A DNA stretch of 64,000 nucleotides from Caulobacteraceae bacterium (GTDB lineage Bacteria > Pseudomonadota > Alphaproteobacteria > Caulobacterales > Caulobacteraceae), in NCBI GenBank assembly GCA_030446805.1, contig JAUJMO010000001.1:639395-703394 (forward strand), in the 5' to 3' direction. The notes beneath the pieces were generated by a model. It was not told where the DNA came from and searched no databases. It saw only the letters and a list, made by a program, of their open reading frames with translations. The position numbers and the translations under genes were made by a program. Position 1 is the stretch's first letter. Each line of letters opens with the position of its first letter. Of the stretch, positions 1 to 64,000 are shown piece after piece.

Positions 1-73
1 ATCTCGCCGGGTCTTCGGGCGATCAGCTCGGCAGGAGAAGGTGTGTTCGGCGCGTCTGGGCGGGACCGCGGAA

Positions 74-97
74 CGGGTGCGGCCTCAGCCGCACCCG
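74..97 (-). terminator. candidate terminator downstream of rpsD
   Basis: A perfect 10-bp inverted repeat (CGGGTGCGGC / GCCGCACCCG) with a 4-base CTCA loop lies just past the rpsD stop. In the rpsD direction it is followed by only two T residues, so it is a strong hairpin without a real U-tract; it may terminate weakly or protect the 3' end. The first 70 bases of the window hold nothing else I can call. Confidence 0.5.
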
Positions 98-104
98 CGG
101 TGGC

Positions 105-722
105 TTAGGAGGCGTAGTACTCGACCACCAGATTGGGCTCCATCTGGACCGCGTAGGGCACTTCGGCCAGTTCGGGAACACGGACGAAACGGGCGCTCAT
201 GCCGCGCGGGTCCACTTCCAGGTAGTCGGGGGTGTCGCGCTCGCCGGAGCTGAGGGCTTCGAGCACCAGCGCCATGTTGCGCGACTTTTCGCGCACCTCG
301 ACCGTGTCGCCGGGGCGGACGCGGTAGGAGGCGATGTTCACGCGCTTGCCGTTGACCAGGATGTGGCCGTGATTGACGAACTGGCGGGCGGCGAAGGGGG
401 TGGGCACGAACTTGGCGCGGAAGACGATGGCGTCCAGCCGGCTTTCAAGCAGGCCGATCAGCAGTTCGGAAGTGTTGCCCCGCCGACGCGCAGCCTCGTC
501 ATAGGTTTTGCGGAACTGCTTCTCGGTGAGGTTGGCGTAATAGCCCTTGAGCTTCTGCTTGGCGCGGAGCTGGAGGCCGAAGTCGGAGACCTTGGACTTG
601 CGGCGCTGCCCGTGCTGGCCGGGGCCGTAGGCCCGGTCGTTGACGGGAGACTTGGGGCGGCCCCAGAGGTTCTCGCCCATCCGGCGATCGATCTTGTACT
701 TGGCGCTGTGGCGCTTGGACAT
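105..722 (-). CDS. rpsD: 30S ribosomal protein S4
   Basis: Primary 16S rRNA-binding protein of the small subunit; it starts assembly of the 30S body and in many bacteria also represses its own operon. The 205-residue length is standard. The N-terminus [20 protein letters not shown], the basic central stretch and the S4 RNA-binding fold ([13 protein letters not shown] to about residue 160, including [13 protein letters not shown]) are all intact, as is the C-terminal VVEYYAS. It appears monocistronic here, with a hairpin just after it. No clear Shine-Dalgarno sequence precedes the ATG. No S4 leader structure could be recognised by eye in the 170 bases upstream. Confidence 0.97.
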
Positions 723-890
723 GAGTCAGCTTTCGTACGCGACGCGGCCCGGCCCCTCCCCGATGGAGGTGCGATCTCAACGGCGGTCCACGCGTCATCC
801 GTGTAGGCGCGCCAAAGCCCCCCGAATGGGATGACCCGGGCGCGTGAAGGCGGGCTGTTTAACGCGCCATCCCCGGCTTGTCGAGGCGGC

Positions 891-1019
891 TCAGCCCGCC
901 GGCGCGGAGGCGGGCGGCGGGGGCGTGGGGCTGGTGCGCGGCAGGGTCCCGCAGCCGGCGGCGGCCAGCAGCCCTGCGGCGAGCAAGGCCGAGAACGCAA
1001 GGTTGGGGCGGATGCTCAT
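891..1019 (-). CDS. small lipoprotein
   Basis: A 42-residue peptide with a classical lipoprotein signal: MSIRPN, a hydrophobic core (LAFSALLAAGLLAAA) and a lipobox ending at a cysteine (AAGCGTL, Cys at about residue 23). A short Pro/Ser/Thr-rich tail follows. A GGAG sequence lies 8-11 bases upstream of the chosen ATG; a longer in-frame version starting near 1139 would bury the signal and was not used. Small lipoproteins of this size include LptM (YifL), which helps mature the LPS translocon, but the LptM motif after the cysteine is not clearly present, so no function is assigned. Confidence 0.6.
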   Translation of the reverse strand: MSIRPNLAFSALLAAGLLAAAGCGTLPRTSPTPPPPASAPAG

Positions 1020-1171
1020 CTGGGGTCTCCGGTTGAACAAATCCGGCAAGGCCTGAAGCGCCGCGTTGTTCCCGGAGCCGGGGCGGCCTTTCCCTCCGTG
1101 CCCTGCTCCGGAGCTCCACGGAACCGGCTCGGCGGTCAAGCGCTCCCCGATCCAGGCGCGAGGAGAACCGA

Positions 1172-2062
1172 ATGCTGAGTGACGGGATCAGTCGTCGGCA
1201 AGGGTTGAGGGTCGCTTCGGCCGCCCTGGTCGGGGCGGGCCTCAGCGGGTGCGCCAATCTGGTGCCGCAGAGCTTGGGGATCGCGCTGACGCCGCAGCCG
1301 CTGACCGACCCGGCGGTGTTCAACTTCGCGCTCAATCTCGAGTACCTGGAAGCCGAATACTACCTGCGCGGCGTCACGGGCCAGGGGCTGGCGGGGGCGG
1401 ACATCGGGCCCAACCCGCGCGAGGTGGTCGGCGGCCGGCGGGTGGCCTTTCAGACCCCGGAGATCGGCGACTTCATGGAGGAGATCGCGTCGGACGAGCG
1501 CGCCCACGTGCAGTTCCTGCGGCGCGCGATCAGTAACTCGCCCCTGGTTGAGTTGAGCCGGCCGCGGATCGACCTGGAGGCCTCGTTCCGGGCGGCGGGC
1601 CAGGCGGCGGGCCTGGGACCGAACTTCGATCCGTTCGCGGACGAGGACAGTTTCCTGCTGGGCGCCTTCATGTTCGAGGACGTGGGCGTGACCGCCTACA
1701 ACGGCGGGGCCAAGCTGATCGGGCGCAAGGATTTTCTCGAAGCCGCGGCGGGCATCCTGTCCGTCGAGGCCTATCATGCGGGGCTGATCCGGGCTCAGCT
1801 CTTTATGAAGGGGCCAGAGGTGGTGCGCGCGGCGGACGCCATTTCGGCGGCGCGCGAGCGACTGGACGGCTCGGGCATGCCCACGGAAGAGCCGCCGGGC
1901 GCCACCGGCCGGCCGGTGGTGGCCCCGGCCGATCCGGAAGGTCTGAACTTCAAGCGTACGCCCGAGCAGGTCCTGAACGTCGTGTTCCTGACGCCCGGGC
2001 GCGGCGTCCATCAGGGCGGCTTCTTCCCCGATGGCGTCCAGGGCGTGGTGAGACACACATGA
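1172..2062 (+). CDS. exported ferritin-like domain protein (copy 1)
   Basis: A 296-residue protein with an N-terminal twin-arginine-like and lipobox segment (SRRQGLRVAS then GLSGCAN), so probably exported and possibly lipid-anchored. The mature part belongs to the ferritin-like family related to plant desiccation protein PCC13-62 (Ferritin_2). It has the opening VFNFALNLEYLEAEYYLRG, a second helix with DFMEEIASDERAHVQFL and a later EAYHAGLIRAQL helix; these carry the Glu and His residues expected to ligate a di-iron centre. Its 3' end overlaps the next gene by ATGA, and the two proteins are paralogs, so they are co-translated and may form a heteromer. The metal and the reaction are not known from sequence. 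Confidence 0.82.
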   Translation: MLSDGISRRQGLRVASAALVGAGLSGCANLVPQSLGIALTPQPLTDPAVFNFALNLEYLEAEYYLRGVTGQGLAGADIGPNPREVVGGRRVAFQTPEIGDFMEEIASDERAHVQFLRRAISNSPLVELSRPRIDLEASFRAAGQAAGLGPNFDPFADEDSFLLGAFMFEDVGVTAYNGGAKLIGRKDFLEAAAGILSVEAYHAGLIRAQLFMKGPEVVRAADAISAARERLDGSGMPTEEPPGATGRPVVAPADPEGLNFKRTPEQVLNVVFLTPGRGVHQGGFFPDGVQGVVRHT

Positions 2063-3000
2063 TCACGCCCCCCTCCCCGCCCACGGCCCAGGATGCGTCC
2101 ATGCAGAACACGCCCGAGACCCCCGACGGAGGGCGGCGCGCACTGTGGGGCGGCCGTCTCGCAGGCGCGACCCTGGCCGGCGCGGCCGGTTCGGCGCAGG
2201 CGCAGATCGCCGCGCGGCAGGAGCCGCCCCCGCCAGGTCCGCGGCGCGGGGTGACCGATGTGGACGTGTTCAACTTCGCCCTCAACCTGGAGTACCTGGA
2301 GACGGAATACTACATGCGCGGCCTGACCGGCCGGGGGCTGGACGGCGCCATGGCCGGCCGAGCGCCGGGGCCGGTGACGGGCGGCGGGCTGGTTCGGTTC
2401 GAGACTCCGGTGATCCGCGAGTTCATGGAGAACATCCTCGAGAACGAGGCGGGGCACGTGCGTTACTACCAGCGCGTGCTGGGCGAGGCGGCTATCTCCC
2501 GTCCTGCGCTGGACTTCGCAGGCGGGTTCGCGGCGGTGGCGCAGGCGGCGGGGCTGGGGCCCAACTTCGACCCGTTCGCGAACGAGACCAGCTTCCTGCT
2601 CGGCGGCTATCTGTTCGAGGACATGGGGATCACGGTGTACAAGGGCGCCTCGCCCCTGATCCGCAACCGGGACAACCTCAAGGCGGCGGCGGCCGTGTTG
2701 GCGACGGAAGCCTACCACATGGGCGTGGTGCGCAGCGTGCTGTTCCGCAAAGGGCCCGAGGCGCGGGCCATGGCGCAGCGGATTTCGGATCTGCGGGACA
2801 CCCTGGACGGACCGGCGGAGCTGGACCAGCCGCTCGAGGTGAACGGCCGCGCCAACATCGTGCCCAGCGATTCGGCCGCGATCGCCTTTAGCCGCACGCC
2901 GGAGCAGGCGCTGAACATCGTCTACGGCCAGCCCGGCCGGGGCGTCCGCAGCGGCGGCTTCTTCCCCCAAGGACTGAACGGCCGGATCCAAACAAGCTGA
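2059..3000 (+). CDS. exported ferritin-like domain protein (copy 2)
   Basis: A 313-residue paralog of the preceding gene, starting in the 4-base ATGA overlap. A second possible start (ATG at 2101) lies closer to the export signal (GGRRALWGGRLAGATLAGAA then SAQAQ), so the true N-terminus may be 14 residues shorter. The ferritin-like core matches copy 1 block by block: VFNFALNLEYLETEYYMRG, EFMENILENEAGHVRYYQ, LFEDMGITVY and EAYHMGVVRSVLF. Both copies end in the same motif, PGRGV followed by a Gly-Gly-Phe-Phe-Pro segment, which suggests a conserved C-terminal element of this subfamily. Copy 1 has a lipobox cysteine and copy 2 a cleavable-type signal, so the two may end in different envelope positions. 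Confidence 0.82.
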   Translation: MITPPSPPTAQDASMQNTPETPDGGRRALWGGRLAGATLAGAAGSAQAQIAARQEPPPPGPRRGVTDVDVFNFALNLEYLETEYYMRGLTGRGLDGAMAGRAPGPVTGGGLVRFETPVIREFMENILENEAGHVRYYQRVLGEAAISRPALDFAGGFAAVAQAAGLGPNFDPFANETSFLLGGYLFEDMGITVYKGASPLIRNRDNLKAAAAVLATEAYHMGVVRSVLFRKGPEARAMAQRISDLRDTLDGPAELDQPLEVNGRANIVPSDSAAIAFSRTPEQALNIVYGQPGRGVRSGGFFPQGLNGRIQTS

Positions 3001-3027
3001 GCCGGCGACGGCCCGGAACGAACAAGG

Positions 3028-3386
3028 GTGAACTCTTTGCTCCGTGAAGGCGGTTGGTCTCAGGCAAGAGGGAGATCGACCAGGAAGCGGATTTGGACGG
3101 CTGCGGCTGCCGCCGCGATGCTGGGCCTGGGGGCCTGTGCCGGCAACCAGGGATGAACGACGACGCGGACGCGTCGGCGTCCGAAGGCGCCATGAACAGC
3201 GATGGCGGCATGATCAGCGGCGGCGGCGCCTCCGGCGGAAGCACGAGCGACGGCGGGACGAGCGGCGGCACGACCGGTGGCGGGACCACAAGCGGTGGGA
3301 CCAGCGGCGGCACGACCGGGGGCGGCGCGATTGGGGGCGGAACCACTGGAGGCGGAACCACCGGCGGCGGCACGACGGGCGGCTGA
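3028..3386 (+). pseudogene. lipoprotein gene with Gly/Thr repeat tail, frame broken after the lipobox
   Basis: Reading from a GTG at 3028, one frame gives a basic N-region (RKRIWT), an Ala-rich hydrophobic core and a lipobox (MLGLGACAGNQG), and stops at TGA 3154-3156. The next frame opens with an ATG at 3153, overlapping that stop by four bases, and continues as MNDDADASASEGAMNSDGG. It then runs as a repetitive Gly/Thr/Ser tail (units such as GGTTGGG) to 3386. Signal and tail make sense only as one exported, disordered, surface lipoprotein of about 115 residues, so a 1-base indel near 3150 is the simplest explanation. Alternatives are translational coupling of two peptides or a sequencing error. 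No family assignment can be made. Confidence 0.45.
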
Positions 3387-3437
3387 TCGCGTCGAAGCCG
3401 GTGGCCCGCGGACCTCTGCAGGGTCGCCCGCCCTGGG

Positions 3438-4196
3438 CTAGGCGTCCTCCCCAGCCGCCCGGCTGCGGGCGAACCGCTGGCCCCTGCCCCGCACCAGGGC
3501 GGCCACGACGCCGCGAAAGGTGCGGACCTCCTGGTCGGTGAGGCGGGCGCGCGCCAGGGGGACGCGGAGGTTGCGAACCATGGCGGGCGTTTTTTCGGGC
3601 GGGTGAAAGAAGCCGGCCTGCTCCAGCTCGGTCTCCAGATGGCCGAACAGCCCATGGAGGGCGGCGGCGTCAGCCGGCGGGTCTCCGGTCAGGAAGGCGG
3701 GAGGGGGCGCATCCTCCAGGGCCACCCGCCATTCATAGGCGTTGACGCAAACGGCCTGAGCCAGGTTCAGCGACCAATGGCGAGGGTCGATGGGGATGGT
3801 GACGATCGCTTGGCAGAGGGCGACGTCCTCTGCGCTGAGCCCCGCGCGCTCGCCGCCAAAAAGCAATCCCACGGGGCCGTGCTGCGCCACCGCGCGGAGT
3901 TCCGCCACGGCCGACCGGGGCGTGTGGACGGGCAGTTGGGCTTCGCGCGGCCGGGCGGTGGAGGCCAGGACAAGGCGGAGATCGGCCAGGGCGTCCTCCG
4001 TGCGATCGAAGGTGCGGGCTGCGTCCAGGATCCAGTCGGCGCCGGAGGACGCCTCCCAGGCCCGGCGCTGGGGCCAGCCGTCGCGGGGGCGGACCAGCCG
4101 GAGGTCCTCCAGTCCGAAGTTGGCCATCACGCGCGCCACCGCCCCGATGTTTTGGGCGAGCTGGGGCTCGGCCAGGACCACAACCGGCGGGCGCAT
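3438..4196 (-). CDS. trmJ: tRNA/rRNA 2'-O-methyltransferase, TrmJ/SpoU family
   Basis: A 252-residue SPOUT-class methyltransferase. It opens with the expected PPVVVLAEPQLAQNIGAVAR motif, has the middle block LLFGGERAGLSAEDVALC, and the knot-forming third motif PIDPRHWSLNLAQAVCVNAY. TrmJ 2'-O-methylates the wobble-proximal position 32 of tRNAs with S-adenosylmethionine. The C-terminal stretch (VRNLRVPLARARLTDQEV) is the dimer/tRNA-recognition extension usual in TrmJ. Its ATG shares an A with the TGA of the upstream SDR gene (TGATG), so the two are translationally coupled. The frame also runs open upstream through the SDR gene, but the motifs clearly begin at this ATG. Confidence 0.85.
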   Translation of the reverse strand: MRPPVVVLAEPQLAQNIGAVARVMANFGLEDLRLVRPRDGWPQRRAWEASSGADWILDAARTFDRTEDALADLRLVLASTARPREAQLPVHTPRSAVAELRAVAQHGPVGLLFGGERAGLSAEDVALCQAIVTIPIDPRHWSLNLAQAVCVNAYEWRVALEDAPPPAFLTGDPPADAAALHGLFGHLETELEQAGFFHPPEKTPAMVRNLRVPLARARLTDQEVRTFRGVVAALVRGRGQRFARSRAAGEDA

Positions 4197-4954
4197 CAGC
4201 GGACGTAGGAGGCGGCGTTGATGTCGATCGTGGTTCCAGTGGCGTGGTCGGCCAGACCGCTGGCGAGGAAGACCACCGTGGGGGCGATGTCCTCCGGCTC
4301 GGTGAAGCGGCCCAGCGCGTTGTCGCGAAGCGCGACATCGGGACCGTAGCGGTCGATGAAGTCCTGCGCCATCTCGGTCCGGGTGAAGCCCGGGGCCACC
4401 ACAAAGGCGGTGATCCCGTCTCGGCCGTAGGCGCGGGCGAGCGAGCGCGTGAGCGCCACCTGTCCGGCTTTGGAAGCCGCATAGGCGAGATAGTCGGGGG
4501 CGTCGCCGCGGAAGGCCGCGCGGGAGGCCACCGTGACGATCCGCCCTCCCCCGTTCGCCTGGAAATGGCCGATCGCCGCCCGGCTGAGCAGGGCGGTGGC
4601 GCGCAGGTTCACCGCGAGCGTCCTGTCCCAGTCTGCAGCCCACTGGTGGTCGGGGACGTCCAGGGGCGAGCCCACGGCCACCCCGGCGTTGTTGACCAGG
4701 ACGTCGATGCGGCCGAACCCGTGCTCCACATCGGCCCACAGCCGCCCGCAGGCGTCCGCGTCGGCCAGGTCCGCCCCGAAGGGCTCCGCGCCCTGTCCGA
4801 GTTCGGCGGCCAGCGTCTCGGCCGCCTTGCGACCCCGGCCGTAGTGGACGGCCACGCGCGCGCCGGCCGCCGCCATGCCGCGGGCTATGGCCACGCCGAT
4901 GCCGCGGCTGGCCCCCGTGACCAGGACCGCCTTGCCGGACAGGTCGATCCGCAT
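4196..4954 (-). CDS. SDR-family oxidoreductase
   Basis: A 252-residue classical short-chain dehydrogenase/reductase. It has the nucleotide-binding TGASRGIG at residues 13-20, NNAG at 88-91, and the catalytic Ser144, Tyr158 and Lys162 (YAASK). The region after the active site (VVAPGFTRTEM) and the C-terminal GTTIDINAASYVR are typical of 3-oxoacyl-ACP-reductase-like members. The residues at the end of beta-strand 2 (HYGRGRK) are basic, which favours NADP(H). It lies immediately upstream of trmJ with a one-base stop/start overlap; no functional link is obvious. The substrate cannot be deduced. Confidence 0.85.
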   Translation of the reverse strand: MRIDLSGKAVLVTGASRGIGVAIARGMAAAGARVAVHYGRGRKAAETLAAELGQGAEPFGADLADADACGRLWADVEHGFGRIDVLVNNAGVAVGSPLDVPDHQWAADWDRTLAVNLRATALLSRAAIGHFQANGGGRIVTVASRAAFRGDAPDYLAYAASKAGQVALTRSLARAYGRDGITAFVVAPGFTRTEMAQDFIDRYGPDVALRDNALGRFTEPEDIAPTVVFLASGLADHATGTTIDINAASYVR

Positions 4955-5149
4955 CAGCGGGACGCGACGGGGGACGGCGCGACCAAGCTGGCCCCATCCA
5001 AGTCCGGCACGCTCCGGAGGCGTGCAGCCTCGCTGACCATTTTTCCGCCCCCATCCACGATCACATCTGCGGCAAGCCTAGGCCGCAGGCGCGTGGTCGT
5101 CTACGACGGACCCAATACCACGGCCCCCGAGAGGAACCTTCCGAACTTC

Positions 5150-6100
5150 ATGCGCACGCCGATCGTCCTGCTGCTGGCCGGCGCCGTCTTGGCCGGGTGC
5201 GCCGCTCCGGCCGCGCGCACCGGGCCCGTGCCCCTTTACACCCGGCAACTCGCCGCCACGGTGGAGCCGGGCCAGTATCCTTATGTGGCCGAGCATAGCC
5301 GGAACGGCCGGCGGCTGGCCTTTGTCGCCGCCGCCCATTCGTCCACCCCGGGCAGCCCCACCCACCTCGAGGTGCGTCGCGCCTTTGACCGCATCCGCCC
5401 CGCGGCGGTGATCATCGAGGGCATTCCGTCGTCCTGGGGCGAGAACCCCCCGCCGATCGTGGAGCTGGCGCGCATGGCGGACGATCCTGCGGCCGAACCC
5501 TACGCCCGCGGCGAGGCGGGCTACGCCGCCAGCTTGGCGCTGGCCTCGGGCGTGCCGTTCATGGGCGGTGAGCCGACGGAGCGCGACCAGACGACCGCCT
5601 TGATCCAGCAAGGCTTCGGCCCCCTGGACATCTTCTACACGGATCTGCTCAAGCTGCTGCCGCAGTCGATCCGCGGCGGAGAGATCACGGCCCTTGGCGA
5701 CGCCAGCTTCGAGCGGGCCTTTGCACGCTGGACGACTTCGCTGGCGCTCGAGCGCAACGACGCGCCGGACGTAGACCTGGACGGGTTCGCGAGGTGGTAC
5801 CAGATCCAGTACGGTCTGGATTACCGCACCGATCCGCTGTTCGATCGTCGAGCCGACCCAGGCGCGGAGACGCTCCCGGGCCGAATCCTGCAGGCGCAAG
5901 CGCTCATCCGCGACCAGCATCTGCTGGACCTCATTTTGCGCACGGTGCGCAAGCGCGACCGGGTGCTGGTCGTCTATGGGGGCACGCACAGGGCCACGCT
6001 GGCTCAGGCGCTGTCGCGGGAACTGGGGCCGGCGGTGGTGTGGCCCGGACAGCCGGTCCTGACGCCGGTGGCCGGCGCGGGTTCCGCCGCCGGACGCTAG
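5150..6100 (+). CDS. lipoprotein, TraB/GumN/ChaN-like
   Basis: A 316-residue protein with a lipoprotein signal ([20 protein letters not shown], Cys at residue 18). The body has the layout of the TraB/PrgY/GumN (Tiki-like) clan: an early His-containing strand ([13 protein letters not shown]), a conserved acidic segment ([16 protein letters not shown]), a central Gly-Gly-Glu-Pro segment, and a C-terminal Gly-Gly-Thr-His ([14 protein letters not shown]). Some members of this clan act as metal-dependent peptidases and others are of unknown function. GAGAGGAA precedes the ATG. It stands alone between a divergent SDR/trmJ pair and icd. The family call rests on motif layout and is tentative. Confidence 0.6.
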
Positions 6101-6141
6101 CGGCTATAGGCGGCGCCGACCTAGCCTCCGGAGCCGGATAC

Positions 6142-7407
6142 ATGCCCAAGATCGCCGTCGCCAACCCCGTCGTGGACATCGACGGCGACGAGATGACCCG
6201 GATCATCTGGAAGATGATCAAGGACAAGCTGATCTTCCCCTTCGTCGACCTGCCGCTCGACTATTACGACCTGGGCATGGAGCACCGGGACGCCACGGAC
6301 GACCGGGTCACCACGGAGGCCGCCCAGGCCATCCAGCGCCACGGCGTGGGGGTGAAGTGCGCCACCATCACCCCGGACGAAGCCCGGGTGCAGGAGTTCG
6401 GGCTCAAGAAGATGTGGAAGTCCCCCAACGGGACCATCCGCAACATCCTGGGCGGGGTGGTTTTCCGTGAACCGATCATCTGCCGCAACGTGCCCCGCCT
6501 GGTGCCCGGCTGGACCCAGCCCATCGTGGTCGGCCGCCACGCCCATGCCGACCAATACAAGGCCACCGACTTCGTGGTGCCGGGACCGGGCAAGATGACG
6601 GTGCGCTGGGAAGGCGCCGACGGCCAGGTGATCGAGCACGAGGTGTACGACTACAAGGGCGGCGGCATCGCCCAGTCCATGTACAACACCGACGAAAGCA
6701 TCACGGAGTTCGCGCGGGCCTGCTTCTCTTATGCCCTGAACCGCGGCTTCCCGCTGTACCTGTCGACCAAGAACACCATCCTCAAGGCCTATGACGGGCG
6801 GTTCAAGGACATCTTCGCCGAGATGTACGAGGCGGAGTTCAAGGACCAGTTCAAGGCGGCGGGGCTGACCTATGAGCACCGGCTGATCGACGACATGGTC
6901 GCCTCGGCGCTGAAGTGGTCGGGCGCTTTCGTCTGGGCGTGCAAGAACTACGACGGCGACGTGCAGTCCGACATGGTGGCGCAGGGCTTCGGCTCGCTCG
7001 GGCTGATGACCTCGGTGCTGACCACTCCGGACGGCCGCGTGCTGGAGGCCGAAGCCGCCCACGGCACGGTGACGCGCCACTACCGTCAGCACCAGCGCGG
7101 CGAGTCGACCTCCACCAACTCCATCGCCTCCATCTTCGCCTGGACGCGAGGCCTGACGCACCGTGGCAAGCTGGACGGCAATGCGGAGTTGATGCGGTTC
7201 TCCTCCACGCTGGAGCAAGTCACGGTGGCCACCGTGGAGAGCGGGTTCATGACCAAGGACCTGGCGCTCCTGGTCGGCGACCAGCAGGGTTGGCTGACGA
7301 CGGAAGGCTTCCTGGACAAGGTGGCCGAGAACGTCGCGGCCGCCATGGGCGGCGCGGGTTCGGGCGCGGCGGTCGGCGCCACGGGGCACGCGCAGCTGGA
7401 CATGTGA
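6142..7407 (+). CDS. icd: NADP-dependent isocitrate dehydrogenase
   Basis: Converts isocitrate to 2-oxoglutarate and CO2 in the TCA cycle and makes NADPH. The 421 residues match the eukaryotic-type homodimeric enzyme: N-terminal [20 protein letters not shown], the substrate loop KSPNGTIRN near residues 93-101, [13 protein letters not shown], and the metal-binding [12 protein letters not shown] and [17 protein letters not shown] segments. The NADP-binding region [20 protein letters not shown] is present. The protein carries a slightly long Gly/Ala-rich C-terminus. The gene stands alone, and a GGAG lies about 10 bases before the ATG. The start is fixed by alignment to [15 protein letters not shown]. 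Confidence 0.96.
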
Positions 7408-7414
7408 GCCGGAG

Positions 7415-8127
7415 GTGACGGTCAGGATCGGGACGGCCGGGTGGAGCATCCCCCGGCGCGTCGCCGACGCCTTTCCGGCGGAGGGGACCGGGCTGGAACG
7501 CTACGCCGCCCGGTTCCAGGCGACGGAGATCAACAGCACCTTCTACCGCTCGCACCGGCCGGGGACGTTCCAGCGTTGGGCGGCGTCCACACCGGACGCC
7601 TTCCGCTTCGCAGCCAAGCTGCCCAAGGCGATCACGCACCAGCGTCGACTGGTGGAGGCGGAGGAACTCGTGGCCGCCTTCCTGGCCGAGCTCGCGCCGC
7701 TCGGTGGGAAGCTCGGTCCCATCCTCGTCCAGCTGCCGCCCAAACTCGCCTTTGAGGCCGAAGCGGCGGAAACCTTTTTTCGCGGGTTCCGGGCCCGTCA
7801 CGAGGGTCCCGTCGTGTGCGAACCGCGGCACCCGACCTGGTTCGAGCCTACGGCGGACGCGCTCCTGCGAGAGATGCAGGTCGCCCGGGCGGCCGCCCAT
7901 CCAGCGGTGGTTCCGGAGGCGGCCCGGCCCGGAGGATGGCCCGGCCTGAGCTATCACCGCCTGCACGGCGCGCCGCGGCTGTACTTCTCCGACTACGAGC
8001 CCTGGGCGCTGGACGCCCTGGCGGCGCAAATGCGCGGGAGCCCGGTGGAGACCTGGTGCATATTCGACAACACGGCCTCCGGAGCCGCGGCGGCCAACGC
8101 TCTGGAGCTGCAGGCCCGCCTGAGCGG

Positions 8128-8131
<4 letters not shown>
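7415..8131 (+). CDS. DUF72 family protein
   Basis: A 238-residue member of the YecE/DUF72 TIM-barrel family. It shows the opening [12 protein letters not shown], the [20 protein letters not shown] motif, [28 protein letters not shown] and the closing [21 protein letters not shown] start follows a CCGGAGG ribosome-binding site seven bases after the icd stop, so it is probably cotranscribed with icd. Its stop codon overlaps the convergent alaS stop by four bases. The family has no established biochemical function. Confidence 0.9.
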
Positions 8132-10797
<2,666 letters not shown>

Positions 10798-10841
10798 GGG
10801 CGGCATATAGAGCCCGCGCGCGAGCCGGGCCAAGCGGCGGC

Positions 10842-11579
10842 TCACCCGATATTGGGCGCCGACCCCACGAAGCCGCTCCCACGATCCAGGTTCGACCCGG
10901 GCTCGACGCCCGCCCATTGCACGAGCGCCATGCCCTCCGCAGTCGCGAGGACTTGCTGTCCGGGGGCGAGCGGCGCGTCCTGCTTGGGACGGACTTGGAA
11001 GGTGACGCCCGGAGCTAGACTGTCCGGACGCACCCGACCCACGACGAGGGCCGATCCTCCGGCCTCGAGTTCGAGTTGGTCGAAGATCCAGAGGTCGCGC
11101 CGGTCGGGCAGCCCGGTCCACCAGGCGGCGGTGTCGGCGAGGTCAAGCACCACCACCGCGGTTTCGCTTTCGGCGGCGCGGAGCGCCTCCTCCGGCGCGG
11201 CTCTCCGGTAACGCGCCGAAATCCCGAAGCGCAGGCGCGCGGCGTGCCTGATGGAGGCCACCTCCGAGGCCACGATCACGGTCAGCTCGGTCTGGACCGC
11301 CAGGCCCGCGCTCATGATTTCGCGCCAGAGCGCGAGCACGAGCCGCCGGTCCGCTGGGGCCGCGCGCTCGACCAGCCGTCCGACCACATGGGCTTCGCGG
11401 TCCGGTCGAAGCTTCAGCGCCTCATGCGCGGGCGGCTTCAGCGCGTTGATCCTGCGGGCCAGGTCCTGACGTCGCAGGATCAGGGCCAGCACGGCGTCGT
11501 CGATCTCGTCGATGCCGTTCCGCAAGGCCGAGAGCGACAGGTCGGACGCGGCGCCCGGGCCATCAGCGCCTCCAGTCAT
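10842..11579 (-). CDS. chorismate mutase with C-terminal extension
   Basis: The first 95 or so of 245 residues form an AroQ-type chorismate mutase. [20 protein letters not shown] carries the first helix with its catalytic Arg, followed by [23 protein letters not shown] and a helix ending [13 protein letters not shown]. This enzyme converts chorismate to prephenate for Phe/Tyr synthesis. The remaining 150 residues ([20 protein letters not shown] onward) look like a separate alpha/beta domain with no recognisable ACT or prephenate dehydratase motif. Such an extension is known from alphaproteobacterial chorismate mutases but is not characterised to my knowledge. It follows the type II DAHP synthase gene by 40 bases in the same direction, consistent with a shikimate-pathway operon. 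Confidence 0.8.
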
Positions 11580-11619
11580 GAGCAGCCCGGAGGAACTGCG
11601 AACCCACCTCGCCCGACGT

Positions 11620-12993
11620 TCATCCGACCCGGCGCGCACGCTCGCCGGCCTGCACCCCCTTCAGCGCTTCGGCGATGCGGAAGGCGAGCTCCAGCGCCTG
11701 ATCGGCGTTCAGGCGAGGGTCGCAGCTGGTCTGGTAGCGGTCGGAGAGCTCGGCCTCGGACAGGGCGCGCGCGCCGCCCAGGCACTCCGTCACATTCTGT
11801 CCGGTCATCTCCAGGTGGACGCCGCCCGGGTGAACGCCCTCGGCGCGGGCCACCTCGATGAAGGTCTCCAACTCGGACGCGATCCGGTCGAAGGGACGGG
11901 TCTTGAAACCGTTGCCGGCGGTGAAGGTGTTGCCGTGCATGGGGTCGGACGACCACACCACCGCCCTGCCCTCGCGCTTGGTGGCGGCCATGAGCTCGGG
12001 CAGGCGGCTGGCCGCCTTGTCCGCGCCGAACCGGCCGATGAGCGTCAAGCGGCCGGGCTCGTTGGCCGGGTTGAGCGCGTCGATCAGGCGCAGGAGCTCG
12101 TCGGGGGCGAGCGTGGGGCCGCACTTCACGCCTATCGGGTTGGCGATGCCCCGGGCGTACTCCACATGAGCGCCCCCGATCTGGCGCGTGCGTTCGCCGA
12201 TCCAGACCATGTGGGCGCTGGCCGCGTACTGCTGGCCCGTGACCGGATCCGCGCGGGTCAGCGCCTCCTCATAGGGCAGCAGAAGGGCCTCGTGACTGGT
12301 GAAGACGTCGACACGTCGAAGTTCCGGGTGGTTCTCGGGCGTGATGTTGAGCGCGGCCATGAAGGCCAGGCTCTCGGTGATCTTGTCGGCCAGCTCGCGA
12401 TAGCGGGCGGTCGCTGGAGTGCCGGCCACGAAGTCGAGCGTCCAGCCGTGGATGTTGTTCAGGTCCGCATAACCTCCGCCGGCCAGAGCGCGGAGGAGGT
12501 TCAGGCTGGCCGAGGCCTGGGCGTAGGCACGGATCAGGCGCTCGGGATCGGGCGCCCGGGAGGCTGCGTCGAAAGCGGTGTCGTTGACGATGTCGCCCAG
12601 GTAGCTGGGCAAGGTCTCGCCGTTGCGGGTCTCGGTGGGCGTGGAGCGGGGCTTGGCGAATTGGCCGGCGATGCGGCCCACCTTCACCACGGGCTTGCCG
12701 CCCGCGAAGGTGAGCACGAAGGCCATCTGGAGGATAAGGCGGAAGGTGTCGCGGATCAGATCGGCGCTGAACTCCTGGAAGGACTCGGCGCAATCGCCAC
12801 CCTGGAGCAGAAAGGCTCGGCCCTCCGCGACGGCGCCCAGGCTGCGCTTGAGCGCATCGGCCTCCCCGGCCGTCACCAAGGGTGGCAGGGCGCGCAGCCG
12901 CGCTTCGGCGGCCTCCAGCGCGGCGAGGTCGGGGTAGGACGGCAGATGGGAGGCGGGCTTGGCGCGCCAGGAGTTGGGAGACCAGGAACTCAT
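11620..12993 (-). CDS. class II (plant-type) DAHP synthase
   Basis: Condenses phosphoenolpyruvate and erythrose 4-phosphate to 3-deoxy-D-arabino-heptulosonate 7-phosphate, the first step of aromatic amino acid synthesis. At 457 residues it is the plant/mycobacterial type. N-terminal [19 protein letters not shown], the metal-binding [11 protein letters not shown] (Cys68), [14 protein letters not shown], the [11 protein letters not shown]-like segment (here [10 protein letters not shown]), [23 protein letters not shown] and [17 protein letters not shown] are all intact. It sits directly upstream of a chorismate mutase. In mycobacteria, type II DAHP synthases bind and activate their chorismate mutase, so the pair here may also interact (inference). 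Confidence 0.95.
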
Positions 12994-13000
12994 CGGGCTC

Positions 13001-14260
13001 TTATAAGGGTTGAAGTTGGTTCGGGTGCAACGGCGGAGGAGCCTCGGCCATGCGGGCGTGCGCACGGGCGACGGCCAGGGCTGCGCACAAGGCGGCCGCC
13101 ACGGCGCCCAGGGCCAGCCACCACTCCTGCCAGATCCCGAAGCTGAGGTTGCCGATGATGAAGTAGGCGGCCGCGGCCGCAGTTGCGGCTCCGGCGGCGG
13201 GCCGGTCGCGCTTGGCCAGGCGCGCCACACTGGCGAGAATCACCCACCAGACAAGAGCGCCGAGCCCCGCGCCGACCGCGCCCAGCTCCAGCCAAAGCTG
13301 TATGGACATGGCGTGCGGATGCAGCGGGATCTCCGGCGAGAAGCTGCGACTTGCGTCCAGGCCCCAGCCGAAGATCGGGCGCTCGGCGATGCGGGCCGCC
13401 GAGAAGGTCCAGATGCTCACCCGAGCCTCCCACGAGGCCGGGAGCACCCTTCCAATGGCTGCGAAGAGGCCCGCCCCGGCGGCGGCCTGCACCAGCCAGG
13501 GTGCGGCCAGCAGCACGACGGCCGCCAGCGCGCCCAGGCCGCGGACGGCCGCGGCCCCGAACCGGAGCACCAGCACATAGCCGAGACCGCCGAGGGCCAG
13601 GGCGATCACGGCCGACTGCTGCTGAAGAACAAAGCCGCCCAGCACGGCGCAGGCCAAAAGTGCGATGGTCAGGACGCGGAGGCGGGTTCGGTTCAAAACC
13701 AGGGCGCAGGGCCACAGCAGCACGGCGGCCACCACCGTGCCCTGCCCCACCTCCCGGGCGGCGATGTCGGGCCGCAGCGGCTCGTCGAAGGTCGCCGTCA
13801 GCCACTGGTACAAGGGCACGCCCACCGCCGCGTCGATCGTCAGAACGGCGGCGATCACGCCCAGCCAGGTCGCCAGCACCGTCACGAACCGCTCCGCCGC
13901 CGAGCCGGACAGCGACGACGCTGCGAACACAACGGCGGCGTAAAGCGGAAGCTGAAAGAGCAGCTTGAGCCCGACCAGATCCTCTATGTCGCCATAGTCC
14001 AGCCCCGTTCGCGACGAGGGGGCGACGGGACTCCAGGCGTAGGTTCCCAAGCCCCAGAGGACCAGGGCGGCGAAGGTCAGCATCTCGAGCCCACCCAGGG
14101 GGCGTTTGGCCCAGAGCGGAAACAGGCACAGCCCCGCGACCGCCAGCAAAGGGCCGAAGCCAAGGGGGCCGAGGTAGGCCATGAGCGGGATCAGGGCGGC
14201 GACCGCGGTCAGCACGACCGCCGCCCACCGGGTGCGCGCCGGGATCCCTGCGGCGATCAT
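13001..14260 (-). CDS. O-antigen ligase/polymerase-like membrane protein
   Basis: A 419-residue polytopic protein with about ten to twelve predicted hydrophobic helices from residue 12 onward. The long periplasmic loop late in the protein holds the Wzy_C/WaaL signature: Arg in [12 protein letters not shown], Pro-x-Phe-Gly-x-Gly in [15 protein letters not shown], and the HPH-type [20 protein letters not shown]. Members join O-antigen or other undecaprenyl-linked glycans to lipid A-core or to proteins. Its ATG overlaps the gor stop (ATGA), so it is translationally coupled to glutathione reductase, an unrelated function. No other glycan genes except glmU are nearby, so the acceptor is unknown. 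Confidence 0.8.
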
Positions 14261-15642
14261 GCCATGGTCAGGGTAGGGGGTACGACCTTGTCGCGCATGG
14301 TGACCATCTCCTCCGCCAGGGTGGGGTGGAGCGCGCAGGTGCTGTCCCACTGGGCCTTGGTGACGCCCGCCTTCACCGCGATGGCGGCGAACTGGATCAT
14401 CTCCGGCGCTTCAGGCGCCACGATGTGGGCGCCCAGGATCAGATCGGTGACGGGGTGCACGATCAGTTTCATGAGGCACCGCTCGTCCTGGCCGGTGAAG
14501 GCGTATTTCATGGGCCGGAAGCGGGACATGTACACGTCCACCTGCCCGCCGGTGATCTTGCGGGCTTCCTGCTCGGTCAGGCCCACGGAGCCGATCGGCG
14601 GCTGGGAGAAGACGGCCGTCGGCACCAGTTCGTGGTCGAAGCGCGTGGGGTTGTTCCTGAACTCGGTTTCGGCGAAGGCGGCCCCCTCGCGGATCGCCAC
14701 GGGGGTCAGGTTGATCCGGTCGGTGACGTCGCCCACGGCCCAGACGTGGTCGGCGGCGGTCTTGGAGAAGTCGTCCACCACGATGGCCCCGGCCTCGTTC
14801 AGCTCCACGCCCACGGTCTCCAGGCCCAGGCCCTCGGTGTAGGGGCGGCGGCCGACCGCGAACATGACCACGTCCGCCTCCAGGTGCATGCCGTTGTTCA
14901 GGTGGCTGACGATGCCGTGGTTGGTCTTCTCCAGCCGGTCGTGCTGCGTCCCGAGCACGATGCGGACGCCCCGCTTCTCCACCTCGTCGCTGATGTGGGC
15001 GCGCACGTCCTCGTCGAACCCGCGCAGGATGTTGGCGCCGCGATAGACCAGCGTCGTCTTCACGCCCAGCCCGGCGAAGATGCAGGCGAACTCCACGGCG
15101 ATGTAGCCGCCGCCGGCGATCAGCACGCGTTCAGGCATCTCCTCGATATGGAAAGCCTCGTCGGAGGTGATGGCGTGTTCGATCCCGGGGATGGCTTCGG
15201 GCATCCAGGGGCGGCTGCCCACGGCGACCAGAATCTTCCCGGCCGTGACGCGACGGCCGCTCTTCTCCAGCTCCACCGTGTGCGCCCCGGCGATGCGGGC
15301 GCGCTCGTGAATGAGGTCGGCTCCGGCCTTGTTGAGATTGTTGACGTAGATGCCGGACAGCCGTGCGATCTCGATGTCGCGGGTCTCGTTGAAGCCGGGC
15401 CAGTCGAAGGTGGTCTGGGCCGGCGACCAGCCATAGCCTTCGGCCGTCTTGAATTGCCGCGAGAACTCGCTGGCGTAGACCATGAACTTCTTGGGCACGC
15501 AGCCGCGGATCACGCAGGTGCCGCCCACGCGGCTTTCTTCCGCGATGGCCACGCGCGCGCCCGAAAGGGCCGCCAGCCGGGCGGCCCGAACCCCCCCCGA
15601 GCCGGCGCCGATGACGAAAAGGTCGTAGTCGTATTCAGCCAA
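14257..15642 (-). CDS. gor: glutathione-disulfide reductase
   Basis: An FAD enzyme that reduces GSSG with NADPH. The 461 residues have the FAD motif GAGSGGVRAAR at 12-22, the redox disulfide GGTCVIRGCVPKK (Cys43/Cys48), the NADPH-binding GGGYIAVEFACIFAGLG near 174, the second FAD segment VWAVGDVTDR, and the C-terminal ALHPTLAEE with the catalytic His near 439. These features separate it from lipoamide dehydrogenase and mercuric reductase. It lies 17 bases downstream of rpiA in the same direction and overlaps the next gene by ATGA. NADPH from icd and GSH recycling would support the stress functions encoded further on. Confidence 0.93.
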   Translation of the reverse strand: MAEYDYDLFVIGAGSGGVRAARLAALSGARVAIAEESRVGGTCVIRGCVPKKFMVYASEFSRQFKTAEGYGWSPAQTTFDWPGFNETRDIEIARLSGIYVNNLNKAGADLIHERARIAGAHTVELEKSGRRVTAGKILVAVGSRPWMPEAIPGIEHAITSDEAFHIEEMPERVLIAGGGYIAVEFACIFAGLGVKTTLVYRGANILRGFDEDVRAHISDEVEKRGVRIVLGTQHDRLEKTNHGIVSHLNNGMHLEADVVMFAVGRRPYTEGLGLETVGVELNEAGAIVVDDFSKTAADHVWAVGDVTDRINLTPVAIREGAAFAETEFRNNPTRFDHELVPTAVFSQPPIGSVGLTEQEARKITGGQVDVYMSRFRPMKYAFTGQDERCLMKLIVHPVTDLILGAHIVAPEAPEMIQFAAIAVKAGVTKAQWDSTCALHPTLAEEMVTMRDKVVPPTLTMA

Positions 15643-15659
15643 GCGGGGCTCCGTTCATG

Positions 15660-16355
15660 TCAGGACGCGAGCCGCAGGACCCCGTCGTTCGTGCCGATCA
15701 GGGCCTCATCAGCAAGGCCCAGGAAGAGGCCGTGCTCGATCACGCCCGTGATCCCCTTCAGGGTGCGGGCGAGACGGTGGGCGTCGACCACCGCGCCGCA
15801 CGGGAGGTCGTAGATGGGGTTGCCGCCGTCGGACGTCACGGGCTTGGCGCCGCTCTGCCGCAGGCGGGGCGCGGCCTCGCAGCCCAGCGCGGCCACGGCA
15901 TGGGCGATGCGGCGGGCCGTGACGGCGTGGCCGAAGCCGACCACCTCGACGGGAAGGGGGAAGCGTCCCAGCTGGGCGACCCGCTTGGCGGCGTCGGCGA
16001 TCACCACTCGGCGACGGGCGGCCTCCCACACCAGCTTCTCCCGGAGCAGGGCTCCGCCGCCGCCCTTGATTATGTCCAGCCCGGGGCCGATCTCGTCGGC
16101 TCCGTCCACCACCAGATCGATCTCGCCCGCTTCGTCCAGATCGATCAGCGGGAGGGCGCCCGCCGCGGCCAGTTCGGCCGTGGCCTTGGACGTCGGCACG
16201 CCGCGGATGCGCAGACCCTCCACGGCCGCGCGTCGTGCAAGCGCACGGATGAAAAAGGCGGCCGTGGAGCCGGTCCCCAGGCCCACCACCATCCGGTCCT
16301 CGACGAGGGCGGCGGCCACCTCGCCAGCGGCGCGCTTCTGATCCTCGGCGATCAC
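15660..16355 (-). CDS. rpiA: ribose-5-phosphate isomerase A
   Basis: Interconverts ribose 5-phosphate and ribulose 5-phosphate in the pentose phosphate pathway. At 231 residues it shows [12 protein letters not shown] near residue 25, the catalytic-acid region [41 protein letters not shown], and [10 protein letters not shown] (here [10 protein letters not shown]). Its ATG overlaps the glmU stop by four bases, so it is coupled to glmU and cotranscribed with gor. Pathway partners are not adjacent. Confidence 0.95.
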
Positions 16356-17701
16356 CTGGCGGCCTTTTCGGCGCGCTTGCGATGGCGAAAGGCGGCGGCC
16401 CAGCCGGGCTTCTCGACCTGCGGCGAGCGTTCCAGCGCCAGAGCGTCCGGGGGCACGTCGCGCGTGATCACCGAGCCTGAGCCCGTCATGGCGCCGGCCC
16501 CGATGGTGACGGGGGCGACCAGGGCGCAGTCGGACCCCACGAACGCGCCCTCCCCCACCACGGTGCGATGTTTGAAGACGCCATCGTAATTGCAGAAGAT
16601 CACGCCCGCGCCGATGTTGGCCCGGGGCCCCACCTCGCCGTCGCCCAGATAGGCCAGGTGGTTGGCCTTGGCCCCCTGCCCCAGGCTCACGTTCTTGACC
16701 TCGACGAAGTTGCCGACATGGGCCGCCTCCCCGATATCGGCGCCCGGGCGCAACCGGGCGTAGGGCCCCACAAGGGCGCCCGAGCGCACCACCGCCCCCT
16801 CCAGATGACTAAAGGCGCGGATGGTCGCCCCGGCCTCGACCCGGACCCTGGGACCGAACACCACGTTCGGCTCGACGGAGACGCCGCCGGCCAGCTCCGT
16901 GTCGTGGGCGAAGAAGACCGTCTCGGGCGCGACCATGTGCACGCCGGCCTCCAAGGCGCGGCTGCGGCGAACCTCCTGGAACAGGCGCTCCGCGACGGCC
17001 AGCTCGACCTGGCTGTTCACGCCCATGACCACCGCCTCCGGGGCCGACGCGGTGCGGGCGGTGAGACCGCCCGCGCGCGCCAGGCTCACCACGTCCGTGA
17101 GGTAATACTCGCCCTTGGCGTTGTTGTTGCGAACCTCTGCCAGGAGCTCGAACAAGAGGGGCGCGGAGGCGGCGATCACGCCCGAATTGCAATAGTGGAC
17201 GGTGCGCTCGATCTCGTTGGCGTCCTTGGCCTCCACGATCCGAAGCAGGGCGCCGTCCCCGCCCAGGATGAGGCGGCCGTAGGCGGCGGGATGGGCCGCC
17301 TCGAAGCCCAGCACGGCGACCTCCGTTCCGGCCGCACGCAATTCGAACAGGGGCAGAACCGCCTCGGCCGTGAACAGGGGCGTGTCGGCGTAGGTGACCA
17401 CCACGTCGCCGTCGAAGCCGGCCAGCGCCGGCTCGGCCGCGCGCACGGCGTGGCCCGTGCCCAAGGGCGGATCCTGGATGGCGACGGAGGTCTCGCCCAG
17501 CCGCTGCGTCGCGTGTTCGATCACGGCCGGGCTGTGGGGACCGGCCACCACCACGATCTTCTCGCAGCCCAGGTTCTCGGCCAGGTCGATGGCGTGGTCC
17601 AGCATGGTGCGCCCGCCCACGGGGTGCAGCACCTTGGGCAGGGGCGACTTCATGCGCGTGCCTTGGCCGGCGGCGAGGATCACGGCGGCGCGTCGGGTCA
17701 T
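16352..17701 (-). CDS. glmU: bifunctional GlmU (GlcNAc-1-P uridyltransferase / GlcN-1-P acetyltransferase)
   Basis: Makes UDP-GlcNAc for peptidoglycan and lipid A. The N-terminal half of the 449 residues is the nucleotidyltransferase ([20 protein letters not shown] at about 8-27, then [10 protein letters not shown] and YADTPLF). From about residue 250 a left-handed parallel beta-helix of hexapeptide repeats forms the acetyltransferase, with the active-site region [14 protein letters not shown]. The start chosen is the ATG giving [14 protein letters not shown]; the open frame extends further upstream without motifs. It is first in the overlapped series glmU-rpiA-gor-O-antigen-ligase-like gene. 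Confidence 0.96.
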
Positions 17702-17801
17702 GAGGGCTGCTCTGGCGGAGGCGCGCCCAAGCTGCGGGCCCGCGCGACTTAGCCCATCGGGCCCCCGCCCCGAAACCCCCGGCCGCTCGGGACGGAGTCG
17801 C

Positions 17802-17830
17802 TTGCGGCTGAGCGGGGGCGTCGCTATACC
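17802..17830 (+). promoter_or_regulatory. sigma-70 type promoter for tRNA-Val
   Basis: TTGCGG and TATACC separated by exactly 17 bases, ending 19 bases before the tRNA 5' end. This spacing and the tRNA immediately downstream support a housekeeping promoter. Confidence 0.65.
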
Positions 17831-17849
17831 GCCGGTCCGCACGGCGGCC

Positions 17850-17924
17850 GGATGCGTAGCTCAGCGGGAGAGCACCTCGTTCACACCGAGGGGGTCACAG
17901 GTTCAATCCCTGTCGCATCCACCA
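17850..17924 (+). tRNA. tRNA-Val (anticodon CAC)
   Basis: A 75-nt cloverleaf. The acceptor stem GGATGCG/CGCATCC is fully paired. The anticodon stem CCTCG/CGAGG encloses the loop TTCACAC, so the anticodon is CAC (reads GTG valine codons). The T-arm contains GGTTCAATCC, and the CCA end is encoded at 17922-17924. No integrase or direct repeat of its 3' end is visible nearby. Confidence 0.95.
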
Positions 17925-18233
17925 CCGCTTTCCAGGCAGGCCAAGCACATAGCCGTTCACTAACGCGGAGCCGGTAAGAGGCGCGGAGCGGCTCGCTTCC
18001 AAATCGCTGCTAACGAACGACAACTCAGCCATGATTCGCCGGCCGGAAGGCTGTCAGGCTGACCGAGCGCTGCAGCGATCCAGGGCAAATGCTCAGGCCG
18101 TCATGGCCTATAGGTTCCCACGAGAGCGTGCGGCCGATCGCCTCTTGTTCGCGTGTCTGGCGAGTTGTCGCTTGTTCACCGCCCGATTTGCAGGTTCATG
18201 CTGGGCTGGAGAATAAAGACACAGGGGGCTCCC
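17925..18233. other. 309-base gap without a recognisable gene
   Basis: Leader region between tRNA-Val and the subtilase gene. Short open frames are present in several phases, but none has a ribosome-binding site and recognisable motif together. It presumably holds the subtilase promoter; no box could be assigned with confidence. Confidence 0.4.
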
Positions 18234-20228
18234 ATGATTGGCCATCAAATGCTTACGGCTGGCGGGCGGGCGATGACCGTCGAGCCCGGGGCGGCCGGGG
18301 GGCCCACGATCGCCTCTGGCGGGCCCGCTTATGTGGCGGGAGAAATCCTTGTCCAGTTCAGCCCCGGAGCCGATGCGGCGGCGCGTAGCGCGGCGCTTTC
18401 CGCGATCGGAGGGGGCGTGGCCGAAGTGCTGCGCGGCAGCCCGGGCGCCGCCGAGGGCCTGCTGACTCGCGTGAGCTTCGCGCCGGGCCTGAGCGTGGAG
18501 CAGGCGGCCGAGATCCTGTCCAAACTGCCCGGCGTCAGCTTCGCCGAGCCCAACTACATCCAGACCGTCCAGGCCACGAGCGACGACCCTGCCTACACCA
18601 GCGGCCAGCTCTGGGGCATGTACGGGGACGGAACCTCGCCGGCCAACCAGTTCGGCAGCCAGTCGGGCGAGGCCTGGGCCGCCGGCCACATCGGCTCCAC
18701 CAAGGTCGCCATCGGCGTGATCGACTCCGGCGTCGATTACACCCATGCCGACCTTTACCTGAACATCTGGCTGAACCAGGGCGAGATCCCGGTCGAGCTC
18801 CGGAGCCTGCTGACCGATACGGACGGCGACAACCTCATCAGCTTCCGCGACCTGAACCAGTCCGCCAATTCCGCATACGTCAGCGACATCAACGGGAACG
18901 GCCGCATCGACGCGGGCGACCTTCTGAACGATGTCCGCTGGGAGAACGGGATCAACGAGGACGGCAACATCGACGCCAACGGCCGAGCCTATGTCGACGA
19001 TCTGATCGGCTGGGACTTCGTCAACGGCGACAACGACCCGTACGACGACAACAACCACGGCACCCACGTCTCCGGAACCATCGCCGGAATGGGCGGCAAC
19101 GGGGCGGGCGTGGCCGGGGTCGCCTGGGCCACGCAGATCGTCGGTTTGAAGTTCCTGTCCGACACGGGTTCGGGCTCCACCTCGGGCGCCATCCTGGCGG
19201 TGGATTACTTCACCAACATGTCCAAGGCCGCGGGCGGGGTGGACTTCGCGGCCACCAACAACAGCTGGGGCGGCGGCGGATTCTCGCAGGCGCTGCTCGA
19301 CTCAATCGGCCGCGGCGCGCTGAGCGAGATCCTGTTCGTGGCCGCGGCGGGCAATGGCGGCCGGGACGGCGTGGGCGACGACAACGACAGCACCGCCAAC
19401 TACCCGTCCAACTACGACACCACCGCCATCGCCGGCTACGACGCGGTTATCGCCGTGGCCTCCATCACCAGCTCGGGCTCGCTGTCCTCCTTCTCGAACT
19501 ACGGCGCCACCACGGTCGACTTGGGCGCCCCGGGTTCGTCGATCTATTCGACCCTGCCGGGCGGCACCTACGGCACCTTCAGCGGCACCTCCATGGCGAC
19601 CCCGCACGTTGCGGGCGCCCTTGCGCTCTTCTCCGCCATGGCGGGCGCCGGCGCGTCCGCGGCCGCGATCAAGGCCGAGCTGCTGGGCTCGGCCGCGGCG
19701 ACCGCATCCTTGACGGGCAAGACGGTGACCAACGGGCGGCTCGACGTCGGCAACCTGATGGATCTGTCGGCCCCGCCGCCTCCGCCGCCCGGACCCAACC
19801 TGATTTACGGCACGACGGGCAACGATGTGGTGACCGGAACCACGGCCGCCGACAAGATCTGGGGCATCCCGGCCGATGGGACCCATCTCGGGCGCGGAAC
19901 GGTGGATCGGCTCGGCGGAAACGGCGGCGCGGACGTCTTCGTCTTCGGCGACTCGCGCGGTCGCTTCTACGACGACGGGAGCGGCAAGTCGGCCGGCACG
20001 TCCGACTATGCAGTGATCACCGATTGGGGCTCGGACGACAAGATCCAGCTCTTCGGAACCGCTTCCGCCTATTTCCAGAAGACGGTCACGATCGGCTCCG
20101 ACTCCGGGATGGGCATCTATCACGACAGCAACGGCAACGGACGCCTGGACACCCGCGACGAGCTGATTGGGATTGTGAAGGACGTAACGACTCCGTTGGG
20201 CTCCAGCGCCTTCGAGTTCGTGATCTGA
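18234..20228 (+). CDS. secreted subtilisin-like serine protease with type I secretion-type C-terminus
   Basis: A 664-residue S8 peptidase. Residues 30-115 resemble an inhibitor/propeptide domain (GEILVQFSPGADAAAR to PGVSFAEPNYIQ). The catalytic triad is Asp in VAIGVIDSGVDYTHADL (about 163), His in NNHGTHVSGTIAG (about 276) and Ser in FSGTSMATPHVAGALAL (about 451), with the oxyanion Asn in AAAGNGG. Between Asp and His lies an unusual insert with three calcium-loop-like segments (DTDGDNLISFRDL, DINGNGRIDAGDL, EDGNIDANG), and a fourth (DSNGNGRLDTRDEL) lies near the end. After a proline linker, the last 140 residues (GTTGNDVVTGTTAADKIWG, GGNGGADVFVFGD, ITDWGSDDKIQLFG) resemble the C-terminal targeting region of RTX/serralysin exoproteins. 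There is no Sec signal, which fits type I export. The ABC/MFP secretion genes are not in the window. Confidence 0.9.
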   Translation: MIGHQMLTAGGRAMTVEPGAAGGPTIASGGPAYVAGEILVQFSPGADAAARSAALSAIGGGVAEVLRGSPGAAEGLLTRVSFAPGLSVEQAAEILSKLPGVSFAEPNYIQTVQATSDDPAYTSGQLWGMYGDGTSPANQFGSQSGEAWAAGHIGSTKVAIGVIDSGVDYTHADLYLNIWLNQGEIPVELRSLLTDTDGDNLISFRDLNQSANSAYVSDINGNGRIDAGDLLNDVRWENGINEDGNIDANGRAYVDDLIGWDFVNGDNDPYDDNNHGTHVSGTIAGMGGNGAGVAGVAWATQIVGLKFLSDTGSGSTSGAILAVDYFTNMSKAAGGVDFAATNNSWGGGGFSQALLDSIGRGALSEILFVAAAGNGGRDGVGDDNDSTANYPSNYDTTAIAGYDAVIAVASITSSGSLSSFSNYGATTVDLGAPGSSIYSTLPGGTYGTFSGTSMATPHVAGALALFSAMAGAGASAAAIKAELLGSAAATASLTGKTVTNGRLDVGNLMDLSAPPPPPPGPNLIYGTTGNDVVTGTTAADKIWGIPADGTHLGRGTVDRLGGNGGADVFVFGDSRGRFYDDGSGKSAGTSDYAVITDWGSDDKIQLFGTASAYFQKTVTIGSDSGMGIYHDSNGNGRLDTRDELIGIVKDVTTPLGSSAFEFVI

Positions 20229-20239
20229 GCCAGGAGCAA

Positions 20240-20255
20240 CAGGCGAAAGCGCCTG
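20240..20255 (+). terminator. weak hairpin after the subtilase gene
   Basis: CAGGCG and CGCCTG pair perfectly around an AAAG tetraloop 12 bases past the stop. No T-run follows, so termination is doubtful. Confidence 0.3.
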
Positions 20256-20450
20256 AGGCGTCGAATGATCGGTTTAGGCGGGGATCTCCGACGCCAAGGT
20301 CGCAAGTTCCGAGCAGCTGGCGAGCCTGGACGGCGCTGGCCCGTCGCCAGTTGGGGGGACGCGCGACCGGCCGCCTTGCGGTTCTGTCGAGACGCGCCCC
20401 CCCCGCTTAGACCGATGCGTTCCTTGGTTGCGCGTGCACCCTCACCCTAC

Positions 20451-21041
20451 TCAGTGAGCATGGCGCGGCTCGGAGAGCTTCGCGAGCGCGTTCGCGTACT
20501 CCCGGGCCTTCGCCCGCAGAGCTTCGCTGCCGTGCATCGCCTCGGTTAATAGGCTGGCGCTGTCCCGCATGACGCCGCGGGTCACGGCCTCGATCTCGGC
20601 TTGTCGGCGCGCCTCCTGTAGCTCATGAGCTCGCCAGACCAAGCGGATCTGGAAGGCCAGGAGCCGCCAGTTCACCGGCTTCGTGAAGAAGGCCGTCGCA
20701 CCTAGATCGAACGCGCGTTCAACCTCCGTCACATCCTCCCGCTCGGTCCCGACGATGATCGGCGTGTATTCGGTGAGCGGCTCTGACCGAAGGCGCTCCA
20801 GCAGCGTGAAGCCCGCCGATCGCGCGAACGCTAGGTCGATGAGGATGACATTGAACGGGCCCTCCAGAAGCTTGCCTCGCGCCTCTTCGCCGCTCGTAGC
20901 GGTGATCACGTCATGGGCGTCGCTGGCCAGATGGACCTTGGCGAACGCGCTCAGGACGGAGTCATCGGTGACAAAGAGCGGGCGCATCGTGCGGCCACAA
21001 CTCTCGAAGGTCCTCAGGTCAGTGCCGGCCAGGGCGGACAT
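20451..21041 (-). CDS. response regulator receiver protein with helical C-terminus
   Basis: A 196-residue protein whose residues about 20-130 form a receiver domain. It has acidic TDD at the start of the domain (25-27), the phosphoacceptor Asp69 in VILIDLAF, the switch Thr near 98 (IIVGTER) and Lys near 121 in FFTKPVNW. The C-terminal 70 residues are helical and charged (RLVWRAHELQEARRQAEIEA) with no DNA-binding or enzymatic motif. It is therefore a single-domain-type regulator that probably acts through protein contacts. No kinase gene is adjacent. It lacks the sigma-like N-terminal domain of PhyR, so it is not the missing partner of the EcfG/NepR pair further downstream. A later in-frame ATG (at the MRPLFVTDDS segment) is a possible alternative start. 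Confidence 0.8.
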   Translation of the reverse strand: MSALAGTDLRTFESCGRTMRPLFVTDDSVLSAFAKVHLASDAHDVITATSGEEARGKLLEGPFNVILIDLAFARSAGFTLLERLRSEPLTEYTPIIVGTEREDVTEVERAFDLGATAFFTKPVNWRLLAFQIRLVWRAHELQEARRQAEIEAVTRGVMRDSASLLTEAMHGSEALRAKAREYANALAKLSEPRHAH

Positions 21042-21064
21042 TGACCCATGTTGTCACGCCCAGC

Positions 21065-21330
21065 TTAACCGTCTGTGTTCACCAACCTGCCCAGCATCCG
21101 GCCCTCCACCCACTTCACGGGAGCCCTGAGGACGGCGAACTCTCCCGCCAGCTCGCCTGACGTCCGACCCTGTCCGTTTCGTTGATGAACACGCCGCCCG
21201 CACTCTCCAACGCCCGGCGCATGGCGGCAACCGTCGTCGCATCGGCGAATACTCCGCCTCCTCCATCGCCCTCAGCCTCCTGATCTCGACAGCCTGCGGC
21301 TGGAGCACCCGGGCGCCGCGGCCACCGCCT
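21065..21330 (-). pseudogene. decayed HTH-type (XRE-like) regulator fragment
   Basis: One minus-strand frame reads FADATTVAAMRRALESAGGVFINE, the second half of the helix-turn-helix plus linker common in small XRE regulators, which continues with ENGxGxGVRLR. Here the frame is lost after FINE: the continuation NGQGRTSGELAGEFAVLRAP is found one frame over and runs to a TAA at 21065. A single missing A in the run at about 21183 would restore it. Upstream, the N-terminal half of the HTH is not recognisable in any frame. So this is a frameshifted, 5'-truncated remnant. It occupies the 320-base space between the response regulator and the flavin reductase. Confidence 0.4.
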
Positions 21331-21362
21331 GACAGGCAAGCTTCGCCCACCCGGCTCCCGCC

Positions 21363-21890
21363 CTATTCAGGGACGTGGACGCTCCGGTAGCGCCCCTGGA
21401 AGTAGATCAAGGGGTCCTGGCCGGGCTCGAAGCGCAGGCGGCTGACCCGGCCGATGAGGATGCAATGGTCGCCACCGTCGTAGGCGGCGTGGGGACGGCA
21501 GCTGAACACGGCCATGGCGTCCCGCAGCACGGGGGCGCCGTCCTCCTCCACCAGATCGACGCCGTCCATCCCTTCCGCCGTCCCCCGGGCGAAGCGCGTC
21601 GACAAGGCCTCCTGCCCCGCATGCAGCACGTTCACCGCGTAGCGCTCCGCGGTCTGGAAGACCGGCGCCCGGCGGGAGCGGCGGTCCAGGCAGAACAGCA
21701 GCAGGGGCGGATCCAGGGAAACCGAGGTGAAGCTGTTGGCCGTGAGCCCCACCGCCCCGCCGTCCGGGTCGAAGGCGGTCACGATGGTGACCCCAGTGCC
21801 GAAACAGCCGAAAGCGTCGCGGAGCCGGCGCGGATGGAGATCGTGGGGATCAGCGGCATGCGTCATGGGCTTCGCCGTTTGCCCCGCCAT
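21363..21890 (-). CDS. flavin reductase family protein
   Basis: A 175-residue member of the FMN-binding split-barrel flavin reductase family (HpaC/DIM6-like). The motifs are LRDAFGCFGTGVTIVTA, VGLTANSFTSVSLDPPLLLFCL, the region RYAVNVLHAGQEALSTRFA, and the C-terminal GDHCILIGRVSRL and DPLIYFQGRYRSV. These enzymes use NAD(P)H to reduce FMN/FAD, usually to feed a two-component monooxygenase. No such oxygenase gene is adjacent, so the partner is unknown. The start is uncertain: ATG at 21890 (chosen) and ATG at 21866 are both possible, neither with a convincing ribosome-binding site. Confidence 0.82.
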   Translation of the reverse strand: MAGQTAKPMTHAADPHDLHPRRLRDAFGCFGTGVTIVTAFDPDGGAVGLTANSFTSVSLDPPLLLFCLDRRSRRAPVFQTAERYAVNVLHAGQEALSTRFARGTAEGMDGVDLVEEDGAPVLRDAMAVFSCRPHAAYDGGDHCILIGRVSRLRFEPGQDPLIYFQGRYRSVHVPE

Positions 21891-22111
21891 GGCCCACGGG
21901 TAAAGGAGCCGGCCCGCGAGCGCTCCCAGGAGCGCCCCCGAAACCCTCCCTCGCATCGTCTTGAGCCTGCTGAACGAGGCTCCGGAAGACGGCAAGGCAG
22001 GTACAGCGGCACGGCCAGCCCCGGCGCATCCTGGGGGGTGTGGAGCGGCCATCCGCCGTTTGCCCCAGGCTTGCGAATGCGTAAAGGAGCGCGGCCCACA
22101 GGAGCGCCCCC

Positions 22112-22765
22112 ATGGCCGACGACCTGCCCCGACAGCGCGCGAGCATCGGCGACGCGCCGGAGATCGCCCCTGCGGCGCCTTTGAGCCCGCGACCGGAACA
22201 GGCCGAGGTGGAGGCGGCGCTGAAGGTGCTGATCCGCTGGGCCGGAGACGACCCCGACCGGGAAGGCCTGCTGGACACGCCCGCGCGCGTGGCCCGCTCC
22301 TACCGCGAGCTGTTCCAGGGCTATGAGACCGATCCCCGCGCCTATTTGGCGCGCACCTTCGAGGAGGTCGGCGGCTACGACGAACTGATCGTCCTTCGGG
22401 ACATCCGCTTTGTCAGCTTCTGCGAGCACCACATGCTGCCGGTGCTGGGTCGGGCCCATGTGGGCTATCTGCCCACCAACCGCGTGGTGGGCATCTCCAA
22501 GCTCGCGCGCGTGGTGCACGGCTTTTCGCGCCGCCTGCAGATCCAGGAGAAACTCACGGCCGAGATCGCCGACACCATCAACGATGTGCTGCAGCCCAAG
22601 GGCGTGGGCGTGGTGGTCGAGGCGGAGCACCACTGCATGACCCTGCGCGGCGTCAACACCCCGGGCGCCAGCCTGTCCACCAGCACCTTTCTGGGCGCCT
22701 TGCGGGAAGACCCGCGCACCCGCCAGGAGTTCCTGGGCCTGGTGCGCGGGGGCCGGGCTCCCTAG
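22112..22765 (+). CDS. folE: GTP cyclohydrolase I
   Basis: Converts GTP to 7,8-dihydroneopterin triphosphate, the first step of folate/pterin synthesis. At 217 residues it has DPDREGLLDTPARVARSYRE, the zinc ligand motif FCEHHMLPVLGRAHVGYLP (Cys104, His107), ISKLARVVHGFSRRLQIQE, and EAEHHCMTLRGVN with the second zinc Cys. It is monocistronic by arrangement. Its stop overlaps that of the convergent DUF883-like gene by four bases. Confidence 0.96.
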   Translation: MADDLPRQRASIGDAPEIAPAAPLSPRPEQAEVEAALKVLIRWAGDDPDREGLLDTPARVARSYRELFQGYETDPRAYLARTFEEVGGYDELIVLRDIRFVSFCEHHMLPVLGRAHVGYLPTNRVVGISKLARVVHGFSRRLQIQEKLTAEIADTINDVLQPKGVGVVVEAEHHCMTLRGVNTPGASLSTSTFLGALREDPRTRQEFLGLVRGGRAP

Positions 22766-23022
22766 CGGCGGGCCAGCAGAACGCCGAACACCACCCCGGC
22801 GGCGAAGGCGGCGCCCGCGGAGACGAAGGGGCGCTCGACGACCGTCTGGCGGGCCACATCCGTTTGCATGGACGCCCAGTCGCGGGCGGCCTGGCTGCGC
22901 TCGTTGAATTGCGAGGCCGCGTTCTGGGCCACGGACTGAAGGCCGGCCAAGGGGCTGGAGGCGCCGCCCGAGCCCTGGCCGCCTTGGCCGCCCTCGCCGC
23001 CGTTGATGGTGGTGTCCGTCAT
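22762..23022 (-). CDS. DUF883/ElaB-like small membrane-anchored stress protein
   Basis: An 86-residue protein: a Gly/Gln-rich disordered N-terminus, a helical middle (NERSQAARDWASMQTDVARQ), and a C-terminal RPFVSAGAAFAAGVVFGVLLARR anchor. This is the layout of the ElaB/YqjD/DUF883 family, inner-membrane proteins with a Gly-zipper anchor that in E. coli are stress-induced and bind ribosomes. A GGGAGAA site precedes the ATG. A GGAAC/GGTT pair 35 bases upstream fits control by an EcfG-type sigma factor (see 23055-23082). Close stress-response neighbours support that role. Confidence 0.7.
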   Translation of the reverse strand: MTDTTINGGEGGQGGQGSGGASSPLAGLQSVAQNAASQFNERSQAARDWASMQTDVARQTVVERPFVSAGAAFAAGVVFGVLLARR

Positions 23023-23054
23023 GCCTTTGTTCTCCCGAAGTGAAACGTGGAACC

Positions 23055-23082
23055 GGAACCACTTACCGTTCCGCTTGGTTCC
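23055..23082. promoter_or_regulatory. palindromic, possibly bidirectional EcfG-type promoter
   Basis: GGAACC and GGTTCC face each other across 16 bases. On the plus strand this gives GGAAC-N17-GGTT 66 bases before the gene at 23146; on the minus strand it gives exactly the same boxes 35 bases before the DUF883-like gene. EcfG sigma factors recognise GGAAC-N16/17-CGTT, so the -35 is perfect and the -10 differs in one base in each direction. Extra GGAAC and GTTCC copies lie within the same 35 bases but are not correctly spaced. Confidence 0.5.
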
Positions 23083-23145
23083 GATACTCAAGCTGGCGGC
23101 CGACTACGCCCCTGCTCGGCCGCATTCGAGAGTAAGGATCGCGCC

Positions 23146-23304
23146 ATGACCGACATGCCGACCCACACGCCTTTCCCGGGCACGCCTGACGTGGCCCAAC
23201 CCGACTACGAGCCTGGCGGCCCTGACCTACCGGACTCCCCGGCGATCCCGCCCGAGATGCCCGACGCGGAGCCGTTCAACGACGACGGTTCTCCTTCCGC
23301 CTAA
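23146..23304 (+). CDS. small acidic, proline-rich disordered protein
   Basis: A 52-residue protein (MTDMPTHTPFPGTPDVAQPD followed by Pro/Asp/Glu-rich sequence ending in SPSA). An AAGGA site lies 10 bases before the ATG. It has no domain or signal peptide and is predicted to be unstructured. Small proteins of this composition are common beside stress genes in Caulobacterales. The divergent near-consensus EcfG boxes upstream suggest it belongs to the same regulon. Function unknown. Confidence 0.55.
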   Translation: MTDMPTHTPFPGTPDVAQPDYEPGGPDLPDSPAIPPEMPDAEPFNDDGSPSA

Positions 23305-23365
23305 GCTCCCGGCCAAGCTGCGACGAAACGCGCATGCCCCGCGCGAAAAAAGCTCAGCTGGAAGC

Positions 23366-23391
23366 GGAACAGGCATGAGGGTCGACGGGTT
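23366..23391 (+). promoter_or_regulatory. candidate EcfG-type promoter for the KGG protein
   Basis: GGAAC at 23366-23370 and GGTT at 23388-23391 with 17 bases between, 59 bases before the KGG-protein start. The -10 differs from CGTT in one base, as in the palindromic promoter upstream. Confidence 0.4.
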
Positions 23392-23449
23392 CAAGCCTCG
23401 TCATCCCGCCGGCCCCACGGCTCATCTCCCAGGTTAAGGAATCCCCGCA

Positions 23450-23680
23450 ATGGCGCAGGAACGCACCGACTCCACGGCCCCCAAGAAATCGACCCGCGGC
23501 TTTGCGTCCATGGACGCCGCCCGCCAGCGCGAGATCGCCAGCAAGGGCGGCCAAAGCGTCCCGCAGGAGAAGCGCAGCTTCAGCCAGGATCGTGAACTGG
23601 CGGCCCAGGCCGGCCGCAAGGGCGGGCAGAACAGCCGAGGCGGTCGCACCGGCGAGGACCAGAACACCGCCGCCGACTGA
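23450..23680 (+). CDS. KGG-repeat stress-induced protein
   Basis: A 76-residue hydrophilic protein with the stress-protein KGG repeat. FASMDAARQREIASKGGQSV is one copy; the second is RELAAQAGRKGGQNSRGG. This matches the GsiB/con-10/YciG-like family, glycine- and lysine-rich proteins induced by glucose starvation, desiccation or the general stress response. Their molecular role is unsettled (hydrophilin-like protection is proposed). A GGAAC/GGTT promoter candidate lies upstream and a strong hairpin follows the gene. Confidence 0.85.
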   Translation: MAQERTDSTAPKKSTRGFASMDAARQREIASKGGQSVPQEKRSFSQDRELAAQAGRKGGQNSRGGRTGEDQNTAAD

Positions 23681-23702
23681 GCCCTGTGCTCCCGGCGACT
23701 GC

Positions 23703-23727
23703 AACGCCCGCGGCGCCCGCGGGCGTT
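23703..23727 (+). terminator. terminator hairpin after the KGG gene
   Basis: A perfect 11-bp stem (AACGCCCGCGG / CCGCGGGCGTT) with a 3-base CGC loop, 22 bases after the stop. The U-tract is minimal (TT), but stem stability is very high. Confidence 0.55.
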
Positions 23728-23822
23728 CGCGTGTCAGGCGTAAGACGGAGCGTCCGGCCCACAAGCGCCTATGCTGGGGTCGGATGGCCGCCCGACTCGC
23801 CGCGGGGGCCCAGGAGGTCCCG

Positions 23823-24596
23823 ATGTCCAGCACCGACCAGCCCACGGGCGACGCCGCCCAATCCGTCTCCGGAGTGTCCACGATCACCGATCCCTCCGTT
23901 CTCGACACCCCCCACGACCACGCGCACCCCCGCCGCCCCGACCACGATGTCGGGACGGTGCACGAGAATGCGCCCTACGCCTACAGCCTGATCAACTGGG
24001 GGTCCGTGCTGGCCGGGGCGGTGATCGCGCTGGCCATCGGCGGCATGCTCAGCCTGGCGGGGCTGGCCATCGGCGCCACGGCGCTGGATCCGACGGACGC
24101 CCGGAGCGCCGCCTCAGTGGGCGTGGGCGCCGGGCTATGGCTCGCTCTGTCGACCGTCCTGGGCATGCTGGTCGGCGGCTATGTCGCGGCTCGCTCCGCC
24201 CACAATCCGGACCACCATGAGGGCGCCCTGCACGGCGCCTCTGTTTGGGCGGTCGGTTTTGTGCTGGCCTTTTTCCTGACCGGCTCGTTCGCCACCAACG
24301 CCGCCTTCAACGGCTTGCAAGCCGCCGGTCAGGCCGCCGAAGCCGTGACGCCGGACGCCGCGGATCGGGTCTCGAGCGCGGCGCGCCAGGCCGCCGACGC
24401 CGCTACGCCCGACACGGCGCAGGAGCGCGAGGCCGTGGACGCCGCAAAGGACGCCACCAGCGCGGGCGCGTTCTGGGCCTTCATCACCATGCTCACCAGC
24501 GCGGTGGCGGCCATGATCGGCGGCACGCTGGGAGCCAAGCACGACGAGAAGATGCACCGTCCGCGCCGCACCAGCGGCGCCTCGGCCATGTTCTAG
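23823..24596 (+). CDS. four-helix membrane protein of unknown function
   Basis: A 257-residue protein. The first 60 residues are hydrophilic and His/Asp/Pro-rich. Hydrophobic helices follow (SVLAGAVIALAIGGMLSLAG, GLWLALSTVLGMLVGGYVAA, VWAVGFVLAFFLTGSF). After them comes an Ala/Asp-rich amphipathic stretch with repeats like AADAATPDTAQEREAVDAAK, and then a last helix (FWAFITMLTSAVAAMIGGTLG). GGAGGT precedes the ATG. Related alphaproteobacterial proteins are annotated only as membrane or PhnA-like proteins. Position among stress genes suggests an envelope stress role; this is inference. Confidence 0.65.
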   Translation: MSSTDQPTGDAAQSVSGVSTITDPSVLDTPHDHAHPRRPDHDVGTVHENAPYAYSLINWGSVLAGAVIALAIGGMLSLAGLAIGATALDPTDARSAASVGVGAGLWLALSTVLGMLVGGYVAARSAHNPDHHEGALHGASVWAVGFVLAFFLTGSFATNAAFNGLQAAGQAAEAVTPDAADRVSSAARQAADAATPDTAQEREAVDAAKDATSAGAFWAFITMLTSAVAAMIGGTLGAKHDEKMHRPRRTSGASAMF

Positions 24597-24599
24597 GCC

Positions 24600-26843
24600 T
24601 CAGCGCTTCAGCAACACCACGGCGAACAGCCGCCCCGCGTCGGTCCAGACCCGGTCCTGCCGCCAACCGGCGCGGGCGGCGAGTCCGGAAAACCCCTCCA
24701 CCGTGAACTTGTGCGAGTTCTCCGTATGGAGGGTCTCGCCTTTCTCGAACCGGTAGACGTGACCATCCACCCGCACCGTCTGCGGGCGGAGGCTTTCCAG
24801 GTGCATCTCGATGCGGCGCCCCGCCGGGTTCCAGACCGCCCGGTGGGCGAACCCCTCCAGGTCGAAATCGGCGCCCAGTTCCCGATTGGCGCGGGCCAGC
24901 AGGTTGCGGTTGAACTCCGCCGTGACGCCCTGGGCGTCGTCATAGGCCGCCAGCAGCACCGGCTCGGGTTTCACCAGATCGATCCCCACCAGCAGATAGG
25001 CCCCCGCGCCCAACAGGGAGGCGGCGGACCGGAGGAAGTCCACGGCGCCCTCCTCTGTGAAGTTGCCGATCGTGGAGCCGGGGAAGCAGCCCGTGCGGGG
25101 CTTCCGGACGGCCGCTTCGGGCAGGTGCAGACCCGCGGTGAAATCGCCCGCGAGGGGCTCCACCCGCAGGTGGGGGTAGTCCCGCCGGATCTCGGCCGCG
25201 GCGGCCTGCAGCCGCTCCAGGCTGATGTCGACGGGAACATAGACGGCAAGCTGGGGCGCGGCGTCCAGAACGATGCGCGTCTTCACGCTGGCGCCGCTGC
25301 CGAACTCGACCAGGGCTGCGCCCGGATCGATCTCCGCGGCGATGTCCGGGGCCGCCTCCCGCAGGATCGCGAGTTCGGTGCGCGTCGGATAATATTCCGG
25401 CAACTCCGTGATCGCCTCGAAGAGGCGCGAGCCTTCCTCGTCGTAGAGCCACTTGCTGGACAAGGTCTTCTGCGTCTTTGCGAGCCCCTCGACCACTTCG
25501 GCCAGAAAGGCGTCGCGCTGCTGATGACTGCTGTCCAGGCGGATCACCCGGGGTTCGGCGTCCCAGGCCAGGCGCACGCCGGTGAACTGCCAGCGATGCC
25601 AGGGCTGGAAGAAGTTGCGATAGGTCGGCCGGATATGGCGTGCGGGCGTCAGGCATGACCCCCCACGCAGCACCGCCTGGCTGACCATGAACTTGCCGTT
25701 GTACTCGCCGACCGCGCCCGCGGCGGGCTTGAAGCCGGGGTAAGGCGCATAAGCGCTGCCCGTCCATTCCCAGACATCGCCGAACATCTGGCGCAGCGCC
25801 CCGTTCGCCCCCCCCGCGGCGGCCGGCTCGAGCCAGCCCTCGTCCCGCAGATTGCCCTCGACGGAAACGTCCGCGGCCGCATGCTCCCATTCGGCTTCGG
25901 TCGGCAAGCGCGCGCCCGCCCAGCGCGCATAGGCGTCGGCTTCGTAAAGGCTGACGTGGGCCACGGGCGCATGAAGGTTCAAGGGCCGCAACCCGCCGAG
26001 GGTCATCACGAACCAGGCGTCGTCCATCGCCTCCCAGTAGAGTGGAGCCTTCCAGCCTTCCGCCTGCACGCGGGCCCAGCCGTCCGCCAGCCACAGCTCG
26101 GCGCGGCCGTAGCCGCCCGCGTCCATGAACTGGAGCCACTCGGCGTTGGTGACCAGGCGATCGGCGAGGCGGAACGGCTGGAGGAAGACCCGGTGGCGCG
26201 GCCCCTCGTTGTCGAAACCGAAGCCCCCGGCCTCCGCGTCCCGTCCGATCTCGACCAGACCGCCCTCGAAGGCCAGCTTGCCCATCTCCCCGGGACTGCG
26301 CGACGGCGGAAGGGGCAGGTCGGCATAGGCGGGACGGCGCGGCGTCTGAGCGAACAGGTGCAGCACGTCCGTCAGGATGAGCTCGCCGTGCTGCTCTTCG
26401 TGGGCCAGGCCGACCTCGATGATGGACTCCACACGCCCCTGCGCCCGCGCTCCGAGCGCCAGCACGGCGGTGTCCACATGGCGGCGATAGGCCAGCACCT
26501 CCTCAAGGCTCGGGCGGGTCACCAGCCCACGCGCGCCCCGTTCGCGGCGCTCGCCCAGCGCCTCGTAGTAGGAGTTAAAGAGGAACTGCAGCTCTTCGCT
26601 GTAGGCCGTGTAGCCGGGCGCGTGGGGCAGGAGGACGAAGGTTTCGAAGAACCAGCTGGTGTGCGCCAGATGCCACTTGGCCGGGCTGGCGTCCGGCATG
26701 GACTGAACGACCTGATCCTCGGCGGACAGCGGAGCCGTCAGACGCAGGGTCTCCGCACGGACGGCCGCGAAGCGGTCCAGGATCGATTCCGCGCCGACGG
26801 CCGGAGCGGGTCGGGAACGCTTGGAGGCGGCGGGCTTGTCCAT
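24600..26843 (-). CDS. fused EgtB-EgtD ergothioneine biosynthesis enzyme
   Basis: A 747-residue protein carrying two ergothioneine enzymes normally encoded separately. Residues 1-425 are EgtB: a DinB-like helical domain with SPAKWHLAHTSWFFETF and AHEEQHGELILTD, giving His58/His61, His148 and His152 as iron ligands, then a formylglycine-generating-enzyme-like domain (WLQFMDAGGYGRAELWL, RLPTEAEWEHAA, FGDVWEWTGSAY, RGGSCLTP). EgtB joins a thiol donor to hercynine using O2. From about residue 440 comes the histidine N-alpha-trimethyltransferase EgtD (KTLSSKWLYDEEGSRLFEAI, PEYYPTRTE, SAM motif LVEFGSGASVKTRI, CFPGSTIGNFTEE, LLVGIDLVKP). No stop or frameshift separates them. Start chosen at MDKPAASK; no strong ribosome-binding site. 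Ergothioneine is a thiol antioxidant, fitting the stress neighbourhood. Confidence 0.92.
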   Translation of the reverse strand: MDKPAASKRSRPAPAVGAESILDRFAAVRAETLRLTAPLSAEDQVVQSMPDASPAKWHLAHTSWFFETFVLLPHAPGYTAYSEELQFLFNSYYEALGERRERGARGLVTRPSLEEVLAYRRHVDTAVLALGARAQGRVESIIEVGLAHEEQHGELILTDVLHLFAQTPRRPAYADLPLPPSRSPGEMGKLAFEGGLVEIGRDAEAGGFGFDNEGPRHRVFLQPFRLADRLVTNAEWLQFMDAGGYGRAELWLADGWARVQAEGWKAPLYWEAMDDAWFVMTLGGLRPLNLHAPVAHVSLYEADAYARWAGARLPTEAEWEHAAADVSVEGNLRDEGWLEPAAAGGANGALRQMFGDVWEWTGSAYAPYPGFKPAAGAVGEYNGKFMVSQAVLRGGSCLTPARHIRPTYRNFFQPWHRWQFTGVRLAWDAEPRVIRLDSSHQQRDAFLAEVVEGLAKTQKTLSSKWLYDEEGSRLFEAITELPEYYPTRTELAILREAAPDIAAEIDPGAALVEFGSGASVKTRIVLDAAPQLAVYVPVDISLERLQAAAAEIRRDYPHLRVEPLAGDFTAGLHLPEAAVRKPRTGCFPGSTIGNFTEEGAVDFLRSAASLLGAGAYLLVGIDLVKPEPVLLAAYDDAQGVTAEFNRNLLARANRELGADFDLEGFAHRAVWNPAGRRIEMHLESLRPQTVRVDGHVYRFEKGETLHTENSHKFTVEGFSGLAARAGWRQDRVWTDAGRLFAVVLLKR

Positions 26844-26954
26844 GGAGTCTATGTGGGCCTTTGCAGCGAAGGTCGCAGCGGCGACATAGCATTTCTTGCA
26901 GCACGGTACGCTCCGCCGGACCAAGCCTGGAGGCGACCGCAGGAGTTCCGCCCC

Positions 26955-26979
26955 GGAACGCTTGGGGGGAGCCGGCGTT
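26955..26979 (+). promoter_or_regulatory. EcfG-type promoter upstream of ecfG
   Basis: GGAAC at 26955-26959 and CGTT at 26976-26979, exactly 16 bases apart. This is a full match to the GGAAC-N16/17-CGTT consensus of alphaproteobacterial EcfG sigma factors, and suggests autoregulation of the sigma gene 110 bases downstream. Confidence 0.7.
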
Positions 26980-27088
26980 ACCTGCACGGTCCAGCCCAGC
27001 GCGTCACGGCCGTCCCTCAGGACGACTCCCTTATCCGGGAGGCGGCGCCGTGCGCCTGGGTTGAGGCGGGGAAGCGGGGCGCGCGCGC

Positions 27089-27646
27089 GTGACGGTGGCC
27101 GACGGTGCGATGAACTGGCGGGACGAGGTGATCGCCCAGATCCCGGCCTTGCGCGCCTTCGCCTGGAGCCTGTCGCGCAACGGCGCCGACGCCGACGACC
27201 TGGTCCAGGACACCCTCACCAAGGCGTGGACGCACCGCAGCAAGTTCGAACCCGGGACGAACCTGCGCGCCTGGCTCTTCACCATCCTCAGAAACACCTA
27301 TTACACCGCCGTGACGCGGCGCCGGCGGGAGGTCGCCGACGAGGACGGCAAGCACGCCGCAACCCTGACCACCCCGGCCACACAGGACTGGAGCGTCGCC
27401 ATGCGGGCGCTGCAAACCGCCATGCACAAGCTGCCCGACGAGCATCGGGAGGCGCTGATCCTCGTTGGGGCGGCGGGCCTGAGCTATGAGGAGGCCGCGG
27501 AGATTTGCGACTGTGCGCTGGGCACCATCAAGAGCCGGGTGAACCGGGCCCGCACGCGCCTGCTCAAGATCATGGAAGCGGACTCGGCGATGGACACCCT
27601 GGTGGCGGAGCTGGACGGCCCCGCAGCCTCCGCCGGCGGGGATTAG
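27089..27646 (+). CDS. ecfG: ECF sigma factor, EcfG family (general stress response)
   Basis: A 185-residue sigma factor with only regions 2 and 4. Region 2 spans IPALRAFAWSLSRNGADADD, LVQDTLTKAWTHRSKFEPGT and NLRAWLFTILRNTYYTAVTR. Region 4 includes LPDEHREALILVGAAGLSYE and EAAEICDCALGTIKSRVNRARTRL. The sequence is of the EcfG (sigma-T-like) type that drives the alphaproteobacterial general stress response. The GTG at 27089 was used; an ATG at 27110 (MNWRDEV) is equally plausible. A perfect EcfG promoter lies upstream and a NepR-like anti-sigma gene overlaps tail-to-tail downstream. The third partner, PhyR, is not in the window. Confidence 0.88.
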   Translation: MTVADGAMNWRDEVIAQIPALRAFAWSLSRNGADADDLVQDTLTKAWTHRSKFEPGTNLRAWLFTILRNTYYTAVTRRRREVADEDGKHAATLTTPATQDWSVAMRALQTAMHKLPDEHREALILVGAAGLSYEEAAEICDCALGTIKSRVNRARTRLLKIMEADSAMDTLVAELDGPAASAGGD

Positions 27647-27810
27647 GTCTTCTCAGCGCCGTTCAGTTGATCCAGGTGCCGGAGCAAGGCCTCCGGAACG
27701 GGCTGCGCCGTCAGGGCGTCGAACCAGGCCCTGAGCAGGACATCCATCTGCGCATCGACGGGCGTCGACGTCCGGCCTGCAGGCACGGCGGGGATGGGCG
27801 TGGGCGACAT
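27643..27810 (-). CDS. nepR: NepR-like anti-sigma factor
   Basis: A 55-residue protein on the opposite strand to ecfG, overlapping its stop by four bases. After a Pro/Thr-rich N-terminus (MSPTPIPAVPAGRTSTPVDA) comes the NepR core: LLRAWFDALTAQPVPEALLR followed by HLDQLNGAEKT. It resembles the family pattern LR.xYxxvvxEPxPdrlldLLxqL. NepR binds and blocks EcfG until phosphorylated PhyR titrates it away. In most relatives nepR precedes ecfG on the same strand, so the convergent layout is odd and means different promoters. No EcfG box is visible upstream of it. The frame is short but the motif and position agree. Confidence 0.65.
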   Translation of the reverse strand: MSPTPIPAVPAGRTSTPVDAQMDVLLRAWFDALTAQPVPEALLRHLDQLNGAEKT

Positions 27811-27897
27811 CTTCTATGTCCAGCTGACGGCTCGTTGCAACAAACCACGGCGGGCTGAACAGCCGCTTAACCTTGCGCCTGCCCCGGCCGGCCAAGG

Positions 27898-27923
27898 GGA
27901 ACAAGCCGGGCGGGCGTCGCGTT
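27898..27923 (+). promoter_or_regulatory. EcfG-type promoter for the PRC-barrel gene
   Basis: GGAAC at 27898-27902 and CGTT at 27920-27923 with 17 bases between; the start codon follows 31 bases later. A full consensus match in ideal position. Confidence 0.72.
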
Positions 27924-27954
27924 CGATCCGGAGCGAAGCGGGAGTCCGGCGGCG

Positions 27955-28320
27955 ATGAACGACAACGTCACGAGCGGCAATCCGCTCATCTCTGCGGCCA
28001 AGGTGCAAGGCACGGCCGTGTACGACACCGAGGGCGGACGGCTCGGACAGGTGGAGGACATCATGCTGCACAAGGTGAGCGGCGAGGTCGCCTACGCCGT
28101 TCTGTCCTTTGGGGGCGTGCTCGGGATCGGCGAGCGGTTCACCCCCCTGCCCTGGTCGGTGCTGACCTATGACCCGGACCGCGGCGGCTATGTCGTGCCC
28201 TTGGCCAAGGAGCGGCTGCAGAACGCTCCCCACTACGACCGCGCCGAGCTCACCAACGACGACAACGGCTGGGGCGCGCGGGTCAATGACTTTTACCAGG
28301 TCACGCCCTCCTGGGCTTGA
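27955..28320 (+). CDS. PRC-barrel domain protein
   Basis: A 121-residue protein made of one PRC-barrel domain. LISAAKVQGTAVYDTEGGRL and GQVEDIMLHKVSGEVAYAVL are followed by SFGGVLGIGERFTPLPWSVL, the typical continuation in this stress-associated subgroup. PRC barrels occur in photosynthetic reaction centre H subunits, RimM and many small stress proteins, where their ligand is unknown. A consensus EcfG promoter precedes it, so it is very probably a general stress gene. The Gly/Gln-rich gene follows 32 bases later and may share the transcript. Confidence 0.87.
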   Translation: MNDNVTSGNPLISAAKVQGTAVYDTEGGRLGQVEDIMLHKVSGEVAYAVLSFGGVLGIGERFTPLPWSVLTYDPDRGGYVVPLAKERLQNAPHYDRAELTNDDNGWGARVNDFYQVTPSWA

Positions 28321-28352
28321 TCGTCTTCCTCAAACCGTAAGGAGAGAGCTCC

Positions 28353-29480
28353 ATGTCTGATCGCGACACCCCCCACCGCGGCTGGTCCAACGACGAGGGC
28401 CGCAACCAGGGCCTGCAGGACCGGACGCAACGCACGGACCAGCTGAATCGGGAGGCCAACAACGCACAGTTCGCCCAGAGTGGAAGCACCGGCCGAGACT
28501 ATGGTCGGGGCGGCGCCCAGGGCTACGGCCAGGGCGGGGGCGGCTACGGGCAGCAGGGCGGCCAGGACCTGGTGCGCGGCCAGAACTCATACGCGCCGGG
28601 CGCGGAGATCTGGCAGGACGGTTCGAACTACAACCCGACCGGCTACCACCAGCAACAAGGGGGATCTGGCGGCGGCTACGCCCAGCAAGGCGGCGGGCAG
28701 CAGGGCTACGGCCAGCAGGGCTTCGGAGCCGGTTCGGGCAGCGGCAACTACGGAACGGGCGGGTTCGGCCAGCAGGGCCAGGGCTCCCAGGCGGCGGACT
28801 ATGGCCGCCAAGGCCAAGGCGGTCAGCACTACAGCGGTGAGAATTTCGGAGCCCAGCCCCGCGAGGCCGGCCCGGCCGGCTACGGCGGTCAGGGCGGCGG
28901 CACCTATGGACTACGGGACTACTCCGACGCAGCCCGGCGCTCCACCTACCGTCAGGACCAGAACTACGGCGGGGGCGCCTGGACGCAGAGCGGCTATCAG
29001 GGCGGCTCGCAGGCGGGGCGCCAGAGCGGCGGGTTCCAGGGCGGCGGCTACCAGAGCGGGTCGCAGGCCGGCGGACAGAGCAGCGGCTACCAGGGCCAGC
29101 AGGGCCATGAGGACCACGACCCTGACTATCTGAGCTGGCGCGACAACCAGCTGTCCTCCTACGACCGGGACTATTCCGCCTGGCGTGAGGAGCAGCGCCG
29201 CAAGCACGACGAGGAGTACGGCCGCTGGCGCAACGAGAAGAAGGAGCACTTCGGCCAGCGCTTCCACGAATGGCGCAGCAAGGCCGCGCAGGTCGTGGGC
29301 GGCGCGGCGGCCGCGGTGGGCCTGGGCGGAGGTTCCGACGACAAGGGAGACGAGCGGACGGCCGGCCAGGCTCAGCAACAGACGGGCGCCGACTCCAACC
29401 CGCTGAGCGTGGGCGACAATCCCAATATCGTGGATGTGGCGGACGGCGGCTCCGGCGATCGGGACCCGTCCAACAACTGA
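28353..29480 (+). CDS. Gly/Gln/Tyr-rich low-complexity protein with charged C-terminal helix
   Basis: A 375-residue protein with three parts. Residues 1-45 are hydrophilic (WSNDEGRNQGLQDRTQRTDQ). Residues 46-250 are a low-complexity stretch of Gly, Gln, Tyr, Ser and Asn with repeats such as GYGQQGFG, QGGSQAG and GYQGGSQ. Residues 255-310 are highly charged and aromatic (DPDYLSWRDNQLSSYDRDYS, then AWREEQRRKHDEEYGRWRNE), giving evenly spaced Trp/Tyr in what is likely a long helix. The tail is Asp/Asn-rich. It has no signal peptide or transmembrane segment. GGAGAG precedes the ATG and a strong terminator follows. The composition resembles prion-like domains that phase-separate; this is an inference from composition only. 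No family function is known to me. Confidence 0.8.
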   Translation: MSDRDTPHRGWSNDEGRNQGLQDRTQRTDQLNREANNAQFAQSGSTGRDYGRGGAQGYGQGGGGYGQQGGQDLVRGQNSYAPGAEIWQDGSNYNPTGYHQQQGGSGGGYAQQGGGQQGYGQQGFGAGSGSGNYGTGGFGQQGQGSQAADYGRQGQGGQHYSGENFGAQPREAGPAGYGGQGGGTYGLRDYSDAARRSTYRQDQNYGGGAWTQSGYQGGSQAGRQSGGFQGGGYQSGSQAGGQSSGYQGQQGHEDHDPDYLSWRDNQLSSYDRDYSAWREEQRRKHDEEYGRWRNEKKEHFGQRFHEWRSKAAQVVGGAAAAVGLGGGSDDKGDERTAGQAQQQTGADSNPLSVGDNPNIVDVADGGSGDRDPSNN

Positions 29481-29490
29481 CATCGGCCCC

Positions 29491-29525
29491 GCCCGGCGCG
29501 GCTCTTCCGCGCCGGGCGCTTTCTT
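29491..29525 (+). terminator. intrinsic terminator
   Basis: A perfect 10-bp stem (GCCCGGCGCG / CGCGCCGGGC) with a 7-base loop, followed by GCTTTCTT. It closes the PRC-barrel/low-complexity transcript and is followed closely by tRNA-Ser. Confidence 0.8.
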
Positions 29526-29561
29526 GACCGCCGGCCCGGAGCCATGCAAACGGGGTCCGCC

Positions 29562-29651
29562 GGAGACGTGGCCGAGTGGCTGAAGGCAACGGTTTGCTAA
29601 ATCGTCATACCCGAAAGGGTATCGAGGGTTCGAATCCCTCCGTCTCCGCCA
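29562..29651 (+). tRNA. tRNA-Ser (anticodon GCT)
   Basis: A 90-nt class II tRNA. The acceptor stem GGAGACG/CGTCTCC is paired and the CCA is encoded (29649-29651). The anticodon stem ACGGT/ATCGT holds the loop TTGCTAA (anticodon GCT, reading AGC/AGT). A long variable arm (ACCCGAAAGGGT) and the T-arm GGTTCGAATCC are present. A TTGACC box lies at 29524. The accessory region begins just downstream, but no integrase or repeated 3' end is visible. Confidence 0.96.
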
Positions 29652-29738
29652 CCCCCTCGACGCTCAGGGCCGGGGCAGGTCCCCGCGGCCCCGTCGCGTT
29701 TACTTGACGAGACCTCCATGGCTGCTCAACGGAGCGCT

Positions 29739-29753
29739 ACTCCGAACCGGAGT
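29739..29753 (-). terminator. weak hairpin downstream of the TonB receptor gene
   Basis: ACTCCG and CGGAGT pair around a 3-base loop 27 bases past the receptor stop. No T-run follows on the minus strand. Confidence 0.3.
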
Positions 29754-29779
29754 GAGCCTGCACAGGCGCCGCGTCCGGA

Positions 29780-32700
29780 TCAGAAGCGCTTCGCGACTTG
29801 GGCGTAGACGAACCGGCCAAGAGGGTTATGCAGCCCGCCGAGGAAGCCGAAGTTGTTCGCGGCCAGGGGCGGCTCCTCGTCCATGATGTTCCGGGCGCCG
29901 ACCCGAAGGCTTGAGTCCGCCAGAATCCCAGTCTCGAACTCCCGCTGCACATAGAGGCTGGCGGTCGTCCAGCTCTCAATCTCAAACGGCTCGCCGGTGG
30001 CCAGGGTGATGCCACGGTCGAAGACCGACCCGATGTGACTGATGAACAGCCCCGTGCGCCAGGAGCCGTAGGTCCAGGTCAGGTTGGCCGAGGCGCGCCA
30101 CTCCGGATTGGCCTCGTCTCCGATCAGGTCGCCAGCGCCCGGCACATTCAAGGTGGAGCTGATTTCGCCCGCGGCGATGGCCGCGATCAGCACCTTGGCG
30201 TCAGCCGAGGGCTGCTGCTCCAAAGTCAACAGTTTGGCCGCGTTGAGCTTGACATCGAAGTCGCCGAGCCGTGTGTTGTTGACACTGTAGAGAAGACCGA
30301 AGTCGAGCCCTTCGGACGTTCGGAGCCGGAGGTTGGTGTAGTTGTCTGTGATGAACTGGACGTCGCCGACCGGCGCGATGCCTGGAACGGTTGCGGCGAT
30401 GTCTTCCGGTGAGGGTGCGAAACGCACGACGTTGGGGTTGGACGAGCCGCGCAGGCGCAGCAGGTAGTCCAGCTGCAGCTGGGCCAAGTCCCCGAAAATC
30501 CCGATCACCCCTTCCTGCTCGATCTCCCAATAATCTACGGTGACGACCAGTTCGCCGAAGCGACGCGGGATGAAGCTCGACTCCAGGATCACGCCGGCGG
30601 AGATGTTGACGGCGTCCTCCGGCTCGAGGTTCTGGTTGCCGGAACGGAGGCTGGTGGCGCTGAAGCTTTGGCCGCAGCGGCTGAAGCTGGTGATCCGCCG
30701 CGCGCGCAGGTCCTGCTCGCAGCGGATGAAGTCGGTGCGCGTGTTGGAGACCTGGGCGCCCTCGCTATAGAACTGGGGCAGGTTCGGCGCCCGAAAGCTC
30801 TCGGAATAGGAGCCGCGGAAGGAAAGCCAGTCCGCAACCTCCCATGAACCGGCGATCTTGGGCGCCAGCACGTTGCCGAAGTCCGAATAGTACTCGTTGC
30901 GCGCCGCCAACTGCAGGCTCACCTCCTGTACGAGCGGGATGTTCATCTCGCGTGAGACCACCGGGACTGCGAATTCGATAAACGCCGAATAGATGCTGCG
31001 GTCCGCCTTGACGTCCGGGGCGGGGCTGGCGCCGAGGATGTCGCTGCCGTTTACCGCGCCGGTGACGATGTCGGTGAAGGTGATGGTTCCGTCCGAGCGC
31101 GGGTCGCGGTCGTCTTCATAGGTTTCGCGGCGAGCCTCGACGCCTACCGCCATTCCGACCTCCCCACCGGGAAGGGTGAACAGGTCCGGGCGCGTGAATT
31201 TCAGGTCCGCCAGGGCCAGCGAGGTGTGGCTGATGCGGAAGACGTCGACCAGGAAGGACTGGATCGCCGCCGCGTTGCTAGGGGAGGTGTCTGGACCGGA
31301 GAAGTTGACCAAGTCGCCGCCGTTGAAGGGATTGTAGGCGTCCGGCGTGGAGCGCGCGAGCGCCTGCTGGAAGAGGGTGTTGCTGATGGTGTTCTGGGTC
31401 TTGTCCTCCGTGTCCGCCTCGGAATAAGCGAGGGCGCCCTCCCAGTCGAAGCCCCGCACCCGCCCACGCAGGCCGGCTAGTAGGCGGTAGGAGTTGTCCG
31501 TGACGATGTAGGTGCGTGGGCCTGCGTCCACCGGGCGATACTGACGCAGGATCAGGTCAAGCCCTTGGGTCGGAACCGCGGCGGGGCTGAGCCCCGGAAG
31601 CCGGTTGGGATTGGGCGCGCCGTTCAAGATGGTCGGGCCGAACGGATTGTAGAAATTTCCGGCCGGTATCGCGATCCGGCCGCTGCCCAGAAGGGCGGAC
31701 TGTTCGCGCTGGCCCGTGAAGACCGAGTGGTAATACCCCGCCTCTGCGAATAGCTGAACTCCTTGGCGTAAGTCTCGCTCGAGGGCGCCGAAGAGGTTGG
31801 TGCGTTCCACGTCCCCTCGGATGGTCCGGTCCGGGTTCTCGTCATAACGCAAGGCACGCGAAGCCGCGGTGTTCTGGAGGCCGCTGCGAATGCAGATGCC
31901 GCTGGAGAGAACCGCGCTGGTGCAGCCCGCTAGGGTGTTGGCCGGCGGCTGGATATGAAATTGCCCGGCGCTGTTGGTCAGGGCGGTGGTCCCTTGGCGC
32001 ACCAGCCGCGGCCTGACCATGTCGAACACGGCGAAGGGGCTGGAAGTGGATCGGAGGTCGAACGCGGGGAAGCCCTCGAAGGGCGTTCCGACCACCCGCG
32101 GGCGCTGATCCTCGCTGGCGCTGAAGTCGCGATCAGTAGCGAACAGCGGGTCCCTCTTGGTGTAGCTTCCAAAGGCGGTAAGACGCGTGCCGTCTGTCAG
32201 CCGCGTGCCCGCTTTGAAGTTGAAGGAAGCTTCCCCGGCGTTTTCGGCGGCTCCATACAGGGCCTCCAGCCGCAGCCCCTCGTAGCTCGTATCGAGCACG
32301 TTGTTGACCACGCCCGCCACAGCATCTGCGCCGTAGATGGCGCCGGCCCCGTCCCGCAAAACCTCGATCCGCCGGATCGCCGAAACCGGGATTGCGTTCA
32401 CGTTGGCGGTCTGCACGGGGACGAAGTTCTCGGTCTGGGTGCCCGGATGGGGCACCACGCGCCGACCGTTCAGTAGGACCAGCGTGTTCCCCGTCCCGAG
32501 GCTGCGAAGGTTGATGGAGGCCACGTCGCCGCGGGCGTCGTTCAGATTGCCCACTGTGCGGGCCTCCTGGAAGTTCACGTCTCCCGCCTGAGGTATGGAG
32601 CGAAACAGTTCGTCGGCCGAAACCGCACCCGTCGCGGCCACATCGGTCTGGTCAACTACGGTGACCGGCAGCGCGCCCGTGACTTTCGAGCCGAGGATCC

Positions 32701-32944
32701 GGGAGCCGACGACCACGACTTCGTCGACTGCGTTCGCCTCCTCCCCGGAGCCGGTGGCGGGTTGTTGACCGGGGTCGGCGGTTGTGGACGAGCCTGGCAG
32801 GACCGCAGGGCCCTGCGTTTGCGGGATCGCCAGATCCTCGGTCGTTCGCGGTGGTTCCTGAGCGGCGGCCGCCCCGCAGACCACAACAGCCGAGACACCG
32901 CCCAGCAAGCAAGCGCGCAGGCCTCTCGAAAACTCCACAACCAT
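29780..32944 (-). CDS. TonB-dependent outer membrane receptor
   Basis: A 1054-residue receptor. It has a signal peptide (ACLLGGVSAVVVCGAAAAQE, cleavage near residue 28), then a Pro/Thr-rich spacer, the TonB box DEVVVVGSR at 74-82, and a plug domain (LFRSIPQAGDVNFQEART, INLRSLGTGNTLVLLNGRRV, IRRIEVLRDGAGAIYGADAV). A 22-strand barrel ends in the terminal aromatic FVYAQVAKRF. The plug belongs to the large subgroup common in Caulobacterales and Xanthomonads for sugars and peptides. The ligand cannot be read from sequence. A gamma-glutamyltransferase and many peptidases follow, so peptide uptake is the likeliest role. GAGGGGA precedes the ATG. Confidence 0.93.
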   Translation of the reverse strand: MVVEFSRGLRACLLGGVSAVVVCGAAAAQEPPRTTEDLAIPQTQGPAVLPGSSTTADPGQQPATGSGEEANAVDEVVVVGSRILGSKVTGALPVTVVDQTDVAATGAVSADELFRSIPQAGDVNFQEARTVGNLNDARGDVASINLRSLGTGNTLVLLNGRRVVPHPGTQTENFVPVQTANVNAIPVSAIRRIEVLRDGAGAIYGADAVAGVVNNVLDTSYEGLRLEALYGAAENAGEASFNFKAGTRLTDGTRLTAFGSYTKRDPLFATDRDFSASEDQRPRVVGTPFEGFPAFDLRSTSSPFAVFDMVRPRLVRQGTTALTNSAGQFHIQPPANTLAGCTSAVLSSGICIRSGLQNTAASRALRYDENPDRTIRGDVERTNLFGALERDLRQGVQLFAEAGYYHSVFTGQREQSALLGSGRIAIPAGNFYNPFGPTILNGAPNPNRLPGLSPAAVPTQGLDLILRQYRPVDAGPRTYIVTDNSYRLLAGLRGRVRGFDWEGALAYSEADTEDKTQNTISNTLFQQALARSTPDAYNPFNGGDLVNFSGPDTSPSNAAAIQSFLVDVFRISHTSLALADLKFTRPDLFTLPGGEVGMAVGVEARRETYEDDRDPRSDGTITFTDIVTGAVNGSDILGASPAPDVKADRSIYSAFIEFAVPVVSREMNIPLVQEVSLQLAARNEYYSDFGNVLAPKIAGSWEVADWLSFRGSYSESFRAPNLPQFYSEGAQVSNTRTDFIRCEQDLRARRITSFSRCGQSFSATSLRSGNQNLEPEDAVNISAGVILESSFIPRRFGELVVTVDYWEIEQEGVIGIFGDLAQLQLDYLLRLRGSSNPNVVRFAPSPEDIAATVPGIAPVGDVQFITDNYTNLRLRTSEGLDFGLLYSVNNTRLGDFDVKLNAAKLLTLEQQPSADAKVLIAAIAAGEISSTLNVPGAGDLIGDEANPEWRASANLTWTYGSWRTGLFISHIGSVFDRGITLATGEPFEIESWTTASLYVQREFETGILADSSLRVGARNIMDEEPPLAANNFGFLGGLHNPLGRFVYAQVAKRF

Positions 32945-33327
32945 GACATCCCCTCAGATCATGTTGTTCGGCCGGGCGCTGGACACCGGCCGCATCTTGC
33001 CGTCGTTCTTACACTCACCCTTGCTTCGCCAAGCAGCAAGCCTTTGACACTGTGAGGCTGCTCATAACCTGTGGCTATGGAGCCCCAGAGCCCCATTGGT
33101 GCGGCCCCGAGCCAAACAAAGCGAGCGGGAGGGCGCCTGGGCAAGCGATAACGACCTCCCGGTGGTGGTGATCGGCCACCAATCCTACCCACCGACCCAC
33201 GGCTGGACATGATCTGCACGATCCCAACCTCACTTGCGACCCGTCGATCGCGACGGCGGCGGCGCGCTGGGAAGGAGAGATCCACGTTGACGTGTACAAG
33301 AGCGCCAAAGATACCTAGGCGGCACGC
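32945..33327. other. 383-base gap with possible gene debris
   Basis: Upstream region of the TonB receptor plus sequence leading into the VOC remnant. One plus-strand frame ends with IATAAARWEGEIHVDVYKSA and a TAG near 33318, which looks like a detached protein C-terminus, but no homologous start lies upstream. No promoter could be assigned. Confidence 0.35.
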
Positions 33328-33608
33328 ATGCAGCCCGTCCACCTCGGCTTTCCTGTTCACGACCTTCCCGCCACTAGGAGCTCCTTCGTCGACGTCTTGG
33401 GGGCGAAGGTCGGCTGCGGGAGCGACCGCTGGTCGACTTCCACTTCTCGGCGAGGCGGTGACCGCACATCTGGATCCCACGGTGAGACCGGCCAGCGCCT
33501 ATCCTGTGGACGCCAGGCGCCCACCGACTTGGGCGTGGTGCTGGACCGATCGCCAACGGGATTGAATCCAAGTCCTTCAAGGACGTGGGGCGGCTGTTCG
33601 CCACCTGA
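33328..33608 (+). pseudogene. degraded VOC/glyoxalase-family gene
   Basis: The first frame reads MQPVHLGFPVHDLPATRSSF then VDVLGAKVGC, the standard beginning of a vicinal-oxygen-chelate protein. Successive pieces continue in other frames: LVDFHFSA, then VTAHLDPTVRPASAYPVDAR, then TDLGVVLD. The end SKSFKDVGRLFAT stops at 33606-33608, resembling the family C-terminus ALEFKxFxDxxxLFAT. The region between LGVVLD and the end is much too short, so an internal deletion is present as well as at least two frameshifts. The intact family includes small-molecule dioxygenases and glyoxalase-like enzymes of about 140 residues. It lies immediately before ggt. Confidence 0.65.
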
Positions 33609-33629
33609 GCGGCGCCCGAGGAGTTGCAA

Positions 33630-35384
33630 ATGCACCGCCGCCTGATCGCCGCCACCGCATCGTTCCTTCTCGCCTGGGCGCCGCTGGCGCCGCTCGCGCA
33701 GGAGACGCCGGCCTTCAGTAGGCCGAGTCAGCGCGGCCTGCTCGAATATCCGAGCATCCACCATCCGGTGGTGGGCGACGCCGGCATGGTCGCTAGCCAG
33801 AACGAGTTGGCCAGCGAAGTGGGCGCGGCGGTGCTGCGCCGCGGCGGCAACGCCGTGGATGCGGCGGTCGCCATGGGCTTCGCCCTGGCCGTGACCCTTC
33901 CGCGGGCGGGCAACATCGGCGGCGACGGGTTTATGGTGCTGCACATGGCCGTCCCGCAGCGGACCACCGCCATCGATTACCGCTCGGTCGCACCCGCTGC
34001 CGCAATCCCGGAGATGTTCCTCGACTCAGCGGGCAAGGAGAACGACGCCGTCTCCTCCGTCGGCTACCGCGCCGCGGCGGTGCCCGGCACCGTCGCCGGC
34101 CTTTGGCTTGCCCACAGCAAATACGGCAAGCGTCCCTGGGCGGAGCTGGTTCAGCCGGCGATCGACCTGGCCGACAAGGGGGTGGCGCTGAGCCATGACG
34201 AGGCCTTCGTCTTCACCTGGGGCCGCGAACGGCTGTCGGCGAGCGGCCAGGCCAAGCGCACCTTCTACAAGGCCGACGGCGCACTCTACCGTGTCAGGGA
34301 GGTGCTGCGGCAGCCGGAACTCGCCTGGACGCTGCGCCAGATCGCCCGCCGCGGCGCTGACGGGTTCTACAAGGGCGACGTCGCCCGCCGCATCTCTGAT
34401 GACATGAAGGCCCACGGAGGCCTGATCTCGGTTTCAGACCTGGCCGCTTACCGCGCCGTCGAGCACGCGCCGTTGGTCGGCAGCTACCGCGGCCTCACGG
34501 TCTACACCCCGCCTCCGGCCAGCGCCGGCGGCGCGACGCTTCTCAACATGCTGAACATACTCGAGGGTTTCGACCTCAAGGCGATGGGCTTGGGCTCGGC
34601 GCAGTCGCTGCACGTGATGGCCGAAGCCATGAAGCTCGGCTACGCTGATCGGTCCCGCATCTTGGGCGACACCGACTTCGTGAAAGTCCCGCTGAAAGGC
34701 TTCACCTCTAAGGCCTATGCGGCCGAGCGGGCCAGAGCCATCTCGACAGAGCGCGCGCGCAACACCGTCGAGGCGATGGGGCCCGGAGACCCGTGGCGCT
34801 ATGAAAGCCCGTCCACCACGCACTATTCGGTCGTCGACGCCCAGGGCAACGTCGTCAGCAACACCTACACCCTGGGCTCCGATTTCGGCTCGGGCGTGTC
34901 GGTCGCCGGGGCGGGTTTCCTGCTCAATAATCAGATGAACAACTACGCCCACACCGAGGCGGCGGCGGCCAAGGCCGAGGGCAAGCCGGAGCCGCTGAAC
35001 GCGATGGCGCCCGGCAAACGGATGCTGTCCACCATGACCCCGACCCTGGTGTTCAAGAACGGCAAGCCCTGGCTGGTGACGGGCACCCCGGGCGGCAGCA
35101 CCATCATCGACACAGTGCTCCAGGTCATCGTCAATGTGGTCGATCACGGGCTCAACGTGGCCGAGGCCGTCCACCAGCCGCGCATCTTCCAGGGTGCGGC
35201 GCCCGGCGCCTTGCATGTGGAGCCGAACTTCAACCCGGACACAATCGCACTGCTCAGGGCCAAGGGTCACAGGCTTGCGCCCCATGAAACGATGGGCAGC
35301 GCCCAGTCCATCCTGCTTGAGAACGGCCGGGTTTACGGCGCCTCCGACCCCCGCCGTCCCGGTGCGACAGCGGTGGCGCAGTAG
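33630..35384 (+). CDS. ggt: gamma-glutamyltransferase
   Basis: A periplasmic enzyme that cleaves gamma-glutamyl bonds of glutathione and other gamma-glutamyl peptides. The 584 residues begin with a signal peptide (LIAATASFLLAWAPLAPLAQ). The N-terminal nucleophile family motifs follow: GGNAVDAAVAMGFALAVTLP, NIGGDGFMV, the autoprocessing/catalytic Thr396 in SPSTTHYSVVDAQGN, then LGSDFGSGV, MLSTMTPTLVF and GTPGGSTIIDTVLQVI. Processing at Thr396 gives large and small subunits. GAGGAG precedes the ATG. The stop is followed directly, in the same frame, by an IS3 transposase fragment, so the downstream flank has been replaced. Confidence 0.95.
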   Translation: MHRRLIAATASFLLAWAPLAPLAQETPAFSRPSQRGLLEYPSIHHPVVGDAGMVASQNELASEVGAAVLRRGGNAVDAAVAMGFALAVTLPRAGNIGGDGFMVLHMAVPQRTTAIDYRSVAPAAAIPEMFLDSAGKENDAVSSVGYRAAAVPGTVAGLWLAHSKYGKRPWAELVQPAIDLADKGVALSHDEAFVFTWGRERLSASGQAKRTFYKADGALYRVREVLRQPELAWTLRQIARRGADGFYKGDVARRISDDMKAHGGLISVSDLAAYRAVEHAPLVGSYRGLTVYTPPPASAGGATLLNMLNILEGFDLKAMGLGSAQSLHVMAEAMKLGYADRSRILGDTDFVKVPLKGFTSKAYAAERARAISTERARNTVEAMGPGDPWRYESPSTTHYSVVDAQGNVVSNTYTLGSDFGSGVSVAGAGFLLNNQMNNYAHTEAAAAKAEGKPEPLNAMAPGKRMLSTMTPTLVFKNGKPWLVTGTPGGSTIIDTVLQVIVNVVDHGLNVAEAVHQPRIFQGAAPGALHVEPNFNPDTIALLRAKGHRLAPHETMGSAQSILLENGRVYGASDPRRPGATAVAQ

Positions 35385-35771
35385 GGCATTGTCAGACCGG
35401 CCCGCGAGCTGGACCTCCTGGTCGCCGGCCGTGGCGCGCCAGCTCTGATCGTGAGCGACAACGGCACGGAGATGACGTCCCGGGCCATGCTCCAATGGGC
35501 GAACCGCACGGGTGTCGGCTGGCGTTACATCGACCCCGGCAAGCCCCAGCAGAACGGGTTTGTCGAAAGCTTCAACGGCAAGCTGCGCGACGAGCGCCTG
35601 AACGAGGAGGTCTTCGCCACCCTGGCCGAGGCGCGGGTGGTGATCGAACTCTGGCGCCGGGATTACAACCAGGTCCGCCCACACTCCGCGCTCGGCGGGC
35701 TCACCCCGGAAACGGTGCGTCTGAACCGCGCGATGAAGATCAGCTATGAAGGCCCCGGACTCCCCCTATGA
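35385..35771 (+). mobile_element. IS3-family transposase fragment (C-terminal third of OrfB)
   Basis: Opens immediately after the ggt stop in the same frame: [20 protein letters not shown] continues as [20 protein letters not shown], then [20 protein letters not shown] and [20 protein letters not shown], ending at 35771. These are the second Asp and the Glu of the DDE triad of IS3-group transposases. The first Asp, the HTH protein OrfA and the left end are missing. It is thus a 5'-truncated relic that abuts truncated IS6 sequence on its right. Confidence 0.85.
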
Positions 35772-35796
35772 CGGAGGGACCCGAGGGGGGCAGGTC

Positions 35797-36037
35797 AGCG
35801 GGCCGAACTTGATCGTCCAGCAGCGGACCGTCTCATAGCTGACCTCCATCCCACGCTGGGCGAGCAGCTCCTCCACGTCCCGGAAGCTCAGGGTGAAGCG
35901 GAAGTAGAGCCAAACCGCATGCCGGACACCTCCGGCGGAAACCGATGACGCTTGTAGGAGATCGGCTGCATCTACCCTCCCCGCTCAGGCCCATCCCGGA
36001 CTGAGCGGAGACAAGTTAGCGTTAGCCTGACAGCAGC
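35797..36037 (-). mobile_element. truncated IS6-family element (N-terminal end only)
   Basis: Nearly the same as 36729-36964: the inverted-repeat end (TGACAGCAGC at 36028-36037), the start PISYKRHRFPPEV and the region of the first helices. It stops at the junction with the IS3 fragment. Small deletions break the frame. The intervening 36038-36152 holds no recognisable gene. Confidence 0.7.
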
Positions 36038-36152
36038 GCCACCCACTTTCGGACCGTGCCTCTAGGTCACAGCGGGTGCTCTAACCCGTGACAGCGTCGG
36101 CCTTTTCCGGCCGCCAACCCTCACACACAGTCCCGAACAGCCCTTCTCTGGG

Positions 36153-36964
36153 GGTCCTGTCATGTAAACGCGCGGCGAGCTCAGAGACCCCTGCCCCGCG
36201 CTGATGAGCCCGCCGCGGTGGCTTCCCCCCACGCTCGGTGAGCCTCAGCCCTGAACCGGCGGAGGGTGGGTCTGCGGATCAGGTGAGGCTGGGTGTCGAA
36301 GGTGTTGTAGACGGTTGCGTGGGTGGAGAGGAATCTCTGGGCTGAGCCCTGCGACTTGAACCTCTGCATCTTCCGCTCTCGTCCTCGGTCGGCAGGTGCG
36401 AGTTTTCGGCTCGGTTGTTGGCCCGCATCCCACCTGGCCGGTGTCGCGCCGTCAGCCCGAAATCCCGGATCCCAGCTCTGTAGGAGGCGAGCTTTGTCGG
36501 TGACGATGGTCTCAGGCCGAATCCCCTGGTTCCGCAGCAGCTTGCGCAGGAGCTTCAGGGCGGCCACCTTGTTCCGGCGCTACTGAACCAGCATGTCCAG
36601 CACCTCGCCTTCATCATCGACGGCGCGCCACAGCCACATGCACTGGCCGCCGATCTTCACGACCATCTCGTCCAGGCGCCAGCGACCGGTCGGGCCTGGA
36701 CGTCCTCGTCTCAGATTGCGCGCGATCAGCGGGCCGAACTGGATCGTCCAGCAGCGGACCGTCTCATAGCTGACCTCGATCCACGCTGGGCAGGAGCTCC
36801 TCCACATCACGGAAGCTCAGGGTGAAGCGGAAGTAGAGCCACACCGCATGGCGGATCACCTCCGGCGGGAACCGGTGACGCTTGTAGGAGATCGGCTTCA
36901 CGCGTCTTCGCCCCCGTCGAGCCGACCAGGCGCGGAGACAAGTTAGGGTTAGACTGACAGCACC
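36153..36964 (-). mobile_element. near-complete but degenerate IS6-family element
   Basis: Bounded by GGTCCTGTCA and TGACAGCACC (9 of 10 bases inverted), giving 812 bp, right for IS6/IS26-type elements. The transposase reads from a GTG at 36901: PISYKRHRFPPEVIRHAVWL, FRFTLSFRDVEELL, then a frameshift near 36785, then VSYETVRCWTIQFGPLIARN and GRWRLDEMVVKIGGQCMWLW. An in-frame TAG follows DMLVQ, and the rest (ALKLLRKLLRNQGIRPETIV, ERKMQRFKSQGSAQRFLSTH) is partly scrambled around the second Asp. No 8-bp target duplication is seen. The element is dead on its own. Confidence 0.85.
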
Positions 36965-36992
36965 CTCCATGCTGCCCCCCAGGTGCGAGGCA

Positions 36993-37037
36993 GGCAGTGC
37001 GAAGCCAGCGAGAGATCAGATTGCTCTGACAACGCCC
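36993..37037 (+). repeat. short interspersed repeat, family 1, copy A
   Basis: Contains TTGCTCTGACAACGCCC (37021-37037), preceded by GGCAGTGCGAAGCCAGCG. The whole 45-base block matches 45342-45385, and the core recurs at 39062 and 41588. Confidence 0.7.
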
Positions 37038-37075
37038 TCAAACCAGCATAGCCGAGCCGAACCCACCGCCCAGTC

Positions 37076-38410
37076 TTACTTGACCTGCTTACCGTGCTTG
37101 ATAACGAGGTCCACACGCTGAAGCAGCGTGATGTGCTTCAGCACGTCGCCTTGGACGGCGATGATGTCCGCATACTTGCCTTCGGCGATAGTGCCGTAAT
37201 CCCGCTCAGCTTTCATCGCTACTGCGGGCCAGTAGGTGGCAGCGCGGATTGCATCCATCGGAGGCACTCCGAGTTGGTTCACCCAGACATCAAGCTCGTT
37301 CCATGTGCTGCCACTGTGAAACTTCATCGGAATGCCTGAGTCGGTACCGATCAGAAGCAGGGCCCCGCTCTCGCGGAGCTGTTGGAACTTGCGTTTGAGC
37401 GTCGGCCAGCGCTGGGGCGTCTGCTGGAAGTAGCTGATGCGTTCCGGGTGGGCGAGCGATTGGCGTATGTCGGCGATGATCGCCGGCGGGAGGCCTTCGT
37501 GCCATGCCGTTCCGTCGATGAACTCGTGGTTCCTCACCGTGTGCGGGAAGTTGTACAGCCCCTCAATCGTAGGCGTCCAGAAAATCGGACCCGCGGACAT
37601 GTTTGCGGTGCGCTCCTTGAGCGCAGCCATGACATCCTCAGGATACTCGGGAGCGGCGCCGAGGCCGGTATGTTCGAAGCCGTCGACGCCAGCCTTGAGC
37701 GCGCGGCGGATTTCTTCCGGCCGATGCGCGTGGGCGATGACCGGCTTGCCGTGCTTGTGCGCCTCGTCGACGATGGCGTCGATCTCCGCCTCGCTCATCT
37801 GGTCCTGGTCAATGAGCTTGATCACGTCCACGCCAGCCAGCGCGATGCGACGCACCTTGGCGCGAGCGTCGGCCGGTGAGTCCACACCCCAGCGAAAGGC
37901 CTCGGTGCCAGGGTAAGGCTTCTTCTGAATGAATGGTCCAGAGACGAACAATGTCGGACCCGGTATGCGCCCGCTCCGGATGGCCTCGCGGACAGCAATG
38001 CTGTCTTCCAGCGGCGCACCGAGATCGCGCGCGCCGGTGACGCCCGCCAGCAGAAGCTGCTTTGCGGAGGCCGGCATGATCACGTCGCGTAGCTGGCCGA
38101 GATAGGTCCGGTCCCAATGGCCGTAGTCCGCATGTCCGTTGATCATCAGATGAACATGCATGTCCCAGAGACCCGGAAGGACCGTCATGCCTTCGGTCGA
38201 AATCCGCTTCGCGTCAGCGGGGATGGCGAGCGTGCCCACGGTCCCGACGGCGGTGATCCGCTCGCCATCGATAAGGATTACGCTGTTGCGGAGCGGCTCA
38301 CGAAGCGTTCCGTCGACCAGAGTGCCGCCAACCAGCGCGGTGCGTTCGGCGGAATGGGCCGCGTCCACTCCAAGGAGGATGGCAAGGACGATCAGAAGGG
38401 ATCGAAGCAC
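37076..38410 (-). CDS. exported amidohydrolase (imidazolonepropionase/prolidase-like)
   Basis: A 444-residue metal-dependent hydrolase with a signal peptide (LLIVLAILLGVDAAHSAE). It has the metal motif MHVHL near 84-88, the likely carboxylated Lys in GVDVIKLIDQDQ, His in VIAHAHRPEE and GFEHTGLG, and the catalytic Asp in IGTDSGIPMKF. The C-terminal strand segment AEGKYADIIAVQGDVL is typical. Related enzymes (Xaa-Pro and Xaa-Arg/Lys dipeptidases of the Sgx9260 type) cleave dipeptides or N-acyl amino acids. Substrate unassigned. It lies between IS6 remnants, in keeping with an acquired gene. Confidence 0.85.
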   Translation of the reverse strand: MLRSLLIVLAILLGVDAAHSAERTALVGGTLVDGTLREPLRNSVILIDGERITAVGTVGTLAIPADAKRISTEGMTVLPGLWDMHVHLMINGHADYGHWDRTYLGQLRDVIMPASAKQLLLAGVTGARDLGAPLEDSIAVREAIRSGRIPGPTLFVSGPFIQKKPYPGTEAFRWGVDSPADARAKVRRIALAGVDVIKLIDQDQMSEAEIDAIVDEAHKHGKPVIAHAHRPEEIRRALKAGVDGFEHTGLGAAPEYPEDVMAALKERTANMSAGPIFWTPTIEGLYNFPHTVRNHEFIDGTAWHEGLPPAIIADIRQSLAHPERISYFQQTPQRWPTLKRKFQQLRESGALLLIGTDSGIPMKFHSGSTWNELDVWVNQLGVPPMDAIRAATYWPAVAMKAERDYGTIAEGKYADIIAVQGDVLKHITLLQRVDLVIKHGKQVK

Positions 38411-38468
38411 GAGGCCTCCCGGATGAGTTTCCGATAGCTAGCAAGACCGCCTCACAGCGGCAATCGCT

Positions 38469-38700
38469 CAGGTGTCGTTAGGTAAACGCGCCTCGGGCTC
38501 AGAGGCCTGCCCCAGTGCTGAAGTCAGGCGGTCGCGGTGGCCTCCGCCTACTCTGGCGCGCCTCAGCGCTGGAACGGCGGGGGTGGGTCTGCGGATCGGG
38601 TGAGGCTGTATGTTGAAGGTGTTGTAGACGGCTGCGCGGGTGGTGAGGAATCCCTGGGCTGAACCCTGCGACTTGAACCGCTGCATCTTTCGCTGCCGGG
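38469..38700 (-). mobile_element. IS6-family remnant (C-terminal end)
   Basis: Matches 36159-36380 closely: outer end with GGTAAACGCGC, then the C-terminal coding part (KMQRFKSQGSAQGFLTT, AVYNTFNIQPHPIRRPT). The rest of the element is missing. Confidence 0.75.
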
Positions 38701-38925
38701 CACTGTCCGAGCTACTTTTGACTACGCCGGTACGTGGGGTCGACGTCTGCAGTCGCCGCAACGGCGCATCCGTGGCGAGGGTCCGCCGCTGCTAGCCGCC
38801 GCGCGATCGACGCTAGCGGAGCACCGTCGGACGTTCGGAGCGGCCAAGCTCGCGGACGACGCGCCGCCGTCGCAGCGGTTGCCGGTCGAGTTTCATGACC
38901 AGGATCGACCAGATCGGCGCCGTCA

Positions 38926-38975
38926 GACTAACTCAGCGCGCGCTAGTTCGAGCCTAGGTTCACGGGCCGTAGCTG
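38926..38975 (+). repeat. short interspersed repeat, family 2, copy 1
   Basis: Contains CTAGTTCGAGCCTAGGTTCA and GGGCCGTAGCTG. It aligns over about 50 bases with 43976-44030 in the same orientation, with scattered substitutions and one gap. Confidence 0.65.
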
Positions 38976-39061
38976 CCTCCTCGCGCCCGCGTCGCCCTTT
39001 GCGATCACTTAGCCATGCCCTCCCGAACCGCCCGGAGTGAGCACAACGACCGCCCCGTAGA

Positions 39062-39078
39062 TTGCTCTGAGAACGCCC
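39062..39078 (+). repeat. short interspersed repeat, family 1, copy D
   Basis: TTGCTCTGAGAACGCCC, one mismatch to the family 1 core. Confidence 0.6.
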
Positions 39079-39179
39079 GCGCATGAGGCGGGGCGCTAGC
39101 CCCGGGCTCATACCCGCCGTTGAGCAACCGTTCCGACACTTCAACTCCTCGCCCGAGCCCATCCGGACTCGTGCGATGA

Positions 39180-39330
39180 TGTAAAGTGAAGGGGCCCGCT
39201 GTCGCTCCGGAATGTCGAGGACCTGCTGTCCGAGCTTGGCATCGACATCCGCCATGGGACGATGCGTTCTGGCGGAACCGCTTCGGTCCGATGTACGCCG
39301 AAAATCCGCAGAAGAGAGCTGATCGGATAC
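39180..39330 (+). mobile_element. N-terminal remnant of a second type of IS6-family transposase
   Basis: Reads GPLSLRNVEDLLSELGIDIR in one frame and FWRNRFGPMYAENPQKRAD in the next, matching the start of IS6-family transposases (LSxRDVEdLLxERGI..ETVRxWxxRFGP). It lies on the opposite strand to, and differs in sequence from, the other IS6 pieces nearby. Frameshifted and truncated. Confidence 0.65.
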
Positions 39331-39360
39331 AAGCGCACACCCGGTGAGCGCCTCGGCGCG

Positions 39361-39654
39361 TCAGTGCCGGCGGCCGACGATCATCCTCAGCGGGCCATAT
39401 TCCTCGGCATGGACGGTGCCGCGATGGACGCAGACCTTGTCTCCGGGTCCGAAGCGGTGGACCGCCGACTTCTCCACTTCGGTCAGCCTGAACTCGCCCT
39501 CCAAGATGTAGAGGCAGACATCATAATCGTGCTGGTGCGGCTCGCTCATTCCCGAGGCATAATCCTTAGCCGCCGCTTCAAAGCCATCCCGGGCCATTTC
39601 CTCGATCATTTGATCTTCCGGAGTCCCCGGCTCGTGGGTTGTAGCGACGGACAT
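39361..39654 (-). CDS. small cupin-fold protein
   Basis: A 97-residue single-domain cupin. The first conserved box has HQHDYDVCLYILEGEFRLTE (His-x-His, Glu, Gly) and the second is FGPGDKVCVHRGTVHAEEYG. These would bind a divalent metal in a small beta-barrel. GAGG precedes the ATG (MSVATTHEPGT). A stretch of mobile-element debris lies downstream. The substrate or signalling role is unknown. Confidence 0.75.
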   Translation of the reverse strand: MSVATTHEPGTPEDQMIEEMARDGFEAAAKDYASGMSEPHQHDYDVCLYILEGEFRLTEVEKSAVHRFGPGDKVCVHRGTVHAEEYGPLRMIVGRRH

Positions 39655-39995
39655 GCGAACCTCGTGAAGTCGGAAGCGGCTCGGATGCGCCCGTGGCGAT
39701 GGATGCGCAAGGCTCCTCCCGACGTACACGCCGTAGGAACGGGCGACCACGCTCTCCACCCGCGCGCCTAATCTGCATTCCCGTAAGTCACCCGAGGATG
39801 CGTGCGGGCGTAAGTGCACGAGCGGTTCGCATCTGACTCTCACCCTCGGGAGTTGTGGGAAGCACGCCGCCCACCATCAGAGCGCCCCCTTTTCCCTCAG
39901 GAACATTGGGACGAACTCGACCGCTTCAGTCAGGATCACTGGCGCGACATCGCCAGGGCCGCCCTAGCTTCCCGGCCCGCGAACCCGTCGAGCGG

Positions 39996-41273
39996 TCAGA
40001 GCCTCGATGACGAGGTCCGCGCAGCGGCTGCAAGCGCCTCCAGCGTGCGTTCAACATCGAAACGCGAGGTGTAGTGGGCGAGGCCCAGCCGGATCACCCC
40101 GTGCTGGTTGATCCCCAGTGTGTGTGCGGCCTCGTGTGCGTAGAAGCTGCCGGCCCACCCGAAGATGTTCTTGTCCGCGAGCTCAGCCACGACCTCCCGA
40201 GCGGACCGGTCCGGGAGGGTGAAGCTGAACGTCGCCACCCGGTCGGCCTGCTCGTTGTCGCCTCGCAGGCCATACAGCTGCAGGCCGGGGATCGTGGCCA
40301 GCCCGTCCAAGAACAACCGCGTCAGCTCAAGCTCGTAAGCCGACGCGGCGGCCCAGCCGCACCGCAGCCGGTCGCGAAGGGTGGCGCTCGGATCAGCTCC
40401 GCCGAACGCCTCACCCAGCCAAGCGATATGCTCAATGGCCGCCGTCGTGCCCGCCTGCGCCTCGAACGAGGGCGTGCCCGGCGAGAAGCGCCAAGGCATC
40501 TCGTCCGACGAGGGACGAACCTTAAGCGGCGTCAGCCGCGCCAGGAGCTCACGCCGGATATAAAGGGCGGCGGCATGGGGGCCGAAGAACTTGTAAGCGG
40601 AGCAGGCGAAAAGATCGCAGCCGAGGGCCTGCACATCGATGAGCATGTGCGGCGTCGACTGGACACCGTCGACCGCGGTGATCGCGCCGACCCGTTTCGC
40701 AGCCGTGATGATGGCCGCGACGTCGTTGATCGTTCCGAGCAGGTTGCTGGCATGGTTGCAGGCCACCAATCGGGTTCGTGGCCCGATGAGGTCGTCGAGG
40801 TCCTCGTATCTGTAGCGGAAGCTCTCGGTATCGAAGTCCAACCACTTGACCGTTACGCCCCGTTCCTCAGCGGCGATCAACCAGGGCGCAACGTTGGCGT
40901 CGTGATCCATGCGCGTGAGAACGATCTCGTCACCCGCCCTCCAGTCTCGCGAGAGGATGCGCGAGAAGCTGAAGAGCAGGGAGGTAGAGTTCAGCCCGAA
41001 AACGATCTCATCGGGGCCCGAGGCGCCGAGGAGGTCAGCCACCGCCGCGTGAGCCTGGGCGAGTAGGGCGTCTGCGGCCCGGGAGGTCCGGAACGCGCCG
41101 CCGGCGTTCGCTGCGGCTTCGACCATGGCCTGTTGCGTGGCGCTGATGACTCGACCGGCCACCTGGGTGCCGGCTGGAGCATCCAGGTAGGAACGCGGCA
41201 GCCCGCGGTCGTTCAACGCCAAGGCTGGAAAGGCCGCTCGGACAGCGTCGGCGTCCCAAGTGGTCGAGGTCAA
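39996..41273 (-). CDS. class V aminotransferase, cysteine desulfurase-like (VC1184 subfamily)
   Basis: A 425-residue PLP enzyme. It shows RSYLDAPAGTQVAGRVISA, RMDHDANVAPWL, CNHASNLLGTINDV, DGVQSTPHMLIDVQALGCD, and the Schiff-base Lys in FACSAYKFFGPHAA. This matches the cysteine-desulfurase-like subgroup typified by VC1184, which does not carry an obvious mobile catalytic Cys loop, so true desulfurase activity is uncertain; selenocysteine lyase or another C-S/C-N lyase role is possible. No SUF/ISC genes are near. It sits within the hydrolase region, where it could act on an amino acid released from peptides (inference). Confidence 0.82.
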   Translation of the reverse strand: MTSTTWDADAVRAAFPALALNDRGLPRSYLDAPAGTQVAGRVISATQQAMVEAAANAGGAFRTSRAADALLAQAHAAVADLLGASGPDEIVFGLNSTSLLFSFSRILSRDWRAGDEIVLTRMDHDANVAPWLIAAEERGVTVKWLDFDTESFRYRYEDLDDLIGPRTRLVACNHASNLLGTINDVAAIITAAKRVGAITAVDGVQSTPHMLIDVQALGCDLFACSAYKFFGPHAAALYIRRELLARLTPLKVRPSSDEMPWRFSPGTPSFEAQAGTTAAIEHIAWLGEAFGGADPSATLRDRLRCGWAAASAYELELTRLFLDGLATIPGLQLYGLRGDNEQADRVATFSFTLPDRSAREVVAELADKNIFGWAGSFYAHEAAHTLGINQHGVIRLGLAHYTSRFDVERTLEALAAAARTSSSRL

Positions 41274-41451
41274 CCGCCCCCTCCCGCGCTGGACGTCCGG
41301 GCGGGCGTTCCTGTGGGTGCATGGGTCACCTGATTGGCCCCCTCGGGCTGGCGAGCTGGATCATCCGCGCAAAAGCATCGCCACCTTAACTGGCGGCCGG
41401 TCAAAGGGCTCCCTCCCCCGCAGCTTCAGGCCGCAGTTTTCACCCACCCCG

Positions 41452-41650
41452 CGGCTGCCTCGGCGCCGAAGCGCCGCAGGGTGGCCCGTTCATCAGGTGA
41501 GGCTGAAGATACGGTGTTGTAGACGACTGCGTGGGGGAGAGGAACTTCTGGGCTGAGCCTGGGGACTCGAACCCGTGCCGCCATCGATTGCTCTGACAAC
41601 GCCCTTCAACCAGAAGCGTCACCCCACCAGCCGAGAGCCTGACAGCACCC
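41452..41650 (-). mobile_element. IS6-family remnant with internal deletion
   Basis: The left part aligns with the transposase C-terminal region at 36255-36360 (SPGSAQKFLSP). The right end carries TGACAGCACC (41641-41650), the IS6 outer end. Between them lies a copy of interspersed repeat family 1. Mostly deleted. The 41274-41451 flank has no recognisable gene. Confidence 0.6.
41588..41604 (+). repeat. short interspersed repeat, family 1, copy C
   Basis: Exact TTGCTCTGACAACGCCC core, followed by TTCAACCAG, which also resembles copy A (TCAAACCAG). Confidence 0.65.
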
Positions 41651-41743
41651 ACGCAGCGGCGATGCTCGTTGATCCGAGGCGCCCTGGCGGCCTACATCGA
41701 TCCCAGCACTGGCCGAAGCGCCAGCATTTGGGAGCTTAGGACG

Positions 41744-43957
41744 ATGCCGTCGTGGGATACCGCCACCGCCGCCGATCCCACACGCAAGCGCGCGCTGCAT
41801 CGGCTGCCCCCGCTCCTCCTCCTCCTCCTGACAAGCTGCGCCTCGCTCGGCGCTCCCTCTCAGAGCGAGACCTCGGCGAACCAGGCGCGCAGGGTGACGA
41901 TCACGCGCGATGATTGGGGCATCGCCCACGTGCGCGGCAGAACCGACGCCGACGCGGTGTTCGGCATGATCTACGCGCAAGCCGAAGACGACTTCAACCG
42001 CATCGAAACCAACTATCTGAACGCGCTCGGACGGCTGGCGGAAGCCGAGGGCGAGACAGCGATCTGGCGAGACCTGCGCGCCAAGCTCTATGTCCAGCCG
42101 GCGGATCTGAAGGCCCGCTATGCAGCTAGCCCCGACTGGCTGAAGCGCTTGATGGATGCCTGGGCGGGCGGACTGAATCACTACCTCGCCACCCATCCTC
42201 ACGTGCAGCCGCGCGTGATCAGGCAGTTCGAGCCCTGGATGGCTCTGAGCTTCACAGAAGGAAGCATCGGCGGGGACATCGAACGCATCTCGTTGCCCGA
42301 GTTGGAGGCGTTCTATTCCGAGTCGGGTTCCGCACTGGCGGCCGCAGGCGAGGATCGCGAGCCCAGGGGATCAAACGGCTTCGCCATCGCCCCATCAAGG
42401 ACCCGGGATGGGAAAGCGCTGCTGCTGATCAATCCGCATACGAGCTTCTTCTTCCGCTCCGAACTTCAGATGACGAGCGACGAGGGACTGAACGCCTACG
42501 GGGCCGCCACCTGGGGCCAGTTCTTCATCTACCAGGGATTCAATGAGCGCGTGGGCTGGATGCACACTTCGAGCGGCGTCGATGTGGTCGACGAGTTCCT
42601 CGAAACGGTGATCGAAAGGAACGGCCGCCTGTTCTATCGATACGGCGGCCAGGAACGGCCCGTCGCCGTCACCCAGGTCACGGTGGCCTATCGCCGCCCC
42701 GACGGATCGCTGGCGAACCGCACCTTTGACACCTACCGCACGCACCACGGCCCCATCGTGCGGGCCCAGGGCGGCAAGTGGGTCGCCTTCGCCATGATGA
42801 ACAAGCCGGTCGAGGGGCTGCAGCAATCCTATCTCCGAACGAAGGCGCGCGATTATGCGTCTTTCATGGACGTGGCCGAGCTGAAGGCGAACTCATCCAA
42901 CAACACCATCCTGGCCGACGCATCCGGCAACATCGCTTATCTGCATCCGCAGTTCATCCCCGTGCGGGATGATCGCTTCGACTACTCCAAACCGGTGGAC
43001 GGCAGCGACCCGGCCACGGATTGGCGGGGGCTCCACAAGCTCACCCAGGCGCCGCACCTGCTCAATCCTCCCAATGGCTGGATACAGAACACCAACAACT
43101 GGCCGTACTCGGCTGCAGGAGCCTACAGCCCCAAGGCCCAGAACTTTCCCCGTTATATGGACACGTTCGGCGAGAACCCGCGCGGCGTCCATGCGCTGAG
43201 GGTGCTGAGCGGCCGGGCGGACTTCACCCTCGAGACGCTGAGGGACGCCGCCTACGATCCCTTCCTACCCGCTTTCGCGCAGCTGGTTCCTGGGCTGACG
43301 CAAGCTCATGCCCGGCTGGCCGCCTCCGATCCGTTGAAGGCGCGGCTCGCGGAGCCCGTCGCGCTGCTGAAGGGTTGGGACCACCGCTGGGGCGTCGACT
43401 CCGTGCCCACTTCGCTCGCGGTCTTCTGGGGAGAGGAGCTCCTGGCCCAGACACCGCAGAATGTCGCGCGCACGCCGCTGTCCGACTTCATAAACCACCT
43501 GGACCAGCTCAGCCCCGGGCGAAAGCTGCGAGCGCTGGACGCCGCGGTGAGCCGGCTCGACGACGACTTCGGCAGCTGGCGCACGCCTTGGGGCGAAATC
43601 AACCGTTTCCAGCGGCTGACGGGCGATCCGGTTCAGGCCTTTTCCGACTCGGCTCCGAGCATCCCGGTTGGTTTCACCTCCGGCGCCTGGGGATCGCTCG
43701 CCTCCTTCGGCGCGCGTCGCTATCCGGGAACCAAGCGCTTCTACGGAACGAGCGGCAACAGCTTCGTGGCCGTCGTCGAGTTCGGGCGGAGGGTGCGGGC
43801 GCGCGCCGTCACGGCAGGCGGCGAGAGCGGCGACCCGGCCTCTCCTCATTTCAATGACCAGGCGGAACGCTACGCAACCGGCGCCTTGCGCGACGTGTAC
43901 TTCTATCCAGCCGAGATCTCAGCCCACGCCGACAGAACTTACCGGCCGGGCAGATAG
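41744..43957 (+). CDS. exported penicillin acylase-family N-terminal nucleophile hydrolase
   Basis: A 737-residue member of the penicillin amidase/acyl-homoserine-lactone acylase family. It has a lipoprotein-like signal (LHRLPPLLLLLLTSCASLG), the alpha-chain motif TITRDDWGIAHVRGRTDADA and FGMIYAQAEDDFNRIETNYL. The autoprocessing Ser210 lies in PRGSNGFAIAPSRT, where the mature beta chain would begin, followed by LLINPHTSFFF and GRVGW-like NERVGWMHTSSG. The C-terminus has GINRFQRL-like GEINRFQRLTG and PGTKRFYGTSGNSFVAVVEF. Substrates in the family are N-acyl amides (penicillins, N-acyl homoserine lactones, N-acyl amino acids, aculeacin). Which is used here cannot be told. AGGA precedes the ATG. 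Confidence 0.9.
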   Translation: MPSWDTATAADPTRKRALHRLPPLLLLLLTSCASLGAPSQSETSANQARRVTITRDDWGIAHVRGRTDADAVFGMIYAQAEDDFNRIETNYLNALGRLAEAEGETAIWRDLRAKLYVQPADLKARYAASPDWLKRLMDAWAGGLNHYLATHPHVQPRVIRQFEPWMALSFTEGSIGGDIERISLPELEAFYSESGSALAAAGEDREPRGSNGFAIAPSRTRDGKALLLINPHTSFFFRSELQMTSDEGLNAYGAATWGQFFIYQGFNERVGWMHTSSGVDVVDEFLETVIERNGRLFYRYGGQERPVAVTQVTVAYRRPDGSLANRTFDTYRTHHGPIVRAQGGKWVAFAMMNKPVEGLQQSYLRTKARDYASFMDVAELKANSSNNTILADASGNIAYLHPQFIPVRDDRFDYSKPVDGSDPATDWRGLHKLTQAPHLLNPPNGWIQNTNNWPYSAAGAYSPKAQNFPRYMDTFGENPRGVHALRVLSGRADFTLETLRDAAYDPFLPAFAQLVPGLTQAHARLAASDPLKARLAEPVALLKGWDHRWGVDSVPTSLAVFWGEELLAQTPQNVARTPLSDFINHLDQLSPGRKLRALDAAVSRLDDDFGSWRTPWGEINRFQRLTGDPVQAFSDSAPSIPVGFTSGAWGSLASFGARRYPGTKRFYGTSGNSFVAVVEFGRRVRARAVTAGGESGDPASPHFNDQAERYATGALRDVYFYPAEISAHADRTYRPGR

Positions 43958-43975
43958 GAGCTTGGAGAGCCTTGT

Positions 43976-44030
43976 CGAACTAACCCAGCGATAGCGAGTT
44001 CGCGCCCAGGTTCACGGCCGTAGCTGGCTG
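43976..44030 (+). repeat. short interspersed repeat, family 2, copy 2
   Basis: Contains AGCGAGTTCGCGCCCAGG and TTCACGGCCGTAGCTGG, in alignment with 38926-38975. It lies directly after the penicillin-acylase-family gene. Confidence 0.65.
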
Positions 44031-44110
44031 CTCAAAGCCCTCATCTGGCGCTCGCGACCCGTTGGCCCCCGCTTTGCTCGGCTGGGTCAGATACCAACGG
44101 GAGCTGTCCC

Positions 44111-44929
44111 ATGTCCGGACACTTGAAGCGTCTTCTTCCTATTCTAGCGGGCGGGGCGCTTCTGGCGTTCGGCCCGGCGGCGTTCGCCGACTGCGAACCG
44201 GTTTGCAAGCCGGGCGCGCACAAACCGCAGCCGCCGAAACCCAAGCCTCCGATGCCCAAGCCGCAGCAACCGACGCCGCCGGCGAACAATTTCAACGTCA
44301 ACGTCAATGTTCACGCCAACGCCACGGCCATCTCGACCGCGAACGCCACCGCCAACGCCGCCTCCAATGGCGGGTCGGACGGGGACACCTTCTTCTTCGG
44401 CGGCGGCGGCTCCAACATCATCGCCACCCCGGGTTTCCCCGTGATCCAGCGCTTGAACGTGCAGGGCGACACCGTCCGAACCGCGATCAAGGAAAAGCGC
44501 ACCGTGCATAAGCAGGTCGTGGTTCAGGCCTTCTGCCTTGACGACCGCAGCGTCCCGCACCCCGCCTCGCGGCTGAACCCCGATGTGGAGATCGGCGAAA
44601 CCTTCAAGGGCGAGCTGTTCCGCTGCATCGCCGGCACCCGCCTGCAGGCCACCTACGCCGACTACATGGGCAGGGTGGGCTTCGACGGCGGCCAGACCAT
44701 GGATTGCGCCAAGGGCCAGGCCCTCTACCTCGAGGGCGGCGCGCTTAGCTGCCGCCAGCAGACCGCCCAGCGCAACTGCTTCGAGCGTTCCCTTCTGCGC
44801 CGTCACGGCGCCGGGGTGAAGATCTTCAAGATGACCAAGATCGAGGAGTACGCCTCCTTCAAGGAAGAAGTGATCGCCAGCCAGAGCGAGATCGCCCTGG
44901 ACGGCGGCGTGGGCGGCTTCGTCCACTAA
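44111..44929 (+). CDS. secreted Cys-containing protein with Pro/Lys and Asn/Ala repeats
   Basis: A 272-residue protein with a signal peptide (LLPILAGGALLAFGPAAFAD). A Pro/Lys tract follows (KPQPPKPKPPMPKPQQPTPP), then a beta-type alternating segment NNFNVNVNVHANATAISTAN, an Ala/Asn segment and a Gly patch. The C-terminal 140 residues contain six Cys (AFCLDDRSV, LFRCIAGT, MDCAKGQALY, LSCRQQTAQRNCFERSLLRR), suggesting a disulfide-bonded extracellular or periplasmic domain. It is single, with an intrinsic terminator downstream. Its family is unknown to me; the alternating Asn-Val repeat resembles surface or adhesive proteins, but that is only a compositional remark. Confidence 0.7.
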   Translation: MSGHLKRLLPILAGGALLAFGPAAFADCEPVCKPGAHKPQPPKPKPPMPKPQQPTPPANNFNVNVNVHANATAISTANATANAASNGGSDGDTFFFGGGGSNIIATPGFPVIQRLNVQGDTVRTAIKEKRTVHKQVVVQAFCLDDRSVPHPASRLNPDVEIGETFKGELFRCIAGTRLQATYADYMGRVGFDGGQTMDCAKGQALYLEGGALSCRQQTAQRNCFERSLLRRHGAGVKIFKMTKIEEYASFKEEVIASQSEIALDGGVGGFVH

Positions 44930-45052
44930 GACCCGCTCCCACCAGGAACGCCGGAGACTTGGATCCTCTCCGGGGTACAGGCGCATTCGGTTTCGTCCGT
45001 GCGGAGGCGAGTACGAATGGGCCAGGGTGTCGCGTTCCGCGGCGTCCAACGA

Positions 45053-45090
45053 AAGAGGCCCCGGCGTCGCCGTCGGGGCCTCTCTTCTTA
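45053..45090 (+). terminator. intrinsic terminator
   Basis: GAGGCCCCG and CGGGGCCTC (9 bp) around a 10-base loop, followed by TCTTCTTA. It lies 123 bases past the secreted-protein stop. Confidence 0.75.
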
Positions 45091-45607
45091 CGCTGGCAAC
45101 CCACTCGCCGCTGGGACTTGGGCCTGACATGACGTCCGCCCGGGCTTAGGTCAGCACGCCTCCAAGAGACGCTCACCCCATCTTCCTGCGCCTAGTGGTG
45201 ACCGCCACCGTGCCGCCCGCCGCCGTGGTAGGCACGACGACGACGCTCACGACGGTCGTCGTGTCGGGTCCGGAATGGTCTCGTGGAACTCGTCGGGACC
45301 GTGACGATCCTCGTTTCATGCCGCCTCCCGAGTGGGAAGTCGGCAGCGCGAAGCCAGCGAAAATCGGGTTGCTCTGACAACGCCCGTCCGCGCTCTCTTG
45401 AACCCGGCGCGCTCACTTGGCGCGCTTTCGTGGCCACAGACGCATGGCGGCGCTCAGCCCGGCGGACAGTCTAGGGCCGCTGGCGCGAAATGCGTCGGCT
45501 TGGTCACAGACTACTTTACGGCTGAGCACTGGAGGCGCCGCGTCGACCGCGGTTTGGGCTCGACGCTCGCCGGCCGCTGTCGCAATGTCACCGGCGGGAG
45601 AACGCTG
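45091..45607. other. 517-base gap with a family 1 repeat
   Basis: No gene supported. A minus-strand frame at 45192-45437 ends in a His/Gly-rich tail (HGGGRHGGGHH) that could be the end of a lost gene. Repeat copy B lies inside it. The DUF885 promoter must be in the right part. Confidence 0.35.
45342..45385 (+). repeat. short interspersed repeat, family 1, copy B
   Basis: Core TTGCTCTGACAACGCCC at 45369-45385, preceded by GGCAGCGCGAAGCCAGCG. Matches copy A over its full length. Confidence 0.7.
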
Positions 45608-47425
45608 ATGACATCCTTGCGCTGTTGGGCCGCGACGCTGGCCGGAGCCGGTCTTCTCTTCGTTTCAACGGCCGTCACAGCCCAAAGCACGCAGGCCGAC
45701 TCTGGCGCAGCCGGCGTCGCCTCGCCGAACTCGGCCGCCCGGGCCTTCGAGCAGTTGCTCGACGAGCACTGGCGCTGGTGGCTCCGCAACCACCCCGTTC
45801 AGGCGACGGGCCTCGGCGTGCGCGACTACGACGATCAGCTGGACGATCCCTCGCTCCAGGCCTCGGCTCGCGAAGCCAGCGAAGCGAAAGCTTTTCTCCA
45901 GCGGCTGGACCGCATCGTCGTCGCCGAACTCTCGCCGGCGGACCGCATCAACCACGGCGTCCTGCGCCGCACCTTGAGCAACCGGGTGGAGGGAGAAGGT
46001 TTCGCCCAACGCGCTCAGCTCTTCAGCAATCGGCGCGGCTGGCACCTGAGCACGGCGCAGCTCCACGAGATGCTGCCGCTGTTCACCAAGAGCGACTACG
46101 AGAGCTATCTCGCGCGTCTCGCGAAGTATCCTGAGTTCAACCAGGCCGCCATGGCGACCACCCGCGAGGCCATCCGGGCCGGCGCCGTGCACCCGTGCGC
46201 GGCCATGAGCGGGTTCGACGCTTCGATCCTCGTCTACGCACGGGGAGACCCAGAGGGGTCCTCGTTCTTCGAGCCGTTCCACACCAAGCCCTCCGCGATC
46301 TCGGACGCAGACTGGGCGGCGTTGAGGACGCGCGCCCTTCAACTGATCACGACGCAGATCCAGCCCGAGTATCGCCGGTTTCACGAGTTCTACACGAAGG
46401 AGTACGCGCCCAAATGTCGTCAGGGCGTCGGCGCCTCGGCCATGCCCGGCGGCCGCGAGTGGTACGCCTATCGCGTGCGGGTGATGACCACCACGGACAT
46501 GACGCCCGACCAGATCCATCGCCTGGGCCTGAGCGAAGTGGCCCGCATCCGAGCGGAGATGGACGAGGCCGTCCGGCGCTCCGGCTTCAAAGGCGATCGC
46601 GCGGCCTACGTAGAACACCTCCGCACCGCCCCCCAGTATTATCCGAAGAGCGGCGAAGAGCTGCTGAACCTCGCGACGTTCTTGGCGAAGCGCATTGACG
46701 GCGAGATGCCGAAGCTGTTCGGGCGGCTGCCGCGGCTTCCCTATACGGTGAAGGCCGTGCCGCAGGCCGTGGCGGCGGGGACGACCACGGCGTACTATGA
46801 GCGAGGCGCCCCCGAGGCCGGTCGTGCGGGTGTCTACCGCGTCAATCTCAGCAAGCTCGACCAGCGCCCGCTTTTCGAGATGCCGGCGCTCACGGTCCAC
46901 GAGGCGGTCCCCGGCCATCACCACCAGATCGCGCTGCAGCAGGAACTGGACCTGCCGCCGTTCCGCCGTCACGCCGCATCGTTCACAGCCTTCAGCGAAG
47001 GCTGGGGGCTCTACTCCGAGCGGCTCGGGATTGAGATGGGGCTCTACGACACGCCGGAGAAAGACTTCGGCCGTTTGAGCTACGAGATGTGGCGAGCAAC
47101 CAGGCTGGTGGTGGACACCGGCTTGCACGACAAGGGTTGGACGCGCGAGCAGGCCATCCAGTTCATGCTCGAGAACACCGCGCTCAGCCGCGGCAACATA
47201 GAGGCGGAGGTGAACCGGTACATCGTCGATGCCGGTCAGGCGCTGGCTTACAAGATCGGCGAACTGAAGATCCGGGAGCTCCGCACCAAGGCGGAGAGGG
47301 AACTGGGCCCACGCTTCGATTTGCGCACCTTCCACGACGCGGTGCTGGAGAACGGCGCGGTGCCGCTGGACGTGCTCGAAACTCACGTGAACGGCTGGAT
47401 CGCGCGCCGGAAGGTCACGGAGTAG
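45608..47425 (+). CDS. DUF885 family exported hydrolase (copy 1)
   Basis: A 605-residue protein with a signal peptide (TLAGAGLLFVSTAVTAQS). DUF885 landmarks are ARAFEQLLDEHWRWWLRNHP, ADRINHGVLRRTL, TPDQIHRLGLSEVARIRAEM and the metal-binding-like TVHEAVPGHHHQIALQQEL near residue 430. SEGWGLYSERLGIEMGLYD and RNIEAEVNRYIVDAGQALAY (here GNIEAEVNRYIVDAGQALAY) follow. The family is related to zinc metallopeptidases; a few members have been reported as carboxypeptidase or peptidoglycan-related enzymes, but most are uncharacterised. A second DUF885 gene follows 164 bases downstream. GGGAG lies before the ATG. Confidence 0.88.
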   Translation: MTSLRCWAATLAGAGLLFVSTAVTAQSTQADSGAAGVASPNSAARAFEQLLDEHWRWWLRNHPVQATGLGVRDYDDQLDDPSLQASAREASEAKAFLQRLDRIVVAELSPADRINHGVLRRTLSNRVEGEGFAQRAQLFSNRRGWHLSTAQLHEMLPLFTKSDYESYLARLAKYPEFNQAAMATTREAIRAGAVHPCAAMSGFDASILVYARGDPEGSSFFEPFHTKPSAISDADWAALRTRALQLITTQIQPEYRRFHEFYTKEYAPKCRQGVGASAMPGGREWYAYRVRVMTTTDMTPDQIHRLGLSEVARIRAEMDEAVRRSGFKGDRAAYVEHLRTAPQYYPKSGEELLNLATFLAKRIDGEMPKLFGRLPRLPYTVKAVPQAVAAGTTTAYYERGAPEAGRAGVYRVNLSKLDQRPLFEMPALTVHEAVPGHHHQIALQQELDLPPFRRHAASFTAFSEGWGLYSERLGIEMGLYDTPEKDFGRLSYEMWRATRLVVDTGLHDKGWTREQAIQFMLENTALSRGNIEAEVNRYIVDAGQALAYKIGELKIRELRTKAERELGPRFDLRTFHDAVLENGAVPLDVLETHVNGWIARRKVTE

Positions 47426-47589
47426 CGCGCACGGCGACACTGTGAGAGCTACCCTTGGGCGGGCTCCCTGGGACTTGATCGCGCTCGAGCGCCCGCTTCA
47501 TCCACGACTGTCCGGGAAGCGGCGTTCCGATCACCCGAAACTCGCTCAAAGTGGACTTGCCCCCCTGGTGTGCGTGTAAGCTCATCCTC

Positions 47590-49506
47590 ATGATCCGCCC
47601 AACCGCCGCCCTTGGGGCCGCCGTCCTGCTGGCCGCGTGCGCCGCCACGCCCGACCCGCTCGCCGCGCCGGCCAAGCCCCCGGCGATCGCGACCGCCGCC
47701 GCCCTGGCCGAGGATCAGCGGCTGACCGCCTTGCTTGACCGCCACTTCGATGAGCGGGCGGCGCTCAATCCGCTGCAGCTGACGTCGCTGGGGCTGAAGG
47801 ATCGGTATGGAGAGCTGGGCGACTATACGGCCGAAGGCGACCGGGCGGAGACGGCCCTGGTGGGACGGCAGTTGGCCGAGATGCGGGCGGGCTTCGACCC
47901 CGCGCGGCTGAGCCCTGCGGGGCGGGTCTCGTTCCGGATGGCCGAATACAATGGCGAGCAGGCGCTGCGGCTGGCCAGGTGGCGCGATCACGGCTTCCTG
48001 TTCTCCGACCAGGGGACGCCCGCGGGCGCCATCACGGTGTCCTTGATCAATAATCATCGTGTGGACACGGTGGCGGACGCGGAGGCCTATGTTTCCCGGC
48101 TGCGCGCCATGGAGCGCGCGGGGCGGGAGATCCGCGCCGATTTCGAGGCGCGGGCCGCCAAGGGGATCACGCCGCCCAGCTTCGTCTTCGAGCCGGCCCT
48201 GCTCGACATGCGCAAGTTGATCAGCGGCGCGCCTTATGAGGGCGGGCCCGACAGCGCGGCCTGGGCCGACTTCAAGAGCAAGATCGGCAAGCTGTCGGCT
48301 GACAAGGCTGCCAAGGCGCGACTGCTGGCCGCCGGTCGCGCCGCCCTGCTCGGGCCCTACCGGAATGGGGTGCAACAGATGATCGCCGCCGTGGAGGCGG
48401 TACGGCCGCGGGCGACCTCCACGGACGGGGTGTGGCGGCTGCCGGACGGCGAGGCCTACTACGCCGACCGGGTGCGGGCCTCGACCACCACCGAGCTGAC
48501 GCCGGACGAGATCCACCGGATCGGCCTGGCGGAGGTGGCGCGCATTCGAGCGCGCATGGAGGCGGTCAAGCGCCGCGCGGGCTTTGAAGGGACGCTCGAC
48601 GAATTCTTCGCCCATGTGGAGACGACGCCGCGGCTGAAATATCCGAACACCCCGGAAGGGCGGGAGCTGTATCTGAAGGAGGCGCGCGGCTTCGTGGCCC
48701 AGGCCATGGCGGCGGCGCCGCGGTTCTTTCACCGGCTGCCCAAGGCGCCGCTGGAGGTTCGCGCGGTCGAGCCCTGGCGGGAGTCGACGGCGTCTATCGC
48801 CTTTTACAGCCGGGGAACGCCCGACGGCTCACGCCCGGGCATCTATTACGCGAACCTGGCCGATATGAGCCAGGTGTCGCGCGCCCAGGTCGAGACCCGG
48901 AGCTATCACGAGGGCGCGCCCGGACACCACTTCCAGAACGCCTTCGCCCAGGAGCAGACGGGCCTGCCCAAGTTCCGACGGTTCGGCGGCTACGGCGCTT
49001 ATGGCGAGGGCTGGGGGCTGTATTCGGAGAAGCTCGGCAAGGAGATGGGCTTCTTCCAGGACCCCTATTCCGAGTTCGGCGGGCTTTCGACCGAGCTGTG
49101 GCGCGCGGTCAGGCTGGTGGTCGATACGGGGCTGCACAGCAAGCGTTGGAGCCGGGAGCGCGCGGTGGCCTATCTCCGGGACAACAGCCTGCTCAGCGAA
49201 CGCGACGTGAACCGCGAGATCAACCGCTACATCACCAATCCGGGTCAGGCGACCAGCTACAAGATCGGCGAACTGAAGATCAGCGAACTGCGTGGGAGGG
49301 CTGAACGCGAGCTGGGCCCCCGCTTCGACGTCCGCGACTTCCATGCCGTGGTGCTGGACAACGGCTCCATGCCTCTCGCCGTGCTGGAGCAGCAGGTCGA
49401 GGCCTATATCGCAGCGAAGAAGGGCTCAACGCTGCGCCCTTCCCTGCCCGGTCGCGCAGGCGCCGGTGGGGCCGGGAGGGCCCGCTCTAGACCACCCCTG
49501 CCGTAG
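47590..49506 (+). CDS. DUF885 family lipoprotein hydrolase (copy 2)
   Basis: A 638-residue paralog of the preceding gene, with a lipoprotein signal (AALGAAVLLAACAATPD, Cys about residue 18). The same blocks are present: RHFDERAALNPLQLTSLGLK, TPDEIHRIGLAEVARIRARM (the exact counterpart of copy 1), the motif RSYHEGAPGHHFQNAFAQEQ, GEGWGLYSEKLGKEMGFF and VNREINRYITNPGQATSYKI. The C-terminal 30 residues are Arg/Pro/Gly-rich and not family-like, so the original stop may have been lost. Different export signals suggest that the two copies work at different envelope sites. Confidence 0.88.
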   Translation: MIRPTAALGAAVLLAACAATPDPLAAPAKPPAIATAAALAEDQRLTALLDRHFDERAALNPLQLTSLGLKDRYGELGDYTAEGDRAETALVGRQLAEMRAGFDPARLSPAGRVSFRMAEYNGEQALRLARWRDHGFLFSDQGTPAGAITVSLINNHRVDTVADAEAYVSRLRAMERAGREIRADFEARAAKGITPPSFVFEPALLDMRKLISGAPYEGGPDSAAWADFKSKIGKLSADKAAKARLLAAGRAALLGPYRNGVQQMIAAVEAVRPRATSTDGVWRLPDGEAYYADRVRASTTTELTPDEIHRIGLAEVARIRARMEAVKRRAGFEGTLDEFFAHVETTPRLKYPNTPEGRELYLKEARGFVAQAMAAAPRFFHRLPKAPLEVRAVEPWRESTASIAFYSRGTPDGSRPGIYYANLADMSQVSRAQVETRSYHEGAPGHHFQNAFAQEQTGLPKFRRFGGYGAYGEGWGLYSEKLGKEMGFFQDPYSEFGGLSTELWRAVRLVVDTGLHSKRWSRERAVAYLRDNSLLSERDVNREINRYITNPGQATSYKIGELKISELRGRAERELGPRFDVRDFHAVVLDNGSMPLAVLEQQVEAYIAAKKGSTLRPSLPGRAGAGGAGRARSRPPLP

Positions 49507-49644
49507 CGCCCTGGCTCAGGTCGGGCTGACCCCCGCCTCCGCGAAGTTCTTGAGGCGTAGCACGGCTCAGCAGTGGCTGCGGGTAGCACGGTCGAAGCCG
49601 CGGCTGCAGCCAGCCCTCGCGCGCTCGCGAACGCGTCGGCCCGC

Positions 49645-49800
49645 ACAGGGATTGACCGACCCTATCTGGAGGCGCGACCAGCCCTTCATCCAGATGCACC
49701 GGCTACAAGGGCCGCAGGACGCCCGGCGCGTGGTGGCCTATCGGGCCGATCAGGGCGTGACCTCCTGGCCCGATCTCTGGATGGAGCTTCGGCCGGTCTA
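49645..49800 (+). pseudogene. amidohydrolase fragment
   Basis: One frame ends FIQMHRLQGPQDARRVVAYR, ADQGVTSWPDLWMELRPV and a stop at 49799-49801; the adjacent frame has IDRPYLEA just upstream. This matches the segment GPYLEG...QMHxLxGPxDARRxVxYWADxGVTSFKAY of D-aminoacylase/dihydroorotase-like amidohydrolases. Only about 50 residues remain and the frame is broken, so it is the relic of a gene resembling its neighbours. The rest of 49507-49644 is unassigned. Confidence 0.5.
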
Positions 49801-51345
49801 GCGGGCGGGCGCCGCTTGGCGCGGCGTGGCCGGGGGCGGTTGGGGCATGGTCATGATCGAGCCGACCACCGCGATCGCTTCCCACAGGTTGCCGAGCCGC
49901 AGGTTTTCGTCCTCGGCATGCTGGTTATTGTCGTAGTTCCATAGCGCGACCGATACGCTCGGGGCGCCCAGGGTCTCGCTCAGGAGATAGAGCGGCAGAC
50001 TCCCGCCCATGGTGGGCAGCACAACGGTCGCGCCCTGAGCGCGCACCGCCTGCACCACGTCACGCGCCAGGGGGTGTTCCAGCCTCGTGCGCTCGGCGTT
50101 GTAGCCGCCCCGCTTCACCACGCGCGCGAGCAGCGGGTTACGCTGACGTTCCTCCTCGCTCGGTTCGGCTTCGGTGACGTGGAAGCCCTGGCTGCGGATA
50201 TGGGCGATCAGCTTCTCGTACTGCCGCTGCTGGTCGTTGCCCATCACCAGCCGCATGTCGACGGTCGCGGTCGCGGTGGTCGGGATGACATTGCGCGCCC
50301 TCTCACCGACGTCGGCGCTCCGCAGACCGTCGATGTTGAGCGACGGTTCCTGGATGAGCTCCACCAGCCGCTTGCCGCCGCCTTCGCCGCCGGCAAGTCC
50401 CAGCTCGGCCTTTAGTTGCGCGTCCGCGGCCGGGACCGCCTGGACGGCCTGCCGCTCGGCCGCACTCAGGGGGGTGACGTCGTCGTAAAAGCCCGCGATC
50501 GCGACACGCCCGGCAGCGTCCTTCATCGAAGCGAGCAAGCGGCTGAGCGACATCGCCGGGTTGGGCGCCCAGTTGCCGTAATGGCCGCTGTGGAGCGGCC
50601 GATTTGGGCCATAGACGGTTATGTCAGCCCCGGTGATCCCTCGCACGCCCAGCACCACCTGCTTGGCCCCGGACGGATGCGCAGGGCTGTCGAAGATCAC
50701 CCATCCGTCGGAGGCGAGCAGCGCCTTGTTGCGCGACAGAATGCCCGCGAGGTGGGGCGAACCGGCCTCCTCCTCACCCTCAAAGAAGATCTTCACGTTG
50801 AAGGATGGTCTGCGGCCCTGCGCCCGCAGCCCATCCACCGCTGACAGGATGGCCATCACGCCGGCCTTGTCGTCGGCGGCGGCTCGTCCGTACAGCCGCC
50901 ATTCCGGATCGATCGGTTCTCCCGGCCTGGGCAGTCGCAGCACCTCGCCCCCGCGGTCGAACCGGGCCGACCGCAAGGTGGGCTCGAACGGCTTGGAGGC
51001 GCGCCACTCCTCAGGCGCGACCGGCTGGCCGTCGTAGTGGGCGTAAAGGACGAGGGTCCGCCGCGCGCCGGGTACAAGCCATTCGCCGTACACGGCCGGT
51101 GGCACAGTCGGTCCGTCTCCCTCCAGCAAGCGGGGGTTCAACCCTCGCGTGCGCATCATCTGGACCAATTTGTCGGCGTTCCGACGGATGTTCGGCGTGT
51201 CGGACGCAACATTCGGGATCGAGAGCAACCCGACGTACTCGGACAGGATCGCAGCGCGGTTCGCCTCGACCCAATCGCGCACTTCGGCCCGGGCGGGCGA
51301 GCTTGCCAACAGGAGCGCCCAGAACAGCAGGAGACGTCTTTTCAT
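49798..51345 (-). CDS. exported M20 family metallopeptidase
   Basis: A 515-residue zinc peptidase with a signal peptide (MKRRLLLFWALLLASSPARA). Zinc ligands are seen in LVLYAHYDGQPVAPEEW, GRAAADDKAGVMAILSA and IFFEGEEEAGSPHLAG. The dimerisation domain starts near GADITVYGPNRPLHSGHYGN, and the C-terminal ligand region is DNNQHAEDENLRLGNLW. It resembles the carboxypeptidase/dipeptidase branch (ArgE/DapE/CNDP-like). It is preceded by an excellent AGAGGGCGAGG ribosome-binding site. The export signal places it in the periplasm, where it would act on imported peptides. Confidence 0.92.
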   Translation of the reverse strand: MKRRLLLFWALLLASSPARAEVRDWVEANRAAILSEYVGLLSIPNVASDTPNIRRNADKLVQMMRTRGLNPRLLEGDGPTVPPAVYGEWLVPGARRTLVLYAHYDGQPVAPEEWRASKPFEPTLRSARFDRGGEVLRLPRPGEPIDPEWRLYGRAAADDKAGVMAILSAVDGLRAQGRRPSFNVKIFFEGEEEAGSPHLAGILSRNKALLASDGWVIFDSPAHPSGAKQVVLGVRGITGADITVYGPNRPLHSGHYGNWAPNPAMSLSRLLASMKDAAGRVAIAGFYDDVTPLSAAERQAVQAVPAADAQLKAELGLAGGEGGGKRLVELIQEPSLNIDGLRSADVGERARNVIPTTATATVDMRLVMGNDQQRQYEKLIAHIRSQGFHVTEAEPSEEERQRNPLLARVVKRGGYNAERTRLEHPLARDVVQAVRAQGATVVLPTMGGSLPLYLLSETLGAPSVSVALWNYDNNQHAEDENLRLGNLWEAIAVVGSIMTMPQPPPATPRQAAPAR

Positions 51346-51495
51346 CCTCGCCCTCTTGCCCGGCCAGCGGTGACCAACCGGACCGGAGATCATCGCCGAA
51401 GTCTCGCCTGTCGTGGCCATTGGCGTGCAGTCCCCGCCGTAGGAGCACGCCGGACTGCGAAGTAGATGACCCACGGCGCCGCGGGTCAAGAACCA

Positions 51496-51515
51496 GTCCT
51501 TTCAGGTAAACGCGC
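51496..51515 (+). repeat. IS6-like terminal sequence remnant
   Basis: GTCCTTTCAGGTAAACGCGC matches 18 of 20 bases of the outer end of the IS6 element at 36154. It is followed by a weak version of the family 1 core (CCTGGCAACGCCC). Confidence 0.45.
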
Positions 51516-51568
51516 AGGTAGCCCTGGCAACGCCCTGCAACACCGCCCAATCAACGCCGACCGACAGC

Positions 51569-53284
51569 TCACCACCCCCAGTCGCGAGCGGAAGCGCGGC
51601 AGCCACCGTCCGGCCAGCCGCGCCAGCCACGACCCCGGACCACCTGGCCGGCCCGCCGGCCCGTGGGCTCGCCGTCGCTCAGGGTCAGGGCGCCGTTAAC
51701 GAGCACATGGGAGACGCCGGTCGCAAACTGCTGCGGCTTCTCGAAGGTGGCGTTGTCCTTGATCGACGCCGGGTCGAAGACGACAACGTCTGCGAAGAAG
51801 CCGGGCTTCAGCGCGCCGCGGTCTTTCAGGCCCAAGTTGGAAGCTGGGAGCGAGGTCAGCCGGCGTACCGCGTCCTGCAGCGTCGTCGTCTTCTCTTCAC
51901 GGACATATTTGCCCAGCAGGCGCGCGAAGTTGCCGTACGCCCTCGGGTGAGTGCTCGACTGCAGGAACACGCCCTCCGGCTCGCGCGCGCCCGCATCGGA
52001 CCCGAAGCTCATCCAAGGCAGGGCCGTCTGACGTCGGACGTTGTCCTCGCTCATCGTGAAATAGATCACGTCCACGCGGGAGCCGTCCTCGGCGACGAGG
52101 TCAACGGCGGCCTCTTCCGGGCTCACGCCGCGCTCCTTGGCCACCTGCGCCAGGGTCCTGCCTACCAGCGGCTTCAGCCCGGCTGTTTTGAAACCGACCA
52201 GGAGAACGCCTTCCGGGCCCGCCTCCCGCAGCCGCCCCTGCTCGCGCATCTCCTTGATCACCCGGGCTCGGGTTTCCGGGGTCTTCAGCCGGGCGACCCA
52301 GGCCTCGAGACCGCCTTCCTGGACCCAAAGCGGCATCGAAGCGTCGAGCCCGGTCGAACTGGCCGGATACGTGTACATGTCGGCGGTGATCCTGAGTCCG
52401 GACCTGCGTGCATCCTCGACGCGCGCGATCACCTCATCCAGCTTGCCCCAGTTGCTGCGGCCCGACTGTTTCAGGTGGTAGATCTCGGCCGGCGCGCCGG
52501 AGGCCCGCGAGATTGCGATCAGCTCGTCGACGGCTTCGACCAGCCGGGTGCTCTCGTTACGGATGTGGCTAATGTAGATTCCGCCGCACATTGCCGCCTC
52601 GCCGGCCAGCGCGGTCAGCTCCGGCGTTTCCGCAAAGAAGGCGGGAGCGTAGATCAGCGACGAGCCGACGCCGAGGGCGCCGTCCTCCATCGCGCGGCGG
52701 ACCAGAGCGCGCATGCGCGCGAGCTGCTCGGGAGTGGGGTCCACATCCCCTTCTCCGAGTTCGTGCATCCTCACGGTGGTGGCGCCGACGAAAGACGCCA
52801 CATTCGGCGACACCCCGCGCCGCTCAAGATGCCGCAGATATTCGTCCAGGGTCGTCCAGGCCACGTCGAACTTGATATCGCCCTGCCGCTGCAGCTCTCG
52901 GCGCTTCATCTCCTCGTTCCAGGGGCCCATGGACCAGCCTTCCCCGAACACCTCCAGGGTCACGCCCTGCCTGAGGTCGCTTTCGGCTTCCGGGTGCACG
53001 AGGAGCGTCTCGTTGGCCCAACTCAGCATGTTGATGAAGCCCGGCGAGACCGCCTTGCCCCGAGCGTCGATTTCGGATCGGCCGCGGCCCGGGGCGCGGG
53101 GTCCGACGTAGGCGATGCGGTCCCCCCGAATCCCCAGGTCCCCGACGAAGGGCGCCCCGCCCGAGCCGTCGTAGATGGAGCCGCCGCGCACCACCACGTC
53201 ATAGGGCTGTCTCTCGGCCGTCGAGGCGCAGGCGCTTGCAACCAGCGCGACCAGGGCGCAGGCGGCGCTCATCCAGCCTTTCAT
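51569..53284 (-). CDS. N-acyl-D-amino-acid deacylase family lipoprotein
   Basis: A 571-residue amidohydrolase with a lipoprotein signal (ALVALVASACAS). The body is of the D-aminoacylase type: YDVVVRGGSIYDGSGG, GDRIAYVG, GVTLEVFGEGWSMGPWNEEM, MEDGALGVGSSLIYAPAFFA, YISHIRNESTRLVEAVDELI, IYHLKQSGRSNWGKL, and the active-site SFGSDAGAREPEG plus THPRAYGNFARLL. In place of the usual His-x-His after the first strand it has PGFINMLSWANE, as in one known branch of the family, so the metal site is modified. The last 20 residues run past the usual end (GRRAGQVVRGRGW). Removal of N-acyl groups from D-amino acids fits with its peptidase neighbours. Confidence 0.85.
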   Translation of the reverse strand: MKGWMSAACALVALVASACASTAERQPYDVVVRGGSIYDGSGGAPFVGDLGIRGDRIAYVGPRAPGRGRSEIDARGKAVSPGFINMLSWANETLLVHPEAESDLRQGVTLEVFGEGWSMGPWNEEMKRRELQRQGDIKFDVAWTTLDEYLRHLERRGVSPNVASFVGATTVRMHELGEGDVDPTPEQLARMRALVRRAMEDGALGVGSSLIYAPAFFAETPELTALAGEAAMCGGIYISHIRNESTRLVEAVDELIAISRASGAPAEIYHLKQSGRSNWGKLDEVIARVEDARRSGLRITADMYTYPASSTGLDASMPLWVQEGGLEAWVARLKTPETRARVIKEMREQGRLREAGPEGVLLVGFKTAGLKPLVGRTLAQVAKERGVSPEEAAVDLVAEDGSRVDVIYFTMSEDNVRRQTALPWMSFGSDAGAREPEGVFLQSSTHPRAYGNFARLLGKYVREEKTTTLQDAVRRLTSLPASNLGLKDRGALKPGFFADVVVFDPASIKDNATFEKPQQFATGVSHVLVNGALTLSDGEPTGRRAGQVVRGRGWRGWPDGGCRASARDWGW

Positions 53285-53526
53285 CAGGCGTGTCTCCAGA
53301 ACGAACACGCGGATGAAACACCGAGCCGCGCTGCGGGTCCACAGCGCCAAGCGTCTGACCTGCTGTCCGATCTCGCCGATCCGGGGAAACTAAATTCCTG
53401 AACTCGCGGCCATCGCTCACGCGGCTTGCTCGATGCGCTCTGTTTCGCGCCGATTTCGCCTCGAAACTCGGGCGAGCGACGTCTTCGGCCGCTGTAGCAC
53501 TGCAGATCGAACGCCCGCTTCTGACT

Positions 53527-55092
53527 GAGGCTGTGTGAAAACAGCGAAGCACCGCAGAATTCCGACACCGCTGGATCGGGGATCTTCGGATGGGCCGCTT
53601 CATAGAGGGTGAGGATCGCCGCCAGCCCGCGCTCTTGCCGAGTTGCCTGGACGACTACGTGGGCGAGGATAACCCGGCGCGGGTGATCGACATCTTCGTC
53701 GATGAGATCGATCTCGGCGGACTGGGCTTCCAGGTCGTTCCGGCGGTGACGGGCCGGCCGGCGTACCACCCGGGAACGCTGCTCAAACTATACGTCTACG
53801 GCTACCTGAACCGGGTGCAGTCGAGCCGTAGGCTGGAGCGCGAAGCGCAGCGCAACGTCGAGCTGATGTGGCTCACGGGCAAGCTGGCGCCGGATCACAA
53901 GACCATCGCCGATTTCCGGAAGGACAACGGCCCAGCGATCCAAGCGGCCTGCGCTCACTTCGTCGTGCTCTGCCGGGAGATCGGCCTGTTCTCGCGGACG
54001 CTGGCGGCGGTGGACGGCAGCAAGTTCAAGGCGGTCAACACCCGCGACAAGAACTTCACGCCGGCGAAGCTGAAGAAGCGAGTCGAGCAGGTGGCCGAGC
54101 ACATCGCCGGCTACCTGCAGGAGCTCGACACCGCCGACCGCCTGGATGGCGACGCGGTCGAGGCCCGGGCCGAGAAACTGAAGGACAAGATCACCGTCCT
54201 CCGCACCCAGATGCAAGCGCTCAAGGCCATGGAAGCGAAGGTGGAGGCCTCCCCTGACGGCCAGGTCTCGTTGACCGATCCGGACGCCCGCTCCATGGCG
54301 ACCAGCGGCCGGGGCAGCGGGATGGTCGGCTACAACGTGCAGTCCGTCGTCGAGGCCGAGCACCACCTGATCGTCGCGCACGACGTCGTCACCACGGGCA
54401 GCGATCGTCAGCAGCTCGCCGCCATGAGCGAGAAGGCCAAGGCCGCCATGGGCGTGGATCGGCTCGAGATGCTGGCCGACCGCGGCTACTTCTCGGGCGA
54501 GGAGATCGTGGTCTGCGAGGCCATGGGCGTGACGCCCTACGTGCCCAAGCCGCTCACCTCAGGCGCCAAGGCCGACGGCCGCTTCGGCAAGCAGGACTTC
54601 CTCTACGTCCCCGAGCAGGACGTCTATCGGTGCCCCGCCGGCCAGCTTCTCCCACGCCACATGACGACGTGGAGAAGGGCCTGACCCTGCACCGCTACTG
54701 GGACCGCGCGAGCTGCCAAGCCTGCACTCTGAAGCCCAAGTGCACGCCGAGCGTCGAGCGGCGCGTCACCCGCTGGGAGCACGAGGCGACCATCGACGCT
54801 CTCCAACGGCGGATGGACCTCGCACCGTACGCCATGCGGGCGAGGCGCCGGACCGTCGAACACCCCTTCGGCACGATCAAGGCCTGGATGGGATCGACCC
54901 ACTTCCTCATGAAGCGGCTCACCAACGTGAAAACCGAGATCGGCCTCCACATCCTAGCCAACAACCTGAAGCGCGTGATGCAGATCATCGGCGTCGGTCC
55001 CTTGATGACCGCCATGCGGGCCTGAGGGCAAACGCCCCCTCGTCAGAAAAAGGCGTGGCAAGCTCATCCGCAGCGAGTTTCTACACAGCCTC
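53527..55092 (+). mobile_element. IS1182-family insertion sequence (frameshifted)
   Basis: A 1566-bp element bounded by GAGGCTGTGTGAAAAC and its near-inverse (14 of 16 bases) at 55077-55092. It is flanked by the direct repeat GACT on both sides (53523-53526 and 55093-55096), the target duplication. One transposase gene of the IS1182 type fills it. The intact ends and duplication mean a recent insertion. Confidence 0.88.
53590..55025 (+). pseudogene. IS1182-family transposase, one frameshift
   Basis: The first part (53590 to about 54668) has MGRFIEGEDRRQPALLPSCL, YHPGTLLKLYVYGYLNRVQS, the DDE-region AAVDGSKFKAVNTRDKNFT, TDPDARSMATSGRGSGMVGY and LADRGYFSGEEIVVCEAMGV. The zinc-finger-like C-terminal part is one frame back: VEKGLTLHRYWDRASCQACT, and the final Glu in RRTVEHPFGTIKAWMGSTHF. 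The join is consistent with loss of a single G near 54669. The product is therefore split and the element probably needs a helper copy. A sequencing error is the alternative. Confidence 0.85.
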
Positions 55093-55175
55093 GACTCATA
55101 GCGGGCATTGCGAACGTCTGCTCTCCGGATCCGCTACCGTTCCTTCTCGCTCTAGAAGGTTACCCGGCGGGTTTA

Positions 55176-56225
55176 GAGCGGTTTTCGATCACGTAGGGCC
55201 GTATCCGCAAGCGGTGAAGTAGTTGGCGCATTCGGTGGGGGTGAAGGCGTCGAGGAAGCGGCCGATGGCGGTCCAGAGGCCCTCGACGGTTCGCTCGGCG
55301 GCCTTGCGCAGCAGCGCCTTGAGCTTGGAGAAGGCCTTCTCGATGGGGTTGAAGTCGGGGCTGTAGGGCGGGAGGTAGAGCAGTTGAGCGCCGGAAGCGT
55401 GGATCATCTCGCGCACTCTCGGCCCTTTGTGGCTGGACAGGTTGTCCATGATCACCACGTCGCCGGGCCGCAGTTCGGGCACGAGCACCTTCTTGAGGTA
55501 GACCTCGAAGGCGTCGCGGTTGATCGGGCCGTCGAGCACGAAGGGGGCGACCAGGCCGCAGGTGCGGATGCCCGCCACGAAGGTGGTGGTCTTCCATGGC
55601 CGTGCGGCGCCCCGGCCTGCAGCCGCTTGCCTTGCGGCGCCCGCCCGTGGGTGCGGGTCATGTTGGTTGACGCCCAGGTCTCGTCGATGAACACCAGGCG
55701 CTCAGGGTCGAGGTCGAGCTGGCCCTCGAACCAGTCCTGGCGCCGCTTCAGGATGTCGGGACGGTCCTGCTCTTGAGCGTGCGCGGTCTTTTTTTGCGCG
55801 TGATCTTGTGGCGGCGGAAGAAGCGCCAGAGCGCGGCGATGCTGACGGGAGCGCCCTGGCCGGCGAGCTTCTCCTTCAACTCCGAGAGGGTGGCGTCGGG
55901 AACCTCCGCCAGCGCCGCATGGATCAACGCCGCGTGGGCCTCGGTCTTGTGTGAGAGCCGGTCCCCGCCCTGCGGCCGGGGCCGGGCGTCGCCGCCCGAC
56001 CGACGCAGGGCCACCCAGCGGATCGCACTCGACGGGCTAACCCCGAAGCGCTCCGCCGCCTGACGGCACGACAGCCCTCCATCCACGGCGGCCAGAACAC
56101 GCGAGCGAAGGTCGAACGACAGCGGCTTGGGCATGCGGGCCGGCCTCCCTCGCCAGCCCCGACCCTGAATCAGATCAAACCGCCCTTGGGAATCCCGCGC
56201 GATTCCACCCGCGTGAAAACCGCTC
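55176..56225 (-). mobile_element. IS630-family insertion sequence (defective)
   Basis: Exactly 1050 bp, beginning GAGCGGTTTTC at one end and ending with its inverse at the other, flanked by the TA target duplication (55174-55175 and 56226-56227) characteristic of IS630/Tc1. It carries the two-phase transposase described separately and lies in the stop codon of the adjacent ABC transporter gene. Confidence 0.9.
55189..56134 (-). pseudogene. IS630-family transposase with slippery A7 and an extra frameshift
   Basis: The N-terminal HTH part is MPKPLSFDLRSRVLAAVDGG to the run RRHKITRKK. There, seven A residues (55789-55795 as T on the plus strand) allow a -1 shift into KTAHAQEQDRPDILKRRQDW, as is usual for programmed frameshifting in this family. 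The catalytic part VFIDETWASTNMTRTHGRAP follows. A further shift near 55598 (a missing base between GPHGH and KTTTFVAGIR) separates it from DVVIMDNLSSHKGPRVREMI and LPPYSPDFNPIEKAFSKLKA. The second shift is not at a slippery site and probably inactivates the gene. Confidence 0.8.
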
Positions 56226-57979
56226 TAGAGGGCTTGCGACACCCCGGCTGCTCCTTTTACCGCCGATAAGCCGGCCTCTTCCCAAAGCGCCCTATAGTGC
56301 GGCTCCTGCGCATGGAGGGCCTCATGCGCGCCGTCCCCGGCGAGCCGTCCACCTTCCATGAACAGCACCCGGTCGGCGAGCTGGATGGTGTCGAGGTTGT
56401 GAGTGACGATGAAGGTGGTGCATCCGGCCATCAGCGGCCGGAGCGCCGCGCGCACGAGCTGGAGCGCTTCGCCGTCGAGCTGCGAGGTCGGCTCGTCCAG
56501 GATCAGCAGCTTCGGGCGGCGCAGGAACAACCGGGCGAGCGCGATCGACTGCCGTTCCCCGCCCGACAGCTGCGCGCCCCGCTCCCCGACCTCCGTTCGC
56601 AGCCCGTCGGGAAAGCGGCGCAGGATGCGTTCCAACCCGGAGGCGCGCACGGCCTCGTCCACCTCCTCGGGCGCGGCGTCGGGCCGGCCGTAGGTGACGT
56701 TCTCGTAGATGCTGCTCTGGAACAGAAATATCTCCTGCGGCATCACCCCCACCGAGCGGCGCCAGGCGTCGAGGTCCCATTCGCGCAGGTCCGCGCCCGT
56801 GGCCACGATCCGCCCCGCCGATGGATCCTGGAAACGCAGCAGCAAGTCCATGAGGGTGCTCTTGCCCGCGCCGTTACGGCCCGCCACCGCGACCACCTCG
56901 CCGGCCTGCACCGCGAACGACACCTCGTTCAGGATGTCTCGCTCGGCGCCGGGGTAGCGGAAGTAGACGCTCTCCAGAGCGATGGAGGGGGCCGCGTCGG
57001 AGGCGAAGCGGCCGCCGGTCGGCAGTTTTTCGCGGTCCGCCAGCAGGTCCTGAAGCCGCTCGCCCACCGCGCGGCTGGTCTGGATGCTTCGGACGTAAGC
57101 CTCCACGTGGCCGAGGGGGCGCGCCAGGATCTCCATGTAGGCGATGAAGGCGACCAGCGTGCCTGCGGTGATCTCGTCCGCGAGGATCAAGCGGCCGCCG
57201 TACCAGACCACCAGCACCAGGCCGACCAGCTCGACCATGTCGCCCAGCGGCTCCATGAGAGCGTAGACCTTGCCCTCCTTAAGCTCGAGCTTCAGGACGC
57301 CGCGGTTCTCCTCGTCCAGCCTGGAGAGCTCGTGCGCTTCGTTGTTGAAGCCCTGCACGGTGCGCACCCCGGCCAGGGTCTCCTGGAAGCGGGCGGCGAG
57401 ACGGGCCGAGACGCGCTGGGCGGACTTGCGCAGGCTCGGCAGCGGCTGGCCGAGGTAGCCGGTCAGCGCCGCGGCGGCGAGCATGAAGACGACCACCACG
57501 GCCGCCAGCTCGGCGTGCAGCACGAACATCAGGACCGTGACGCCCACGACAACCAGGATTTCGCTCGGAATGTCGCGAAACAGCTTGGCGACCGAGGTCT
57601 CGAACAGCTTGGTGTCGCTGGTGAGCCGGTGGGTCAGCTCGCCGCTTCTGTGACGATCGAAGAACGACAAGGCTTGCGCGTGGACGTGGTGCAGCAGGCG
57701 CCGGCGCAGCTCGTACGAGGAATGCAGGATCATCAGCGCGTCGATCCTGAGCAGGAGGACGTGCGCCACGTACAGAGCACCCAGCACGCCCAGCGCCAGC
57801 AGCAGCCAGGCGTTCATCCCCACGCTCGGCTCGTCACCGAGGACGGCGTCGATCACCTGCTTGATCAGCCACGGCACGGTCAGTTCGGCGGCCGCCATGA
57901 CCGCCGAGCAGGCCAGCAGCCCCGCCAGCAGGTCCTTGCGGTAGGAGACGTAGCTCCACAGGAAGCGGGCCCATTGCAT
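56225..57979 (-). CDS. ABC exporter (fused membrane and ATPase domains)
   Basis: A 584-residue half-transporter of the MsbA/lipid-drug exporter type. Six membrane helices span residues 15-290 (LLACSAVMAAAELTVPWLIK onward). The ATPase has Walker A GRNGAGKST near 366, a Q-loop VGVMPQEIFLF, signature LSGGERQSIALAR, Walker B LLILDEPTS and the switch His in FIVTHNLDT. It probably functions as a homodimer. It is preceded by the amidinotransferase-like gene by 60 bases in the same direction. Its stop codon TAG is formed by the IS630 target TA plus the first base of the IS; before insertion the codon would have been TAA, so the protein is unchanged. Confidence 0.92.
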   Translation of the reverse strand: MQWARFLWSYVSYRKDLLAGLLACSAVMAAAELTVPWLIKQVIDAVLGDEPSVGMNAWLLLALGVLGALYVAHVLLLRIDALMILHSSYELRRRLLHHVHAQALSFFDRHRSGELTHRLTSDTKLFETSVAKLFRDIPSEILVVVGVTVLMFVLHAELAAVVVVFMLAAAALTGYLGQPLPSLRKSAQRVSARLAARFQETLAGVRTVQGFNNEAHELSRLDEENRGVLKLELKEGKVYALMEPLGDMVELVGLVLVVWYGGRLILADEITAGTLVAFIAYMEILARPLGHVEAYVRSIQTSRAVGERLQDLLADREKLPTGGRFASDAAPSIALESVYFRYPGAERDILNEVSFAVQAGEVVAVAGRNGAGKSTLMDLLLRFQDPSAGRIVATGADLREWDLDAWRRSVGVMPQEIFLFQSSIYENVTYGRPDAAPEEVDEAVRASGLERILRRFPDGLRTEVGERGAQLSGGERQSIALARLFLRRPKLLILDEPTSQLDGEALQLVRAALRPLMAGCTTFIVTHNLDTIQLADRVLFMEGGRLAGDGAHEALHAQEPHYRALWEEAGLSAVKGAAGVSQAL

Positions 57980-58039
57980 CGGCGATCATCTACCCTGCAA
58001 GGCAGCGCCCCGGCGAGGCCTCCCCTGCGGGCGCCGGCC

Positions 58040-59074
58040 TCAGATCAGGCTGAAGGCGTAGGATCGCCGGTTCAGGTGCATGACCATGCAGGAGAGCAAA
58101 GCGCCCCCTTTATGGTACTCGCTGAGATTGAAGTAATTGACCTCCAGCCCGAGGCGGACGGCGATGTCCTCCAGCTCGCGGTTTTTCTTGATTTCCTCGA
58201 AATATTCGTCGGTCCCGGCTTTCAGCGCGTGGATGTGCGAGGAATTCAGGACCAGGTTATGGTGCCTGACCGAGTTGCAGATACCTGAAAATGCAGCGTC
58301 CGAAGAGACGTCAATCACGTTGGTGAAGCGTCCGAGCTCTGCAACCTCCTCCTTGGTGTAGAGTTCGGTGCAGACCAGGGTGTCTTCGGTGGTCACCGGG
58401 AAGACCGAGCAGTCCAGGTGATAGAGGTATTTCTCCACCATTGCGACCTTGACGATCTTCATGCCGAACTCGCGTTCCATCCAGTCGTAGGTCTTGCGGT
58501 CGGACCGGATGCCGAACCCGCCCACATAGATGTTGTCCCGGAGGTGCTTGAGTTCCGCTTCGCCTTCGAACTTGTGGGGTGCGACATGGGTCGTGTAGCC
58601 CATCGACTTGAAGAACCGCTCGCCCACTTCCGTCTCGCCCACACGCGGCTCGGAGGTGAAGTTCGATAGGATGACGACGTCGCGCCGGGGCAGGTGCTCC
58701 AGCACGATCCCCAGGTTGGCCGTGAACACCAGGTCCTGCAGCCCGGTGTTGCGAGGCGTGGGCAGCAGGAACACCAAGGATTCCGCTGCCATGTGCTGAT
58801 AGACTTGTCCGAATTGGGCCAGCGCCTTGGTCCTGTTCACTTGGCGCGCCGCGTCGTCCAGGTCGTCCATCCAGGCGTTGTTGGGCTGATCGGTGGTGTA
58901 GGAGAACGGGACGTTCATCAGGAACGCCGGCTTGTCGAGCATGCCAGGGCTCGTGTTGTCGGGCTCCGCAGCATCGGCCGCGTGCGGGGCGGGCTTGGAG
59001 TGGGCCGCGTCCGCGACCGCGTGTTCCAGCAAGGCGCCGTCGCCGGTGGGGCTTTCGGTGGTGGTCAGGTCCAT
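58040..59074 (-). CDS. amidinotransferase/arginine-deiminase-fold protein
   Basis: A 344-residue guanidino-group modifying enzyme-like protein. After an Ala/Pro/Asp-rich leader it has FLMNVPFSYTTDQPNNAWMD, NTGLQDLVFTANLGIVLEHL, REFGMKIVKVAMVEKYLY-type sequence, the catalytic-His region YLYHLDCSVFPVTTED (His about 220), and the catalytic Cys329 in GGALLSCMVMHLN. This set of residues is used by dimethylargininase (DDAH), arginine deiminase and amidinotransferases, which act through a covalent thiouronium intermediate. Which substrate is used is not known. It lies 39 bases downstream of the decarboxylase-like gene and just before an ABC exporter, so all three are probably one operon. Confidence 0.82.
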   Translation of the reverse strand: MDLTTTESPTGDGALLEHAVADAAHSKPAPHAADAAEPDNTSPGMLDKPAFLMNVPFSYTTDQPNNAWMDDLDDAARQVNRTKALAQFGQVYQHMAAESLVFLLPTPRNTGLQDLVFTANLGIVLEHLPRRDVVILSNFTSEPRVGETEVGERFFKSMGYTTHVAPHKFEGEAELKHLRDNIYVGGFGIRSDRKTYDWMEREFGMKIVKVAMVEKYLYHLDCSVFPVTTEDTLVCTELYTKEEVAELGRFTNVIDVSSDAAFSGICNSVRHHNLVLNSSHIHALKAGTDEYFEEIKKNRELEDIAVRLGLEVNYFNLSEYHKGGALLSCMVMHLNRRSYAFSLI

Positions 59075-59113
59075 GTCCAGTTTCCATTGCGCTGCACGGG
59101 GCGGGGATCGACT

Positions 59114-59842
59114 TCACGCCCGCGCCTTCGGGCTGATCTTGATGAGCGGGTCGACGCCGGCTTCCACGTGGGCGCTGGTCTCTTGGAGCAATTCGAAGCG
59201 CCAGCGCTCCGAGAGCGGAACGATCAGGTCCACCTGGGATCCGAAGCGGATCTGCGAAAACCGACGGTTTTGGCCGAGATGCACGTTCTGGCCGAGGTTG
59301 AATGGAGTGATGCAGTCCACGTCATAGTCGGCGATCTGAAGCACATAATAGTGTTGACCAAGAAACGGTGAGTACACCCGGTTCAGCATGCGCTGGTTGC
59401 TGTGAAGGTACCCAGCGTTGGCGCATTCCACCGCCCCATCATCGATCAGCGACTGCTCCAACGCCAGCATGGGCGCGTTGAAGGTGCCGATCGGCTCGAG
59501 CAGCCGGTACGACAACTGGCCTGGAAAAGGGATGCGATTAACGTGGACGTCGTACATCGTCATGAAGATGCCGATCACCAGGCAGGGCTCGTCGAGCCCG
59601 TCGTCCTGCATGGCCCCGCGAAGCGAGTAAGCCTTCCCCTTGATGTCGACGATGCAGTCGGCGGGATGGACCTCCTGCTGGTAGACGATGATTCCGTCCG
59701 CCGGCGAGAACATGTACTCGGTATCCGAAAACACGGCCCGACTGGGATCGCGAAAGAAGTTCTCCTCCGAGAGCCACTTCAGCGGCTTGTTCTTGACGCG
59801 GGCCACGTCCGATCCGACCCACTCCTTCAAGCTCTTCGCCAT
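59114..59842 (-). CDS. phosphatidylserine decarboxylase-like protein
   Basis: A 242-residue soluble-looking PSD-family protein. Family motifs are FSPADGIIV (Asp49), IGIFMTMYDVHVNRIPFPGQ (His100) and RFGSQVDLIVP, where Gly201-Ser202 is the expected self-cleavage site giving a pyruvoyl enzyme (LGST in typical PSD). The N-terminal membrane helices of PssD-type enzymes are missing and the C-terminal tail is extended (ERWRFELLQETSAHVEAG). AGGAGAACGAG precedes the ATG. It is first in a set with an amidinotransferase-like gene and an ABC exporter. Housekeeping membrane PSD is therefore not the obvious role; a pyruvoyl decarboxylase acting on a soluble or specialised substrate is possible. Confidence 0.8.
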   Translation of the reverse strand: MAKSLKEWVGSDVARVKNKPLKWLSEENFFRDPSRAVFSDTEYMFSPADGIIVYQQEVHPADCIVDIKGKAYSLRGAMQDDGLDEPCLVIGIFMTMYDVHVNRIPFPGQLSYRLLEPIGTFNAPMLALEQSLIDDGAVECANAGYLHSNQRMLNRVYSPFLGQHYYVLQIADYDVDCITPFNLGQNVHLGQNRRFSQIRFGSQVDLIVPLSERWRFELLQETSAHVEAGVDPLIKISPKARA

Positions 59843-60243
59843 ATCTCGTTCTCCTGGCGCAGCAGCGAGCGTCCGAGCCGCACCTCTGGACGACGTACGC
59901 GGGTGAAGTCATCGCCAACTGCCGCTCAGGACGGTGCGATGTAAAAGGACTTCCCCTCTTGGGGGAGGGCTTGGCTCCGGGAAGCCTTCTGGAGGCCAAG
60001 TGGTTCCGGGGGACATCGGCCAGCGTCGCTCCGCCGCTCCGGGCATCTCCCCGGAGCGGCCCGGCTCGCAGCACCCGCCCGAAGAGCTGGGTCCCTCGAC
60101 GAGGTCGGCCAGGGAGTCTTGGCTGAGCGGCAGGTGACTTCGTCCGCCTTGGCGATCAGCCGCTGTTCCACCCTGTGGCGAGCACGACAGGCAAGCTCGC
60201 GATCCTGCTCAGAAGACGACCGTCTGCTTGCCCCGTTCCCAAC
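59843..60243. other. gap of about 400 bases without a recognisable gene
   Basis: Upstream region of the decarboxylase-like set and downstream region of the acyltransferase-like gene. No frame shows a recognisable domain and no promoter box could be fixed by eye. Confidence 0.4.
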
Positions 60244-60266
60244 GTCCGCTTCTGGCGCAAAGCGGA
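60244..60266. repeat. palindromic repeat (left copy)
   Basis: GTCCGCTTCTGGCGCAAAGC followed by GGA: a hairpin-forming unit nearly identical to 61566-61589. Translated in one frame it gives the RFAPxAD-type peptide often seen in repeat-derived spurious proteins of alphaproteobacteria. Confidence 0.7.
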
Positions 60267-60312
60267 GGCCCAGCCCGCTCCTCATGTCTGACGACAGCCC
60301 CGGGCGTTCGGT

Positions 60313-61500
60313 TCAGAAGTAGCTGAGCCACCAATCGCGACGGCGGCGCTTCAGGCCTGCGAACCACCGGCACGGTGGATAGAGGAGCGCTAGCACGAGC
60401 AGCCAGACGCCGTAGGTCACGAGCAGCGACACGCCAAAGCCCTGCAGCCCCTGCGCACCGCGGAAAAGGTCGGCCACGCCCCACACGGGATAGCCCTGAG
60501 CGAGGCTGAGCGTGGCCGAGAGGCCGTGCGCCAGGAACACGTGCAGCACATAGAAGAAGAAGGGGACGGCGCCGAAGGTGATCCAAGGCTCCGCCGTACG
60601 GGCCCTCAAACGATCCAGCAGGGGCAGCAACAGCAGGGCGGGACCGAGCGTCATGCAGAGGAACTGCAGCGACGGCGGGTACTTGGTGGTCGCCAGGAAA
60701 TCCATGGCGGTCCGGGGAAAGGTGGGTTGGACCTCCCAGGTGTTCGCATCGCCGTAACCGTCGAGCAAACGGAGGACCACGAACAACGCCAACGTGCCTG
60801 CGCCGAGCGCGTAGAGCGTTCGGCGGCGCGCGGGCGGATCGAGGCGGAAGATGGCGCCAAGGCCGTATCCCAGCGCCATGACCCCGACCCAGGCGATCAG
60901 CGGATAGGCGAAGAAGCCGGCCAGACGGCCGCCGACGAGGATCGGACCGCTCTCGTGCAGCGCGCTCCATAGGGGCGCCGCGCGCCCGAACTGATCAGGC
61001 TGGACGGGATCAAGCAGGTTGTGTCCGGCGACGATCACGAGGCCGATCGCCAGGACGGCTGGCGTGGGCAGCCAAACCAGCGCCGCCAAGACCACCATGC
61101 TCCATCCGATCGCCCAGATGACCTGGAGGAACAGGAAGTCGAGGCTGAAATTCCAGGCGAAGCCGACAAGCGTAAGCTCAAGGAACACGAGCCAGAGACC
61201 GCGAGTCAGCAGCCGCCGCGAGAGCTGTGGCCGGGAGTGGCCTTGCGTCCTCTTCAGATGGACGGAAACGCCGGACAGGAACACGAACACCGGGGCGCAG
61301 AAGTGCGTCACCCAGCGGGTCGCGAACAGCACCGCATAGCTTTGCTCGAAATCCAGCGGATCGAACTGCAGGGCCCGAACGTGAAAGAAGTCGCGCACGT
61401 GATCTAGCGCCATGAGCGCGATCACCAGACCCCTTAGGATGTCCACGGAAGCGATCCGGTCTGAGGACGACCCCGGCCGATCCTGCGCTCCTTGGGGCAT
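60313..61500 (-). CDS. DUF1624/HGSNAT-like acyltransferase membrane protein
   Basis: A 395-residue polytopic protein of the DUF1624 (heparan-alpha-glucosaminide N-acetyltransferase catalytic) family. The first helix segment RIASVDILRGLVIALMALDH followed by VRDFF carries the conserved Asp-His, then WVTHFCAPVFVFLSGVSVHL with the second conserved His and ARG. About ten helices follow, ending in a basic tail (LKRRRRDWWLSYF). Members transfer acyl groups across the membrane to sugars. The start is uncertain: ATG at 61500 was used and ATG at 61536 is equally possible; neither has a strong ribosome-binding site. The gene is bracketed by two copies of a palindromic repeat. Confidence 0.8.
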   Translation of the reverse strand: MPQGAQDRPGSSSDRIASVDILRGLVIALMALDHVRDFFHVRALQFDPLDFEQSYAVLFATRWVTHFCAPVFVFLSGVSVHLKRTQGHSRPQLSRRLLTRGLWLVFLELTLVGFAWNFSLDFLFLQVIWAIGWSMVVLAALVWLPTPAVLAIGLVIVAGHNLLDPVQPDQFGRAAPLWSALHESGPILVGGRLAGFFAYPLIAWVGVMALGYGLGAIFRLDPPARRRTLYALGAGTLALFVVLRLLDGYGDANTWEVQPTFPRTAMDFLATTKYPPSLQFLCMTLGPALLLLPLLDRLRARTAEPWITFGAVPFFFYVLHVFLAHGLSATLSLAQGYPVWGVADLFRGAQGLQGFGVSLLVTYGVWLLVLALLYPPCRWFAGLKRRRRDWWLSYF

Positions 61501-61565
61501 GTCCGGACCATGGCATTGCAGCGCGGCGCCTCGCAACTGGGCGTCCGGCGCGTGTGGCGGGCGAG

Positions 61566-61589
61566 GTCCGCTTTTGGCGCAAAGCGGAC
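61566..61589. repeat. palindromic repeat (right copy)
   Basis: GTCCGCTTT and AAAGCGGAC form a perfect 9-bp stem around a TGGCGC loop. It is a second copy of the unit at 60244. The remainder of 61590-61820 holds no recognisable gene. Confidence 0.75.
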
Positions 61590-61820
61590 GCGAGACGTCG
61601 CGCCATATTCAAGCAAGTTTCGCGATCTGTTCCGATAGAGGGGCCGTTTCCCGACATTCGTGTTAGAATCGCCGGAAAGGCGAGAAGCCGCACCTGCTCG
61701 CCCCAGTTGGCGTGCGCCCAATCAGCGTTCGGCGAAGCTTGTTAAGCGCTGGAACGTCCTGCCAGGGAACTCCGAAGAGTCGGATCACTCGCCATGGGCC
61801 TGGCCTCCCTCGCCCGCTCG

Positions 61821-63749
61821 TCACGCGCTTGCGGCTGGCGCCTTCAGCCGCTGATCGAAGAACCGGACGATCTCCACCGTCGCGCGGATGCGGTTCGGGA
61901 TCTTCCGCCAGCCGTGGCCTTCGTCGGGGAATAGCACGTACTCGACCGGGACGCGCCGCTGCTTCAGGCTGTCGACGACCTGCTCCGCCTCCACGACGGG
62001 CACGTTGGTGTCGTTAGCCCCGTGCAGCACCAGAAGCGGGGTCTTGATGCGGTCCACCCTGTGGATGGGCGACAGTCGTTTCAGCATCTCCGCCTCGCGG
62101 TCGGGGTCGCCGTATTCGACCTTGGAGATGGCCGCCATCCAGGGCTGTGTCTGTTTGAAGAAGGTGTCGAAATTGACGACCCCGTAGAGATTGGCGCCCG
62201 CGGCGAACATGTCAGGCCATTCGGTGACGCCGGCCATCACCATATAGCCCCCGTACGACCCCCCCATGATCCCCAGGCGACGCGGGTCGGCGACCCCGGT
62301 GCGCACCAGGTGGTCGACCGTCGACTTGATGTCGCGAACCCCGTTTTCGCGCAGGGCGCCGTTGTCCAGGTTGACGAAGCGTTTACCGAAACCCGACGAG
62401 CCGCGGACGTTCGGGGCGAACACGCTGATCCCCCGCGCCACGAGCGCCTGATAGGTGCTGTTGAACCCTGGCCGCTCCTGCCCCTCGGGCCCGCCGTGGA
62501 AGCTGAACACCGTCGGCCCTGGGCCGCGGACACCCTTGGCGCGATAAAGCCAGCCGGACAGCTCCAGTCCGTCGTGAGCGCGGTAGGTCACCAGCTCCGG
62601 CACGACCAGCGTGGCCAGGTCCACCCCGGGGTGCGGGCTGCGGGTGATCTGGGTGAAGCGGCGGTTGGAGAGTTCCAGGACATGGATGTCCGAGGGCCGG
62701 TTGGCGCCGCTCGCGCTCAACACCAGCCGTCCGCCGCCCTTTTGGAAGTCCAGCCCGCCCACGATATCACCGGGAAGACGGGGACCCGGCGTTAGTCGGC
62801 CCGTGCGCACGTCGTACAGCTGGAGCTCGTTTCGGCCCGCGACGTTCCAGACCAGGGCGGCTTGAGTTCCCTGCTCGTTGAGCACGCCGGTTTCGGCTTC
62901 GGCGTCGTCGCGCGCCGCGAAGAGCTCGATCGGGCCGGGCCGCCCGTCGGCGGCGATCCGGATCATCCCGAAGGCGGTTCGGTCGCGGTCCTTGTTGGAG
63001 GTCACGAATATGGTGCGGCCGTCGGGCGTGAACTCGCCCCAGCCGAACTGTCCCGGGCCTGCGTGCGCGGTGAGCAGCCGCTCGGAACCGTTGCCCAGAT
63101 CGACGAGGTAGAGATTGTTGTCCCCCCGCGAGACGACGCGGGTCAGAGTCGCGTAACGGCCGTCGCGGCTGACGTCCGGCAGCCCTCCCCGCCCGCGATG
63201 CTCCGCCACCATTCGCGCCTGACCGCCGCTCGGGTCGACCAGATAGGAGTCCGTGGAGGCCGGATTGCGCTTGTTCGACGACAGCACCACGAAGCGACCA
63301 TCATGCGTCCAGCCGTCGAGGAAGTTGTTCTCCGTGCCGCCCTCCGTGAGGCGGCGCAGCGCCGTTCCATCCGGTCGCACGACATGGATCTGCTCGTTCA
63401 GCCCGCCGCCGGGCGCGACGCTAAGCGCGATCAGCTCGTCGCGAGGGGACCAGACGGCGCCCGTCACCGGATCGTCAAAAGCGGTGACCATGGTCGGGTA
63501 CCCGCCGGTGCTCGGCGCCGTCCACACCTGGGGGACGCCGCTGATGTTGGTGATGAAGGCGATCCGGGTTCCATCGGGAGAGAAGCTGGGCGAGCCGGCC
63601 GAGCCCACGCGGGCCATGGCGATGACCAGGCGCTCGACATCATCCTGGGCCAATGCGCGTGGAGCGGTCGCCGCGAGGGCCGCGGCCGAGATGCCGGAGC
63701 CGAGCAGCCGCCGCCGCGTAACCATGCTCAGCGTCAGGTAGCTCGTCAT
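61821..63749 (-). CDS. S9 family (prolyl oligopeptidase-type) serine peptidase, exported
   Basis: A 642-residue peptidase. A Tat-like signal (TRRRLLGSGISAAALAATAP) is followed by a beta-propeller (residues about 50-370) with repeats such as SFSPDGTRIAFITNI and WSPRDELIALSVA. The alpha/beta-hydrolase domain follows, with VFSFHGGPEGQERPGF (oxyanion region), the nucleophile Ser near 500 in MGGSYGGYMVM, Asp in LHGANDTNVPV and His in FPDEGHGW. It resembles dipeptidyl/acylaminoacyl peptidases. GAGGGGCAAGG precedes the ATG at 63749. An antiporter gene ends 59 bases upstream in the same direction and could be cotranscribed. Confidence 0.92.
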   Translation of the reverse strand: MTSYLTLSMVTRRRLLGSGISAAALAATAPRALAQDDVERLVIAMARVGSAGSPSFSPDGTRIAFITNISGVPQVWTAPSTGGYPTMVTAFDDPVTGAVWSPRDELIALSVAPGGGLNEQIHVVRPDGTALRRLTEGGTENNFLDGWTHDGRFVVLSSNKRNPASTDSYLVDPSGGQARMVAEHRGRGGLPDVSRDGRYATLTRVVSRGDNNLYLVDLGNGSERLLTAHAGPGQFGWGEFTPDGRTIFVTSNKDRDRTAFGMIRIAADGRPGPIELFAARDDAEAETGVLNEQGTQAALVWNVAGRNELQLYDVRTGRLTPGPRLPGDIVGGLDFQKGGGRLVLSASGANRPSDIHVLELSNRRFTQITRSPHPGVDLATLVVPELVTYRAHDGLELSGWLYRAKGVRGPGPTVFSFHGGPEGQERPGFNSTYQALVARGISVFAPNVRGSSGFGKRFVNLDNGALRENGVRDIKSTVDHLVRTGVADPRRLGIMGGSYGGYMVMAGVTEWPDMFAAGANLYGVVNFDTFFKQTQPWMAAISKVEYGDPDREAEMLKRLSPIHRVDRIKTPLLVLHGANDTNVPVVEAEQVVDSLKQRRVPVEYVLFPDEGHGWRKIPNRIRATVEIVRFFDQRLKAPAASA

Positions 63750-63808
63750 CGCCTTGCCCCTCACCGGAACCAAGGGGAAGCCCAGGCCGACCGCCGCGTC
63801 AACTATGG

Positions 63809-64000
63809 TCAGGCTCCCTGCTTCTCACCCGTCGCCTTTTCGACGGCCAAGCCGGCGGTGAACCCGTGAACGATCGTGGAGACCAGGATGGTGAAGGCGA
63901 TGATGGCCCAGAGCTGGGCTTCATTGGTCAAATCCAAATGGCTGCCCGCATAAGCTAGGTAATAGATCGACCCCACGCCGCGCACGCCGTAGGCGGCGAC
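63809..64000 (-). CDS. cation/proton antiporter, C-terminal end (cut by window edge)
   Basis: The last 63 residues, read from the window edge: VAAYGVRGVGSIYYLAYAGS, a hydrophilic link, then LWAIIAFTILVSTIVHGFTA and a short charged tail (EKATGEKQGA). The GVRGxGSxYYLxYA and ILxSxxxHGxTAG motifs are the last two helices of CPA1-type Na+/H+ or K+/H+ antiporters. The rest lies beyond position 64000, so subtype cannot be given. Confidence 0.75.
   Translation of the reverse strand, partial: VAAYGVRGVGSIYYLAYAGSHLDLTNEAQLWAIIAFTILVSTIVHGFTAGLAVEKATGEKQGA

Follow-up and report, generated by a model that had tools for sequence, protein, structure and literature searches.

An EcfG-type palindrome between two divergent genes

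Two small genes that point away from each other within the window (the whole stretch of DNA analysed here, 64,000 nucleotides) are separated by a gap that contains a perfect inverted repeat. Can this single element serve as a promoter for both of them? The repeat, a candidate two-way EcfG promoter, lies at positions 23055-23082 and consists of the arms GGAACC (23055-23060) and GGTTCC (23077-23082) with 16 bases between them, exactly as described in a preceding sequence-only reading. General stress promoters recognized by EcfG (sigma-EcfG, ECF15) have the form GGAAC-N16/17-CGTT. The palindrome matches the -35 box, the spacer and, with the variant GGTT, the -10 box of such promoters on both strands.

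On the plus strand, the -35 box GGAAC (23055-23059), a spacer of 17 bases and the -10 box GGTT (23077-23080) form an EcfG-type promoter (23055-23080) that points towards a gene for a proline-rich protein. On the minus strand, the promoter at 23057-23082 points towards a DUF883-like gene and is composed of GGAAC at 23082-23078, again a spacer of 17 bases, and GGTT at 23060-23057. Both half-promoters are complete: each has the -35 box GGAAC and a -10 box NGTT at a distance of 16-17 bp, and the perfect dyad holds the recognition boxes in both orientations within one element. In this it differs from ordinary EcfG promoters, which read one way. The -10 box GGTT is not unusual, as in Sphingopyxis it ranks with the commonest EcfG -10 boxes after CGTT (PMC7083833).

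The exact sequence GGAACC-N16-GGTTCC is present as a single copy in the 3.04-Mb genome, where base composition alone predicts about 0.36. Hence the mere presence of the palindrome is unremarkable; its non-random part is the position, i.e. the intergenic gap of two divergent genes about 4 kb from ecfG. The start codons are located 34 nt (DUF883-like gene) and 65 nt (proline-rich gene) past the respective -10 boxes, which is within the norm for EcfG sites of this genome (median 36.5 nt, 10-90% range 24-149 nt).

Inspection of the sequence revealed an extra GGAACC at 23049-23054 on the plus strand, in tandem with the left arm (GGAACCGGAACC, 23049-23060). It was ruled out as an alternative -35 box, as it has no -10 box at EcfG spacing. 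A search for a sigma-70-like promoter at the palindrome found none; rather than having a sigma-70 -10 box in common, with starts to both sides of it, the two directions swap -35 and -10 boxes. With a score matrix built from the EcfG promoters of the host genome, the flanks of the palindrome reached 11.8 and 13.0 depending on the direction, compared to a mean of 16.2. However, this matrix did not separate promoters from chance matches in coding sequence and was thus not used as evidence.

The surrounding EcfG-type regulon

The gene to the left (22762-23022, minus strand) codes for a small protein of 86 aa. Calling it DUF883-like, as had been done before, is fair: it matches DUF883_C with an E-value of 8e-6, just under the Pfam gathering score. 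The gene to the right (23146-23304, plus strand) codes for a proline-rich acidic protein of 52 aa without a Pfam or NCBIfam match. It is followed on the same strand by an EcfG-type site GGAAC-N17-GGTT (23366-23391), which is kept in the sister genome G017, and the gene of a KGG stress-induced repeat protein (23450-23680; PF10685, E 2e-16). The long gene at 24600-26843, with a methyltransferase-like C-terminal part, is taken by us to be egtB-like and possibly an EgtB-EgtD fusion.

A second site, GGAAC-N16-CGTT (26955-26979, plus strand), is of the autoregulation type and lies upstream of ecfG itself (27110-27646, plus strand). The ecfG product is an ECF sigma factor with regions 2 and 4, is 73-82% identical to the sigma gene product of phyR loci in other genera, and has a best NCBIfam E-value of 3e-66, with the specific models all below cut-off. 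On the minus strand at 27643-27810 a NepR-like anti-sigma factor is weakly indicated (PF18557, E 0.005, below the gathering score, with a query in which the near-identical N-terminus of the sister was joined to the C-terminus from the window). A third site, GGAAC-N17-CGTT (27898-27923, plus strand), precedes a small gene at 27955-28320 that is presumably PRC-barrel-like. Each of the sites at 23366, 26955 and 27898 is thus upstream of a gene, and the presence of ecfG and a nepR-like gene near the palindrome is likewise a context typical of EcfG promoters.

Genome-wide, 78 sites of the form GGAAC-N16/17-SGTT were found. As the loci of the host genome were chosen for containing the motif, fractions are comparable there and counts by spacing are not: 53 of the 78 EcfG-spaced sites were promoter-positioned in the right orientation, whereas off-spacing sites within these loci were so placed in 17 of 70 cases (p ~1e-7). 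Genes were called from codon composition by a simple script instead of a standard gene finder, and the analysis covered stretches around motif matches rather than whole genomes. The targets include KGG, ecfG, phyR, CsbD-like, CBS and ferritin-like genes, most of them named from sequence. The ecfG gene in the window and this regulon agree with the earlier proposal of EcfG as the responsible factor; the palindrome is very probably recognized by EcfG in at least one direction.

The locus in related genomes

The sister G017 is the sole other genome of the genus that was found. The 28-bp palindrome and the sequence to its left are identical in the two genomes; on the right, the first differences appear after 3 bp. 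This identity is weak evidence because the two species are close; their DUF883-like proteins are 98% identical. The comparison was extended to Phenylobacterium, Caulobacter, Brevundimonas and other Caulobacteraceae, in which the same cluster usually contains ecfG, the egtB-like gene and KGG. In most of the Caulobacteraceae loci seen, the egtB-like gene is divergent from ecfG.

Several clusters of relatives also hold phyR-DUF883 together with a small proline-rich gene divergent from phyR. In the host genome phyR is found away from ecfG, at C5:310284, beside an ecfG-like paralog and a second symmetric EcfG site (all in the stretch L062:1670-2925, corresponding to G000:C5:310169-311424). With phyR elsewhere, the DUF883-like gene takes the place that phyR holds in relatives; presumably phyR was lost from or moved out of the cluster in the host lineage. 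DUF883 relatives sit behind phyR in other genomes, and the DUF883 genes of relatives are EcfG-linked, either by this position or through a site of their own. The proline-rich gene of the window is the positional counterpart of the small proline-rich proteins beside phyR, and a strict EcfG site of its own was absent for this gene in most relatives. Small proline-rich acidic proteins of about 45-70 aa with the pattern PEIDPxxxPxEAP..DDGRP occur near phyR and KGG genes (L066:7111, L068:4651, L069:4240, L071:7178, L072:6962).

In the genus g11, the syntenic gap between phyR/DUF883 and the proline-rich gene has a symmetric site GGAACG-N15-GGTTCC upstream of phyR (L069:4415-4441 and L070:6849-6875). 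It reads GGAACGACGCCTAAAGTCCAAGGTTCC in G027; 25 of the 27 bases are the same in G010, where the flanks have diverged and where no divergent gene was found beside the site. The host genome has further symmetric sites. The one at C5:311397 lies between two divergent genes beside phyR, and in G017 both of its arms are kept and the spacer is changed. Those at C4:357123 and C5:175290 are flanked by tandem genes; for the stretch around C4:357123, no full homolog was found in G017.

Is the symmetry selected?

On the opposite strand GGAAC reads GTTCC, which makes the EcfG consensus nearly self-complementary. Since GTTCC contains the GTT of the -10 box, a symmetric site is possible at all, and any EcfG promoter becomes symmetric once CC follows its -10 box. 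Such a CC tail was present in 33 of 407 EcfG sites (8%) and in 43 of 358 off-spacing sites (12%; p=0.09), and within EcfG promoters in 13 of 165 divergent and 10 of 121 tandem ones (p=1.0). The tail is thus no commoner at EcfG or divergent sites, meaning that symmetry is not enriched in the fetched loci.

Palindromes of the form GGAACC-Nk-GGTTCC were counted in 119 genomes. They occurred at 16, 11 and 14 places with k=11, 12 and 13, at 33 places with k=15 and at 14 places with k=16. The k=15 palindrome is 2.4-fold over-represented (Poisson p ~7e-6). An over-represented class of the exact N16 palindrome was rejected, its 14 places comparing with about 13.7 per off-spacing. Off-spacing palindromes served as the control in place of a reversed pattern, which was discarded on account of its different sequence.

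For the gene context, EcfG-spaced palindromes of the types GGAACC/GGTTCC and GGAACG/CGTTCC were counted, with homologs collapsed to places. Gaps between divergent genes accounted for 23 of 80 places, compared to 2 of 37 for off-spacing palindromes (p=0.0025), the majority of which fall within genes (25 of 41), and to 7 of 61 for asymmetric EcfG sites (p=0.010). Many of the symmetric sites are thus probably real promoters, several of them serving divergent stress-type gene pairs (e.g. CBS, ferritin-like, phyR-adjacent). The ratio of divergent to tandem positions was 23:23 for symmetric sites, 7:18 for asymmetric EcfG sites (p=0.06) and 21:24 for the asymmetric promoters of the host genome (p=0.46). 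Hence the enrichment between divergent genes that the sequence-only reading had called for was found for EcfG-spaced palindromes as a group relative to off-spacing ones, whereas the exact N16 form was not over-represented and symmetry was not enriched in divergent over tandem EcfG promoters. Symmetry does not clearly stand out as a specially selected design.

The sequence-only interpretation was borne out in part. Symmetric EcfG sites recur between divergent genes in other genera, but where relatives have EcfG sites facing both ways in the ecfG-egtB gap, these are in most cases two separate sites, with a few tens of bases between them. Of the listed Caulobacteraceae loci, L079 alone has a symmetric site in this gap.

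One site for two directions

The most likely interpretation of the sequence, which we favor with some reserve, is that the palindrome acts as a single EcfG site that can be read in either orientation, by one polymerase at a time. The two boxes would be interchangeable for the EcfG-RNA polymerase. If domain 4 of the sigma factor occupied the left GGAAC and domain 2 the right GGTT, transcription would proceed rightward into the proline-rich gene; in the mirror orientation it would proceed leftward into the DUF883-like gene. Since both complexes occupy the same 28 bp, only one could be bound at a time. EcfG dependence, firing in both directions and mutual exclusion are what we infer from this arrangement.

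Alternatively, the palindrome could be a one-way EcfG promoter, probably directed towards the DUF883-like gene, with the opposite match being a by-product of the near-palindromic consensus that yields no useful transcript. This is the less probable reading, yet one to be taken seriously. It is in line with the CC tail rates (33/407 versus 43/358 and 13/165 versus 10/121), which are as chance predicts, with the EcfG linkage of the DUF883 genes in relatives, where the proline-rich gene often lacks a site, and with the symmetric site that G010 retains without a divergent gene. However, it would leave the proline-rich gene, whose distance to the site is normal, without another recognized promoter in the window. 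That the palindrome arose by chance and has no role is very improbable. The expected number of copies and the ordinary frequency of the N16 form would allow it, but off-spacing palindromes are mostly inside genes, whereas the palindrome of the window lies in a divergent gap of an ecfG locus, with neighboring EcfG sites and leaders of normal length. Still harder to sustain is an operator for a dimeric regulator with arms two helical turns apart, in which case the match to EcfG promoters would be coincidental. The perfect 7-bp dyad GGAACCA/TGGTTCC with arm centers about 22 bp apart would suit such a protein; against it stand the single copy in the genome, the lack of a directly adjacent gene for a DNA-binding regulator, and the exact EcfG spacing on both strands in an EcfG-rich locus.

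Two-way firing by symmetry had been put forward as a design not known to be a described class. This does not hold, as symmetry-based bidirectional promoters have been described for sigma-70 (Warman et al.; PMC12825309, PMC10268837). In these, the -10 element is common to both directions and one binding event excludes the other (PMC12825309). Like the palindrome, they engage the polymerase in two opposed orientations at one element. In their case it is the -10 box that both directions have in common, and transcription starts within it or on either side; in the palindrome, by contrast, each direction has as its -10 box the -35 box of the opposite one, and the sigma factor belongs to the ECF type. 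In the open-access literature, to which the search was mostly confined as opposed to subscription papers, no description of a symmetric ECF promoter was found. If both directions fire, symmetry-based bidirectionality would extend from sigma-70 to an ECF sigma factor, with a geometry in which -35 and -10 boxes swap roles, and it could be predicted which EcfG promoters turn two-way by two base changes.

An interleaved dyad in Rhodobacterales

In the general stress response of Alphaproteobacteria, the divergent phyR and nepR-ecfG are both driven by general-stress promoters (PMC8103513). In Rhodobacterales, the gap between them contains an interleaved dyad, GGAACC-NAACGC..GCGTTN-GGTTCC, which comprises two EcfG promoters in opposed orientation, shifted by about 4-6 bp relative to each other. 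Of the 80 loci retrieved with EcfG, 23 carried it (L105, L106, L108, L109, L111, L113, L116-L118, L120, L121, L123, L125, L128, L131, L133, L135, L136, L142, L145 and L147-L149); as these loci are related, the 23 dyads are not independent. The dyads are mostly located 250-350 bp upstream of the ecfG match, and the distances from one -35 box to the opposed one fall into two sharp peaks, 17-18 and 21-23 bp. Like the palindrome, this is an EcfG-driven divergent pair; unlike it, the two promoters are offset and found in 23 loci, whereas those of the palindrome coincide fully and are found in one genus.

From its sequence, the dyad may act as a two-way promoter for the core of the stress response, with one direction excluding the other, and it is a stronger case than the palindrome; the feedback of this core would then depend on one mutually exclusive site. 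Tentatively, one might go further and suppose that ECF sigma factors of the GGAAC/GTT type have a built-in route to two-way promoters, which Alphaproteobacteria would have used repeatedly for stress operons that compete for polymerase. Its forms would be the coincident sites of the host and other Caulobacteraceae and the interleaved phyR / nepR-ecfG dyads of Rhodobacterales.

Symmetric EcfG-spaced sites were also seen in divergent stress-type gaps outside Caulobacteraceae, at L135:16331-16357 next to a DUF883-like gene and at L106:8368-8395 next to genes of small membrane proteins.
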